A DNA stretch of 64,000 nucleotides, taken from NCBI RefSeq assembly GCF_964204645.1, contig NC_134029.1, positions 4,349,001 through 4,413,000 of the forward strand, read 5' to 3'. The stretch comes from Tubulanus polymorphus (taxonomy: Eukaryota > Nemertea > Palaeonemertea > Tubulaniformes > Tubulanidae). A program made the position numbers and the translations under genes. The notes under the pieces were generated by a model. The model had not been told where the DNA came from and did not search any database. It was given only the letters and a program-made list of their open reading frames with translations. Positions 1-64,000 of this stretch are shown in pieces; the stretch's first letter is position 1; every line of letters begins with the position of its first letter.

Positions 1-443
1 TCACTTTCAGACGGGTGGGGCTGAAGTGGCCGATCTCGTGATATATTCAACTATGTAACGAACTGCCTGTGATTGAACTGCAACCACTTTCAACGAAACT
101 CAGAACATGTTCTTGATCTCGTGATATCTTGAACTCTGTAAAGAACTACCTGTAAAATGACTTCATTCGTTTCTTACACTTGGTGAAATCATCATTTCCG
201 TTGTTTCCATACATCAAGGAAAATCAAGTTGATGAAACTCAAAACACGTAGTTGGGAATAACCGCAACAAAGTAGAAATACACTTCATGAAACTTTCTAG
301 ATTAACTCTAGATGATACAAACCTATCTACTGATAACGCGGTTTTGATTTCTTTGAAATAGTTCCGAAATATAAATCTGCGTTGTGTTTGAAATTGGTAG
401 ATTAGACATGAAAAAAATAAACTACCTCGTTAATCTAACTGAA
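1..443. other. left-edge non-coding sequence
   Basis: No coding exon is recognised. Positions about 30-155 contain an imperfect direct repeat in which a block beginning GATCTCGTGATAT and ending near GAACTACCTGT occurs twice about 85 bases apart. The left arm of the large inverted duplication begins near 445. Confidence 0.5.
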
Positions 444-449
444 TTTATT
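444..449 (-). terminator. AATAAA polyadenylation signal, copy A
   Basis: TTTATT on the plus strand reads AATAAA on the minus strand, about 50 bases beyond the copy A stop codon. The corresponding place after copy C has lost this hexamer. Confidence 0.5.
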
Positions 450-497
450 TTCAAATTCAAATTTCGTACAATCAAATGGTAAATTGCGGAAGATCAT

Positions 498-2571
498 TTA
501 GAATGCAACCCAGTCCTTGTAGTTGAATTTGTCTGAGCCGGGATCTTCGCAGTCTTTCTTGATGCAGACCATGTGATTTAGAGCAGTAGGATTATCTGTG
601 ATAAAATATGAAATATCCATTCACTTCCATCAATACAAACGTTTTACAATACATTCAACTATGGCTATTGATACTATGTATATAGAAATTATCTCGACCA
701 GTAAACATTTCGAAGATAGTGCAAAAAATTTACTTTGCCATTCTTTGTCTTGACAGTAAGCTTGACGAATGTTCACGATATCGAAATAACTTGATGAAGG
801 TTTTTGTCTGTACATAGCGACAATATCAGGCTCCTTTTCGCCGAGTTCGGTCAGTTTTGTGTTGACTTTCTCAACGATATTTTCCTTTAGGACAAAATTC
901 TTCTTCGTGTAAACTCTCAAAGCGGACATTATGTTATACGGAGTATTGAAGTAAAAGCTGTCGTCTGGGAACTTCGCCATCAGTTTTTGAGCTCCGCTAC
1001 CTACGTAATGGTAGATTAGTTTTTATATTTTGAAGATCATCTGTCATATGCAAGAAAGATCGTTAGGCCTAACAGGTTTAATGTCTATCACTATGCCTAC
1101 AATATGGTAGGCTAATAGGTAAAATTTCAAATGATATGTTTTTTATTAGAATTTCGCCAGTAAGGTATTTTTATGGATTATGAGGCTATTCCTTGATATT
1201 TCGGAGACCAACTGATAACGAAACGACGTTAGGCTTAAGTGTAATGCTTATCACTATGCAACCAGTAAATTTCGTTCCTGCGTATGCTTGAGATAGAAGT
1301 TATGCAATACATCTAAAATTACGTACAATTTACCCAGCCCTTCATGCTCGTGTCAACAAATGTATCCCGTATCGGTCTATTAGTCTGTTTCATCAGTCCA
1401 AGTCGTTTGAACATAGCGCTGTTGAAGCCATCCTGGTCTTTCAGTAAATTACACGAGCCTTTGTAGGTGGACGTGAGACGAATTTCGTTAAATCTACTGC
1501 CGGCATTTCCACTGTAATACGACCCACAGTAGGTACTGAAAATGGAGGAATGAATCTAAGTTCCTTTGATCTGTATGTTGACGTTAATGGAAGATTTTTT
1601 TTGTAAATGCAAAATCTAAGACATTTTGTTTTAAGTCTATCAATGATATAGAAAACAAAAATACTAACCTTGACATTTTAAATGTGATGAAACTGTTGTT
1701 TGGAGTCCGCTTTTCAGATTTCAGCCTGAAACCGATGCAAGATTTCGTGCTGTCCTGTATTTTACCGATTAGCTTTTTGAAACGGTTTAATCGCCTTTTC
1801 AGATCGGTCACATTCGCTTCCGCTAGAAGGTAAAACACGGGATCATATTTCAATCAAATGACAGGAAGGAAGGAATATCCCCAAAATATATACGATATCA
1901 TTCTATAGGAACAATGAATGCAAACAACTATACATTTTCTTCAAACACTTACAGAATTCACCCTCAAGGATATACTCAACTCGAGAGGCATCACCCCAAA
2001 GTTTTTGTTTGTGATCAGGATTATAGCTTTCAGAAACCTATAAATATAGTTGCACTTCATTCTACTTCTTTACATCATTACGCAAATTCAGCGAGAGCAA
2101 AAATTAGAAATCACTTATTTTTTGAATATATCAACACAGATGGCGCTTTGAAATACTAAGTTCATTTCGAAAGGCTCAGAACATTACTAAAACTTATATA
2201 ATCTATTCAATTTATCATATCTATAACTAGAAATGATATATTTTATTAAACAAAACAATAGCTTAGATCTGAATATATTGAAATGAATAAAAAAGAAAAG
2301 AATTCGTCATGTAGGGGAGGAAAAAAGGTTACTCCAAACATATCTGAAAGCTTAGCCATTTTGAAAAAAATCGGAAATCTAAAGCACGCATTCAAAACAA
2401 ACAAATGCTGGAAGAAGAAACACAATGACAAACATAGAATTTGTCTCGAGGTAGAAATAGTCCATGCCCTCATGAATATGGTACCAGAATAATATGATCA
2501 TTTGAAAATACCTGATAAATGCAGAACAGAGCGAGCACGGCGGCGAGAACGTGGACAGATTCCATCTTCAT
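498..2571 (-). CDS. secreted cysteine-containing protein, copy A (six exons)
   Basis: I do not recognise the family. Coding exons on the minus strand are 2512-2571, 1953-2037, 1669-1822, 1327-1535, 734-1000 and 498-595. All junctions are GT-AG and in phase, giving 290 codons plus stop. The first exon encodes a hydrophobic leader (MKMESVHVLAAVLALFC) typical of a signal peptide, so the product is probably secreted. The mature part has scattered cysteines, including a YCGSYY motif in exon 4 and a CxxxxCED segment near the end (from VCIKKDCEDP), and finishes in KDWVAF. Exon 2 is 85 bases, three longer than in copy C, and is the most divergent exon (SESYNPDHKQ against SGYNPDARQ). Other differences are single substitutions, such as serine for proline beside the exon 4 cysteine. 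No frame-disrupting change was seen, so it looks functional. Confidence 0.78.
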
Positions 2572-2967
2572 CTATCGAATGATTTCAACTACGAAGATCT
2601 TCACCTTTTATGCAAATCGCATACTACATGCCTACTTAATGCTAAGCCGTACTTCAACAGATTATTTTGTGCGAATTGCTAAATATAAATCAGTTAATCC
2701 TGCATTTCTTGTCAAACTGAATAACACCAGGCTCTTTTTGATACTTAAAGGTATTATTGCAACCCCGGTGAAACAAGTAGGCCTCTTTCGTCCAATTCAT
2801 TAAATAAACGTATTTTCGAATTCGTCGTTATTCATCATAATTTCTGTTCAGCGCATGGCTTCATGCCACAACAAAACTAAATTAGTACATACGGAATCCA
2901 TTTTGAATGAATCAACAGAAATTGACAGATTGAGAATCATTACACACGAGCATAATCGAATAGAATC

Positions 2968-3443
2968 TTACAACAAATGATTGTTCATCAACTCTAAAAA
3001 CGGACATTCTGTAATACACGGGGTACAGAAGTAAAAGTTGTCATATGGGAACTTCGCCAACAGTTTTCGAGCTCCGCTGCCTACAATATAATCGGTTACT
3101 TCGCGCGATGTTTAAGGAGGGCACCCTGCAGAAGTAATTGTAACTTTGTCCAGTGTTTCACGCAGAGTACGGTGTTTATATGACTGACGAAATTTTAGAT
3201 TATTTCACCAAAACGGCCTTTGTTAATGATTTAGATACGTAGAAGTTATATACGCTAAACTTACGTACAATTTACACAACCCTTCATGCTCGTTTCAACA
3301 AAGGTATCTCGTATAGGTCTGTTAGTCTGTTTCATCATTCGTTTGAACATAGCGCTGTTGAAGCCATCCTGGTCTTTCAGTAAATTACACGGGCCTTTGT
3401 AGGTGGATGTGGACAGATTCCACCATCTATTGAATGATTTCAA
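2968..3443 (-). pseudogene. chimeric, shortened third copy (copy B) of the secreted-protein gene
   Basis: Two exon remnants are present on the minus strand. 3269-3443 matches the second half of exon 4, but its upstream side is fused directly to the 5' leader and start region of exon 1, so exons 2 and 3 and the signal peptide are missing. 2968-3080 matches the start of exon 5. The exon 4 donor (T|GTACGT) and exon 5 acceptor (TGTAG|GC) survive and keep phase, so a 95-residue reading frame starting MKSFNRWWNL is still open. Compared with the intact copies it lacks two codons in the MFKR-LGL segment, replaces tryptophan by cysteine near the exon 4 end, and diverges after FPYDNFYF into a different tail. 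With no leader it is more likely a relic than a working gene. Confidence 0.6.
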
Positions 3444-3788
3444 CTACGGGAATTTATCTTTTATGCAAATCGCACCCTAAAACTTGTTACTTAAATAATT
3501 AGGATTCGAAACGATTTTCAATTCAATAAATATCAAGTGCTTTCGAACCACAATACATGCACACGGCGAACAACGATTTCACTGAGACAAATTTAAAAAC
3601 AAAATAAATCGGTAATTTTGATTTCTATCAAACAATGCAACACCAGGTCCTTTTGGAGACCCGGAATTTCTTTTTACCAAATCAAACCAGAGAGTGAATA
3701 AATTCAGAATACATCGATATTTACCCTAATGATATTACAATATTGAAAAATCGGGTTAAGCCCGTTTCAATCGATTAAACACTACTAT

Positions 3789-4430
3789 AACACCAGGCTC
3801 TTGTTTGGGGGAAAGCATTCAGCTATTCCCGCAAATAATGTCGGTTAAGCCTTTGAAAGATCTTATCAATAAATACAAATCCTCGAATGCATTTAGCTCA
3901 ACAGCCGGCCATATTTCTACCATCTATATGTATATAATACCAAATATACATAAATCGTATTTTGATACGTATATCGTTAAGAGATACACTTTGCTTTCCT
4001 CCTTATAATTGTTGTTAGGGTTTTCTGCTTTTTCACAGAATAACTAATGTTGCTTTCCGTCGGAATAAAAATGATGATGATAATCACTATTAATCATGAT
4101 CATTAGTAATGATAATGATAATAGTAATCATTTATGATTTCATTTCCCCTTTTCAAGCACCCCAAAAGTCAATTAAAAACCTAAGGCTCCTAAACTGCTA
4201 GATGGATTTCTACCCCATCTTCTAGGATTTTACTTTAAGCCCAATACCTAATAAAGCAAACCGATAGGTGTCAACGTGATGGCTCCATGTAAACAATTTG
4301 AGGCCAAGCTCCATAATTACACGTATTGTGACAATTATCTTTAGTGGCTTGGATCATGGACGTATAAATTTTGAAAAAATTCGGACATCTAAAGCAAGCA
4401 TTCAAAACAAACAAGGGCCTGGTGTTAGTA
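3789..4430. mobile_element. small element bounded by 17-18 bp inverted repeats
   Basis: TAACACCAGGCTCTTGTTT at 3789 is mirrored by AAACAAGGGCCTGGTGTTA ending at 4430, one mismatch apart. The interior is about 640 bases, AT-rich, with a GATAAT-type simple repeat at 4070-4130 and no convincing gene. Related termini occur nearby at about 2722, 3642 and 4540. It resembles a non-autonomous DNA transposon; no clear target-site duplication was identified. Confidence 0.4.
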
Positions 4431-4667
4431 TGTGTTCAAAAGATGGCAATGAGCTTAACCGATTTAGACCCGGATCGATGTAGATCTAGATTCATTCTGA
4501 ATGTGCTAGCCTAGTTTTTAAGGTTTTCCGGTCTTTAAAAGGGCCGGGTGTTACATTGTTCGATAGAAAATCACTTTCTGTTGATCCAATAATCGTTATT
4601 CAGAAGCATAAGTATGAGGGTCCGATTCGCATAAAAGAAGTTGAAATTATTTGAAATCATTCGATAG

Positions 4668-6903
4668 ATGAAGATGGAATCTGTCCACGTTTTCGCCGCC
4701 GTGCTCGCTCTGTTCTGCGTTTATCAGGTATTTTCAAATGATTATATTATTCTGGTACCGTAGCCACTAGGGCATGGACTATTTCCACCTTGTGACAAAT
4801 TCTATGTGCTTGTCTTTCCTCCTCCAGCATTTGTTTGTTTTGAATGCTTGCATGCTTGCTTGCTTGCGATTTTTTTCAAAATGGCTAAGCATTCGGATAT
4901 GTTTGGAGTAACCCTTTCTCCTTCTCAACGAGTTCTTGCATTTTATTAATTCTAATATATTCAGATCTAAGCTATTGTTTTTTTTTCTATATAATATATG
5001 ATTTCTAAGTATAAATATTATTAGTTAAATAAATTATATAAATTTCAGTAATGTTCTGTGCATTTTGAAATGAACTTAGTATTTCAAACCGCCATCCGTT
5101 CTGATATATTCAAAAATAAAGTGATCTCTACTTTTTGCTCTCGCTGAATTTGCGTGATGATGATAAGTAAAATTAAGTGCAACTATATTCATGTTTAATG
5201 GCAAGTTAAACAAATTATACAAGTTTCACTAATTATCAAAGCATTTCGAAATGACCTATGTATTTCTAAACAGTCAATTCCGTGCTGATGTATTGAAAAA
5301 TGAATGACCTGTAATTTGCGTAATGATGATAAGAATTAGAATAAAGTGCAACTATATATTCATAGGTTTCTGGCTATAATCCTGATGCCAGACAGAAGCT
5401 GTGGGGCGATGCCTCTCGAGTTGAGTATATCCTTGAGGGTGAATTCTGTAAGTGTTTGAAGAAAATGTATAGTTGTTTGCATTCATTGGTTTCTGTAAAA
5501 TGATATCGTATATATTTTGGGGATATTCCTTCCTTCCTGTCATTTGATTGAAATATGATCCCGTGTTTTACCTTCTAGCGGAAGCGAATGTGACCGATCT
5601 GAAAAGGCGATTAAACGGTTTCAAAAAGCTAATCGGTAAAATACAGGACAGCACGAAATCTTGCATCGGTTTCAGGCCGAAATCTGAAAAGCGGACTCCA
5701 AAAAACAGTTTCATCACATTTAAAATGTCAAGGTTAGTATTTTTGTTTTCTATATCATAGATAGACTTATAACAAAATGTCTTAGATTTTGCATTCAAAA
5801 AAATCTTCCATTAACGTCAACATACAGATCAAAGGAACTTAGATTCAATCCTCCATTTTCAGTACCTACTGTGGGTCGTATTACAGTGGAAATGCCGGCA
5901 GTAGATTTAACGAAATTCGTCTCACGTCCACCTACAAAGGCCCGTGTAATTTACTGAAAGACCAGGATGGCTTCAACAGCGCTATGTTCAAACGACTTGG
6001 ACTGATGAAACAGACTAATAGACCGATACGGGATACATTTGTTGACACGAGCATGAAGGGCTGGGTAAATTGTACGTAATTTTAGATGTATTGCATAACG
6101 TCTATCTCAAGCATACGCAGGAACGAAATTTACTGGTTGCATAGTGATAAGCATTTCACCTAAGCCTAACGTCGTTTCGTTATCAGTTGGTCTCCGAAAT
6201 ATCAAGGAATAGCCTCATAATCCATAAAAATACCTTATTGGCGAAAGTCTAATAAAAAAACATATCATTTGAAATTTTACCTATTAACCTACCATATTGT
6301 AGGCATAGTGATAGACATTAAACCTGTTAGGCCTAACGATCTTTCTTGCATATGACAGATGATCTTCAAAATATAAAAACTAATCTACCATTACGTAGGT
6401 AGCGGAGCTCAAAAACTGATGGCGAAGTTCCCAGACGACAGCTTTTACTTCAATACTCCGTATAACATAATGTCCGCTTTGAGAGTTTACACGAAGAAGA
6501 ATTTTGTCCTAAAGGAAAATATCGTTGAGAAAGTCAACACAAAACTGACCGAACTCGGCGAAAAGGAGCCTGATATTGTCGCTATGTACAGACAAAAACC
6601 TTCATCAAGTTATTTCGATATCGTGAACATTCGTCAAGCTTACTGTCAAGACAAAGAATGGCAAAGTAAATTTTTTGCACTATCTTCGAAATGTTTACTG
6701 GTCGAGATAATTTCTATATACATAGTATCAATAGCCATAGTTGAATGTATTGTAAAACGTTTGTTTTGATGGTTAAGTGAATGGATATTTCATATTTTAT
6801 CACAGATAATCCTACTGCTCTAAATCACATGGTCTGCATCATGGAAGACTGCGAAGATCCTGGCTCAGACAAATTCAACTACAAGGACTGGGTTGCATTC
6901 TAA
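4668..6903 (+). CDS. secreted cysteine-containing protein, copy C (six exons)
   Basis: Exons are 4668-4727, 5366-5447, 5579-5732, 5863-6071, 6399-6665 and 6806-6903, with intron phases 0, 1, 2, 1, 1. They total 870 bases (289 residues plus stop). The start is the ATG opening a 20-residue hydrophobic leader ending FCVYQ, read as a signal peptide. The mature chain carries cysteines in the segments KSCIGF, TYCGSYYSG, KGPCNLL, VNCSGAQ, AYCQDK and MVCIMEDCEDP, and lysine-rich helical-looking stretches in exons 3 and 5. No transmembrane segment or GPI signal is visible. The family is unknown to me. It is the divergently oriented partner of copy A, with starts about 2.1 kb apart, so the two may share upstream control sequence (inference). 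Confidence 0.8.
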
Positions 6904-7078
6904 ATAATCTTCCGCAATTTACCATTTGATTGTACGGAATTTGAATTTAAAGATAAGAATTTGAGACCATCGATTCCGACGATATCAACTACAAGAAGTT
7001 TTGACGACGGTTGCTTTCTAATTGATCGCTGTGCACAATCATTTGCAGTTAAATTGTACGTCCTTTGAATTCAGATAG

Positions 7079-7084
7079 AATAAA
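7079..7084 (+). terminator. AATAAA polyadenylation signal, copy C
   Basis: AATAAA lies about 176 bases beyond the copy C stop codon and is the nearest good match downstream. Confidence 0.55.
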
Positions 7085-8480
7085 GTTTTGAAAGCGTTTA
7101 AATCCTTAAAAATGTTATGATTGTGTGATAATGATAATGTTTTATACACGATTCTCATTGGGTCTTAGTGGTATGGATCCACACAGCGCGCGAAACAGAA
7201 TTGAGCTGGAAGTACTAATTAAAAATTGCTATCAACGCTGACTTCGACACGTGCGCACACACAAGCAAACTTGTAGCTCATATTAACTTTTTTTGGATCT
7301 ATATTTCAGCAAACGTAATAATAATTCACTCTCTAGTAAATGGAAACCACCTTACCCAGCATGCAAGTCACAAACTCAACACCGCAAAAATGGATTTTTG
7401 AAGGACAGAATGAATATCAATTTATCAGTATCGCTTAGACCCAGAAAATTTGTGACGCTTTCAAGTTTTTGGAAAAGCGGATATCTTATGTCCTGGTAAC
7501 CGGGCATTCGAGGAGGTTACAATATCTTTCAGTTGCAATTTGTGGTGGGTGACATCTAATTCGAAACTCAATTATCCTTGAAAAGACATCCATAGGAGAC
7601 ACAGTGGAATCAGCCCTTATTTGTAAACTTTCGAAATCCAACTTATCTACCATCTCCGGCCACATAATCAATTACCGTATTATCTAGAGATATCAACACT
7701 CTCTACTAGATTTTGGTTAATGTCACTTTGTGTCACACTGCTTTCTCCGTCCTCTTCTACCCCCCCCCCCCGTTACATAATTTGTATTCATCCTGAATTT
7801 TGTGGTTTCTACGGGACGGTACCCCCGATTGTTTTCATCTGTCACTTGTTCTGTTTACATTTATTCTGACACATCGCTTTTGTTTATGTCCTGTAAGTTT
7901 ATATGGTGCATACATTACTTCTGTTTTCTGTTCATTCCACCTGATGATGGCCGTTAGCCAACAGTCGAAGCGTTGCAGTTTCGTTTTAATAGATTATTTC
8001 ATATACAATTCGAATTGTGCGACTTTTTCCGTCAACAACTGTCAACGGGCCCAGTGTGAAGTGTAAAGTCGTATTGGTTTTGCCATTGAATCATCATCAC
8101 ATAATCATGTCTTCCGAACGTGTAAAAGTTTGCCGGTGGACCATGCAGTTGGTGGGATTATTTATTGGGTTGAAAAAAGAAGTACATTGCAAGGATAAAA
8201 CACAGGGGCTCGGATCTGAGTTGTAGGTAGTATAAAAACTGTTGATTAACAGACACTGGATTAACAGATTATCGTTTTTACACTACCTATTTTACAACTC
8301 CATTGGGATCCCTGGGAGAAACTGATTGGACAACAGCAAAGCCCACGGCCCAGTTTCATAAAAAGGTTGAACACTTAAATCGATTTAATTTCTTCATTAA
8401 TTCAGTTTATCTTAAGTCGATTTAGGCCTTTATCCAGGAGTTGCTATATTAAACTCAACAAATTTCAAAATCAATCATAT
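7085..8480. other. intergenic sequence with hairpin and homopolymer
   Basis: No supported gene. A run of C occurs at about 7762-7773. At 8216-8302 an imperfect inverted repeat (GAGTTGTAGGTAGTATAAAAAC and its near mirror ending ACAACTC) forms a fold-back of about 85 bases. Around 7938-7980 the string CACCTGATGATGGCC followed by CAGTCGAAGCGTTG resembles a motif common at ends of retroelements. Confidence 0.5.
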
Positions 8481-10950
8481 TTATTCTCATACAACAATTA
8501 TACAAAATGCCAGGAGTGCTCGAGGAATTATAATGTAAGCTCCTCAAACACGTGAACTTTCAAAAACAACTAGTCCAACCACCACATAAATGAGAGTTTA
8601 TACGCCCATGGTCCAACCACAGACTCTAAAACAAAAAAGTATGTGGCCCAACCATGGACTCAATTGTCCATGGCCCCCGCACTAAAACCAGAGATAAACC
8701 TGGCCAAATACTCGTAGCGTAGGATTAAGCACTCAATCTGATTTACATTTTTACATCATTTTATTTTCACATATCAAATTATTAACTTTTAGATTATTTT
8801 CTCAAATTTTAATAGTAATCTTATTTCTATTACTATGTATGAAATTGTACTAATTTTAAAACCACAAAAGTTACATGTAAGGCATTTATAAGTCTTTATA
8901 CATGATACATTTCCACTACAGCTGATTTATACAATTTGCATCAATAGGAAAATAACAAAAATACACAAAGAATTGTAAACTTTGATCCATAAAACACCGA
9001 AAATTGGACTAGTCTGAAAGTCTAAGATTATGAATTTGACAATTCATGAGGTCAATATAACCGACACTTTGTTATATTTCATGAAATATGAATCTATCAT
9101 GTCAACTTTTCAAATTACATCTCAATTATCAAGAAAAAGCTCAACTATATTAGATGAGGGCCTTAATGAATCAGTGTTTTATGAACGATTGACATGAACA
9201 TGTCGGTTTATCCCCACAACAATAATCATACCTAAATGACAGGTATTTATGTACTTGAAGAAGTGCCTCAGTCATTTACAAAAACATGACCTGTATCTAA
9301 AAAGAAGTCTCCAATATAAAAACATTAAAACCAGAGATGAAACACAAATTCAAACTGGAAAGCTTATAATTAACTAAACAGTCTTTGATTTAATTTTCAT
9401 CAACTTTATTTTACAAGATAACTAGATTTTTGCCACCTTTGCTCAGACATGATCAAATTGGTTATTTTCTCACATGTTACATTTAATACAATGTATTTTA
9501 GAGGTATCCTCTTATAGGCAATCAACAAGATAACATTGTTCACCTGTCAATTTGAATACAGCTAGCGGCGTACAAGTTCTACCAATCTACTAATTAACAC
9601 TTCATATATCCTCATTTATCAGGAGACTGCTCCTCTATTTTCCATAAAGACCTTAATAAAAATAGTATTTTATGAACCACTGAAAAGCACCACAGTGAAA
9701 AAGTTGCCCACTCGATGCAAGGGATGAATGTGTCACAATCGCATTGCTCATGTAGGACAAGTTGATTTTTGAGGGTCAAGTGATATTATAAATATGCTTG
9801 CCCAAAGGTCAAGTGGCATTTATTCCTTAGATCAAACCCTGCAAACAATCATAAAGGTTTGTCTTTGTGACAATTCAAGATAAATCGAGTATCTTCAAAC
9901 AAATATGGTTTGACTGACAAAGCTACAGTAACTTCTTAATTATATTATTCAACTTGATAGTAGGTACAAATACAACTCTATATAAACATCAGAAATTCTT
10001 CGAGTCCAGATATTACAGGCCCCACACAGACACGGTTAAACCGATAATCAAAACCAAGCTAGGACAATTGACCAATAAAGAAGTTTCCAGTTTCTAGGCG
10101 CCATTTTGTGGCGGTCCCTCGAGGTCCCCATTGTTGCGATGATTTGCGCTAATTTTTAAAACATAAGTTTAGATTGAATATCATATAGTTCTTCAGCCCC
10201 TTGCTCGATGAACTTAAGTTATACAGCATTTTAAAGGAATTGAAATGCAGATATTTGCTGGCGATTCTTGGAATTTTTGAACGCGGTCCTTGGTTTCACA
10301 TCGTCACTGTTCTCAATTGTTGCGTTCAAAAATTCCAAGAATCACCAGCAAATATCTGCATTTCATTTCCTTTAAAATGGTGTATAAATTGATTTCGTCG
10401 AGCAAGGGACTGCAGAACTATATGATATTCAATCTAAACTTATGTTTTAAAAATGAGCGCAAATTATCGCAACAATCGGGACCTCGAGGGACCGCCACAA
10501 AATGGCGCCTAGAAACTGGAAACTTCTTTATTAGCATTGTATCCTAAAGCTATCAAGAAACTGCTGCTATTTTCGACAGGCCCTTAATTAAATCAGTATT
10601 TCATGAACCACTGAAAAGCACCAAAGTGAAATTGTTGCTATAAAACTTAACAACTGAAAAGTTTCAACATGAATGATGAAAATGTACATCGTTTTATTCA
10701 CACAACAATAATATCTTAATCGAGGAATCATCATGCAAGTTCCTAATTTACAAACATGCAAACGGTGTCACAATAACAATCTCCACCATAAATCATTAAA
10801 ACTAGAGATGAGACGCTCAGATTCACTTTGGAAATCTTAGTATCAATAATCAGTCTTAATGACATTTTCATTAACATTACTTTCACTAGAAAACTAGAAT
10901 TTTGCCAACTTTGCCCTGACTTCCATACACCTTGACATTACAAACTAAGT
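8480..10950. repeat. diverged segmental repeats in AT-rich intergenic DNA
   Basis: Blocks recur in the same order. 9652-9710 matches 10581-10640 (shared core TGAACCACTGAAAAGCACCA), with a weaker copy near 9162. 9319-9450 matches 10790-10924 (core AAAAC-AGAGATGA and a later TTTTGCCAAC-TTTGC). 8480-8530, 9200-9235 and 10690-10750 share a motif with ACAACAAT and a following GAGGAAT or equivalent. They look like old tandem duplications of a unit of very roughly 0.5-1 kb, with a palindromic element lying between them. No coding potential was found. Confidence 0.45.
10074..10532. mobile_element. 459-bp near-perfect palindrome (fold-back element)
   Basis: The arm 10074-10284 is the reverse complement of 10322-10532 with only scattered mismatches, and the loop is 37 bases. 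Outer ends read AATAAAGAAGTTTCCAG and its mirror. Inner arm ends are TTTTTGAACGC and GCGTTCAAAAA. Open frames in it are simply mirror images of each other. It has the form of a non-autonomous fold-back transposon or MITE. A transcript would form a double-stranded hairpin of about 210 base pairs. Confidence 0.8.
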
Positions 10951-11169
10951 ATTCTGACGTTTTTTCTTCCAGCTTTGAAAAGATCAACGTAATAATACAA
11001 TCAGTAACTAATCAATAACATCAATAACTAAGTTTATAGCTGTTCAATATTCTTTTAAAAAAGCAAAAAGTATTTACCAGATTTTAGACAGTAAGTCTAC
11101 CCCAGTATAACAATAAACAGTCACAGCAGTGATTGAGCGCGGCTATAGGACGGTCGATCTTTCATAACA

Positions 11170-11288
11170 GTTATTCAAAGCATTCTATCATATCAGTTAT
11201 TTTTTTAAGTGTGATCGGTTTAGTTAAGGTTTATGGTTATTTGTTTTGTTCATTACAATAACTGAGTTGATAGAATGCTTTGAATAAC
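11170..11288. repeat. inverted repeat, 31-bp arms
   Basis: GTTATTCAAAGCATTCTATC at 11170 and its mirror ending at 11288 form 31-base arms with few mismatches around a loop of about 57 bases. It is probably another small fold-back element. Confidence 0.55.
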
Positions 11289-12394
11289 AACAGAAAAGAT
11301 CTCGGGTTTTCGCTATACTTAGGGAAGGTTGTTCGATAAATGAAGAACCTTGTTGATAAATATTTGAAAAAAGGCCTTTTCATGTAAATAGAATATTAAT
11401 TTATTGTTTGTTTGTATTGTTGTTTATTCTATCTATTATTTATTTTTATTTTTTATTTTTTAGAATTGATTTATGTACTTGTATTTTGTAGTTATGTATT
11501 ATCTATACTCCTCTATTTACAACAACTGCAGGCATTTTTTCACTGTTAAGTCCTGGGGCCCATTTTAAAAAAGCGCTACCGATTCACTGCCACTCCTTAA
11601 TAATCATTATACACCCGATTTGAAGCTAAATGATTATTCACGAGAGCCATCTTGTGATATGGATTTACCCATTACAATTAAAGAAGTTCAAACAGCTATA
11701 AACAATGTTAAAACGTTCAAAATTAGTCCTAGCTATAACTTTAAACCTAGTTATCTCTAGCTTTACCTCTCAAATGTAATAATGGTCTTCTTTCAGATAA
11801 AGCTTTAGTTTTCAAATACGTAGCTATGATCATCAAACAGATAGATGGAGGCTTAAAAGTCAATGTGAAAATCGAAATCTCCGATTTCAAATATGTCAAA
11901 TTGGTTACATGGGCCTTCCGAATATATCAATACCATCAAATTAGTACATCTACAATTCATCAAATACACATGTAATTAATATTTGTACATCAACACTGGT
12001 CTAACTTATGTTCTATGTTTCCTAACTATGTGATATCTACACTGACAATTAGCCACAGTTGACTATGTTTAGCTATGGTAAGTTTGAAGATTAAACTCAC
12101 AATTCATGTTGAAACTATATCTCAGTTTAGGAGTTAACTCAACAGACCTACAAATCCAAACTAGGCACTCGCGCGACCATTTACTCCTAGTGACTAACCT
12201 AACTTGACTTATCTATCGACCAAGGATCGAAGACCAAAATCGTGAATTAATGGAGTTTAGCTTTTATTAGACTCTCACATTGCATAAAACATTATCAAAT
12301 AGTTTCCTCGAAAATACTATATTATCCATCAGTCTGGTTTGAACGTAAGTAACAAAATCAATACTTTACTACAGAAGTCCGCTTTTGTCTTCAC

Positions 12395-12560
12395 CGCTCC
12401 TGGATCTAGTGTTTATAGGATGCACTATTGTTTATGCTGCTCCTAATAAGATACACTATTGTCTTTGCTGCTTTTATAACAGTGTTTATCCTGAATCAGT
12501 GTTTATGAGATAATCCATTAGCTTTGTCGCTTGAATCAGTGTTTAAAAGATTCACTATTG
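12395..12560. repeat. short degenerate tandem repeat
   Basis: Three to four imperfect copies of a unit of about 50 bases with the pattern GTGTTTAT-AGAT-CACTATTGT-T-TGCTGCT. It falls just beyond the putative terminal exon of the minus-strand exon-like array. Confidence 0.4.
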
Positions 12561-12716
12561 TCGATAAAATGTTTTATAGAAATCAACCACTGAATGTAGA
12601 AGAATCCATCGTTGAGAGATTAATCCGTTGCTGGCCCCTCAACTTTTCATCTGGGCTTCTGCAGTTTTCATCAGCAAATGGGTCGATCAGTATTCATCTA
12701 GTTGTGAGTGTCTTCT

Positions 12717-14322
12717 TCAGGCCATTATTGCCGAGATGTAGTCTGGCTGAAACAAAGTAAAAAAAGCAAAACATTTCAGACAGATTTATCATAATTTACA
12801 TGTCATTTAAAATTACAAGCCACCGTCTTTTTCACAAAGTAAAATTCATTGACGTCAATTGCCAATTTAAACCCCAATAATTAATTGCAGTAGTAGGACT
12901 AGTTCATCACTGTTTAACACTAGTGATGATTAATGTTTAAAGATAAAAGTTCAGCCATGTGGACTGGTAAATAGATTTTGATGATAGTCACTTATCAAAT
13001 GATATTCATATGAGGACTGAAATTTCTATATACTGGTAATTTCATGTATATCAACTTACCTTTTAAGATTGCTGAGTTAAGTTCTGGCCTCTTCTGTGCG
13101 CCATTCCAGTTTGTAAATTTTGCATGAGTGTTTGATCTCAAGCTGGGTTTTTTTCTGATAGTTGAAATTTAGCTGCAATGATTAAAAGAAGATATCCTGT
13201 AATGACAAATTATTTCCTTTTAGAATTCATCATAATTATTTCCATAAAAAATCAACTTACATTTCAAGTTTGCTGGTTCCGTATTGGTTAAAATGTTCTT
13301 AGTTCTTGATGCATTTGATTTAAGCTTCGATTTTTTCCGAGGGCCGTTCTAATCGGTAGATTTTTGATGAATTGTTGATCTCAAGCTCGGCAGTTTGATA
13401 GGATTTTGCTAAAATGAATCAAAAAAGATATCATGTAATCACAAAAAATATCATTTAGAATGAATCGAAATAATTCCATCTATAATAAGTTACTTTTATG
13501 ATTGCTTGGTTTATTATCAGCGTGGATCATTGGTTGATGAGTTTGATCCTATTTGGCCTCCTGTTTGATGTTCCAGTTGGTTGATTTTGATGATGAGTAG
13601 TTGATCTCAAGCTGGGTTTTTTCTTATAGTTAAAATTGAGCTACAATGATTAAAGGAAGATATCCTGTAATAACAAAATATTTCATTTAGAATTTATCGC
13701 AATAATTCCATATATATTAAGTAACCTTTTGTGATTGCCGGGTTCATTATCGGCGAGGGTCTCCCAAGTTGGTTGTCTAATTTTAGATAATTTTTGTCGT
13801 TTTTTCTGTGTAATTAGTCCGAAAGTTTACAAGGTAGAAGACAATTTTGTCTAATTTTAAATTTTTTTGTAGTTTTCTCCGTGTAAAGTTTTTTCAAAAT
13901 CGGAAATCGAAGTACAGATATAGTTGTGTGATCAGCGGTCGATTTTACATAATTTTTTTTCGAAATCGATGTACTTCTTTGTCTTCTTGGGTTTCGTCGA
14001 AGCTGAAATGAATAAAAGAACAACATTGTGTAGTCAAACAATTCTTCATTAATCCTTATTTACATGTATATCAACTTAACTTTCAAGATTGCAGAGTTCA
14101 GCAGTGACTAGGATTTTCTTTTCACTTCTATGTCTTCTTGGGTTTCGTCGAAGCTGAAATTGAGTAAAAGAAAAACATTCTGTAGTCAGACGTTTCTTCA
14201 TCATTAATCCTAATTAACATTGGTATCAACTTAACTTTCAAGATTGCCGAGATGAGTATTTTTTTCGGCATCTTCTGTAGTCGCCTTCTAGCATCTTCTT
14301 CTTCTTCAACTTCTTGGGAGTC
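12717..14322 (-). other. tandem array of exon-like units, possibly a decaying repeat-protein gene
   Basis: At least six units of 150-350 bases on the minus strand each begin with an acceptor-like TAG or CAG and end with a donor-like GTAAGT, GTTAAG, GTTACT or GTAACT. Proposed units: 14236-14322, 14081-14153, 13726-14002, 13494-13640, 13261-13408, 13060-13172 and a short terminal one ending with TGA at 12717-12719. Several end in the same peptide theme (ISAILK, SAILK, ISAIMA-stop). Three share KPSLRS or LPSLRS followed by a histidine-bearing stretch. The units are rich in lysine, arginine, serine and asparagine. Three otherwise open units each carry one stop in the best frame and phases do not chain cleanly, so either the gene is degenerate or my boundaries are partly wrong. 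Confidence 0.4.
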
Positions 14323-14366
14323 CTAAAATGAAAAAAAAGAGAAGAGCGATGAAAACCTTGTATGGA

Positions 14367-14545
14367 ACAAAACTAATGTCCGAAAGCTTTTCAGCTCTCC
14401 ATCGCCGGTCACATGCAGAGAACACCAGACAATGAGCCAGCCAGGAATATACTGCCCCCTACTCGCCCTCACTCAGAACGCGAAAACCAGGATGATGATG
14501 CCTTACTTTCACCATTTACCGATAGGGTATGCCGGGTGACGTCAG
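14367..14545 (+). mobile_element. LINE reverse-transcriptase 3'-end fragment (plus)
   Basis: This stretch is the reverse-complement counterpart of 14995-15165 and belongs to the same element. It encodes a degraded relative of the C-terminal tail of non-LTR retrotransposon ORF2, best seen in the other copy. It lies in opposite orientation to that copy, with a minisatellite between them. Confidence 0.5.
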
Positions 14546-14612
14546 TAACTGGCAAACCTGCAAGTTTGCTTGAGACAAAAATAGAGTAGCGCAACTGCAT
14601 TGCCCGAACTAG

Positions 14613-14935
14613 CACTCAAAGGAAGACAAGACTTATCCCTGCCCGAAGCAACCCACGCGGAATCAATGAATACTAACATTCAAAGGAAGACAGGGAAATT
14701 AATCCCTGCCCGAAGCAATTCCTTAAAAGGAATCAATGAATGCTAGCACACAAGCGATCCCACAGTGAATCAATGAATCCTAGCACGCAAAGGAAGACAG
14801 GGAAATTAATCCCTGCCCGAAGCAATCCCTTAAAAGGAATCAATGAATGCTAGAACACAAAGGAAGACAAGACTAAATCTTTGCCCGAAGCAATTCCTGA
14901 AAAGGAATCAATGAATACTAGTAGACAGTCCAGCT
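14613..14935. repeat. minisatellite, unit about 75 bp
   Basis: About four full and partial copies of a unit containing CAAAGGAAGACAGGGAAATT, then CCCTGCCCGAAGCAATTCC, then AAAAGGAATCAATGAATGCT. Copies differ by small indels and substitutions; one is shortened (around 14755-14785). Confidence 0.75.
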
Positions 14936-14992
14936 TTACCACTCCATTTTTACAGCAAACAATCTGACAATTCTGCTCGTCATTGATGTCAC

Positions 14993-15170
14993 CTAGCACA
15001 CTCTGTTGATAGGTGGGGAGAGTAAGGCCTCGTCATCCTGGTTTTCGTGTTCCGTATGAGGGCGTGTAGAGGGCAGCCATTTCCTGACCGACTCTTTGTC
15101 TGGCATCCTCGACATGTGACCGGCAAAGGAGAGCTGGCGCTTTCGGACATTAGTTTTGTTCCATAGAACG
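14993..15170 (-). mobile_element. LINE reverse-transcriptase 3'-end fragment (minus)
   Basis: The minus-strand translation contains VRKRQLSFAGHMSRMPDKES and continues to RKWLPSTRP. The pattern R-x-L-x-F-x-GH-x-x-RMP is characteristic of the C-terminal end of non-LTR (LINE) ORF2 proteins. Only this tail is present and no polymerase motif is seen. Known from the family: such 3'-end pieces are typical of 5'-truncated insertions. The open frame extends further up to 15466 but that part does not look LINE-like. Confidence 0.6.
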
Positions 15171-15469
15171 TTGAAAATCGACAGAGAAATCGGCCCTGAA
15201 AAATAAAACGGATTAGACCCTGAAAAACAGAACGGATTAATTAACACGGAACAGTACAGGACAGTACGGAGACTAACAGTAACACATAAAACATAAAGAC
15301 GTCGTTCCTCAGGAAGCAGGAACAGGAGCGCAGCGAAGATCGCCAGGATCATGATCGCCAGGAGAATCCACGGAAGCATGTCTGCACAGTGTGAGATAGC
15401 GGAGGTGAATAATTTCCTATGCTTACACACTGTGGTCAGCCGGTGACGTATTCCAATTGTGATCAATAG

Positions 15470-17729
15470 TGCGTGTTAATGATATCAACTAACTCTGAAA
15501 AACCTCAATTGTGTCTCTTTATTGTTGAATGGAGTTACCGAAGGTTCAACTGCCGGGTTGAGCACGCGCCAGTAGCCAGCTGAACAATCGTGGAACTTTA
15601 ATAAGGCCATAAATATAAATTACTTGATTCCCAACAGCTCCCCCCTAATTTAGCCACCGCCTGTTTTTTTTCTTTAAATTTTAGAATAATTTATTGAAAT
15701 TGAAGAATAAAAACGTTAACATTTATTGATGAAAACCTCTAGCTTTATTTCTCATAAATGCATAGCTTCCCCGAAATGGTGACATAAATAATTCCAAGTT
15801 GTTCAAGGCTAAACAAAAATGATACTTTGTTTCTTCGCAGCGGCCGGGTCATTTTGGTTAGATATAATAAAATTTGTAATCAGTTCCTGCCGGGTCTTTT
15901 ATAGGGTTATGGTATAAATTAATCACGATTTTAAAAACAGTGTAGCAGGCCTACAGGCCCGGTATGAGCCCGTCTGTCAATAGAGGGAGACAGCACCGAT
16001 CCTCTGAAATTCTGCCAAAGACTTCTTTACCATTCATAATCTAAAAAAAGATTTTTTCTTTAATTTTGATATTGGAGTAAACGGTAAATCGTAAGTCGTT
16101 AGGTTTTGAAGGAAAAACGTCGTGTATTTTATATATTTTAGATTGTTCGAAATTAATTTCTTGTTTTTAAATTCTTTTAATTTGTAGATAGTTGGTTTTT
16201 ATCTTCTTTACTTAATTATCCGTTCACCGCGTTTGAGTTTGGTTATCGTTCAATCGAGTTTAGTTACTATCGACATTTCGTCTATAAAATGCAAAGTTTT
16301 CATTTTCTATCGGGACCTGTGACAGGGATGTCCCGTCACAGGCCCCAGGTCCTCTCACGGGACATGCTGCACTGCTGCAGTTTAACCTGTTTCAAACAAA
16401 CATGGCGAATGCGGAAGCGACAGAACAGTTTCCATCATCATCATCTGTCTATTTCCACTTAACTTGAGAACACGTCGGGTGACCTGGCTCAGTTAGTAGA
16501 TGCCCGATAAATGTTTGAATACCTGGATGATGTGCGAATTCCCCTACAGTACAACGATTGTTTGGGAACATCCGCACGGCTGGATTGACGAACAAAATCT
16601 TTCGTCCGTCGCGTCGTTGGCGTCGTGTAAAAAATAGTGGAGCTGGAGGCCCAATTTATATATTATCACTCATATAGAGCATTAATAGCAGCAAGCACAG
16701 GGACTTGTCACAATTGATGATAATGTAAAGTTGACCAGTGACGAGTGTCTGGGTATCCTCCAACAATGGGAAAGTGACAGTTATTTTTGCATCTTTGACT
16801 TTGTTGTTGGTGGATAGATATAGATATAGGCCTGCTATTTTGAATTGAAGGCCACCAGAAATGATTGAAATAAAAAGCAAGGGTGGTAAGCCCATAGCAG
16901 TTGAGTAGGCCTGGTCAAATCTTAGTTTAATTTCGTGGGACCCAATTTAATAATGATAGGCCTAGTCAAAATGACATCCTTGACCTAGTCTGTATACCAG
17001 TCGTTGTTACCGGTCCCCTACTACCCCTGTTTGGGGGACAACGGCTAGGTACTAGACTATCCTTGACCAAGCAAATAGCACCAACAAATTAAAATATTTA
17101 GTGTTTTGATAGCAGGCATTGTCTGACTCAAACCGTGCTCATCTTTCCTGATCTGCAATGTTCAAAAAACGACCAGGGTCCGAGACAGATGATTAGTTTA
17201 CCTGCTGTATCCTAGGTTGACCCTCCAGTTCCAGTATCCTCTAGGGTGAACTCTTTAATCAGATCGGAGAATCTGTTTGCCTCCGATCGTACTCTATTAT
17301 TCGTCACGTAACCCTTTGGAGAGTCCAAAACCTCCTTTCTGTCGAGGTGGTGTGATTCGGATTTTGTGTGGAGCCAACCGCAGATTTCGGATGGAGACTT
17401 CGGAGGTCATAAAAGAGTACGCCCCTAGGTTTATGATCATCTTCCATGATACCGGTATACAAAGTCGCGTCAGGGCCTGGTGCCAAAACCTAGTGTTCAC
17501 CTAGTGACCGTTTGATCTTTTCACTTATAGCGATTCATCCCTGCAAACTGGGTCCAGTTCCACAGTTCTGAGTTCAGATTTGACCCTGGGTTAAAACATT
17601 GAAAATGAACTAACTTTAACTCTAACTCTAGAGTTAACTCTAACTCACAACTGTGGAACTGGGTCCTGGACAAAGAAATGTCAATGCGAATGGGACCAAA
17701 TAACTTAACAATTTCCTTTTGATTTTCAG
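15470..17729. other. upstream region of DENND4, non-coding with hairpins
   Basis: No convincing coding exon. A GC-richer stretch at about 16310-16640 is a candidate promoter or 5' untranslated exon. It holds a hairpin (CCTGTGAC and its mirror, 16314-16342) and a 21-codon open frame from an ATG at 16402 that could be an upstream ORF. 16985-17060 contains an imperfect inverted repeat, CTAGTCTGTATACC with its near mirror. Confidence 0.4.
17549..17668. repeat. fold-back repeat with GAACTGGGTCC ends
   Basis: GGTCCAGTTCCACAGTT near 17552 is mirrored by AACTGTGGAACTGGGTCC near 17648, and the centre holds TAACTC repeats. The same GAACTGGGTCCTGG-like sequence recurs at about 19370, 34362, 34852, 36238 and 36970, so this is a dispersed family, present here as one full copy and several partial ones. 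Confidence 0.5.
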
Positions 17730-17738
17730 CGCCGTAAT

Positions 17739-20700
17739 ATGGATGATAAAAGAGTTGTCGATTATTTCGTCGTAGCTGGTCTGCCAGCGAATCCGCTTCC
17801 TCTTGAAGAATTCTCCAACGAAGCGATCTTGAAACCGACGCATAAACAGGATCCGATTACGGACGTGATCGTCATTATCAAAAACGCCGGCGAGTCGCCG
17901 CCGAAAGGATTCACGTGCATCGAAAAAACACCGACGGGCTATCCATCGGATTTAAACCATGGCAGTATACGCGCGCCCGAAATGTATCTCTGTTATAAAC
18001 GAGGACGCAACAAACCACCCCTCACAGACATCGGGTAAATACTTCTTTATCAATAGTAGCGTTGAAATAAACGCAGCAATGATGATAATGATCTTTTAAA
18101 GATCATCATTACCGCGTTTGTTTCAATAGGTCCATTCAAAGTTTAATATTATTAAACATTGAATGGACCTCAATCATTGACGATGCTGTGCCTTCACACT
18201 GTGTCTTAAATTCAGCTGTTATCACTCGTCCAGTTTAGACACAACACTGTGATTCGCAGGAAATAAGAGCATTAAGTTTCTATTCATGCACGGAAAAATG
18301 ATCTGTTTTCAAATGGACCTGGCTAGGTCTTTTTGGTCGATGGATCAGACTCAATTTGAATATGCGATGCCAAGTCGTGGGTTCTTACCCCGTACATTAA
18401 TGCAGTGTCAAGCATATCCTCATTTATCTGGCTCCTGATGACTCATGAGCGCTAAGTAGTTGCTTGGATGATTCTTCTATGGGACAAATATGATGCCGGG
18501 GTAATAATACCAATGACATTGATCGCATTCATTGTGGATAAATGGGCATTTGGAATACTGTTGGGATCATTAGCTCATGAAACAAACAAAATCATTACTT
18601 AACTTGCATTAGAAAAGCCTTCGACTTTTTAATGAAATGATAATGAAAGTGAAACTTCCCTGGAACATCTTATGTATGAAAGAGGCATGATCCTTCGCTA
18701 TATTGCGATTCTATTGTCGATGTTTGTTTTTGCAGAGTTCTGTACGAAGGTAAAGAACGGGTTATGTCCGGCTGCGAGGTCGTTTACGTGACACCTCAAG
18801 GTCGTCCGGCGAACGTGAATAATTCTAATTCGCAGCGTATATACATCACGTACCGGCGTGCTAATGAGAATGCTGCCTCTGACACGCTCGCTGTCACTGA
18901 AATCTGCATTATTCTGGCGAATAAGGTAATTGGGAAATTCAGGATCAGATGGTTTCAGTCAGATCAAGCAAGTTCTGTACAATGTAGTTCTCTTTCTGTA
19001 GTTCTGAGAATTGATTATGAAAAATTAAGAGTTAAAATTAAAAAGTTATTTGAAATGTGGGGAAAATATGGACAATTAAAGGACAGGCTTTTGCGGCAAA
19101 AGATAATCGAAGTGTTGTTCATAGATATCCGCAAATGTTTCAATGGGCCGAATCAGGGATCACGGGTTTAAAGAGTTTAGAAAATTATCGGAACCACAAA
19201 AAGATTCTGGGATAAAATGCAGGAGTTGCAAACAAGCTGCTAGAGCATCATTTGCGTCCACTGCAGTATTTTACTGGCAAAAAAACTTTGCTCTATTCGA
19301 GTTAAAACATCGGAAATGAACTAATTATATATCTAGTGACAAAGTTGACCAAATGTAACGATTGATGTGGTACTGGGTCCTATTTTAGAATTGCTCTCAT
19401 AATGACGAAAAAGATCTGTTTTCACAGCAGAGAGTCTATTGAATGCATTTACCGGTACCGGTACCTATATCCTACAGCGAACAATCTCTTTTGATTTTTA
19501 GGGTGAAATGGCACCGCACGCTTTTTGCCAGATAAATAAGAATTTAAACAGAGGAATGGTAAGATTTGAAACTCTTTATTATATAAGATAGAGATTTTAA
19601 ACCAGAAAAAAGAATTATGTCAATGCCAGAAGAAATTATGGTAAAACTCGATATATTTTTCAGGTTGGTTCTGACGTTTTTTTATGCTACAAAAAATCGA
19701 TGGTTAAAACTAATACGATCGCTTATAATCCAGGTATGTCAAATATGGTGGTTCACACGTTTCAAAATAGACTGTTCTAATTCATTTATTTATGTACAGT
19801 AAACTTGCTTAAAAGTTGGATCGAAGTCGGATAATTGGGAAATAATTTCTAGGTCCAGAGTTTTCCGCTCAATTTCCCTTATAAAATCTCTAAGCTGGTT
19901 CTTATCAATCGGATTCTCGCCTTAGTCGGACAAATATTTTATCCCCATAAGTCTGAAATATAGGAAATTATATTCCCCAAGACAGACGCGTCATTGATTT
20001 AGTCAAATAACTCTTCTTACTTAACGCGAGTACTTTCTAAAACGAACTCTACGTATTTATGTTTCAGGATGCTTGGGTCGTTATCCGCTGGAAGACCATG
20101 CCGATTTCCCATTGCCCGAATCTGTGCCATTGTTTTGTTTGCCGATGGGTTCGACTCTGGAATGTTGGCCGCAGCAAACGCAGCACCCGCTGCCCGTGTT
20201 CTCGACGTTCATTCTGACCGGTTCCTCAGTCGAAAAGGTTGATATCAATTTGAATCCCAATTTTGTTATCCCTTAACAGTGCGTCTACACTGTAGTGCAG
20301 TGTATGAATCAGTGTTTGACTCAGTTATGAAGTTTAAAAAAAGTTTTCAAATATTTAAGCTTTATGATTGAGTTTGAATGGTCGTCATTGAAAGTACAAC
20401 GTAAAGTAACCGATAGCAATTATCAAACCAAAATTTGACTTAGACCTTTTCGTGAGACTTAACCCGTGGTCTCATCAATCTGAGATCATCTTGCTAGAAA
20501 ATTCTTCGCCAGCCTCTGCCATTAACGTATCTGTGTGCTAGCTTGATTGAGCAATACAAAAATCATTAAATAACGTTTGTATTTTTCGAAGGTTTACGGC
20601 GCCGCGGTCACGTTCTACGAAGAATACGAACAGGATAAACTAACCGATCTGCAGCAGCGGTTACTCGGACTGAAGGAGCCAAAGTCGTCGTCGAAACAGC

Positions 20701-23700
20701 ATTCCGTACACGTGAATAAAAGCATCTGTTTATTATCGCATTGGCCGTTCTTTGACGAGTTCAAAATGTTTCTGAGTTATTTATACCGGATTTCTATCAT
20801 CGGTCCTCATAATGTACCGATGGAAAGGTAAGATTCATGTGACATGGTTCCCACAATACGGGGGAAGCTGACATGATTGTCGGTATATTTCCCCTGTTTG
20901 GAAACATTTTGGAATTACGATTGATTTTGCTCTAATCCGGGAAATGTTTTGAAAATTCATCTCACACTTCACGTATCAACATGGTCTGGGATGTCAATTG
21001 CTTGTCCAAGGAAATCTGTCTTTTGCAATTTTCCTTGAATCGACCGATGATTACTAAAATGTGAAATTAACTCGAGTATGAGGGTATGTTCACTTTTAGG
21101 CAGGCCCCATTTCCATTCCGGAAAATCGAAAAATCACCCTTAAAGTACTTGGGAAAAACTTAGAATTTTGAATTCATGCAATGACTGGGAACAATGACAT
21201 GATGTACAGTAGACTTCGTATGCTTCAAATGGGCCAATCAATTTTCTCCAGGGCCAGTTGATGCTCTTTCATTCGGAGTGACAATGAGTTGTAATGCATT
21301 AGAGTAGGATAAGAGTAGGAGAGTTTGACATCTTTGGTCTCGCAGGGCGCATGATAATCTGAGGCAATCGGAGTCTACTGTAGACGCAATCATCAAATTG
21401 AACAAATTAACCTTTTGTCAAAAGTTTTGAGGATGAATTGCTGAAGTACATAGTATTTAATGATTGTCCCCTCTAGTTGAGTATTCTCAATTATTGTTTC
21501 ATGAATTTCAGACACATCAGTCATTTTATGTTCAGCGTTCCATTCCCATCTCCGAAACGACCTCGGATTTTAGTTGAGTTAAATGACGAAGCAATCTGTC
21601 TGAACCAACCCGAGGAAACTCCATTACCAAAAAGGTATGTACATTATGTATTTCAAATAAATTAGTTTTTGGCCATCATTTCCATTGAGACTGTAGTAAG
21701 TTTTGTGACTCGTAAATGGAAATCAGAATTTGCATATTCTTGGAGCTACCCTTCATTAAAACTGGCTCTAATATGCTTCATTTTAATCTGTACTACAAAC
21801 TTGTATTTGTGTTTCAGCGGTGCTTCATTTATAACCCTGGTTCAGAATCTGGGACCGGAGAATTGTCTGGATTTGTTACTGTATGTGATACTCGAGCACA
21901 AAATCCTCATTCATTCCCTTCGTCCAGCGGTATTAACAAGTGTCGCTGAAGCTGTGTCTACAGTAAGTATATCATTACTTCACTCCACTTATCCAAGTTG
22001 ATTAAGGCGTCATTAAACAAAACTGTTGTCTGTACCCACCACTTCCGATGATCAACAGACAACAGTCCTCCTGACAAAAACTGATTATACGGACTTTTTG
22101 CCAGGTCTCCTATCTGGACAAAAGTCATTTCTATTTGAAACTAAATTACAGTTTTTTACCTAACGCCGCTGTCATCAGTCGCCATGCATTGAAAATCAGA
22201 TCATTCACACTTCACCTCATCAAATGGTGAATATCTGAATACAGAGTGAGAAATTTCTATTGATGCATTGACTTATGTGCAATTTTCTCTGATGTTTTTG
22301 AATTCATTGTCGGTATCATAAATCGTGACTCTTTTAATTTCAGCTCATATTTCCATTCCATTGGCAATGTCCATATATCCCTCTATGTCCACTTGGTTTG
22401 TCAGATGTACTCAACGCTCCCTGTCCATATATTGTGGGTATGTACTCTGTGCTGATTGATTCATCAACTGTAGATTCTGATTTAGAAAAATGGCACTGAT
22501 CGAATCTTCCATCTTACCAGGTGTTGATTCGCAGTATTTCGATCTTTACGATCCACCACCAGATGTCACTTGCGTCGATCTCGATACAAACACGATAACG
22601 CCGTAAGTTATCTCGTCGGAGATAGTCAAAATGTCGAAAATACGTCCTGTTTACAGTAGCTAGTATTGTTTATGTTTCTATTTGTTTTGAAGGCCTGAAG
22701 ATAAGAAAACGAACTATAAGCTATTACCAAAGGTAAGTTATAGTTGAAGGTTCTTCTCTTAGTGATTTTAACAATTTTTCGGAATATCAGATTGACATGG
22801 TGTAATGTCAAATTCATACGTCGATGAGGGTAACATTGTCAACTTGGAAAAAGCAAAAGTCAATTTCAAGTCAGATGCTCAAAAGTTGATCAGTAGTGAC
22901 AATTAAAACTGGTATATTTCATCTGATGGTTTTTTATACTCAAGATTTGACTACTCGAATCATTGTAGAATGCTTAAAAAGCATAAAAAGATTACTCAGA
23001 AGTTCGTTTTTATTGAAAGATCTCTCGTCTCACATCTAAAATCAACGCATTTTCAGAAACCGTTGCGCATCCTGCAGAACACGTTGAACCGTATATACGA
23101 ACAAATATTCGAACAAGGTTCAAACGCCAGCACTCCTGAAGTGACGCTGGATACAGCTCCGATTGATCCACACTTCCGCAAGAAACGTAGAAAGGTGAAT
23201 GAAAATAATTAGGTGTTTGCTGAATATAAACTCATCTAAAAATAGGCGCTCAATTTCTGAAAAATGATTTTTTAATTTCAGTTGTTGCTGGAGATGGAGA
23301 TTCAAGAAGCATTTTTACGCTTTATGGGCTGTCTGCTGAAAGGATATAAAAACTATTTATTACCAATCACCAGTGCCCCAACTATCGGCACTACAGATGC
23401 AAGCTCTCTATTTGATATGCAAGGTTTGTCCGAAATCACCAGATCTCAATCATGATTTTTGCAATTTTAGGGCCACAAATGCTGCTGGTTTTGAAAAATC
23501 ATGAAAATGTGTGAAAAATTCATGGAGCGAGTCTATGAAAATATTTCGTTTTAATCAATCTGTCCAGTAATCTGAAAAATCTTGATATTTTGTTGTGAAA
23601 AAATGTGTAAAAAAACCTACCCCTAATATGGAAAGGATGTGAAAAATGTGAAAATTCCTGAATTCATCAATCTTGCCCCTATTTAAGCATTGAATAAAAG

Positions 23701-26700
23701 TGGCCAAATTTTCACCCCCTCCCATGGTTGCGTACATACGCTAATTAGGCTCTAAGAATATGTTCATTGATTTGTAGGATTCCTGCGTAGTCGCGACAAA
23801 GCGTATCATAAATTCTTCAACATGATGATGAAAACGCAGATATTTATACGTTTCATCGAAGAACGTTCGTTCGTCTCGGATAAAGACGCCAGTCTCGCTT
23901 TCTTCGACGAATGCGCCGAAAAGGTTCGTTATACTTTCACAGCGCTCAAACGAAGATTGTATATCAGTGAATAAAAGATGAACTTTTTAATTTTCAGGTT
24001 GATGAGAACAGCGATGAGCCGAAATTGATAGAATTGGACGATTCGCAAAAAAGGTATAGTAACCTAGAAGAGTAGAACGGTGCCTATTTTTACCAGGATT
24101 CTTGCAGATCAGCGAAATCTGGGAAATCTGACTTTTTGTCTTGAAAATCAGTAAATTTTTGGTACCTAATTGTTCTTGCTGTTGTGGAATGGTGCAAGGA
24201 ATGTCTTGAAAATAAACAGTCCCCTCTGAGGATATCTTGTTTCATTGGGGAATTTTTGGTTATGGGCGGGGAAATACCTGGAAATTTTGGATGATTAAAT
24301 TCTAATCTTTGTCGAATTTGCAGTGAACACACAGTGTTGATCACTCCACCGGAGCCGGTCGGACTTCCTCCAGATGTCAAGTACACCTACAACGGGTTCC
24401 CCGAGTTGAATCCGGATTTATTTTTACACAACGGCCACAAAGCGCCGAGTACGCCGATGACGAAATCGGGCCACAATCGTAACAGCCCGCTCGCTAGTAA
24501 CGCCCGACGCACGAAGCAGGAAATAAAATCGGCGCAGAAAATTGCGCAACAACATCAAGGCACACCTCTACTGTGGGCGAAGTGAGTAGTTCTATGAATG
24601 AATGAGATTTCATTGCCAGAATTACAGTAAACCTCATAGTCACCTAACTCAGACTAAATGCTATAGAAAATCTATTGCTGTCCCTAAAACAATTTTCCAT
24701 TGTCCCTCTAAAGATCCTTCTAATTCTAGATTTTTCCTTATGTCCCTGAAAATTTACTTCTTCGTCCCCGATGTGGTAATTAATAGGTTGGCAGGTCTGA
24801 CACTGCAAAACAGACTACCGGTAAGGTTTCACGCGAATGTTATTGCTTAACTAGTTACTTAATCAATTTGAATGCTCACATATTTTTCAGATGTTTATTA
24901 AGTCATTGTTACAGCCTGTGGTTTATTCATTTGCCTTCATACGTGAAATCGATGCATTCGAAAACGAAAGCGCTGCGCACGGCATTCGATGTTTTACAGA
25001 AAATGCAGGAAAGCCGACTTGATCCTCCTGACGAGGTAACTGTTTCGACTCCTTGATTCCTCATCAAAGTATATTAACGAATCAATCAGCAGCCGCGACG
25101 AGATAGAAATCTGCGATGTGGATGTTCTAGAATGCTGAATTAGTTTGTATGTATCGTTAATTAAGCGTGTAATCGTTTCAGGTTTGTTACCGGGTATTAA
25201 TGCAACTTTGTGGTCAGTATCAGCAGCCTGTTTTAGCTGTTAAAGTACTCTTTGAAATGAAACGTAATGGAATTCATCCTAATGCAATAACCTATGGATT
25301 CTACAATAAGGTGCGTATCGGCCCCCATAACTGAGGCAGGTTTTGATTGAATCCAATTCCAATTAGGAAAAGCAATTCTGGATAACAAACTCTGCCGGTC
25401 GCTTCTGTCAGGTTTACAGATTATGCTATTTTGGAATTAATCGTGTTTCAGAATATGATTTTGAAATCGGTGAAGACCAATTGAAACCTGCCTTATTTTA
25501 TGAATCTGTTGTACTACTGTGCCAACGATAGCTTTCTTGAAAATTTTTTCCGACTTATATTACGTATGTTTTTGTCGGTATTTACTAAATCTAAATCATT
25601 TAACGACAGGCTGTTCTGGAGAGTAAGTGGCCTTCATCGACAAGCAATGCTTATTTGAAGTGGACTAAATTACGCAACGTGCTGCTGGCCGTAACTCAGT
25701 TTCGTAACGCACTACGACGTCGCAGTATGTCGCTGTACTCAAACTCAGAGAGCGACCCTGATCGAGAGAGCAGAGCGAGTTTAGAGAGTTTCCAGGAGGA
25801 GTTTGTACCGTTGCCTCCTGATCAATCTCCGCAGAAAGGAATGACGACATTCGTACAGGATCTCGTGTCTGTGGACGGGGTGGTGCATGAAGACAAGTCT
25901 AGTTCAGGTAAGATGAAATATTATATACTAACTGTTTACCCTCCACCCCAACCTATACGCGCCTATAACAGTGTTCCTGGGGAGAAGTAACACATGGTTG
26001 CCACTGACCTGGAAAACTCAATAACATTACGGAAAATGATTTTGACATGTTTCTTAATCAATACGTGATTCAATAGAAAAAGTGAATTGTAACATTTTAA
26101 ATCTAGAAATTTCTCTGATTCACTCTGGAATTTTGCGTAGTAAACACATGAAAAAATCGGGGAATAACTTGGGGGATTTTTAAATGGGTGGAAAGTGTCC
26201 AGCCTGTAACATGATGACATGTTTAAATGATGAGGACTGGCCTAGACAAAGTGTGCTGCCTCTTACACAGTCTTACTTACGTGTTTGAAATGAAAGTCTT
26301 ACTGAAGTTAACATAATATTTTAATATTTCAGATCAAGGTTATAGTTCAATGACTCAGGTCGACGTTGCCAGTAAACTGTCAAACAGTGACATACCTCAT
26401 CACGAACCAATAATATTGGAGGGCGTGGTTACCAGCGAGAGCGGCACGGATCAATCATCCAATCGAAACGATGTACAAGGCGTGTCTACTTCGCCTCCGA
26501 AATCGGGGCCATCGTCGCATCAGAAAGCCGTGGTCAGGTCGCAAAGTGAAAAACTGAAATCGTCCGATATAGACTCAACACAGCGGCAAAAAACGGCGAA
26601 AAACTCGGCCTACTCTATAGGTCAGTTCTGTTTGAAGCTCAAATACTTCAAGTTTTCACTCTCTGAAATGTTATTTTTAACGTAAGCTAATCTATAATCT

Positions 26701-29700
26701 GTGTACAAGCTAAGCTTACTGCTATAAAACCTAGTTAAGCTTCTCAATGCATACACACTGCAGTGCAGTGTATAAATCAGTGATGGACATTGCTAGTACA
26801 CCGCATCACAGTGTATTGATGTTATTAGTAATTATTTTTTATCGCTTTTGATAGATGGCATCACCTGGCAAACATAGTGAAATATTAGCGACTACACAGT
26901 GTAGACGCACTAAAGTGGTGTGCCCATTATTCACACTGGGGTGGAATGTTTTTCAAATTAGCTTCAGCACTTTCGGGTATCAATTAGTGGGCGCTGAAAC
27001 GGTTTAGCCCATTTTGGCTCTACAAATGATCAAATGAACACCAGTTGTAAAGTTGATCAGTTTGTCATGAAAGCTGTGGTTTTCGTTTTATTTCAGGTGG
27101 TAAGAATATAATTCGCCGGGCGACGGTCGGATCGTTCGATCCTCTAGATTCAGTCGGCGCCGATGAATTCCGTACGAGAGTCGGAAGCATCGTTCGTCAT
27201 TCGGTGAGCAGTTTCGGTAGCAGTAGCAGCGTTGGTACTCTACGCGGCAGTACATGTAAGTCTACATTCAACTCGTGCTATTAGATAGTCTATAGTCCGC
27301 TTTATCACTAGAATATCTGCCGCTTTAATACTCATATTTAGTTTCGTTTTTTTATGAGAAAGTCATGTGTATTTAATTGTGGAGTTGTCGGGCTAAGACT
27401 TTAAAACTTAGAACGACTGCCAGATTAGATGCATTCTGAGTAGCATGCTAATGAATAGCATGTTTTATACCAGAAGCGCATGAGGCAACTTCAGATTGCG
27501 ATATAGCCACAAGGTTTATTCTCAATTCGGCATCTCGATGTTAGATTACAGTCAAATCCGCTTACTTTGGATCAGTTTAATCTGGATTTTGATCTGATCC
27601 AGATAATATTTACGGTCTACTCATACATGTAAAATAGGATTTTTTACAAATGATCCAAATTAACCGGGTTCTACTGTATTTAGCTGATTTTAACCTCAAT
27701 ATCTTCCATATTGTTAAAACTTTGTTTTGTCTTGCATTATTTGTTCTGAGTAGCAGAAGGATTTCATTTAAACTGTCCAATGTATGAATAGGTTTTGAAT
27801 TATGTAATTCATATTTCTGGAGGTGTTTAGTCGCGTATTGTTAGTTGTTGAAAAAGGCTGAATTAAATGGTCTCAAAATTTCATGCGCGGCCATCCATCG
27901 CGGCGAATCCTGTCAGTATGATGGTAGAATCCTCGTTAGAATCCGTTTCAAGGCGGATGCTAATTACTACAGAGATGGAGCTTACCGTAGCTCAAAGTTC
28001 GATTTTATATTTTCAAGCATGTTGATGACATTTTTCGTTCGTGGCCTTGCCGGCTATTTTAGTTGAAAATTATTGTGACGCCGTACATTGTTTGGTGTGA
28101 TTAGTTAGAAATCTCTCGCTTATCCATTCTTGCACCATCGCCGTTCACTAAAGTCGACTCTTTGCTATCTTAACACTATTACTACTATACTATCACACTT
28201 GTCGTGTTCACTGATGAGAATCAATGTCCGATTCCGAAAAGACAACCAAAAAAACCTCGAGTAAGGTGGCTTCGCTTAGCGGTCTAGTCCTTCATGAGTA
28301 GAATTTTGATTTAACAATCGCTGATACTAATGAGATTAAACTAACAATTAAGGAACCGATTAATTATTGGCGATGTGAAGTGAAATTTTATTGTACATAC
28401 ACTTCGTAGACGGAGAAGCAACTGTTAATTTTTTAGGAAAAATATCTAATCGCTATTGAGTTTTAACAGTCATATCGTTGTAGTAAGCAGTAAGCGTTTT
28501 TCAAAAACGGATCTTAATGACTTCGACTATTGATCATTTAGATTATAATTTATTCGCATCGGTTACATATACACCGTATCGGCCCTCCTACATATAAACC
28601 AACAACGATTCTCGAATACCTTTCGACCCCCAAAAATTACCGGTTTGTCAAATCAACGGAAATCATGCGTTCATAATTTGATTTATCAATATTTCCCCGA
28701 TGATGTATTGGATGAATTTCTGATTCATCGATGAATTGATGGATAATTGAGAGAGATGATTATCTTTATAGATTCGGTACGTGTGTGGCTTGTCGCTTGT
28801 AACTCGTGTTCTGTTCACCCTTCCCCGTTTTTTATTTATTTCAGTTGGAAGTGCCGCCGGTATTCTGATATCGACTAGTCAAGTGTCTCTCGAAGGCAGC
28901 AGCAGCGGCGCCGGCGGTGGCGACGTATTCGATGATGCTGGTTTACCCGATCGCGTCTCCGGGCGTTCTAGTCGCGTTAACGACGAGCGCCGACGACATA
29001 AAAGCGAGGGCTCGTCGCGTCGTCATTGTCAGCGCGGTAACCAGTCAGCGTGGCGTAACCGGCACGTCAGTTCCGATCAGAATCCGTCGTTGGTTTGCGG
29101 CGATTCCGAACGTTTCGTCGAAGATTTCGGTCAGGATTCAAAGCTGGTTTCGTCGTTGAGTAACTCGCCGCGCGATGACGGCTCGCCGCGTAAAAACATC
29201 GAGCACGTCTCCCCCGGTGCGCCCCCGGCGTGGACGCCGTTAATCCTGAATGTCTCCTCGTCGAAGTCTGTCGTCGTTAACGTATCAACGTCGGAACGAG
29301 ACGAGCAGAAAACTCCGACTCACGCGTCCGATAAAGTATTCGATATACCGGAAATGATTCCGGAAAAAGAAACGGTTCCGGCAACTCAGCGGACTCCGGT
29401 AACTGAAAACGATCCGCTCGGATTATTTACGACTGATCAGGAGATTACGCCGGCGCCCTCGCGGTCTGAGTCGGTTGTCAACGCGAATCCGCTCGTGAAA
29501 TTCGATCTCGATCCGTGTAATCTATTCTCGAGTACGCCAGGTACGTCGCAGAGCAGCATCGTCTTAAACCACAAGCGAAACGACGACGTAAAGAAAGACC
29601 TTTTAATCGACTTCGATCCGTTGGATAACGATAGCGCCGGGGTAACGCGTCGAGCCGATCGACCGCACGAGCTCGATGTCGTCAACGGAAATCAACCGAA

Positions 29701-32700
29701 AAACGGCCGTCCGAAACGCGCGCATACGATATCGGAAAGCTCGACGAACAGCTGGCTGTACGGCGCGTTTCCCGTCGCGCCTCGTCAACAAACGTGTTCG
29801 GAAAGCTCCGAATGCAGCAATCAAAGCGACGGCGAGGCGTGGTCGCCGATGTCGCCGATACGCTCGAATCAGTCGTTGAACGAAGCGATGTTGACAACGT
29901 CGAGTCCGCGTAATATCGGTCGAAACGAACGCGGCGGCTTCATTCGCAGCGAGTCGTTCTCCGACGCGTTTAAATACGCGGCCAGCGCCGTTTCAGCCGT
30001 CGGCAAAAAGTTCAAGCGAACGATTTCGTCGACGGCGTCCGGGTTCTCGGCGAGCTCGCTGCCGAAAGCCGTCGAAAATGACAATAGCTCGGCGAGCGCG
30101 TTCGGCAGCGGTGACCGTCTCACGCCGAAACGTCGCGGCTCCGAGGCGGCCGTCGATTATTTACATCGAAGCGAGAGTTTTTCGATGCCCCTCTCCGCGG
30201 CTGCCACTGCTGCTGCTGCTGTCGATTCCGGATTCAAATCTTCGCCGCAAATTCCGCAAAGGAAGATGTCATTCGGTAAGATAAACCTGACCGAGCGCCG
30301 TGTCCTGACGTGGCTGTAGAATGCTCCCTGAATCACCACCTCTCTCTAGCATGCTCTGACAATCAATACCCATAGATTTATCACAATCACATCTGCATTT
30401 TAAGATTTATTTCATATTTATCTATTTTCTATCCATATGTATTCATTTATTTGAGACCGCTCTATCGTGTCACTAGCATGTTCTAGAGAAAAGATATTTT
30501 TTGTTCCGTCAGCTAAACTATCTCAGAGTCGCTGCTAATTTTAATTGGCACTCAAATCATTTGAGATATGGTAATACTAAGAAAAGCTGTTTTGTATTAG
30601 AACTAAATCACAAATGAAGTGTCGATAGAAATCTGTTTGACAGATTGATTTTTAATGTATTTGGTTTTTGCGAGTGCTTATTTTTTTAACTATGATTTGA
30701 TTACCGGTAACTGATTACCTGCTTATTATAGTCGATGGTTACAAGAACAGACTGTGTTACTTCCATGCCTGCTAATCTTTTTAACCTGTGAACAACTTAA
30801 CATTTTTTTGCTTCATAGCTTCCAACCTTGGAGTAATCATTCTGTCTGGATGATTAATTACTCCAAGATGTAGGATTTTGATCCCCTCAATTATGACCAT
30901 AATTTTTAATCTAACAAATCCTTCCACAAGTCGTGTCTATGAACTCAAGATTCAGGGTTCAAACGCGATTTTCGTTCGTAGAATTTGAGAAATTATTATC
31001 AGGTATCGTTGTCCAGTCCTTACTTTGCAACACCTGCTGGATGCTCGCTCCCTTTCAGTGCAGTGTATAAATAGGTGATTGGCATTGCAGCGTATTTATT
31101 TTTTTTAGTAATGAATTTCTATCTCGATTGAAAGATGGCAGCATCTGTCAATCATACTGAATTATAGGTAACTAACAATCCAGCGCACTGCGGTTTAGAC
31201 GCATTATAGCGGTGTGCCTGTAATTCAACATCCGGGTTTGAAAATCATCTCTAACCCTTTCAGGTATTAGTTGGTCAGCTTCGAAAGGTTTAATGTCTGT
31301 TTTGATATATTCTCGTTTATAGGTAGCGCGCCGGTGCCATCGAAACTCGACCAGTACGTACAGATGCAAGAACTGCAGGACCTCGAGCGATCTGCGTCGG
31401 CTGCAATGCGACAGCCAGTAACGACGTCGATGGCTCAGAGTCTACTCGATGTCGCGATGGAAGTCGACATGTGGTCGTGTTCGCGATGTCACTCTTGTAA
31501 TTCGTTGCTGTACGATGAGGAGATAATGGCCGGCTGGTCGGCCGATGATAATAATCTAAATACTACGTAAGTGTGTCTATGGATCATCTATTTACTGAGC
31601 ATTGGAAGCAGTTTTCAAAGTCATACAAGAGATTGTTGCTATGTATCATCGCGAATTTCTGTCTCCGTATAAGCCATGACATTCTTTGCGCTGTCGAGAA
31701 AATAGTGTCAAGTTGTCTCGTGTTATACCTAAAACAATGTTTTATGGCAGTCGATCTTTTTCACATGCGGTACCAATTTTTAAAGAATAATCTATCTACC
31801 TCTTAATCTTCGTAACTGTAATGACATCGATGATTTTAATGAAACCTCGTCTTAATACTGTCCTTAGTAAAGAAATCATCAATTTCAATGCGTTTAGCTG
31901 CCTAATTTTATTTTAAACCACACTGAGACGCAGTTATGTGTATTGCTATTATGCTGATTCCTTAAAAATTCAGTTAGAATTTCATTTCGTACTCCATATT
32001 TACAGTTGCCAGTTCTGTTCATCGCGATTGGTGCCGTTCCTCCATGTTTATGTCAAGGTACGTGGGGATCATCTTTTTGGCGATTGTTTCATCAAAAGAA
32101 AGTTCGACATTTTATGAAGAATTTCGTTTCGTTTCAGGACTGGAGAAGCCGCGATCGAGCTTTGTTTATAACGCCGAGTTATTCGTTAGAAAGCATGCAA
32201 AGCGTGCAATCATTACCGCTGCTCGAACCGAGTCAACATTCGAACGATCGAAATCTGAATACTAGCGCTGTCGTCGTATCGGACGTCGGTTCCGTATCGA
32301 GCACCGGCGTCATGAACAACGCAGCCGCCGATTGTTCGAAATCGGATACGAGCTCGGATACGGGATCGTTGAATACGCCGGTCGATAATCTGATCGATTT
32401 CAGTCCGATACACAACGCGAGAGGACCGATGTACACGGGTACGGCCGGTGTCGCGGTGTCCGAACGTCGACGGTGCGCCAGCGAATGTTTGCCGAATAAT
32501 AACAACGCGACGACCAGCAGCAGCAGTAGCGGGAATAACGAACGTCGTATGAATTTGAATAACAGCTTGAAGTCGTCGATCGAAGAGGAGACTGATTCCG
32601 GTGAACGGTTGTCGAATAGTTTAAAGTCATCGGCTGATTGTAACAGTAGTAAATGTAGAAGCTTCACGGATTCAACGTGTACTAATAGCAGCAAGTCGTA

Positions 32701-35700
32701 AGTCACTTCAGCTTTGTTTCTCACGATGATTCGCTTTTTCAATTTGAGAAAAATATTCTTGCAGTCTGTATTGAATAACATATGATGAAACAGTGTTCAG
32801 TGTCTGTGTTCTATAATGATACTATGAAAAGCTGAGAATGAAAAATAGAGTTCGAAAAGTTTCCATTATATTGTAGTTTATACGGCGTTTCAACTTCATC
32901 CTAATAGTCATAACAGGTATACTACAAAATATATGCTGAAGATTTCTGAAGATGACTATTAGGTTACTGTTGAAACGTTGAACTGGGATGTTAATGTAGG
33001 CCTATATCATAATGTATTAAATGTAGATGAAAAGATTTGTATTATTGTCATGAATTTGTCGGTTTTCTCGTAGTCGTCGTCAATCGTTGACATCTGAACC
33101 GATCACCGTTCCATATCTGAGTCCACTGGTGCTACGTAAAGAGGTGGAGAATATTCTAGTTCAAGAGGGCGACTCTTGCATCGGCAAGTCAGAATTCATC
33201 GATGAACATCCTATTATATTTTGGAATTTGGTGAGTATTCATCTGTATTCTCTAATGATTCATTCAAATCATTGCTGATTGGACCTAAGTATGTATTCAT
33301 TTTGTATATACCGGGTACATTGATTTTGGATTAATGAAATTTAGTTGTATTTGAGAAAAGTAAAGTCACTTTTCATCATTTATGCAGCACGTTCCACTTC
33401 TCATTCCTATAGGTTTGGTACTTCAAAAGACTCTCTGTTCCCAGTCATCTACCCGGTTATGTACTGACTCTGAAAAGTAATGACAAGGAAGAACAGGTAT
33501 GTTTTATGTATGCCGCGTATCAGAGCGTGGGTGGAATTGCTCAAAAGTTGCTTTCAATTTACCAATGGACTAGTTGACACAATGACAATTAGAATTCAAA
33601 ACTGAATTTTATCTATCAAGAATTAGGATAAAACTCTCTCTAGAGATCTTTGTCAGGTCACCACCATAAGTCTAATCATTTAGATTTATATTTTAGTGGG
33701 TTTTTTCAGTCAAAAGTCCATTGCTACCATGGTATTTATGCGATGGTTAAGTTGGGAACTAGATCCGTGGCTGTCTTTCACACTCGATCACAATTCGTAC
33801 TTCGTGTATCTATATATATATTCAGAAGTTGATTTTGTTTATTTGTAGCATTCTAAAGACTGGTCGAATGCTGACAGTCGACACGTGTCAATTAGAACAT
33901 TGTGGGACAGCATCCGTGCCCATGATGAGATTGGTTATCCGATGTATCTCAATTACAATACTAAATGTAAGTTATTCTGTACGGTGTGTATGTAGCTATT
34001 GTTTACGACTAGGTCTAGTGAGAGCAATTAATTTTTAATTTCGTAATATGACGGTCCATCAGTTGGACTAGTAGAGACAATATTTAGTCGGAACCTGTGG
34101 ATTTGACAATTCCTGATTTGCTGGTGTAGAGAAGTAGGTTGCTGGACCCATTTCAAGTGTGAGTTAGGTTTTGCTCTGGATTTAGCTCATTTGCAAATAA
34201 TTGAACACACAAGAAACACAGAAACAAAAACATGTTTGATCTCGAAAAAGTTGTTTCTTTTAAACGCATGTTTCTGTCTCCTGTGTTTCCCTGTATCAAA
34301 GTCTGTTAATTTTCAATTCGATCAAATGTTGAATGAAATTTTAACTCGCATTAGTTAAACTGGGTCCTGGGTTATTAACACTTGTCTCCTCGGTACAGTT
34401 AGGCTTTTATCTAGAAATGAGAACCAGGGCGATTAGCTAAAGCATCCTCTCTTCGGTTGAATGTTCACTTGATAATGAACTGCATGTTTCGTTAAATTGC
34501 TTGTTCAGTTTTCTCGTAGACTTTGTGGCTTTTCTTAGAGTTTTTTTTCTGCTTTGTTGAATTTCAGCACACACATCTCGTACTGTTAGCGCTCTGGTGA
34601 CGGACAATCGAGCCTTTTCAAAGAGGTAGGCTTGGGCTGGTATCTCTCTCGCGAGCTGTAGGGGTGTGGTCTCTAATATGAATGAATTTTTGACATTTCA
34701 CCCATCTTAAACTTGAATGTGTACATTGAAGATGTAGTGTGTTTACTAGGATTCAGTTCTTCAGGTTGATGATGAAAATGGACTGAGTGAAAATTACCGT
34801 TGATTTTAAAATTGTTTAACCCGTTGGGTTGTATTTACTGCAGAACTGGATCCTGGGTTTCAGAGGTTTTGAATCCAAAAAAGATTTGATGAATCTTATC
34901 ATCTTATTCATTTGTCGCAGTTAAATTTCAAGAATCAATTGAAACATTCATTCTCTTGGGTTCAGGGTTCTTACAGATAAGGAAAAATCGAAAAATTCTG
35001 ACATTTCTTGAAAATCAGAGAAAAGTCAGGGAGATTTATGTTTTGGCATCTTGTCAATAGCCCCTACTGAGATTATCTTATAATATATTCAAGAGAAATT
35101 AGGAAATTTTCGATTCCCTGATCCGTAAGAACCCTGTTGGTTGCATATTTACTGTATGGTAGTGATATGTGTGTTTTGTTTCGCCGGTTTCAGTATAATG
35201 CAACAGATCGTGTCAAATATCGAGTGCAATGATCTACTGTCTCCGATCAAACTCATGATGAACGAACGTAAACGACTGAGTCCAGCGAAAGGCAGCCATT
35301 TTAGAAGCATCTATCGCGAGATCATCTATTTAGCTTTCGTAGCTTGTGGACGTAGTAACATCGATCATGGTAAGACAGCTGTATAGCAAGGACATGAAAT
35401 TGTGGTCTTACCAGAAGACTCCTCCTTACTCGAATCAATGGATATAATGAAATTAATTGACGTTCCGTTGCAATGGTTCTAAGATTTGTGTTCAAGTAAA
35501 GTGATGATTCGACTTGAAAGCATTCCATTTAAGATGGGTCTACTTTAAATACCTATCTTTTGTGGTATTTAAGATGAATCGACGTCTCTGATAGTCCTAT
35601 ATTCATTTCCCAGAGCCAGCCTGTTGTACAGTAAAGGCTTAGCTCATTTAGGTTCTGTAACCATTTTAACATTTTAAGACTGGTCTTATGATTTAATGAG

Positions 35701-36007
35701 CACAATCCACAGTTGATGATTTAACCACTTACTTTCTGATACAAATTCAACCGGTCATCTTATGATTTAAGACTGATCTAGTCACATCTAGTGCCCAGCA
35801 CTTTCTATCGGTGGTTTACGTTGTTGATCAACTTCAAGTTGTTATTCGATGTTTATTTCAGATGCGTTTGATCGCGAGTACAGACACGCCTACCATCAGA
35901 TGAATTTCCGCGATCGCAACAAGCTGCAGCATAACGATAAACCGCCTAGCAACGGTGTCGTGTGGTGTCGAAAAATATTCCGTGAATTAGAACTCTTAAC
36001 TCAGTAA
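17739..36007 (+). CDS. DENND4: DENN domain-containing protein 4 (Rab guanine-nucleotide exchange factor)
   Basis: Known for the family: exchange factor for Rab10-class GTPases in membrane traffic. 31 coding exons, 2,095 residues, all GT-AG and in phase: 17739-18034, 18736-18925, 19502-19558, 19664-19733, 20068-20237, 20592-20827, 21512-21634, 21818-21962, 22344-22437, 22521-22602, 22693-22732, 23057-23194, 23282-23423, 23778-23923, 23998-24053, 24324-24581, 24891-25035, 25182-25310, 25610-25907, 26333-26620, 27097-27255, 28845-30275, 31323-31566, 32006-32057, 32138-32697, 33074-33230, 33413-33496, 33849-33966, 34568-34625, 35194-35369, 35862-36007. Order: N-terminal [12 protein letters not shown]-type region about 40-200 ([16 protein letters not shown]); uDENN/DENN about 205-500 ([35 protein letters not shown]); dDENN about 595-645 ([17 protein letters not shown]); PPR-like segment about 790-840 ([14 protein letters not shown]); long serine-rich middle; paired CxxC motif; conserved C-terminus. 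The first exon begins at 17730, so 5' untranslated exons lie upstream. Confidence 0.95.
18061..18170. repeat. two adjacent hairpins in DENND4 intron 1
   Basis: 18061-18127 folds with arms TTGAAATAAACGC and AATGATGAT against their mirrors around a TTTT centre. It is followed directly by 18128-18170, AGGTCCATTCAAAGTTTAAT with its near mirror. Both are fold-back repeats inside an intron on the sense strand. Confidence 0.6.
26745..26935. mobile_element. intronic MITE, copy 1
   Basis: About 190 bases starting near CACTGCAGTGCAGTGTATAA and ending CACAGTGTAGACGCACTAAA. The end sequences are imperfect mirrors of each other (GCAGTGT and ACACTG-type). A second copy lies at 31045-31215 and a terminal piece at 20278-20330. 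Confidence 0.5.
27549..27676. mobile_element. pogo/Tigger-like MITE in DENND4 intron 21
   Basis: A 128-bp element flanked by TA on both sides. The left end is CAGTCAAATCCGCTTACTTT; the right end, on the other strand, is CAGTAGAACCCGGTTAATTT. CAGTAGAACC-type termini with TA target duplications are typical of pogo/Tigger-family non-autonomous elements. Confidence 0.65.
28224..28260 (+). other. possible alternative first exon of DENND4
   Basis: Within the 1.6-kb intron 21, an ATG opens [13 protein letters not shown] and after 37 bases meets a donor (A|GTAAGG). It leaves one base over, exactly the phase the next exon (28845) requires. This would give a short isoform containing only the serine-rich middle and C-terminus. 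No transcript evidence is available and the match could be chance. Confidence 0.25.
28845..30275 (+). other. DENND4 giant exon 22 (disordered serine-rich linker)
   Basis: A single 1,431-base exon (about residues 1088-1564) lies in a gene whose exons are otherwise mostly under 300 bases. It is GC- and CpG-rich, and encodes serine-, arginine- and proline-rich sequence with recurrent RSESF segments (such as [12 protein letters not shown] and [12 protein letters not shown]). These look like basic-Ser phosphorylation or 14-3-3-type sites (inference). The many open frames on the opposite strand here are composition shadows. Confidence 0.85.
30827..30867. repeat. short hairpin in DENND4 intron 22
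   Basis: CTTGGAGTAATCAT and its mirror ATGATTAATTACTCCAAG (one two-base bulge) are separated by about nine bases. The stem is of precursor-like size but short for a microRNA. Confidence 0.4.
31045..31215. mobile_element. intronic MITE, copy 2
   Basis: Aligns along its length with 26745-26935: shared GTGCAGTGTATAAAT near the start, TAGTAAT and GATGGCA in the middle, and TAGACGCA-T-A-GGTGTG at the end. It lies in DENND4 intron 22. Confidence 0.5.
31484..32057 (+). other. DENND4 paired CxxC (zinc-ribbon-like) motif
   Basis: Exon 23 encodes WSCSRCHSC followed by [17 protein letters not shown]. Exon 24 continues [14 protein letters not shown]. The two CxxC pairs, split by an intron, are spaced like a zinc ribbon. 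Conservation of this C-terminal element across DENND4 proteins is from family knowledge; zinc binding is inference. Confidence 0.7.
32886..32980. repeat. fold-back repeat in DENND4 intron 25
   Basis: CGTTTCAAC followed by TCCTAATAGTCAT is mirrored by ATGACTATTAGG and GTTGAAACG, with about 37 bases between the arms. Confidence 0.5.
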
Positions 36008-36592
36008 CGAAGTATATTTCGCGCTGCAGATATTCACAGATATTCACTGAAAACAATTTGGGAAGACATTTTATTTATCATATAGAAACGAAATGAAATC
36101 TCACTGAAAATTGTGGCTACAAAATCTCGAAAAATGTTTCGCAAAGCACATAATATTGTTTTGACGGATTTGGCAACTATTTACAGGCTCTCATCATAGA
36201 ATATTCAGATGCATCCTAAAAATGTTTTGATCTGTAGAACTGGGTCTAGAGTATGAAACTGATACGTAATAAATTTTCAGTGATCTAAGCTTATGCCGAT
36301 TATCAATCCGTCGACCCTTATCACCACTCACAACATTTGGTATTTTTAATTCAAGATGAACTACTACAAATGAAAATCATTTAATTAGCACACTTTCATA
36401 AAAGTCATCGTCCAGACTTCACGCCACGTTGATGAATGTTTTGAGGGGTGGTCGCGGTGGCATAATAGACATTGATTATGTATCCATAGTTAACGGTATT
36501 TGGAAATTGATGTTCCCAAAAAGGTTTACCAACTCGGTGTACCGGTAATGTATTGTTTCTTGTAGATAACTGTAAATTCTGTACAGGTCTCG

Positions 36593-36598
36593 AATAAA
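36593..36598 (+). terminator. AATAAA polyadenylation signal, DENND4
   Basis: First good AATAAA after the DENND4 stop, 586 bases downstream; the sequence between would be the 3' untranslated region. A further one occurs near 38011, so a longer 3' end is possible. Confidence 0.45.
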
Positions 36599-38330
36599 TA
36601 GTCTTTCATTCTGGGATATTAATAGTGTGTATAATTATGAAACCGATTCAGAAGTTGCGTTCATAGTGTGATTTAGATATGACAATATAAACTTTTTCGA
36701 TGTTTCTTCGACTAGAAGTGAAATTTTACAAGCTGATAGAATAGTTTTTTAAAGACTGTTTGATTTGGTTGATTAAGAAAAAAGTATACTTGTTGTTAAG
36801 GTATTAATAATAATAATTATAATGATAATGATAATACTAATAATGATAGTAATGAACGTAGTAGTATTAGACTCTCGAATCCCATTCCGCAGTTGTGAGT
36901 AAAATTTGACTATCGGGTCAAGAAATTATGAATGAACTGAAATGAGTTAAACCTAACTTGGAACTGTGTAACTGGATCCTGGTGTTTGACATTGCTGTAA
37001 ACATTCTGTGTCCTCTGCTATGGACAAATTTATCAAGATGGAGCATTTTACTTAAATTGGAGTCACCCGCTTCAGATGTTGAACAATTTCGTATTGAATT
37101 TAAGACTAAATGACGTATATTATACCCAAATCTAATTGATTGATTACGATTTAATTTTACTCGATAGAATTCTTACGTAGATATATTTTTGCTCATTATG
37201 TCAGCTGTTAAATAGCGCTTTTCTTGAATTAACTTATGAATTGATTTGTCATTATATATTGTTGATGTATTGTATCTCATGACAGCTTATAGCGCACTGA
37301 TTAATGCTTCGAATTGATGATGAAAATATTGTATACTCATATGACTCGTTATTCAGGTCACTTTTAGAGTTATCTAGCGGGTATTTTCTTTTTTTTTTCT
37401 TTTTATAAATTTACGCGTGATTTTAGTCAAATTTTCTTGAATTGTTGCAAATGATGTTAAAAATAGAAAATGAATTGCACTGGGACTGTTGTAGAGCTAA
37501 GGCCGATTCACAGAACGCTTTTCGATTTCATTTTCGGACTACTATTTTTGATATTGAATTACTCGCATTTTAGTGAAAATTACTTCAATGTATATCAGGT
37601 AGTCCGGTCTGCTTTAGTCATGATAACACACTATTCACTAGTCAATGAAATGTTATCTCAGTCTGTGAAATAGTCCACTCATTTATAGGTCACCACTTTT
37701 CAGTCTGTTTCTTGAATATTATTTTATTTTGTGTAAAGGTTTTCGTGAAAAGAATGTGATCGAATGTCATTGATATGACGCATGTTTGAGGGCACGTCCC
37801 GGGGACTGGGAATATTATCTTGCGAACAAATCGTTCGTTGTATCTTCTATTATTATACAAATCTTTTTTGATAAGTATTCAGTAAAGCAGGTCTATTTTC
37901 CTTATTTCTGCAATCGATTCTCAAAGGTTGGAGGGTCTGGATACTTCGCGGAAAATATGTTTCTACACATACTAGAAAATAAATCACTTGTTGAATGTTG
38001 TTGAATATTGTAAATAAACTTAAAATGAAATATCTTTGAAAATATATTTGTGAATTGTATATATATGTATGTATACGTTGGCGCTTTTATCAATGTAAAT
38101 TTCAATCATAATGATAGAAATAATATTAATGATGATGTGAATAATAATAATAATAATAATATAACAATGATAAGAAAATAATTATGTTGTTGATGAGAGG
38201 ATTGAGCATTATTGTCTTTTGAACTTGAAAAAAAATAAAAAAGATTCATCTCTGATAGATATTTTTTGTTGTGCAGTAATCACATAATTCGAGGATTGAA
38301 AATGCATTTTCGGATTATTATTTATTAACG
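36599..38330. other. AT-rich sequence after DENND4
   Basis: No gene recognised. It holds simple ATAAT/GATAAT repeats at about 36805-36860 and 38105-38165 and a T-rich tract at 37385-37405. Part may belong to an extended DENND4 3' untranslated region. Confidence 0.5.
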
Positions 38331-38332
38331 TG

Positions 38333-38560
38333 TCACGCTATCGCGGCGTTGGAAAATTTATACCACTCGTATGCCACAGTAGGAATTTCAATCCGTGAAA
38401 TCTTAATAAATCTCTGCCCATCGTAGATGGCAAATACGTGAACGAACTTATTGCCACATCTCATGCCGGTCGGCTTGATTCCAGAAATATATGTTGCAAA
38501 TAGATACGTAGGTCGAAGGCGATGCCCGACTAGGCCTATGATTTTATAAATCGCATTTTC
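38333..38560 (-). pseudogene. possible terminal exon of an unknown minus-strand gene
   Basis: A minus-strand frame of about 75 residues (from VENAIYKIIGLVGH through MRCGNKFVHVFAIYDGQRF to YEWYKFSNAAIA) looks protein-like. It is followed within about 15 bases of its stop by TAATAAATAATAA, containing a polyadenylation hexamer. Its upstream end is cut off by the receptor fragment beginning at 38562, so only a terminal piece remains. A candidate acceptor (AATCATAG|GCC) lies just inside. No family recognised. Confidence 0.3.
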
Positions 38561-38561
38561 C

Positions 38562-39252
38562 ACTTCCCATTCTATCATTGGTCGGAAGTATATCTTCTAT
38601 ATTGAGTCTGTTGTTTGCTGTTTTCGTTCACTTGTTCCTGCCACAACTGGGAACTTTTCCAGGACTTCTCTTAGTGAATTTAAGCTTCGCCCTTATCGTT
38701 TCTCACGTCCTGATAATAGCATCGGTGAACATACATTCGCTGCGTGTCTGCGAGATTTTGGTTATTCTCAAACACTACATGTGGCTCGTTGTTTTCACCT
38801 CTATGAACGCCGTCGGAATCAATATGGCTTACACATTCAACAAGAAGTTCCAACTCGAAACCGCTACGACCAACATCAAACGCTGATTATTTGCAAATTA
38901 TGCCTTTATTTGGTGTATTCCCCTCGTGGCTTTGGTCCCTTGCTTATACCTCCATCTCAGTCCGGACACACAACTGAAGTCAACCGTCTACGGAAATTTG
39001 AAAAGTTGTTGGATCAAGAATTCCCAATTCCAGATTTATGGGTTTATACTTCCTGTCGCCTAATCGGTTTCATTCAATTTATTTATGTTTGGGTTGATCG
39101 TTCGGGGTATCCGCCTTTCGATAAAATCCATCAATAGGTGGCAGCCTTCGGAACAGTATGGCGCGAAGAAGGAACTGCCAATATTCTTACGCGTATTTGC
39201 TGCCATCGGACTGACTTGGTTAATAGGGTTCATTGCTAGTTTAGTCGGAAAC
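38562..39252 (+). pseudogene. partial duplicate of the 7TM receptor membrane domain
   Basis: These 691 bases match 41451-42141 without any gap at about 97% identity by eye, covering TM1 to TM6 of the downstream receptor. The copy lacks the ectodomain, start codon and TM7, and has an in-frame TGA at 38884-38886 where the intact gene has AGA, just after the TM3-side NIKR motif. Both boundaries are abrupt. It is a recent, dead, 5'- and 3'-truncated tandem duplicate. Confidence 0.85.
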
Positions 39253-39574
39253 TATGAAATGACAAGTTATGTCAGAAACACGGAAAGTAGTTGATAATAT
39301 CTTAACTTTCGCTGGTGTTATGTTTCAAACTGATGGGAAATCTAAAATCTGACTGTAACATTAGAATATTCCTTATGGCAGTTTCATTAATCGTTTTGAA
39401 AATTCGATACCCACATCTATAATTGGAAAAGTTATATCTATCTAATTAAACCATTCATTTGTCAGACGAATGCTAATGAATGCATTTTACCAACATTTGA
39501 TTGGTTACATGTTAGCTATATACGCAATTTGATCGCGGGAAAGGCAGTAGATCGGCCTAGCGCATCACACAAAC

Positions 39575-42306
39575 ATGAATATGCGCTTTCTGATAGTTTC
39601 ATTTCTGTTTGGTAAGTTAACGTACATCGTAGATACCCGATCGATAAATGTTTGAGACTCTAGTCAGCGTTCATCCTCAAAAAGATATATAATGCTGTAA
39701 TGATAAACTGTTAAATGCATTGAACCCATGTCTTTATTTCAGCCCTGTGTGAAGGCAGTATTGGTCCTAACGAATACATGACTTTTCGACGCGTCAAACT
39801 CATTGAGGGCAACATCGGAAACTTTTCGTTTTCGTATCATATGCCGTATAATCGAACGGATTCATTCGGACAACGAGTTCCTTATTGTAAAAACATAGTG
39901 TGCTTTGAAAAACATGAAGATTTATGCCACGTTTTCGGGGACTGTTGCGAGCCAAGTTTACTCCATGATACTAACTCGCATTCATCACGGGTAACTCAGC
40001 TGAGTTCCGAGGTTCCATTCGCTTCGTGTCATAGTTTCGAGTTTCGCTATCCACCTTACAATGTTTGGGCAATAAGCAAGTGTCCTCCGGATTATACAGG
40101 TAACCTGCTCATCAGGAAGCTCTGCGAGGATGAAGACGGTAGCCATATCGTCTCTTCAATGCCAGTTTATAGGAAAGACAGAATCTTACCATTCAGGAAT
40201 TCATTCTGCGCCCGTTGTCACGGGTATTCGATGGAAGAAATACAATTTTTGGAAGCTGAACTTTTTTGCGGAGGTTCATATATTACAGTGGAACAAGTGA
40301 TGAACGAAATAGGTAAAACTGGTAAATACCCGACTGATAACTGCACAGTTCTATATGAAAATGAGAAAACAGACGTCAACCAATCTCCACTATATAGACA
40401 ATGTACGAGAAGTAATCAACTGCCTGTAGTTTTGTATCCACCCAACTTCAGCATCGAACCTATAAGAAATCCAGAGAGTTTTGAATGCAGAGCCTGCACG
40501 TATGTGACTGGTGTGGTGAGTCGGCTAAAAAATAATCAACTCATAGAGTATAAAAGCATTTACTGTATTGCATGTTACCACAATGATTTCGAAATGGACT
40601 TGGACGATCTTCGGTGCGTTGATCATTCAAACGTTGTCATCGATCGGGACCTTCAAGGTCTGAGGATTCTTTTGGACTTCAATCTGGTGGAAGGGCTACA
40701 GATTCATACATCCGACGGACGCGTCACTAACTTAGAGTCGAAAGACGCAATTTGTCGTCAGGAAGAAGATTATGAATCTAAAACTGGAACATGTGTTAAA
40801 GAAATTTGCTTGTCAGGATTCATAAAACATAACAATGAATGTATTCTAGATGAGACCGATTTAGGCATAAAGGCAACGATTTATGTTGGATTTCATTTCA
40901 TATCCAACAAAACTGTTATGGGAATACCGATTGGTTTATATATAAAACGTTATCTACAGTCGGGTGTCAATTATCCTGCTGTTATGAATGACTACGTTCA
41001 AGTAAATACGTCTCACTTTCGGTCGAGCTTTTTTCACGTTGATATTCACGAATTTCGTCGCGCTGACACAATTTTCAGTTCCGATGACGTGCGAAACTTG
41101 ACAGAAACGACGATTAAATACATTCGAAAATGGTTCAGATCGCAAAGTATGGATACTCTTGAAATCGACGAGGAAAACTTTGAGATGGTCTCTCTAGCCG
41201 CTAACAGCAACTGTAGCGCTGGTTACATGGTCAACGAGACTGTTCACGTGAGTTCGAAGCATATCGGACTCAGAGAAAGGCAGACTGTTCTGTTCGATGT
41301 AAGGAAAACGCCGAACGGATCAGTTATTACTAAGAAGGTTTGTCGAACTCCGCTTACAGATTGTTTACGACGTTCAGGCGAAAGGGAAAATAATACTTGT
41401 ATCTTAGCGCCATCAGTCCCACCGTCAGTTCAACCAGAAAAGCTCCCCCAACTTCCCATTCTATCATTGGTCGGAAGTATATTTTCTATATTGAGTCTGT
41501 TGTTTGCCGTTTTCGTTCACTTGTTCCTGCCACAACTGAGAACTTTTCCAGGACTTCTCATCGTGAATTTAAGCTTCGCCCTTATCGTTTCTCACGTCCT
41601 GATAATAGCATCCGCGAACATACATTCGCTGCGTGTCTGCGAGATTTTGGCTATTCTCAAACACTACATGTGGCTCGTTGTTTTCACCTCTATGAACGCC
41701 GTCGGAATCAATATGGCTTACACATTCAACAAGAAGTTCCAATTCGAAACCGCTACAACCAACATCAAACGCAGATTCTTTGCAAATTATACCCTTATTT
41801 GGTGTATTCCCCTCGTGGCTTTGGTCCCTTGCTTGTACCTACATTTCAGTCCGGACACACAACTGAAGTCAACCGTCTACGGAAATTTGAAAAGTTGTTG
41901 GATCAAGAATTCCCAATTCCAAATTTACGGGTTTATACTCCCTGTCGTCTTATCGGTTTCGTTCAATTTATTTCTGTTTGGGTTGATCGTTCGAGGTATC
42001 CGCCTTTCGATAAAATCCATCAATAGGTGGCAGCCTTCGGAACAGTATGGCGCGAAGAAGGAACTGTCAATATTCTTACGCGTATTTGCTGCCATCGGAC
42101 TGACTTGGTTAATAGGGTTCATTGCTAGTTTAGTCGGAAACCAAATGTTATGGTACACGTTCGAAATTCTAAATTCATTTCAAGGCGTTCTCATATCTAT
42201 AGCTTTTCTTTGCAACCGTCGCGTATTTGGCTTCCTGACTAGACTAAAGACTACTCCGACTGTGGGAAAATTAACAACTGACACGAAAGTAAGCGGCACA
42301 AAATAA
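39575..42306 (+). CDS. methuselah/adhesion-like seven-transmembrane receptor
   Basis: Two coding exons (39575-39611 and 39743-42306; phase 1) give 866 residues. The first 18 residues (MNMRFLIVSFLFALCEGS) form a signal peptide. The extracellular part, to about residue 580, is cysteine-rich (HEDLCHVFGDCCEPS, FCARCHGYS, FECRACTYV, YCIACYHND, CVKEICLSGF). The membrane part follows (first helix ILSLVGSIFSILSLLFAVFV near 584), with family B2-like signatures: LKHYMWLVVFTSMNAVGIN in TM3, GLTWLIGFIASL in TM6 and NSFQGVLISIAFLCNRRVF in TM7. No clear GPS autoproteolysis site (H-L/T-S/T) precedes TM1, which fits methuselah-like rather than classic adhesion receptors. Ligand unknown. The C-terminal tail is short. 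Nearly all coding sequence is in one exon, unlike its neighbours. Confidence 0.85.
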
Positions 42307-42366
42307 TATGTATTTTGAATGTGATTTCTTCGTTACAATCTCACCATTAATCGATGATCATTAACA

Positions 42367-42372
42367 AATAAA
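42367..42372 (+). terminator. AATAAA polyadenylation signal, receptor gene
   Basis: AATAAA 61 bases after the receptor stop codon; a second is present near 42431. Confidence 0.5.
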
Positions 42373-42778
42373 TTGTGCTGTTATAAAATTCACGAATAAC
42401 CCTTTACATTCTATGTCTTAGTTTTTTAAAATAAACTTAGACTCACTATTATGTAGATGTTAGAAGAATAAATCAGTTTTGTATTCTGTGAAATTAAGTT
42501 TATATTTTCTATTTTTTTGGTCTATACGGAAAGATCTATCCTTATATCACAAAGATTTCACCAAAATATGGAAGTAATCAAATAACGATCGAAACCGATA
42601 ATGCTTTGCATTCAAAAACCCTGCCGCTAAACCACTATCAAACCCCCTGTTTCGATCCCGGCAGATGTGGTAGGACAACAAATCAAAACAAGAATAAAAC
42701 GAAATCTACCAATCAAATAAATGACAGGGTCGTCAGTCACTATTTTGAGATAAATAAACCCCACTACATCACCGAGTC

Positions 42779-44941
42779 ATGAAAAATATGAAAGACAACA
42801 ATACTGTAATATTCAGGATTCGAGCCGCATCGATCAACAGTTTGATGATTTCTGCCAAGCAACAGGAGAAAATCGAGCGTTTAGTAACTATGGTAATTTT
42901 TCTTGGTTACGGTTTGTTTTGGCAACGGTTTCTCAGTTTCCCGCTTGGAGAAATTTGAGTAAGACGTGTTTCACGATCGCTCCTCGAAAATCTTTAAATT
43001 TGCCGGAAAATTTTGAAAATTATCGAATTCAAATGATGAACAAAATGGATACAACTCCAGTTAAGGTATCAGAGAAATCTATTTATACGGTAAGCACCAT
43101 TTAATTCTTATTTTTCAAACTTTGAATCGACACGCAAAAAGTCGAACCACACTTGAAGCTTCTTCAAGTTCAAACATATTTTCAACTTTAAGTTCGGGCC
43201 AGGGGGTGGGTGGGGCGCCCCATTGTTTTTCGGTCGAGCGACCTTGGAATTTTTTCCCCGATAAAAAAGAGAATGGTGAAATTGTGAGCATATTTCATAC
43301 CTAATTTCAACCGAGAATTTCACTCAGAATGGCGAGAATGCTTCTAAATGCACCTAATTTTTCAAAGTTTTTCTGGTGGAAGACCCCCAGAAAACCGCTT
43401 GCGCTCGTTGATGACGGCGGCTGGGCCGTTATCTACGGGCCACAAACTCGTGTTGACTTAACATCCATGTGTGCGGCCCCCTTTCCCAATATCCGTAGCG
43501 CCCCCTTTTCCCAGATCCGTCGCGGCCCCTTTTCTCAGATCCAGATTCCGGGTGATCCGTTCCTGCTCACCGTGCACGTTTTACCCACTTGAAGTCAATC
43601 ACTATCGAAGTCTGAAGTCTATCACTTTTTTGCTCACTAATTTATTTCTTCGAATATTTTCAGACGCCTCGTCGTATCAATAGTATGAGAGATATTTGGG
43701 AGAGGAACAAAGTCAGAAGAATCCTTTTTGGTAAGATTTTTGGTTTAGACTTATCTCCACCAAAGAGACTAATACGTAAACTGCTTTATGTTTTATGATT
43801 TTTTCAACAAAATTTCACTCAAATTATCTTTTGATTCCACAGGCACGAATGAAAAAAGTGTCAATACTGTTCCGAAAGTTACCTCCTCGGAACCTGCGAT
43901 TCTTCCGACCGATTCTTCCAGTGTTTTCCCGCGTGCGGATGTTACGAAAGCTTCCGGAGAAGCAGCCGACTTCGACAAACCAAAACAAACAATCAAACAA
44001 TCTATACCTTTCGTCGAATTCATCAAAGTCTCCAAAAAATTGAAGAAAGATGTAACATCAAAGTGCCGATCTTTCCTGCCATCTTGGAACCGAAATTCCA
44101 AATTACTGAAAGATTTCGTCCATCGTGATGGAACGAAGGTACAACTGGACAAGAAAGATTTGGCGATTAACGGTTCACCATACCGTACAGTGCGTTATGA
44201 AAATGATGGTTGGATGTTCAGCGGAACGTTGAAGAAACTTCCCGTTAACGTCGTACTTTTAAATAAGACACGGCTCAATCTTAAAGAGGTGTTGAAAGAA
44301 GCTATATTCCTGCGTGAAATATCAAAATCGAAACTAATCCCGAAATGTTACGGTATCTATCCGATTGCCGAAAATACGGATTTCGTTAACTGGTGCCTGG
44401 TACTGGAAAAAGTTGACGGAGTGAAACTTCGATTCTTGAAGAAGAACACGTATTCCTCGGGTTCACTGGAAAAAGATTATTTAAAATGGAATCATTTCGT
44501 CCATAAACTGAAGCAGGATATTGTTCAGCTTAGTAAAAGTTCAGGTAGGTCGAATACCGCGCGTAATGATAATTCGTTCCACTTTTCGTCGGTAAAATAT
44601 TTATGAAAATGTCTCTATTTTCAGGTAAATTAGCGGTGGCCAGCGCTGATGACGTAGTTCTGGTCAAAACCGACGACAATGAGATACAAGCGAAAATACT
44701 GAAAGTGAAATATCTGGACACGGATTTGAACATCATACGTGAGATTTTAGACCACCGACGAATAGATCGACATGTCGTATTGCTCGGTTCGATCGTCAAA
44801 CAGTTATATTCGAAATTAGGAGAGGAAATCGTCTCGTGGTTGGCGAACGTAGTCGCGGATCATTGTTTGCTGGAAGATGTACTTCCATCTTTAGAATACA
44901 TCAGTCGTGCAGTGGATAATTTGATTGAATTCTTCCTGTAA
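42779..44941 (+). CDS. kinase-fold protein lacking catalytic motifs (probable pseudokinase)
   Basis: Proposed exons: 42779-42892, 42937-43089, 43664-43730, 43843-44544 and 44625-44941, 450 residues, all in phase. The well-supported part is exons 3-5. After a linker rich in Ser/Thr/Lys, residues about 210-310 look like a kinase N-lobe: GWMFSGTLKKLPVNVVLLN in the beta2-beta3 position but without the usual VAIK lysine; KEAIFLREIS as helix C with a glutamate; LIPKCYGIYPI; and WCLVLEKVDGVKL as hinge. In place of the HRD and DFG loops there is KLAVASADDVVLV, then IQAKILKVKYL, so catalytic residues appear absent. The first intron would be only 44 bases, so the 5' end (MKNMKDNNTVIFRIRAAS) is uncertain; the true start may differ. 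Confidence 0.65.
43473..43549. repeat. three-copy 25-bp tandem repeat in an intron
   Basis: GCCCCCTTTCCCAATATCCGTAG and two following variants with CCCAGATCCGTCG and CTCAGATCC form a short GC-rich tandem repeat within intron 2 of the pseudokinase gene. Confidence 0.6.
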
Positions 44942-46178
44942 ATACGAACTGGACAGTTTCACACGTGTATATAGAAACTTAAGTTACGTTTCTTTCGTTA
45001 AATTTTACATTATCAATGTACTGAAAAAAAAACATCTGATACGCACGCCGCGTGTGATCGTTCAGTGTCAAGGTCGACCTACGACTCGATTCCAACGTTG
45101 TCGATGACGCGTTACAGTCGGGTCTGAGGTTGATCACCCAGTACCGGTAAAACTATTGCAACCACTATCGATGTTTTGAAGAACCTCTATGGTGGGTGCT
45201 ATCAATCAGAAATATCTGAATTGACAAACTATGTCGAAAACTTGTTAAAGTGATAATGTTTGAGAAATTATTCCAAAGATTATGTACTCAATATTTCATA
45301 TTCCAACAAACATAATGTTCTTTAATTTTTGATTCGGGAATCCATTTCTATTGGTGGATTCGGTGCTAAGTGAAATCATCTTAAGTAGTTTTGTTCAATA
45401 TATATAATTCACTAAAGGTGCTTCAAAGCCAGTCATTTTGTAAATAATAACCCCTACTGCTGATCTTTTAATTCTACACTATATATCGTTATTAAATGAT
45501 TTACATCAATTTGAAAACAATTATTTGTTTTCTTTTTTTTCTGTGAGAGAAATTGTTGTATTTTACCTCATGGAGACGACTGAGGCTACTTAAAAGGACC
45601 GCCCGCTGGAACATTAAAAGTAGACCATGGACGTAGCACTATAGATTTTCTAAGGTTGGGAGCTGGAAAGAATTAATCAAGTGGAACTATATGCCATCGC
45701 CAAGTCTTGATTTTTGAAATTTGAAGCTTGCGATTCTGGACTAGTGAAAGGCAGAATGTTTGGAAATTTCCGCGGAATATGCACCCCCGACCCCATCGAG
45801 TCTGACGCCTGTTTGTCCGATTGGACCGAGTTAAACAAAAAACAACTTTTGGATTTTAGGGATTAGAGGAAATTCCAAAGGACTCTGATGCAAAAAGAAA
45901 ACGATTATCACTGTGATGATTGAAACGACAATTATATTGGGATTTTGAGAAACAGGTGAAGGGCACGAAATGTCGGGTGTAGCGACATTTCATTTCTGAA
46001 AACGATGGGATTCGAACCTGCATTTGATAGTGAGTCAGCCGGGAGATAACAGTGAGCTGGTGAGGTGCATTTAGAATCAACCCCAAAAGCGATGACGTAG
46101 AAAACACGGACATAAAAAATATTTACAAATTTCACGACAATTTTCGACATTATTCATCATATAGAAAACATTCGGATA
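44942..46178. other. intergenic sequence between the pseudokinase gene and DCP2
   Basis: No gene supported. At about 46011-46026 the minus strand reads GCAGGTTCGAATCCCA, a perfect RNA polymerase III box-B-like sequence, but the rest of a tRNA cloverleaf is not present. It may be a relic of a tRNA-derived SINE. Confidence 0.4.
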
Positions 46179-49100
46179 ATGGAAAACGCTCCACAGAAAC
46201 TATCATGTTTCCAGATCCCTCCTCATGTCCTGGATGATCTGTGCAGGTTGGTAGATCGATTCCGTTTAGGCCATAACAAACCTTGTTCCGACGGAGGAGG
46301 CTGGAGCGAAAGGACGGGTCCGTGAACACTATTCAAAACACTTAGAATTTTTAAAAGGAAGCTTCAAACCATCGGTCTCCATGTCAGTTACGTTCCATTT
46401 CTTTGGATTGCTAACGAATTCTTAGTCAATTCTGAAAATGGTTTCAAAATGACGGCTCTTGAATATATAGTATCACTTTCAAATTTTCAGTCGATTTATC
46501 ATCAATGTTCCTGAGGAAGAGCGTCAGGATTTCATTCGGATATTCTTTCAAATAGAACTGGCTCATTGGTTCTATCTTGATTTCTACTGTCAGGACTGCA
46601 AAGAACTGAAACCATGCGGAATCAAAGATTTTTCATCACAAGGTAGTGCTCTAAAATATTTAACTGCGTCACTACAGGGATACGTCTCTTGATCTTTTCT
46701 TAGTTTTCTTTTCTGTTTTGTTGAAAGTTTTCAGACATTGTCCATTCCTGAAAGTGCATTCCGACAGAGTTGGGAAAATATTCGAAGATTGGAGGGAATA
46801 CAAAATGGCAGTTCCCACATATGGTGCTATTATGATCAACCCTTCGCTTACAAAGGTACACCGCAACTTTTGTTTAGGCCTATTGGAAGAGAATCTGAAA
46901 GATATCAAAGAATCTATTTTAACTGCAGCTTGTCGAGACTATTTGAAATCTCGGGAATTTTGATAACATGTGCCCTTAGAGATGGGCTCATCCACAGGTG
47001 ACAAGAACTATAAGAAGCGAACAAATATTTAGTTTAGTTCTCAAAGTTTGGTACATTTACCCTACCGTTCCATATGAAACTACTTTAAGGACAATCTTCA
47101 TTTATTCACGTAAAGATATGCAAACTGATAAATTTTCGTGACCAGACACTATGTAATTTATGAGAAGTTCTGTGACAAACATTCCGCTAATTGTGATATG
47201 ATTACCTTGAAGGTGGTGCTCGTGCAAGGATTCTGGGCGAAGTCCAGTTGGATGTTTCCGAAAGGCAAAGTGAATGAAGATGAAGCCGAAGCTGATTGCG
47301 CTGTTCGTGAGGTAGGCCTAATCTAAAAAAAAGTATCCACGGAGGTTTCCGTTGATATTTTAGTCACTTTCTTCCTGCTGTGTACATAATGCTTATGATC
47401 GCATACATAAGGAGACTCGGTTCATTAACGTAAAGAATGTTGTCACGTTGAAAAAGCGCATAGCTACAAAACCTGTGTAGCAAATTAAGTTGTTATCATT
47501 CGTGAAGTAGTTTATTCAGTGTCCCTTTAACTCCTTGATTCCTTAAAACCTTCTTCAAAATGGGATATAAAAGTGGTGCATAGGCCTATGCCTCCTCGAA
47601 AGTTGAAATTTTCTCCTTTAAAACTCCTTACGTCCAGGAACGACTGATCTGTAGGGATCCCGTATATGCTTTCTTTGTTATCTATTTACGAGGTTTATGA
47701 AGAGACTGGATTCAGCATACGCGATTTGATTAATGAAAAAGACTTCATCGAACACAGAATGAATGAACAACTTATCAGATTGTACTTGGTACCGGGAGTT
47801 CCTGAGGATACAAAGTTCGAACCGCGAACGAGAAAAGAAATAAAGGTCAGTTGCGCATTTTAATTGATTCATTTTACATGTAAATAATACCCTACTTGAA
47901 ATTTGAAATTACGAACAAACCAAATTTTCCTATTTTATAGAGAATTGAATGGTTCACGATAGATCATTTACCGGTGCACAAAAAAGATTTGACGCCAAAA
48001 ACAACGATCGGTTTGACGCCAAATCAGTTCTTTATGGTTTTGCCATTTGTCAAGTAAGTATTTTGATAAATGTATGACAACAGTTGATATAAATTCAACT
48101 GCAGGGGTTAGATTGATGCGAAGGACGGTAGTCTGAATTAAAAAATTGTGAAGAAATCACGAAAATCGTGGATATGTTTGAAAAATTGAAGAAAAATTGC
48201 TCCAAATTTCTTCATCCCCTTTTTAAGCCCTCGTACAGAGGAGATCAGATTTTATGCACAAGTTGTGTTCAAGATTGAGAAGTTTTATTTTGATATGTGC
48301 ACATTTTCATCAGTAACTTACGTCGTTGTACATAAGTAGGCCTACCTTGATGTGAAAAAAATGTAAAAATCGTTGAATTTTGTTGAAAATGTGGATAAAA
48401 AGCCAATTGTAAGAATCGGAAATAATGTTTCACGCCAGAGTTCATCAATGTGATCCCTGCGATTGTGAAGATTTTTCTGATCGCTTTTTTTATTGTAGGA
48501 CGCTGCGGCGATTCATAGCGAAACGACTCGGTAACCTGCATGACGGCAATAGCGACGGGAACGGATACAAAACCAGTCGAAAAAAGAGTAAGGACGACAG
48601 CTGCAGCGACAGTCAAATACAACAGCAGCAACAACTGAAGCAGGAGATGGCTCAGTACGAACAGGACAACATGGCAAAACAACGTCTCAGACAACAGCAA
48701 CTATTCGCCGAAAAACAGAAGAAAGGTTTAATAAAACTCGTCGGACATTTGACGCCTGGGTATAGCCACCAGCAGCAGCAGCAACAGCATCAGCAGCTGA
48801 TTTCATCACCTCGTAAACCCGGTCATCAGTCGACTGCTGAGTCACCGTTTAAAATACAGTTAAACCACGAAATCAGCGCGACGCACGTGTCAGGCCACCA
48901 CAGCAACAACACGCCATCCACATTCAATCCTTCAGATCACAATCAACAATTCCGAATTCTTGTAAGTGATCGATGGAACTACGATCCACGATGAAACATG
49001 ATCTCTCCGTGTTGTACCGATTATAGCGTAGAAAATCCAACGCTAAGAATTAAAAATAAGAGTCAAAAATGTTTAAAGATGACGACTATATGTATTTGGA

Positions 49101-50017
49101 TGCTGTAGTCAAAACGTTGAATAAACTGCTAGCTCAAGGAACGTTTTTGGAGTGTTCATTCTTAGTGCGGTTTTTTCAAATGTTATGCTCGTAAGCAATT
49201 TCCTTTCAATGAAATGTCATTGGCAGTAGCAGAATTTTACGATATAAGGACGGAATTAAGAAGTTGATTCGTTTTTGGCTTTTATTTTCAGAAGCGTGAT
49301 GGCACTGTTACACAACAGAGACGAAATCGTGCGAATCACATGACAGGTAAATTGAAAAAAAGAATCTGATGATTTTTGAGTAAAACGTGTAATTTCCAAT
49401 GCAGGGTCCCTACAACTCCTTGAATCTTTGAAAACTCCTTGACTTTTGAAAATATTTTTCAAGGTCCTTGAAAATCCTTTAATTTTGAGAAATATCCATA
49501 AACTCCTTGAAACTCCTTAAATTCTGGGAAAGTCCTATTAAAAATTTTCAAAAGGTCCTTTTCAAAAGACAGTGTATTCTATTATTCTTCACGGTGTGAC
49601 TTGTGAATGAAAGTTGTTTCACTTTGAGATTTAGACATGTAAAACCAAAACGGCACACACAACAACTGATCAAAATTTGAGAAAAACGGGGATTTTGTTT
49701 TTGAATTTTCGACTTTTTTTTCCTTATATATGACCGCAAAAACCTCCTTGAATTTTGAAAATTACTCCTTAAAAAGTCCTTGAATTCTGGATACCAGGAA
49801 TTGTAGGAACATTGCTATGTATTTTCCTATTTATGGACCATGGCGTGTGAATATCAAAAGATCTGAATTTTGCTTCCTAGATTCGTCCGAAGATGAACGC
49901 GGGTTGATTCGTAAGAAACTGCCTCCACAATCACGTCTGCGTAAAGACGACATACATTCAGAGACGTGGCTGAATTTTAGTCTCGACGTCGCCGCGATCA
50001 TGTCATGTTTCAATTAA
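46179..50017 (+). CDS. DCP2: m7GpppN-mRNA hydrolase, decapping enzyme 2
   Basis: Removes the 5' cap from mRNA in cytoplasmic decay (family knowledge). Nine phase-consistent exons: 46179-46246, 46491-46642, 46728-46855, 47213-47311, 47693-47845, 47941-48053, 48499-48961, 49292-49346 and 49881-50017; 455 residues. The N-terminal regulatory domain has [13 protein letters not shown] and [27 protein letters not shown] and the Nudix fold follow, with the Nudix box at residues about 134-156 ([16 protein letters not shown] then VYEETGF; all signature Gly, Glu and Arg positions present). Box B includes [10 protein letters not shown] and [14 protein letters not shown]. The linker holds two glutamine-rich tracts. 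The last exon ends [16 protein letters not shown], the acidic/hydrophobic C-terminal element seen in animal DCP2. An alternative end at 48992-48994 would result if the donor after residue 410 were not used. Exon 3 uses the acceptor GAAAG|TTTTC, which restores the conserved VFRHCPF. Confidence 0.95.
49380..49805. repeat. CTCCTTGAAT-type phased repeats in DCP2 intron 8
   Basis: The intron is filled with variants of CTCCTTGAAA, GTCCTTGAATTTTGAAAA and their decayed forms at irregular 15-30 base spacing. Similar TCCTTC/TCCCT repeats occur at about 24660-24760, 61930-62040 and 62240-62310. Confidence 0.5.
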
Positions 50018-50429
50018 ACCCCGAGCGTAGATGAACCGTCGGACCTAGTGCAGACGCTGCCCATAGCCGCATTCACACTATCGCTAAAGTTTCTATTCAC
50101 ACACAGAGAAATGGTACGTTCTAAAATTTTCGGTGGATCGGCTGGTTTTTTTTCGGTCTAAATTAGTCCGTTTTAACAGAACATGGAACCGACCAATTTC
50201 GAACGGACTTTCGCTAGGGTGAACGCTTGCTCCGTTGTTAATTGGAACGGAATAGATTTAGACCTTCTGAATAACGTAGTGTGAAAGTGGCTTATGGTAA
50301 CGCGGATTTTGGACGGCTTAATTAGCTGTATATCGTGTGTGATTCATGAATGCATTTTATTTATCTTTATATGTTTTTATTTCGGAAATGTTTTATAGCA
50401 AAAGCGAAAATACAATAACAGTGAACTAT
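50018..50429. other. DCP2 3' flank
   Basis: Probably the DCP2 3' untranslated region. No further exon, repeat or clear polyadenylation hexamer was identified on the plus strand. Confidence 0.4.
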
Positions 50430-50642
50430 CTAAACAAATGCGTTCTTTTCCTTGTCTTCAAATGATTGATCCCCTCGTTTTCCAGTACCTGTAGACTTGG
50501 TAGAAACCCTGACACGATAGTGACCTCTGTTGCCTATTGACATATTGTAGACATTTAGTCCTGGTCGTTTACTACGAAATAAAGACCGCAAAACAAACGC
50601 CACCAAAAATCTCGGTAGCACCAACGCGTACTCGTTACTCAT
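50430..50642 (-). CDS. possible small basic protein, 70 residues
   Basis: A single-exon minus-strand frame starting at an ATG (MSNEYALVLPRFLVAFVLRS) and ending FEDKEKNAFV. It has one hydrophobic segment then a basic stretch (RSLFRSKRPGLNVYNMSIG). Two AATAAA hexamers follow on the minus strand (about 50376 and 50360). No family recognised; it overlaps nothing else but could be chance. Confidence 0.25.
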   Translation of the reverse strand: MSNEYALVLPRFLVAFVLRSLFRSKRPGLNVYNMSIGNRGHYRVRVSTKSTGTGKRGDQSFEDKEKNAFV

Positions 50643-50865
50643 TAAACTTAAGTGAGCGAAACAATTAACGTGACCAGTGCTCAACTGACTGGAACTTGTT
50701 GGCTATCAACTATCCTAACTAATTAATCTGGATTTTACGGTTGTTGGAACTTAGTCAATTAACGTGTGGTGTAATGCTGAAACTCGTAGCAAGACGTGTT
50801 CAGTTTTTGAAGAAGGCGTGATAGATATACACGCGTAACGCTGGCTCATAATAGGTTTTAAGGAA

Positions 50866-52107
50866 ATGTATAAGTTTCACTGTGCCATCATTCTCATTTT
50901 AATGGCTGTGTCATGTAAAGGTAAATACGTTTCAAGTTTAAGTATTTTTGGAGACCATCATGGTCCTCAATTTCAATACAATGAATCTGAAAAATGTGAA
51001 TACATTCACATTTTTCAGATTGGTTTCAGATTTTTTGGACGTTAAGGTGAGGATATGATAAGAAAACGTGTTCTACTAAAGTGCTTATTGATATCACAAT
51101 TTTCCTACGTTTAACTTAGCGCAATTATAGCAATAACTGCTATAAGGTCAAACTAAATCATATAAATGTTTAGGTCCTTTTTATACATCGTTTCATACCT
51201 ATGAAACAATACCTAATTCAGGAATTCTTTCTCATTCTGTGTACTCAATAACTGAATAGATTTATGGATATCTACCATAATAGAGTTTTAAAAATCCATA
51301 TATAGAAATAGCATTTTAAAGATATTAGATTGTACATGTATATATATGCGATTGAACTAGCAATGAACCCAGTAATGCTTAAGTATATTTGAATGAATAG
51401 ATTAATTTGCTTTTAGAGCCTGAAACCGTCTAAAATCAGAAATGGTGGACGTTTTCTTTCCATAACTAAGCATGTGAAGGAATGAATTGAATACTGTGTC
51501 ACAGTGTCTGATATTTGCCTAGAAATACCTTGGCCTAAATAGATTGACTGGTCTTAATTCATTTTTCATAGGGATTAATGAGCTAGCACACCATGCTAAG
51601 ACAGAGTACGATTGTTTTGAAGGAGTTTGTTTCGACATCTTAAAAAAATGCCCCCCGCTGAAACCAGTAAAATGTCCAGGTCTTTGTTTGGTAAGTACTA
51701 AAATACTCTTCCTTTACGTCGTACTGGTCAGCTCGTACGTAGAACTCGAGAAGTTTAGTCGATTTTGATCTTTGATTCCCAACGAAACTATTTCTCTCTT
51801 TCACCTACAGAAATATTACTTTGAATTCAACGCTTCGGACGCGTACGTGAAAAAATGTGCCAATAACGAAGGGGCGGATTCGTGTCCGGCTCAACAAACC
51901 GATTATGCCGCTACGTCAGAGGATATCGAGTCTATTTCAACGTTAATTGGTTCGGTCGGTGAAATAGAGTATGTGATGAAAACATGCTGCGCTGATCAAA
52001 TGTACTGTAATTCTGTGGAAATTCTCTATTTCTCGAGAAGAAATATTCTAACGCTTATTTTGATAGGTATGGGTATATCAGGACTCAGTACCGCTGTTAT
52101 CATTTAA
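50866..52107 (+). CDS. Ly6/uPAR-type three-finger surface protein, copy 1
   Basis: Exons 50866-50920, 51572-51690 and 51811-52107 (phases 1 and 0) encode 156 residues. A signal peptide (MYKFHCAIILILMAVSCKG) is followed by a ten-cysteine mature region: YDCFEGVCFDILKKC, VKCPGLC, KKCANNEGADSC and the Ly6 signature TCCADQMYCNS. A hydrophobic C-terminus (NILTLILIGMGISGLSTAVI) fits a GPI-attachment signal or membrane anchor. Three exons with leader, first fingers, then last finger plus anchor is the usual Ly6 gene plan. Likely an extracellular, membrane-tethered modulator; the partner is unknown. The paralogue lies 0.8 kb downstream in the same orientation. Confidence 0.8.
50984..51021. repeat. 18-bp perfect inverted repeat in Ly6 copy 1 intron
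   Basis: AATCTGAAAAATGTGAAT and its exact mirror are separated by two bases, a 38-base near-perfect palindrome able to form a tight hairpin or cruciform. Confidence 0.7.
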
Positions 52108-52381
52108 AAGTATACAAAGCTTTTAAAGATTTGATTTCTACCGCGAACTACGAACTTTACTTAAATGTTTGATGCTCATCAAAAGTGATATAATGCTTGA
52201 TTTAATGTATATTTATTTATTTGTTTCAAATGATATGTAAGAATTAACCTATATTTCTACTTGTACAAATATATACGTGTCATATACGTAGATTTTAAGA
52301 TGCCTGGTTTTCTGAATTGCTTTTCTCAAAACGTCGCTTATTTTCCGGTGAAAACCATGACAAGAAGGACGACACATAATA

Positions 52382-52556
52382 CAGTAGAACTCACTTAATT
52401 CGGATCACCTAGTATTGCAAAGTTTTGTCCGAATTAAACGAAATCCGAATTATGTCCTCTCGTTTGAATAGAAATTACCTAGAGGGGGACTGAAATTTTG
52501 TTCCCAAATAAGTGAAAATCCGAATAAAACCGATCCGAATTAGGCGAATTATACTG
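52382..52556. mobile_element. pogo/Tigger-like MITE between the Ly6 genes
   Basis: A 175-bp element flanked by TA. The left end is CAGTAGAACTCACTTAATTC; the right end, on the other strand, is CAGTATAATTCGCCTAATTC. Both continue into CGGATC-type sequence. Terminal form and TA target site match the element in DENND4 intron 21. Confidence 0.7.
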
Positions 52557-52884
52557 TATACAAGCTAAGTCTTAAGGTGGAAAGGTTCACTTGATGTAAA
52601 AACCTCTTATAAATGTGAAACCATTGATCTTAGTACATATTTTGTTAGAATGTGCAGTGTTGCACGAACAGGTTTGAGCTCTTAGGTTCTGTATTATAGA
52701 AAATTACTATGTCTATCCTTAATTGTGAAAGTTGTAAGATGACCTCGACTAATCACACAAAGAGTGCAAGTTTTAAGTGATCGGAGAAAGATTGTACTCA
52801 TAATGAATAGATTTTAAGAACTAGACTGGTAGGCCCTACATTCATATTCGAAGAAAGAAGAAAGACACTTTCCATGCGTATAGA

Positions 52885-53630
52885 ATGCTGTCTTACAGTA
52901 TTACGGAAATATCGAAGCTTATTTGTATCATCACGTTCGCTTTAATAGCTTTATTATGTAAAGGTAAATTAAATTTAGGACATTTCGAAAATGTATTTTG
53001 ATATTTGAACAAGTCTATTCATCGATTTGAGGATCTATACGTTTTGATAGGTAATCCACAAGCACATACTCTTTCGCCGGAGTATTATTGTTATGAAGGG
53101 GTTTGTGTCGATGTCGTCAAGAAATGTCCCCCACTGGAATCAGTGAAGTGTCCTGGACTGTGTTTGGTAAGTCGTGTTCATACTTTCGAGCAAACTCATT
53201 ACTTTCTCTTTCAACATGGGAAAACCGTCCAGGTCTTCCGATTTCTTCGATTCATCATTTAGCGTCTGGTCCAAACGCTACCGAGTTAGACCATGGCTCT
53301 AAAACAAGCTGTTCAAATGTATTTGTTAAATTACAGAAATACTATTTCAAACTCAACGCCTCGGATGCATATGTGAAAAAATGCGCCAATAACGAAGGGG
53401 TGGATTCGTGTCCGGCTCAACAAACCGATTATGCTGCTACGTCAGAGGATATCCAGTCTATTTCAACGTCCATTGGTTCTGAGTATGAAATAATGAACGC
53501 GATGAAAATATGCTGTGTTGATGGAAAGAACTGCAATTCTGTGGAAAAACTCAATTCTTCGATAAGAAGTATCTTAATGTTTGTTTTGATAGGCTTGGGT
53601 TTTTCTGGACTTTCATTGAAGTTTTTCTGA
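52885..53630 (+). CDS. Ly6/uPAR-type three-finger surface protein, copy 2
   Basis: Exons 52885-52963, 53051-53166 and 53337-53630 encode 162 residues with the same intron phases as copy 1. The leader is longer (MLSYSITEISKLICIITFAL). Mature cysteines are in the same order: YYCYEGVCVDVVKKC, VKCPGLC, KKCANNEGVDSC, ICCVDGKNCNS. The tail is hydrophobic (SILMFVLIGLGFSGLSLKFF). The segment NEGxDSCPAQQTDYAATSED is almost identical between copies, whereas the N-terminal flank and the loop before the CC pair differ. This suggests tandem duplication with local diversification. Confidence 0.8.
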
Positions 53631-56600
53631 ATTCAGTAATTATCATGGACGTCAAGAATCCGTCCTCCCTCTCGGCCGGGATCCGAATCTGACAATCACT
53701 ATAAATCTATTCATGCGCACGTGATGAAATTATGCAAACCAGAGGAATTTATTGCAAATAATGAATTGTAGTTAATCCATGTTTAATTTGATAATGCTAA
53801 TCAATTGTATTATTCATATTATGTCAAAATCAATGTATTTGTTTTTTCCGTTACTTTACCCGTAGAAATATCTACAGGATTACAGTCATGTACACGTGTA
53901 TCAACACATGTATCTATGTATATTGTCTCTATGTTTTCATTAATTCGAATAATTCCAAAATACCTAGTAAAATTGGTAGCTCATTTTCACTCGTCACAGA
54001 CGTCATATGTTGCAACAGCAGAGGAATTGACACTGTTGATATGTGTGTTAAAATAAGGGTGAACGAGCTCTCCATCATTTCTCCGAATAACATGTAGTCA
54101 CCATTTGTCCTGATGAATCTGCAAATAAAGAGTTCACGACCCGAATATAGCTGAATATAGCTGCAAGTATATTGTCTACTATCAGCCACTTTGAATGAAG
54201 TATCTTCTATCTATTCAAATGCCGTTATCGGTAAAACGATTTTTCAATTTGGATTTAATGGGTTTTTAATCATTTTACGTCTGGACATGAATGCATGCTT
54301 TAATCGTGTTACAAGTAATACACGCGCCAATACTTCTAACAAAATCTACATTAAGTTTGAATCCAGTCCGCATCAATGAAGGTTGTTTGTGTGGCCAGTA
54401 TAAATTAATCGAATCATATCCATCGTTGTGATGTTTTAATGCATGTTTTTGACGCCGTCAAAACCGATACGATAATGGATAATGGATTTATACATTGATA
54501 ACTGCTAAGCGTTATTTAAGGGCTACTGTGTGAGTCGATGTCATCAATATTGGTGTTTCAAGATAACAATTACGATTGTAAATTTTGGCGTTCATTTTGT
54601 AATTGATGACTCATTTTGCGATATCAAGACATATCAAGACCCAACATTCTAATACATCTCCCTCCATAAACGGAAGAATTATATCTAAGCCCCCAGCTTT
54701 ATCATATTCTTCGATGACTTTGCAATACCCAACGTCAATGTCGTAATCCATCATCAGGACCCATCAAATTTGCATTAAATCCATTTTTCTACTCAGATAT
54801 CAGTATAGTTTTCATGAATAATAGTGATCTATTTATGAAATAGTTCATTCAGTTTTGACAGAAATCTAACTGAAAAGAAGACTGAGTAACTACCAGCAAA
54901 CTTGGTGGATCCTCACATGCCATCAGTGGAATCCTCGATTGCCCACAGGGTGGGAGGTTCTTCATTTTGTAGACTGGTTGCCTGTCTCAGTCAATGTTCT
55001 ACGTAGACTGGTTGCTGGTCTCTACCTTCAGTCTACCTTCACCCTCTATTCTGACTGCGAATGCAGGTGGCGCAGAATTGGACAGACGACCAGTCTATGT
55101 TCTACGAAGATAGAGACCGGTAACCAGTCTACCCATTTTTGGGCTACTCGGTTAGACTAGTTGCCGGCCAATTATCGATATATTTAAACCCAAAATGCAT
55201 GTTACTTTATTGATGCGTAATCTTTTTTTGCTCTATGAACGAAATATGTTACGACCGAAACTTGGCACTCGCTATATTGAGGTACGATTGTTTATCTGAC
55301 TCCCACTCACTATTTGTAATATGTACGATTCCCATAAAAACCCGCATGATCGAATTTGACCGTTCAACGCGAGCTTGATTGAAACTAAGAAATTGTTTCT
55401 GACAATCTATTTGGTCAAGTAGGGACCGGCTGATGGCGGCGAGCTACTTGTGCTGCGTTGGTGGCCAGTGTGTTGTGAAGAAAATGTCAACTAGCGGAGA
55501 AAATATTTTATATAGCCCGAATCGTCGGTGACCTTGTCGAATATCGTCTAGGGCCCAGTGTCTTCCTCTAGATACTCCTCGATAATTCTAAGTTGCACTA
55601 ACCAATTCCTACAATATAAGAACTTAGCGAACGCGTAATACGTATTTTGCATTCTACACCAAACGATAGCCATTAGGTAACTCGAGACTAGTCCCATTAG
55701 TTTTGCGAGACTGATTTGTATAACGAGTCCGACCGAATTTGTATTTCCTCAGCTCGCAAAAATGGTACCCGCGAACGTTATGAAAGAAGTCGCATTAGGA
55801 GTCCATTTCGTTAGCTCCAAAGACGTTAACACTGAAGAGAAAGGATCTTCGTTCCTTTTAGCTCAACTATCGTCTGCGCAGTGACATTTTTTCCGTTTAC
55901 TTTCGTATTTGAAAATGCGAAACAGCTTGTGTCCAAATATTATTCTCGATGGGAACAATGTTGACTTGTGTACGACTTTTGTATCAGAGGAGGCGCACTG
56001 TTACGTAAGCTTTATGAAAAGCAAATAAAACGGACAGAAATAGTTGATTATATGAAAACATCGGGGGTTTTATCTCCATCTGATATGTATAAGCTGGACG
56101 GTATTGTGTTGAGTGCAACACATATATTTTTGTCTTGTAGAACATTTTCTTTAACGTGTGCCCGACCAAGTTCAAAGTGGTGCACGAAGAGTTCGACTGT
56201 TCATTGACATTGACAGTAATGAGAAGGGGTTATCAATCGACAGGGTATATAGATCTCGAAATAGAAATCACCGCAGCATTTGTCGATATTTGTTATTTGT
56301 TAGACAGGATTAATTGACTTCGAATTTTAAAACTTTCGAAATCGTTTTCATCGAGCGTTTTGTAAAATGGCGTTATTTATCCGTATAATGTTCTAGGCTA
56401 TGAACGACTGAAGTAGCTCGTCACTATTATCATAGTAAGCACTCTTTTCTCCGGAATAAAAAACCAATATCGACACTGATGCATTATTACTCTGACACAA
56501 CCATCGCTTACAGCAGCAGGACTTTGACTATGATTGCCTTTAGATGGATAAGCTTGCGAGATATTGATTAGCTAACCACACGGGCTTTAGGGCATTGTGT

Positions 56601-57378
56601 ACAAACGTTGGTGATGACAGCTACGTACCCGGACGGAGGCAACGTGTGACCTAGCATCATCGACGTTACAAATTGTCGAACGGATTAAGAAAAGCGAACG
56701 TTCAAACCGTCAAGGCAAAAATGAACGCCATGACGTCATGCATCATTAGAGTAATGGAATAGGACCGTAATATAGAAATTAAGATACACGTATGCGTGTA
56801 TGCGTTTGTACGTATGCGACGGTTCGGCCGATACGTACTTACTCTGATGGGTATTAGAAAAAAGTGCGCCAGGCAAAAATGACAATTTTTGCCTCTTAAT
56901 TCTTCTGGTTAGTGCACTGACTAGTTACGGTGGGGATAACAAACAGCTGAGATTTGTTCAAGTCGTAAGTGTAAAGGCTATTGTTTAGTGTTGGTAAGAA
57001 CCCTAGATGTTTTTTTATTCTCGGTTATATCATCGACGCACGCTTATCGTCGACGCTAGGCTAATAATGTCTTAGTGGACGTGATGTATTTTATGATTAT
57101 ACAATTGGAATCGTGTCCAGAGAGGTTGATCAGATCTCTAGTGGTCAGTTCTTCTGCTTCGTTGGCCGTTGGCATCGATTCAGCTGTGGCTACTGAAGAT
57201 ACAGCCGATCAACTCCAGGTTCCATGCGTGTGAGGACGGCGGCTGCCAGAACACATCGAACACGTTTACAGCGATCAGGATAAATACGGATTTACAACCA
57301 AAGCTCGGTAGATTGTTTCCCTAGGGAAATTAGGGATTATTTGAATAATTCCGTCATTGTGAATGAAAGTCGTGTGTT
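53631..57378. other. intergenic region with weak repeats
   Basis: No gene supported. 54955-55165 contains TAGACTGGTTGC-GGTCTCTA (about 55004) and its imperfect mirror (about 55110-55130), plus further TAGACTGGTT copies, probably a decayed fold-back repeat. Short open frames at 53805-54390 and 55968-56207 lack splice context or family resemblance. Confidence 0.45.
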
Positions 57379-57617
57379 TTGTTTGCGTTTCGTAGACGTG
57401 TGCGCTGCAGTTTCTGCTGTTATATCGGAGACATATCTCTGAACGCTGCTCGAAGACATCTCGATCCGGCAGCAGCGCCGGCGGCAAATACTCGAATTTT
57501 CGAAAATCCGACCTGTTGTCGTCGTGTGGTCAAACGCTTCTTACAAGACGCGCTTTTTGATGTAAAATGCGACGCACGCGCGATGGAAAGTTTCGCGACG
57601 TCGTGGAGTTTCTATGA

Positions 57618-60600
57618 ATGGTCGCCGGTAATTTAGACTATTGTTTGAATTGTTCAGTGTGGACGCCCACGCATTCTCGTGCGGATGGTTATGTTCGCGA
57701 CGCGTGCAGTCCGGACTACTCTATTTCCGATAAGTTGGCCACAACGGACACAAAAACTGGGCGCCACCACATTTCTATAGATATCATGTTATCAAACAAA
57801 AGGATAAACCTGCCGCAACTTCGTTCAAGTATCATCAGAAATAAGGTGAGTGATCAGTCGAACTAGTTGGGCTAAAATGCGCAATAAAAAACAAAACAGG
57901 AAAAACCAAAGATTTCCATTGAAAATGATTTCATAGAAAGGGAAACGATGCAGGCGATGATGACAACATAGTTTGTTTTCAATAGTTTTTTTTTCAAAAT
58001 TCCTATTGCAGTCTACATTTGAAAAAATCATTTCCAATTTTGAAAAAAACTCATCAATTCCTATAGAAGATAAATTCTCAGGAATTTTGAAATTCCTAGA
58101 AGACGGAGAGCAGGAGGTAGAGAGGGTGCGGGGTTGCAGGCTGCACGTGGGTGAAACATATCGATTTATCACAACACTTGAATAATTCAACGTAATCCTG
58201 CTGCCTATGTAGCTACCCACAATACTAACAACAGTGTGGATCTGGGTGACGATGAAATGAAATCTTAATCCGATTTCGGGAATTTTATTTTTCCTCCACG
58301 GTTTATAAATGATTAAATGGAAATTCGTTCGTGGCCGTAGCAATTCAATGGGCTACCTTCCTACGAACAGCACATGTTTGATTAAAACTAATACGCAGTA
58401 GGCTCAGTTACAGATTCGGAAGAAAGTTGAATATTTGGTAGTTTGACATTTTGTCGGATTGAGATAATCCGCTCTCGTTTTAAACGTTCCCTGCAGTAGT
58501 AATTCTAGCCAGCGCTGAGGCCTAATGTGTACTTGAGAATAAGTGACGGATTTAAATTCTCCGTCGTTATTCATTCGTTCAGCGCATACACTTGATGCGT
58601 TTGTTCTGGAGATAGTGCTACCCATTAACGGTTTTGCTGAGAGAAATTGTCAGTACCAGGGTATAATCAATACGGTATCTTACCATCGCTGAACGTATTA
58701 TAGGCACGCAGTTATGTATATTGTACCCCGTCTTCGCCGTCGCCTAATGGAATTGTTTGGAAAAGAGGGCCATTCCATCGCCGAGCAAATCGTCGACATT
58801 TCGCATCTCGGGTACGAAACAGGCCAATAAATAGAAAAGGTGTCCTATTTCAATACTTAGGCGCCCCACCTAATTAAATATACCCGAATAAAGCAACTGT
58901 TTTGGTGGACAACGTCGTATGGTTCATCTGTCCCTTCGTTGATGTGGTTCGTCTTCAAAACTGAAATACCGTTATTTGTGCAATAATATCTAGGACGATT
59001 TTTGGAAGTCCTCAGACGCGTGATTCGACAATATCAAATGTATTGAATATATCTTATACTGAAGCGCGTTATCACTTTCTAATTCACTAACCGCATTGTG
59101 AAAACATCGGTTGCCTTAGTGCATTAGTTAAATCCTCTATTTTTGTATGTATGATTTTCTATTTTATTTCAGTAAAGTTTCATACACCTCACGCTGGAGC
59201 TAAGTCGATTGACTGGTTGCAGAGTATACCGATGTGGATCCGACCCTCAATCGTAAGTACTAGATTATAAGCCGACAGGCATTTCAACAACGTCTTGCTT
59301 ATTGTTCACAGCTCGTCTGAATGGCGGGCAATGGCACTCCTTTCCTCCAGGTTGCCGCTTCTAGATGTCCACGACATGTGTATTAATCCTATTTGTGTGG
59401 ATCCAAGTTACGAGAACATTTCGGATTTTACCAAAATTATATTATGACGACCGAAAAGTTTTACGCATCCGTGACGTGGAAAATGGTAGCGAAACCCCCC
59501 GATGCTTCGTCCGTCTCAAAACCCTGACTTTCTTAGCATTTTAATCATGGGGAATTTGCATTTCTGTATGGTAAATACTGATTTGAAAATGATTTAAGAT
59601 TCCAATAACTAACTGTTCACATACTTCATAATAGTCTGCGAGTTGATATTTCCTATGATCATTTGCTCCTAGAATGCACAGAGAGTTTGAAGACCGATCC
59701 CCTTTGGATTCCAGCCTTTCAATACTGATTGAAGCTTATTTCGATGCATTCACACCTAGTCGATTAACCGAAATGGTTAATGGTGTTGATACTTCCAGAA
59801 TTACTGTATCATGACTTCTACGAAATTTGAAATTCGAAAGTTTAAGCACGTCGTTGAAATGGACCCTTTCTGATGGAATAAATTGCATTAATTTCACCGA
59901 GTGCTTGTAAATTCTTCCCCTTGTGAACTGAAAATCGCATTTCACTTCGATCCCGGAACATCTCGGCGGCTGTAGTACGCGTATATTTTCACCTCGCGCC
60001 TGTTGAGGACGACGTGTACCCGATTGTATAAGTAACAAATTGATTTTGTGTCAGAGCGAATCTCGGGCGTTTTATGGAGATTCTGTAACTGGGACGAGTA
60101 ACATTAATTTGCCGGGCGTGTAATTAAATTGATTCCATTTCCTATAGCAAACGACTAGACCGACTGTCTTTGACAATAAATCTGCCCGTCTATCAAACCA
60201 GGCAAATTCATTCCTAACCTTCTCCGAGTAGATGTTGATTATTTCACTTACTAAACAACGATTTTGCATGTGTTTCTTTAAAAATTAGGTTCGTTATTCG
60301 CGCCCCCTTTTTTAGAGAATTTCTAAGTCCAATGAATATGATTCTAAATGATAATCGATACCGAAAGTGAACTATTAAATGACTTGTCCATATCTATTTT
60401 TTGCGGGGGGAGTGGAGTAAGTTTACCCCTGCTGTTTTTTACATGTTAACGAACACCATAATCATTCGGACGAAGATGGCGGTCTATATTTTTGCCATGT
60501 CGGCTGATGATGAACCGTTGGTATATATGGGTTTTTGGATTCAATGTAGATATAAGAATATTTTACTGATGAAACGACAAATCACACAGATCGGTCTGGT

Positions 60601-63117
60601 ATTTCACAGAGGCGTCAAGTATCATTTGCAAGAAAAAAGCAATATAGCGAAACAAGAACGAGCGAAATTCATTGAGAATAGAAAGTTCTCCTTGACCTTA
60701 AGATACATTTGATCTTATAAGACAGAGTCGACCGATAGGAAAGTTGACTTAAGAATTATGTAACCATAGCTTATAAATATAACATGTACAGGAAATTAAG
60801 AGATGATGGCTGATATGTTGCATCAAGTGCCACCGCCTTAGTTTCACGGAAGCATGAAATCGGACAGAGAGATGCGATGAGGATTTTGACGGAGGTATCT
60901 CTGTTCGGATCGGCGTATGGCAGAAGTTTGTCAGGTAGATGCGCGATTAAACTGATCATCCTACCGGTGATTATTGTATAACGGTCGTTAAGCCGTCGAA
61001 TATTGTTTTAAATGTCAGCCGCTTACGTGGGCGGCTAGCTTCTATTTTCCGCATGGTTATGCTTGTAAGACGCGTCCGAGCGATTTAACACCCCGTGTCA
61101 CGTCGACAGTATTAGCTGTTATACCTCGGGCTATTTGAAAAGGTATTTGAATTGTAAAATCAGTCGGTTTCATTCATTCGAACTTAACGATATCTGACGT
61201 GAAATATATGATCTGAACTGACAAAATTACTTTCGAATTGTTTTATGTATTTTCCAAAAAAACCTCGACTGAAAAGTTTTCATAAGTCCCTTTCTTTGAA
61301 TGCATTGATTTGTTACGAAGTGGTTTGTGAGAATGATGAATATTGGCCGTATTGGCCGTCAAATGGCCGTCAACCGCGGCATTCAACTTTAATAAGCTGA
61401 TTACAGTGACGTGAATGGTCTCTTTATAGGTTGGAAGGTTGGGCGATTGAAGTCTCTTTTAGTTGGTTGCCAGATATTACAACAATATTGTGAGGCATTT
61501 TTCAATGTATTCCCGGTATGATATTTTAGATAATTAATAACGTTCGATAAACCTGTTTTGATTCCATTCGTATAAATGTACCTTGTCCCAAACTAAAAAA
61601 ATCGTAATCCCAACCACGACGACGGTCTCAGACGGCGAATGAGAATTCGATACACTATTGGGCGAACACTAATTCATTCGCTTGCATTGAAATTAGAGAT
61701 AAACCCACGCAGTTCCTAAAACTTCTAAAGGCTGGCTTATGTCGACAAGCAACGCGACGCCTACCGACTCCTACCGACGCAACCGAGAGCAACTGCGATC
61801 GCAGCCCAGCTTATGTCGACTGCGCTCCGATTCCCAGCAACTGAGGCCGACTAGCGGGATACGAGATCCTCCCAGTTGCTTCCCTAGATGACTATCCTTC
61901 CTCGGTTATCTAAAGAGGGTTTCCAGCGGTCCTTCCAAGTCTTTCTGTGTCCTTCTTTTGGAAAAAGTTTAGACAAACATCATCCTTGTCCTTCTTTTTG
62001 ACTCTAATCCTTCCTCTTGATAAAAAAGTCCTTCCAAATTTGTAATTTAAGTACTTTTTGTGCGCAATTTTGTTGCGAATTCGACTGTAGAAGTATTTTC
62101 TTACTCAGACCTGGTAATTCAATTGTCAGTAAGATTGAATATACAGGAAATTGACCTTGAAATGTATGACTGGTCTACATGACGAGTATTCCGGCAAAGG
62201 CATTGCGAAAGTGCTCCCTTGTGGGCCCTCATTTTACGGGAAAGTACTTCTTTCCGAGTCCAAAAGTCCCTCCTAAAATTGCCGAAAAAGTCCTTCTTAG
62301 TACTTCTTTTTATCCTGGCCTTATACCACTGGAAACAGTGTGAAATGTTCTATATCACTCATTACCGTAATCAAAGAAACGACTTGAACTACGGTATAGT
62401 CAGCGTACTAACCGGTGTGAGCTCGTCTGATTGAAGAATACCCGAATCTTCGGATGAACTTGAGGCCCCTTTGACATCGTTTTGGAGACGGAAGTCGCTT
62501 ATTTTCAAGTGCTGATGAACTGACGGATTAATTGTTAAGGAATTCTTGACGTTTTCCCGTAACTGAGCGTGGGATGCCTACGACAGTTTCCTTCATTGCA
62601 TTTTCCCGAAAAGCTACTAAGTGATAGCACCCTAAATCATAAAAATAAACAGCTATATTTGTTATTTAAACAACTTAGTATGAAAATGTCGCTTTAGCTT
62701 AAAAACTTGCCGTCCTTCCTGTAGATTAAATATTTTGATTTCGTGGACCTCGCCAAAAGGTAATTTGTTCGAATCGTATAGACATCTTTTTACGCCTACC
62801 CTTGTTCCGTTACGTAATGCTTAGTCAAATGTACTCAACCCAACAAATGCTTTTAATTTAAAAAGGACCAATCTACGACTTTGCGGAGAATTTGTTGCTT
62901 TTGAAGTCGGGTAGATGTGTATTTAGAGTAAGCGAAGAGAGCGGAGTATGCTGGTCCATTGTATCAGTAACAGCGCATGGTGGTGTCATGAGCAATTTAC
63001 TTTGCATTGAAAATTTCAACCCGACTTATATCAGCGACGGAAATGGAAGGATAATAGGTCTTGGCAAAACAGGATTCCCTACGCGGGTTCCTGATAGCAC
63101 GGTAACAATGCATTTAA
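57618..63117 (+). CDS. tentative multi-exon gene, unknown product, incomplete
   Basis: Four segments chain in phase: 57618-57845 (ATG start; ends RINLPQLRSSIIRNK, donor AAG|GTGAGT), 58012-58149 (STFEKIISNFEKNSS; donor CGTGG|GTGAAA), 59173-59252 (KFHTPHAGAKSIDWLQ; donor ATC|GTAAGT) and 62908-63117 or so (acceptor TTTTGAAG; ENFNPTYISDGNGRI). Without the last, the second segment could simply end at a stop at 58183-58185. No domain is recognised. The last intron is long and the segments are short, so chance chaining is a real possibility. Upstream, 57394-57620 is a GC-rich open frame in another phase (RVRCSFCCYIGDISLNAARR) that might instead be the true exon. Confidence 0.25.
59253..62890. other. 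non-coding stretch
   Basis: No supported gene. An open frame at 60442-60712 (containing ADDEPLVYMGFWIQCRYKN) has no splice or family support. 61345-61380 repeats TGGCCGT about four times. 61735-61865 has a duplicated GGCTTATGTCGAC/AGCTTATGTCGAC flanking CGAC-rich sequence. Confidence 0.4.
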
Positions 63118-63169
63118 TTTTACAATTTCGCCAACCAGAAACCAAGCCTTTCTCCGCTGATATGTAGTA

Positions 63170-64000
63170 TAATTTCACTTCCAATATTCTATGATTTGGT
63201 TGTAGACTCGTGGTGAACGTGAACAACCTCGAATAAGATAAGTTAAACTCCATATGCTATATAGTTGTGGGTGCGTCATCTAAAAAAAGATGGCCCCATA
63301 CAGACCGCGAGCTGGAGTTGACGATTGTGTATTACATGAAAACGTAGAGACATAGAGCGTCTTTATATCGTTCCATGTTTTTGCGAAGGCTAAATGTTTA
63401 TATTTGGCTGCGGTAATTCGAGAACGAACTGGCTACGCTGAAAACGTAATTTCCTAAGGCTTTTTGTCCATTTGTATGGTTGGGACATCTATGATGGCAA
63501 CAAGAAGCGGATGCCGGGTGAAGGCATAGTAATAAAGGGTAATGAAGTGACTCGAAGATGCGAGATACGCCTCGAAAGGTTAAACGTATTATACGAAACG
63601 GTCTTTGTTTTACAACGTGATGATTGACTAATTTACCAGTGGTGCTGATTAGGTCTCATTCAATGTAGACACGAAGCAATTTTATCGGTAACGCGGGTAC
63701 CGCTGAGTACTCAACCGCCCGCGGTAATGGTAAAAGGTCCAGGGTTGATGACAAATCGAACCGGCCTACGACTTTATACGCCTTCTAGGTTATGGCCTTC
63801 ATGGCCGTATGGAGAGTATCTTCAGTCCGGTTTTGGCTACTGAAACGTACGTCCGACCACGAACAGGCTTCTCGTGTGTGCCCCCAAGACCTCCATTCTT
63901 TCCCACGAAATCATAGTTCGTATTAATATGATCGTTCGTGTCATTCAATATCATCTTGGCATCCTCGACTTGATCATTACGCCATTCGTGTATGGCGTGA
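63170..64000. other. right-edge sequence
   Basis: I see no gene, RNA or repeat that can be supported here. Confidence 0.5.

Follow-up and report, generated by a model that had tools for sequence, protein, structure and literature searches.

The window, a stretch of 64,000 nucleotides of the Tubulanus polymorphus genome, carries two closely related genes transcribed away from each other in inverted arms (445-2591 and 4648-6956 in the self-comparison of the window). The first-pass annotation had described two intact six-exon genes lying head to head in inverted arms, and this is borne out: copy A and copy B both have an open frame and GT-AG introns throughout, with phases 0, 1, 2, 1 and 1, and the arms match in pieces of up to 100% identity over 518 nucleotides (I1, 627-1144 with 6255-6772). 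Pieces I2 and I3 are 98% and 97% identical, I4 (445-626 with 6775-6956) is 96% identical, and the remaining pieces range from 84 to 94%. The features are as follows.

498..2571, minus strand: copy A coding span, six exons, open frame, 290 amino acids
2571-2512, 2037-1953, 1822-1669, 1535-1327, 1000-734, 595-498, minus strand: exons of copy A
4668..6903, plus strand: copy B coding span, six exons, open frame, 289 amino acids
4668-4727, 5366-5447, 5579-5732, 5863-6071, 6399-6665, 6806-6903, plus strand: exons of copy B
4668..4727, plus strand: copy B exon 1, putative signal peptide, judged by eye from the translation
1358..1426, minus strand: former zinc and active-site stretch of copy A
5972..6040, plus strand: former zinc and active-site stretch of copy B, FNSAMFKRLGLMKQTNRPIRDTF, placed by aligning it to eight active astacins from this genome
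6455..6490, plus strand: former Met-turn of copy B, TPYNIMSALRVY, placed by the same alignment
3000..3470 (approximate ends), minus strand: decayed third copy in the spacer between A and B
5440..6900 in copy B (approximate ends), plus strand: near-identical tract common to A and B, exons 3-6 and introns 2-5

For copy B other splice choices also leave the frame open; 6071/6399 was chosen over 6075/6403 because it places the donor 94 nucleotides after the codon aligned to the first zinc histidine, as in all eight active astacins. Exon 2 of copy B gives a mature-type N terminus (..QKLWGD) straight after the signal peptide.

What is left of the decayed third copy is part of the 5' flank and exon 1, the 3' half of exon 4 running on into intron 4, and the initial third of exon 5 (pieces D1-D3 of the self-comparison). 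Just outside the left edge of the window, and sharing the strand of A, is an intact copy C (L009), with fragments of exons 1-2 upstream of it. Because of the decayed copy in the spacer and the intact copy next to the window, the locus is not an isolated palindrome but a small cluster of genes, one of which is inverted.

The limits of the near-identical tract were taken from a 100-column divergence profile and from the counts of intron and exon differences. Copies A and B differ at 14 of 724 aligned sites in introns 2-5 and at 70 of 460 in intron 1 (Fisher p = 5e-18). On these counts exons 3-6 have been homogenised between the two copies, and gene conversion, already proposed for most of the arm from the sequence alone, is the best explanation of the near-identical distal arms. 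It is improbable that only the distal half was duplicated recently in inverted orientation, with no conversion between older duplicates: a sharp step in divergence is expected from duplication and conversion alike, but the proximal part (exons 1 and 2 with intron 1) aligns too, in the order and orientation expected, at an older divergence and with usable splice sites, so that an earlier duplication probably covered the whole gene and the distal part was later overwritten. The companion proposal, that the protein changed locally right behind the signal peptide, was not supported. Exon 2 differs at 7 of 82 sites, plus an indel of 3 nucleotides, which is 8.5% against 15.2% in intron 1 (p = 0.12 for the difference). 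Since exon 2 is not faster than the adjoining intron 1, localised adaptive change is rejected as its explanation; the exon simply lies outside the converted tract, and no localised change is needed.

The encoded protein had been considered not assignable to any family. Its sequence makes it a degenerate member of the astacins (peptidase family M12A) without the catalytic residues, an assignment drawn from the Pfam match of paralogue D, the profile-profile score, the introns and the cysteines. Paralogue D matches Pfam Astacin (PF01400) over residues 32-251 with 25.1 bits (E 1.7e-5, cut-off 22.5) and copy C falls just under the cut-off (21.0 bits, E 3e-4). Copies A, B and E gave no Pfam Astacin match even at E 10, an example of how profile searches can miss pseudoenzymes. 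With hhalign the profile of the five copies A-E aligned to that of eight active astacins from the animal's own genome with a probability of 91.7% and a score of 49.3; 200 column shuffles scored at most 26.6 and the reversed profile 13.4. Sequence searches of the PDB with B, D and the family profile found no astacin, and Pfam gave no other credible domain in A-E. Two other candidates were discarded: polysaccharide deacetylase, hit in the PDB by phmmer with B (E 0.2 and 0.56), is ascribed to chance and is absent with the family profile, and DUF3097_C (E 0.16) was seen with copy C only.

The exon plan is common to the A-E family and the astacins of the same genome at the three introns tested. In active astacins the second framework cysteine is immediately preceded by a phase-2 intron (with the phase not imposed, best-scoring in seven of eight active genes and tied in one); in copies A-D this intron lies two residues further upstream. 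The phase-1 donor is found 94 nucleotides after the first zinc-histidine codon in all eight active genes (top-scoring or tied in seven of them with the phase not imposed), and copies A-D have it at the matching place, exactly 94 nucleotides in B. The first helix is preceded by a phase-1 acceptor in six of six active genes examined (chosen by eye), and also in A-E. The four framework cysteines of the catalytic domain are aligned in A-E. Further likenesses to M12A are the LW segment at the N terminus, CxxF, a GxxxxxxRPxRD segment, a PY(D/N) segment before the Met-turn and the DIxxIxxxY..C end. A-E differ from astacins in having a tail with two cysteines, and in the distance from the Met-turn serine to the last framework cysteine, which is 57-58 residues against 47-53 in astacins.

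At the zinc and active-site stretch astacins have HExxHxxGxxHExxRxDRD and copy B has FNSAMFKRLGLMKQTNRPIRDTF. The position of HExxHxxGxxH is occupied by SAMFKRLGLMK in A-D and by VAMATRLGLMR in E, and the zinc site with its catalytic glutamate is found in none of the five copies. At the Met-turn, xPYDYxSxMHY in astacins and TPYNIMSALRVY in copy B, both the methionine and the histidine of SxMHY are replaced (SALR in A-D, SHKR in E). MAFFT pairs the Met-turn tyrosine with Tyr199 of B; a tyrosine stands one residue past the Met-turn position in A-D, not in E, and may be the survivor of the original one. Other residues of A-E could still bind a metal. A propeptide is absent from A-D, where the signal-peptide exon 1 is joined in phase 0 to the LW exon, and copy E has a candidate signal exon of the same kind, likewise joining the LW segment. 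In the active astacins L020 and L023 a longer segment precedes the LW point and ends in RTRR or EKR. We infer that the proteins A-E are unable to cut peptide bonds.

Active-looking astacins are numerous in this genome, with 161 exon matches at E 0.001 and intact zinc exons in 78 of 87 fetched. Other substituted astacins are present as well, namely L085/L104 (C6), L098 and L099/L105 (C1), L079/L106 (C4) and L081/L107 (C8). Like A-E they have at least one zinc ligand replaced, but unlike A-E they keep RPDRD or RSDRD, and in L104-L106 the Met-turn is nearly normal (SLLHY, SLLHF, SVMHL). A grouping of A-E with these genes is not supported: L104-L106, the three of them placed in a tree of 16 domains, fall outside the A-E clade. 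In this tree, which carries a long-branch warning, the five intact genes A-E, located on three contigs, form one clade with a very long stem branch (4.24 changes per column). Candidate further members at 13.25 Mb of contig C11 (E about 1) were rejected, since their frames contain stops and the motif is absent. Pattern matches numbered 57 in the prokaryote-genome collection and 36 in the viral one, and none was confirmed by tblastn, as expected for an animal family.

Comparisons with D gave dN/dS values of 0.32 (A), 0.31 (B) and 0.32 (C), with Fisher p of 3e-10 or less. Per exon, B and D have dN 0.074 and dS 0.436 in exon 4, and 0.134 and 0.659 in exon 5. These values point to purifying selection on D versus A, B and C, by which the protein is evidently maintained. 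Exons 2-3 evolve faster than exons 4-5, so parts of the protein may be relaxed or diversifying; between A and C dN/dS is 0.61 overall, with 0.5 silent and 11.5 replacement changes in exon 2. Between B and E, the most distant pair compared, the former active site is the best conserved of all 23-residue windows (18 of 23 identical against 107 of 254 overall); in the B-D comparison conservation is highest in a stretch that begins just upstream of the former active-site motif. That A-E are pseudogenes of astacins in decay, or a product of haplotypes joined in the assembly, is very improbable. Decay does occur at the locus, in the spacer copy and in the exon 1-2 fragments upstream of copy C, but five frames on three contigs are intact, dN/dS is about 0.3 in the comparisons with D, and A and B, which are inverted and differ by 15% in intron 1, are unlike two haplotypes.

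Our reading, to which we give a probability of about 85%, is that A and B belong to a set of five or more intact pseudo-astacin genes, whose products would be secreted, would not cut and would bind through the old cleft. By sequence, the astacin catalytic domain has kept its framework cysteines and exon plan; the propeptide and the catalytic glutamate are lost in all five copies, together with the zinc histidines and the methionine of the Met-turn, and the protein carries a short tail with two conserved cysteines. The protein is predicted to fold like an astacin, to be secreted by means of its signal peptide and to bind other molecules through the old cleft instead of cutting them. The first candidate partners would be the substrates, inhibitors or zymogens of the many active astacins of the genome.

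What such a protein does may be approached from two sides. It may be an extracellular structural, adhesive, egg-coat or defence protein which re-uses a stable astacin scaffold for a target unrelated to proteolysis; the loss of propeptide and catalytic residues, the cysteine-bearing tail and the faster exons 2-3 are consistent with this, while the lack of any other credible Pfam domain speaks against it, and we hold it as a tentative option. Somewhat more doubtful is a role as decoy or inhibitor, in which A-E would restrain proteolysis by binding the same substrates or propeptides as active astacins, or by pairing with the enzymes themselves. The abundance of active-looking astacins and the peak of B-E conservation at the former active-site stretch would suit a regulator, as would the inactive metallopeptidases described as regulating active relatives in the part of PMC11266112 available to us; the residues of the cleft are replaced too, however, which may have made it unfit for the old substrate. 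The mature proteins of A, B, C and E have seven cysteines each, and this odd number would make a disulphide-linked dimer possible; that of D has eight, which keeps the dimer at the level of a suggestion.

Pseudoproteases are known in many peptidase families. For other metallopeptidase families the consulted part of PMC11266112 describes inactive ADAMs and CPX/AEBP1 of M14, which likewise are extracellular and have a peptidase fold without catalytic residues, features predicted from sequence in A-E; astacin is named there once, in a list of metzincins. In the corresponding portions of PMC2824743 and PMC4826915 no inactive astacin was found, and PMC4398375 was set aside as a source, since 'catalytically inactive' refers there to a chitinase. 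Among the matches listed for literature on inactive, pseudo- or non-peptidase astacins, as far as their text was available, there was no astacin pseudoprotease family. It is speculative, and as a whole on balance unlikely, that with A-E a dedicated family of secreted astacin pseudoproteases is recognised for the first time, a non-catalytic and propeptide-free binding module, with most copies possibly disulphide-linked dimers, the old catalytic helix serving as the binding surface that restrains the animal's own large set of astacins, and the copies kept uniform by gene conversion.

The genome holds five intact genes without catalytic residues, with a B-E conservation peak at the old active site, beside dozens of active-looking relatives. 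Conservation of a dead site in an astacin-rich genome would make the question of what a dead astacin binds directly testable.

The inverted arms reported by the first-pass annotation are present in the window, and exon modelling confirms that both of its six-exon copies are intact, with GT-AG introns. When the genome assembly (268 Mb, 77 contigs, with the window at G000:C5:4349001-4413000) was searched with the family protein, five intact family loci were found:

Copy A, window 2571-498, minus strand: 290 aa, six exons, GT-AG introns, phases 0,1,2,1,1 (exon model).
Copy B, window 4668-6903, plus strand: 289 aa, six exons, GT-AG introns, phases 0,1,2,1,1 (exon model).
Copy C, contig C5, just left of the window (locus L009), strand as A: intact.
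Copy D, contig C9 (locus L010): intact.
Copy E, contig C8 (loci L011 and L012): intact, exons 2-6 modelled first and a candidate exon 1 added.

Alternative splice choices are also open, and the set chosen matches the exon plan of the paralogues and of active astacins. The candidate signal-peptide exon of E (MSSILGALVFVSLCASTYQ, followed at the boundary by GTAAGT) was the sole one to pass the filter in the approximately 6.3 kb searched upstream. Protein identity to B is 96% for A, 83% for C, 72% for D and 42% for E (minus its first exon). Decayed remains of the family also occur at two sites, a third copy in the A-B spacer and a piece of exons 1-2 on the upstream side of C. The genes form a small cluster here, not a lone palindrome.

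Other open frames were recorded:

Window 39724-42303, plus strand: a long open frame, in which Pfam 7tm_2 (E 7e-18) marks a 7TM receptor domain of the secretin family.
Window 38542-39134: recorded along with the 7TM frame; open frames 38550-39134 and 41394-42023 have a common stretch, and part of the receptor frame seems to be duplicated just upstream.
Window 51769-52104 and 53097-53627, plus strand: small tandem duplication, open frames with the near-identical common stretch NASDAYVKKCANNEG.DSCPAQQTDYAATSEDI.SIST and no match in a Pfam search.
Window 17709-18035, plus strand: weak Pfam DUF2464 (multivesicular body subunit 12) match below the cut-off (E 0.005); an MVB12-like gene may have one of its exons here.
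Locus L108, 2313-2984 (G000 C11, about 13.25 Mb): open frame with short proline-serine repeats (QSPSHPVT), with no relation to A-E.

The protein had been considered unassignable to any family. Copy B alone found no match in Pfam and NCBIfam, and its sequence search of the PDB gave two matches, both at chance level. Its paralogue D, in distinction, aligns with Pfam Astacin (PF01400) along residues 32-251, and the score of 25.1 bits passes the curated threshold (22.5 bits); C reaches 21.0 bits, and A, B and E have no Astacin match in Pfam. Following the match of D, eight active astacin genes of the same genome were read and compared with A-E. Profile alignment of the two groups by hhalign gave a probability of 91.7% and a score of 49.3, the highest of 200 column shuffles being 26.6 and the reversed profile 13.4, so a family can be assigned after all. 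PDB sequence searches with D and with the family profile found no astacin. Common to both groups in the alignment are a CxxF segment, four framework cysteines, GxxxxxxRPxRD, a PY segment before the Met-turn and a terminal DIxxIR..YC.

The gene structure of A-E agrees with the astacin genes of the same genome. In all eight active genes the first zinc histidine codon is followed, at a distance of exactly 94 nt, by a phase-1 donor (top or tied-top ranking in seven, second in L026), and the exon 4 donor of copy B is also 94 nt past the aligned codon (5978 to 6072). A phase-1 acceptor, chosen by eye, precedes the first helix in the six active genes having that exon and likewise in A-E. Active astacins carry an intron directly before the second framework cysteine, whose best acceptor, with phase not imposed, is phase 2 in seven genes and tied in the eighth; the phase-2 intron of copy B sits two residues upstream of this cysteine.

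The part played in astacins by the residues of the zinc motif, the glutamate, the Met-turn and the propeptide is well established. The zinc motif HExxHxxGxxH is SAMFKRLGLMK in A-D and VAMATRLGLMR in E, the glutamate after the third zinc histidine is Gln, and the SxMH of the Met-turn is SALR in A-D, which have a tyrosine one residue farther along, and SHKR in E. A mature-type N terminus (..YNPDARQKLWGD..) follows straight after the signal peptide, which leaves no coding sequence for a propeptide; in the active astacins L020 and L023 this site is preceded by a propeptide-like stretch with RTRR or EKR at its end. By sequence, A-E are astacin domains behind a signal-peptide-like exon, with neither propeptide nor catalytic residues.

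Of 161 astacin exon matches (not all listed), the sample took 87 that seemed by eye to cover the zinc motif; as the sample starts from Pfam matches it is biased to intact motifs and may miss other substituted genes. The motif is intact in 78 of them, four (L023, L086, L095, L096) appear to meet the exon end inside it, and five carry substituted zinc ligands: L085/L104 (G000:C6:10561729-10561920), L099/L105 and L098 (C1, 24056938 and 24073534), L079/L106 (C4:7056536) and L081/L107 (C8:7633989). In a tree of 16 domains, with long branches flagged, A-E are set apart from the rest by a branch supported at 100/100, on a long stem, and the three other substituted genes placed (L104, L105, L106) fall outside. 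Catalysis was apparently lost separately more than once in this genome. Among the literature matches listed, outside subscription journals and MEROPS, no astacin pseudoprotease family is described; a 2024 review of inactive metallopeptidases (PMC11266112), in the part available, has a single mention of astacins, as one of the metzincin families.

The A/B divergence fits gene conversion over most of the arm, as the first-pass annotation had proposed: introns 2-5 differ at 14/724 aligned sites and intron 1 at 70/460 (p = 5e-18), with a step near 5440 (B coordinates) and a renewed climb past the stop codon (11/60), as predicted by conversion of an older inverted duplicate. The localised protein change suggested after the signal peptide is not supported, since exon 2 (7/82) is not above intron 1 (70/460; p = 0.12) and its codon indel and substitutions require no selection. 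Exon 3 differs far more between A and C (dN 0.329, dS 0.574) than exons 4-5, and C is nearer D there (dS 0.315) than A; this mosaic suggests exchange between copies.

Pairwise dN/dS is 0.32 for A-D, 0.31 for B-D and 0.32 for C-D (Fisher p 1.6e-11, 1.1e-11 and 2.7e-10), the values of 0.61 for A-C and A-B speaking against uniform constraint; with E, dS is saturated. By exon, the B-D values of dN and dS are 0.074 and 0.436 in exon 4, where the dead active site lies, 0.134 and 0.659 in exon 5, and 0.331 and 0.767 in exon 3. Between B and E, the most conserved 23-residue window of the whole protein is the one on the former active site (start at residue 136), with 18/23 identities against 107/254 overall; between B and D the score is 23/23 in ten windows (starts 102-111) and 22/23 in the window on the motif, the peak lying just upstream of the motif. 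On these substitution patterns A-E are a functional family kept by selection, not rubble.

Most likely these proteins are secreted, fold like an astacin, are non-catalytic and would bind a partner via the former cleft. Mature cysteines number seven in A, B, C and E, an odd count which leaves room for a possible intermolecular disulphide, but eight in D. Regulation of the active astacins and a scaffold role unrelated to proteolysis carry about equal weight as the function that A-E may serve.
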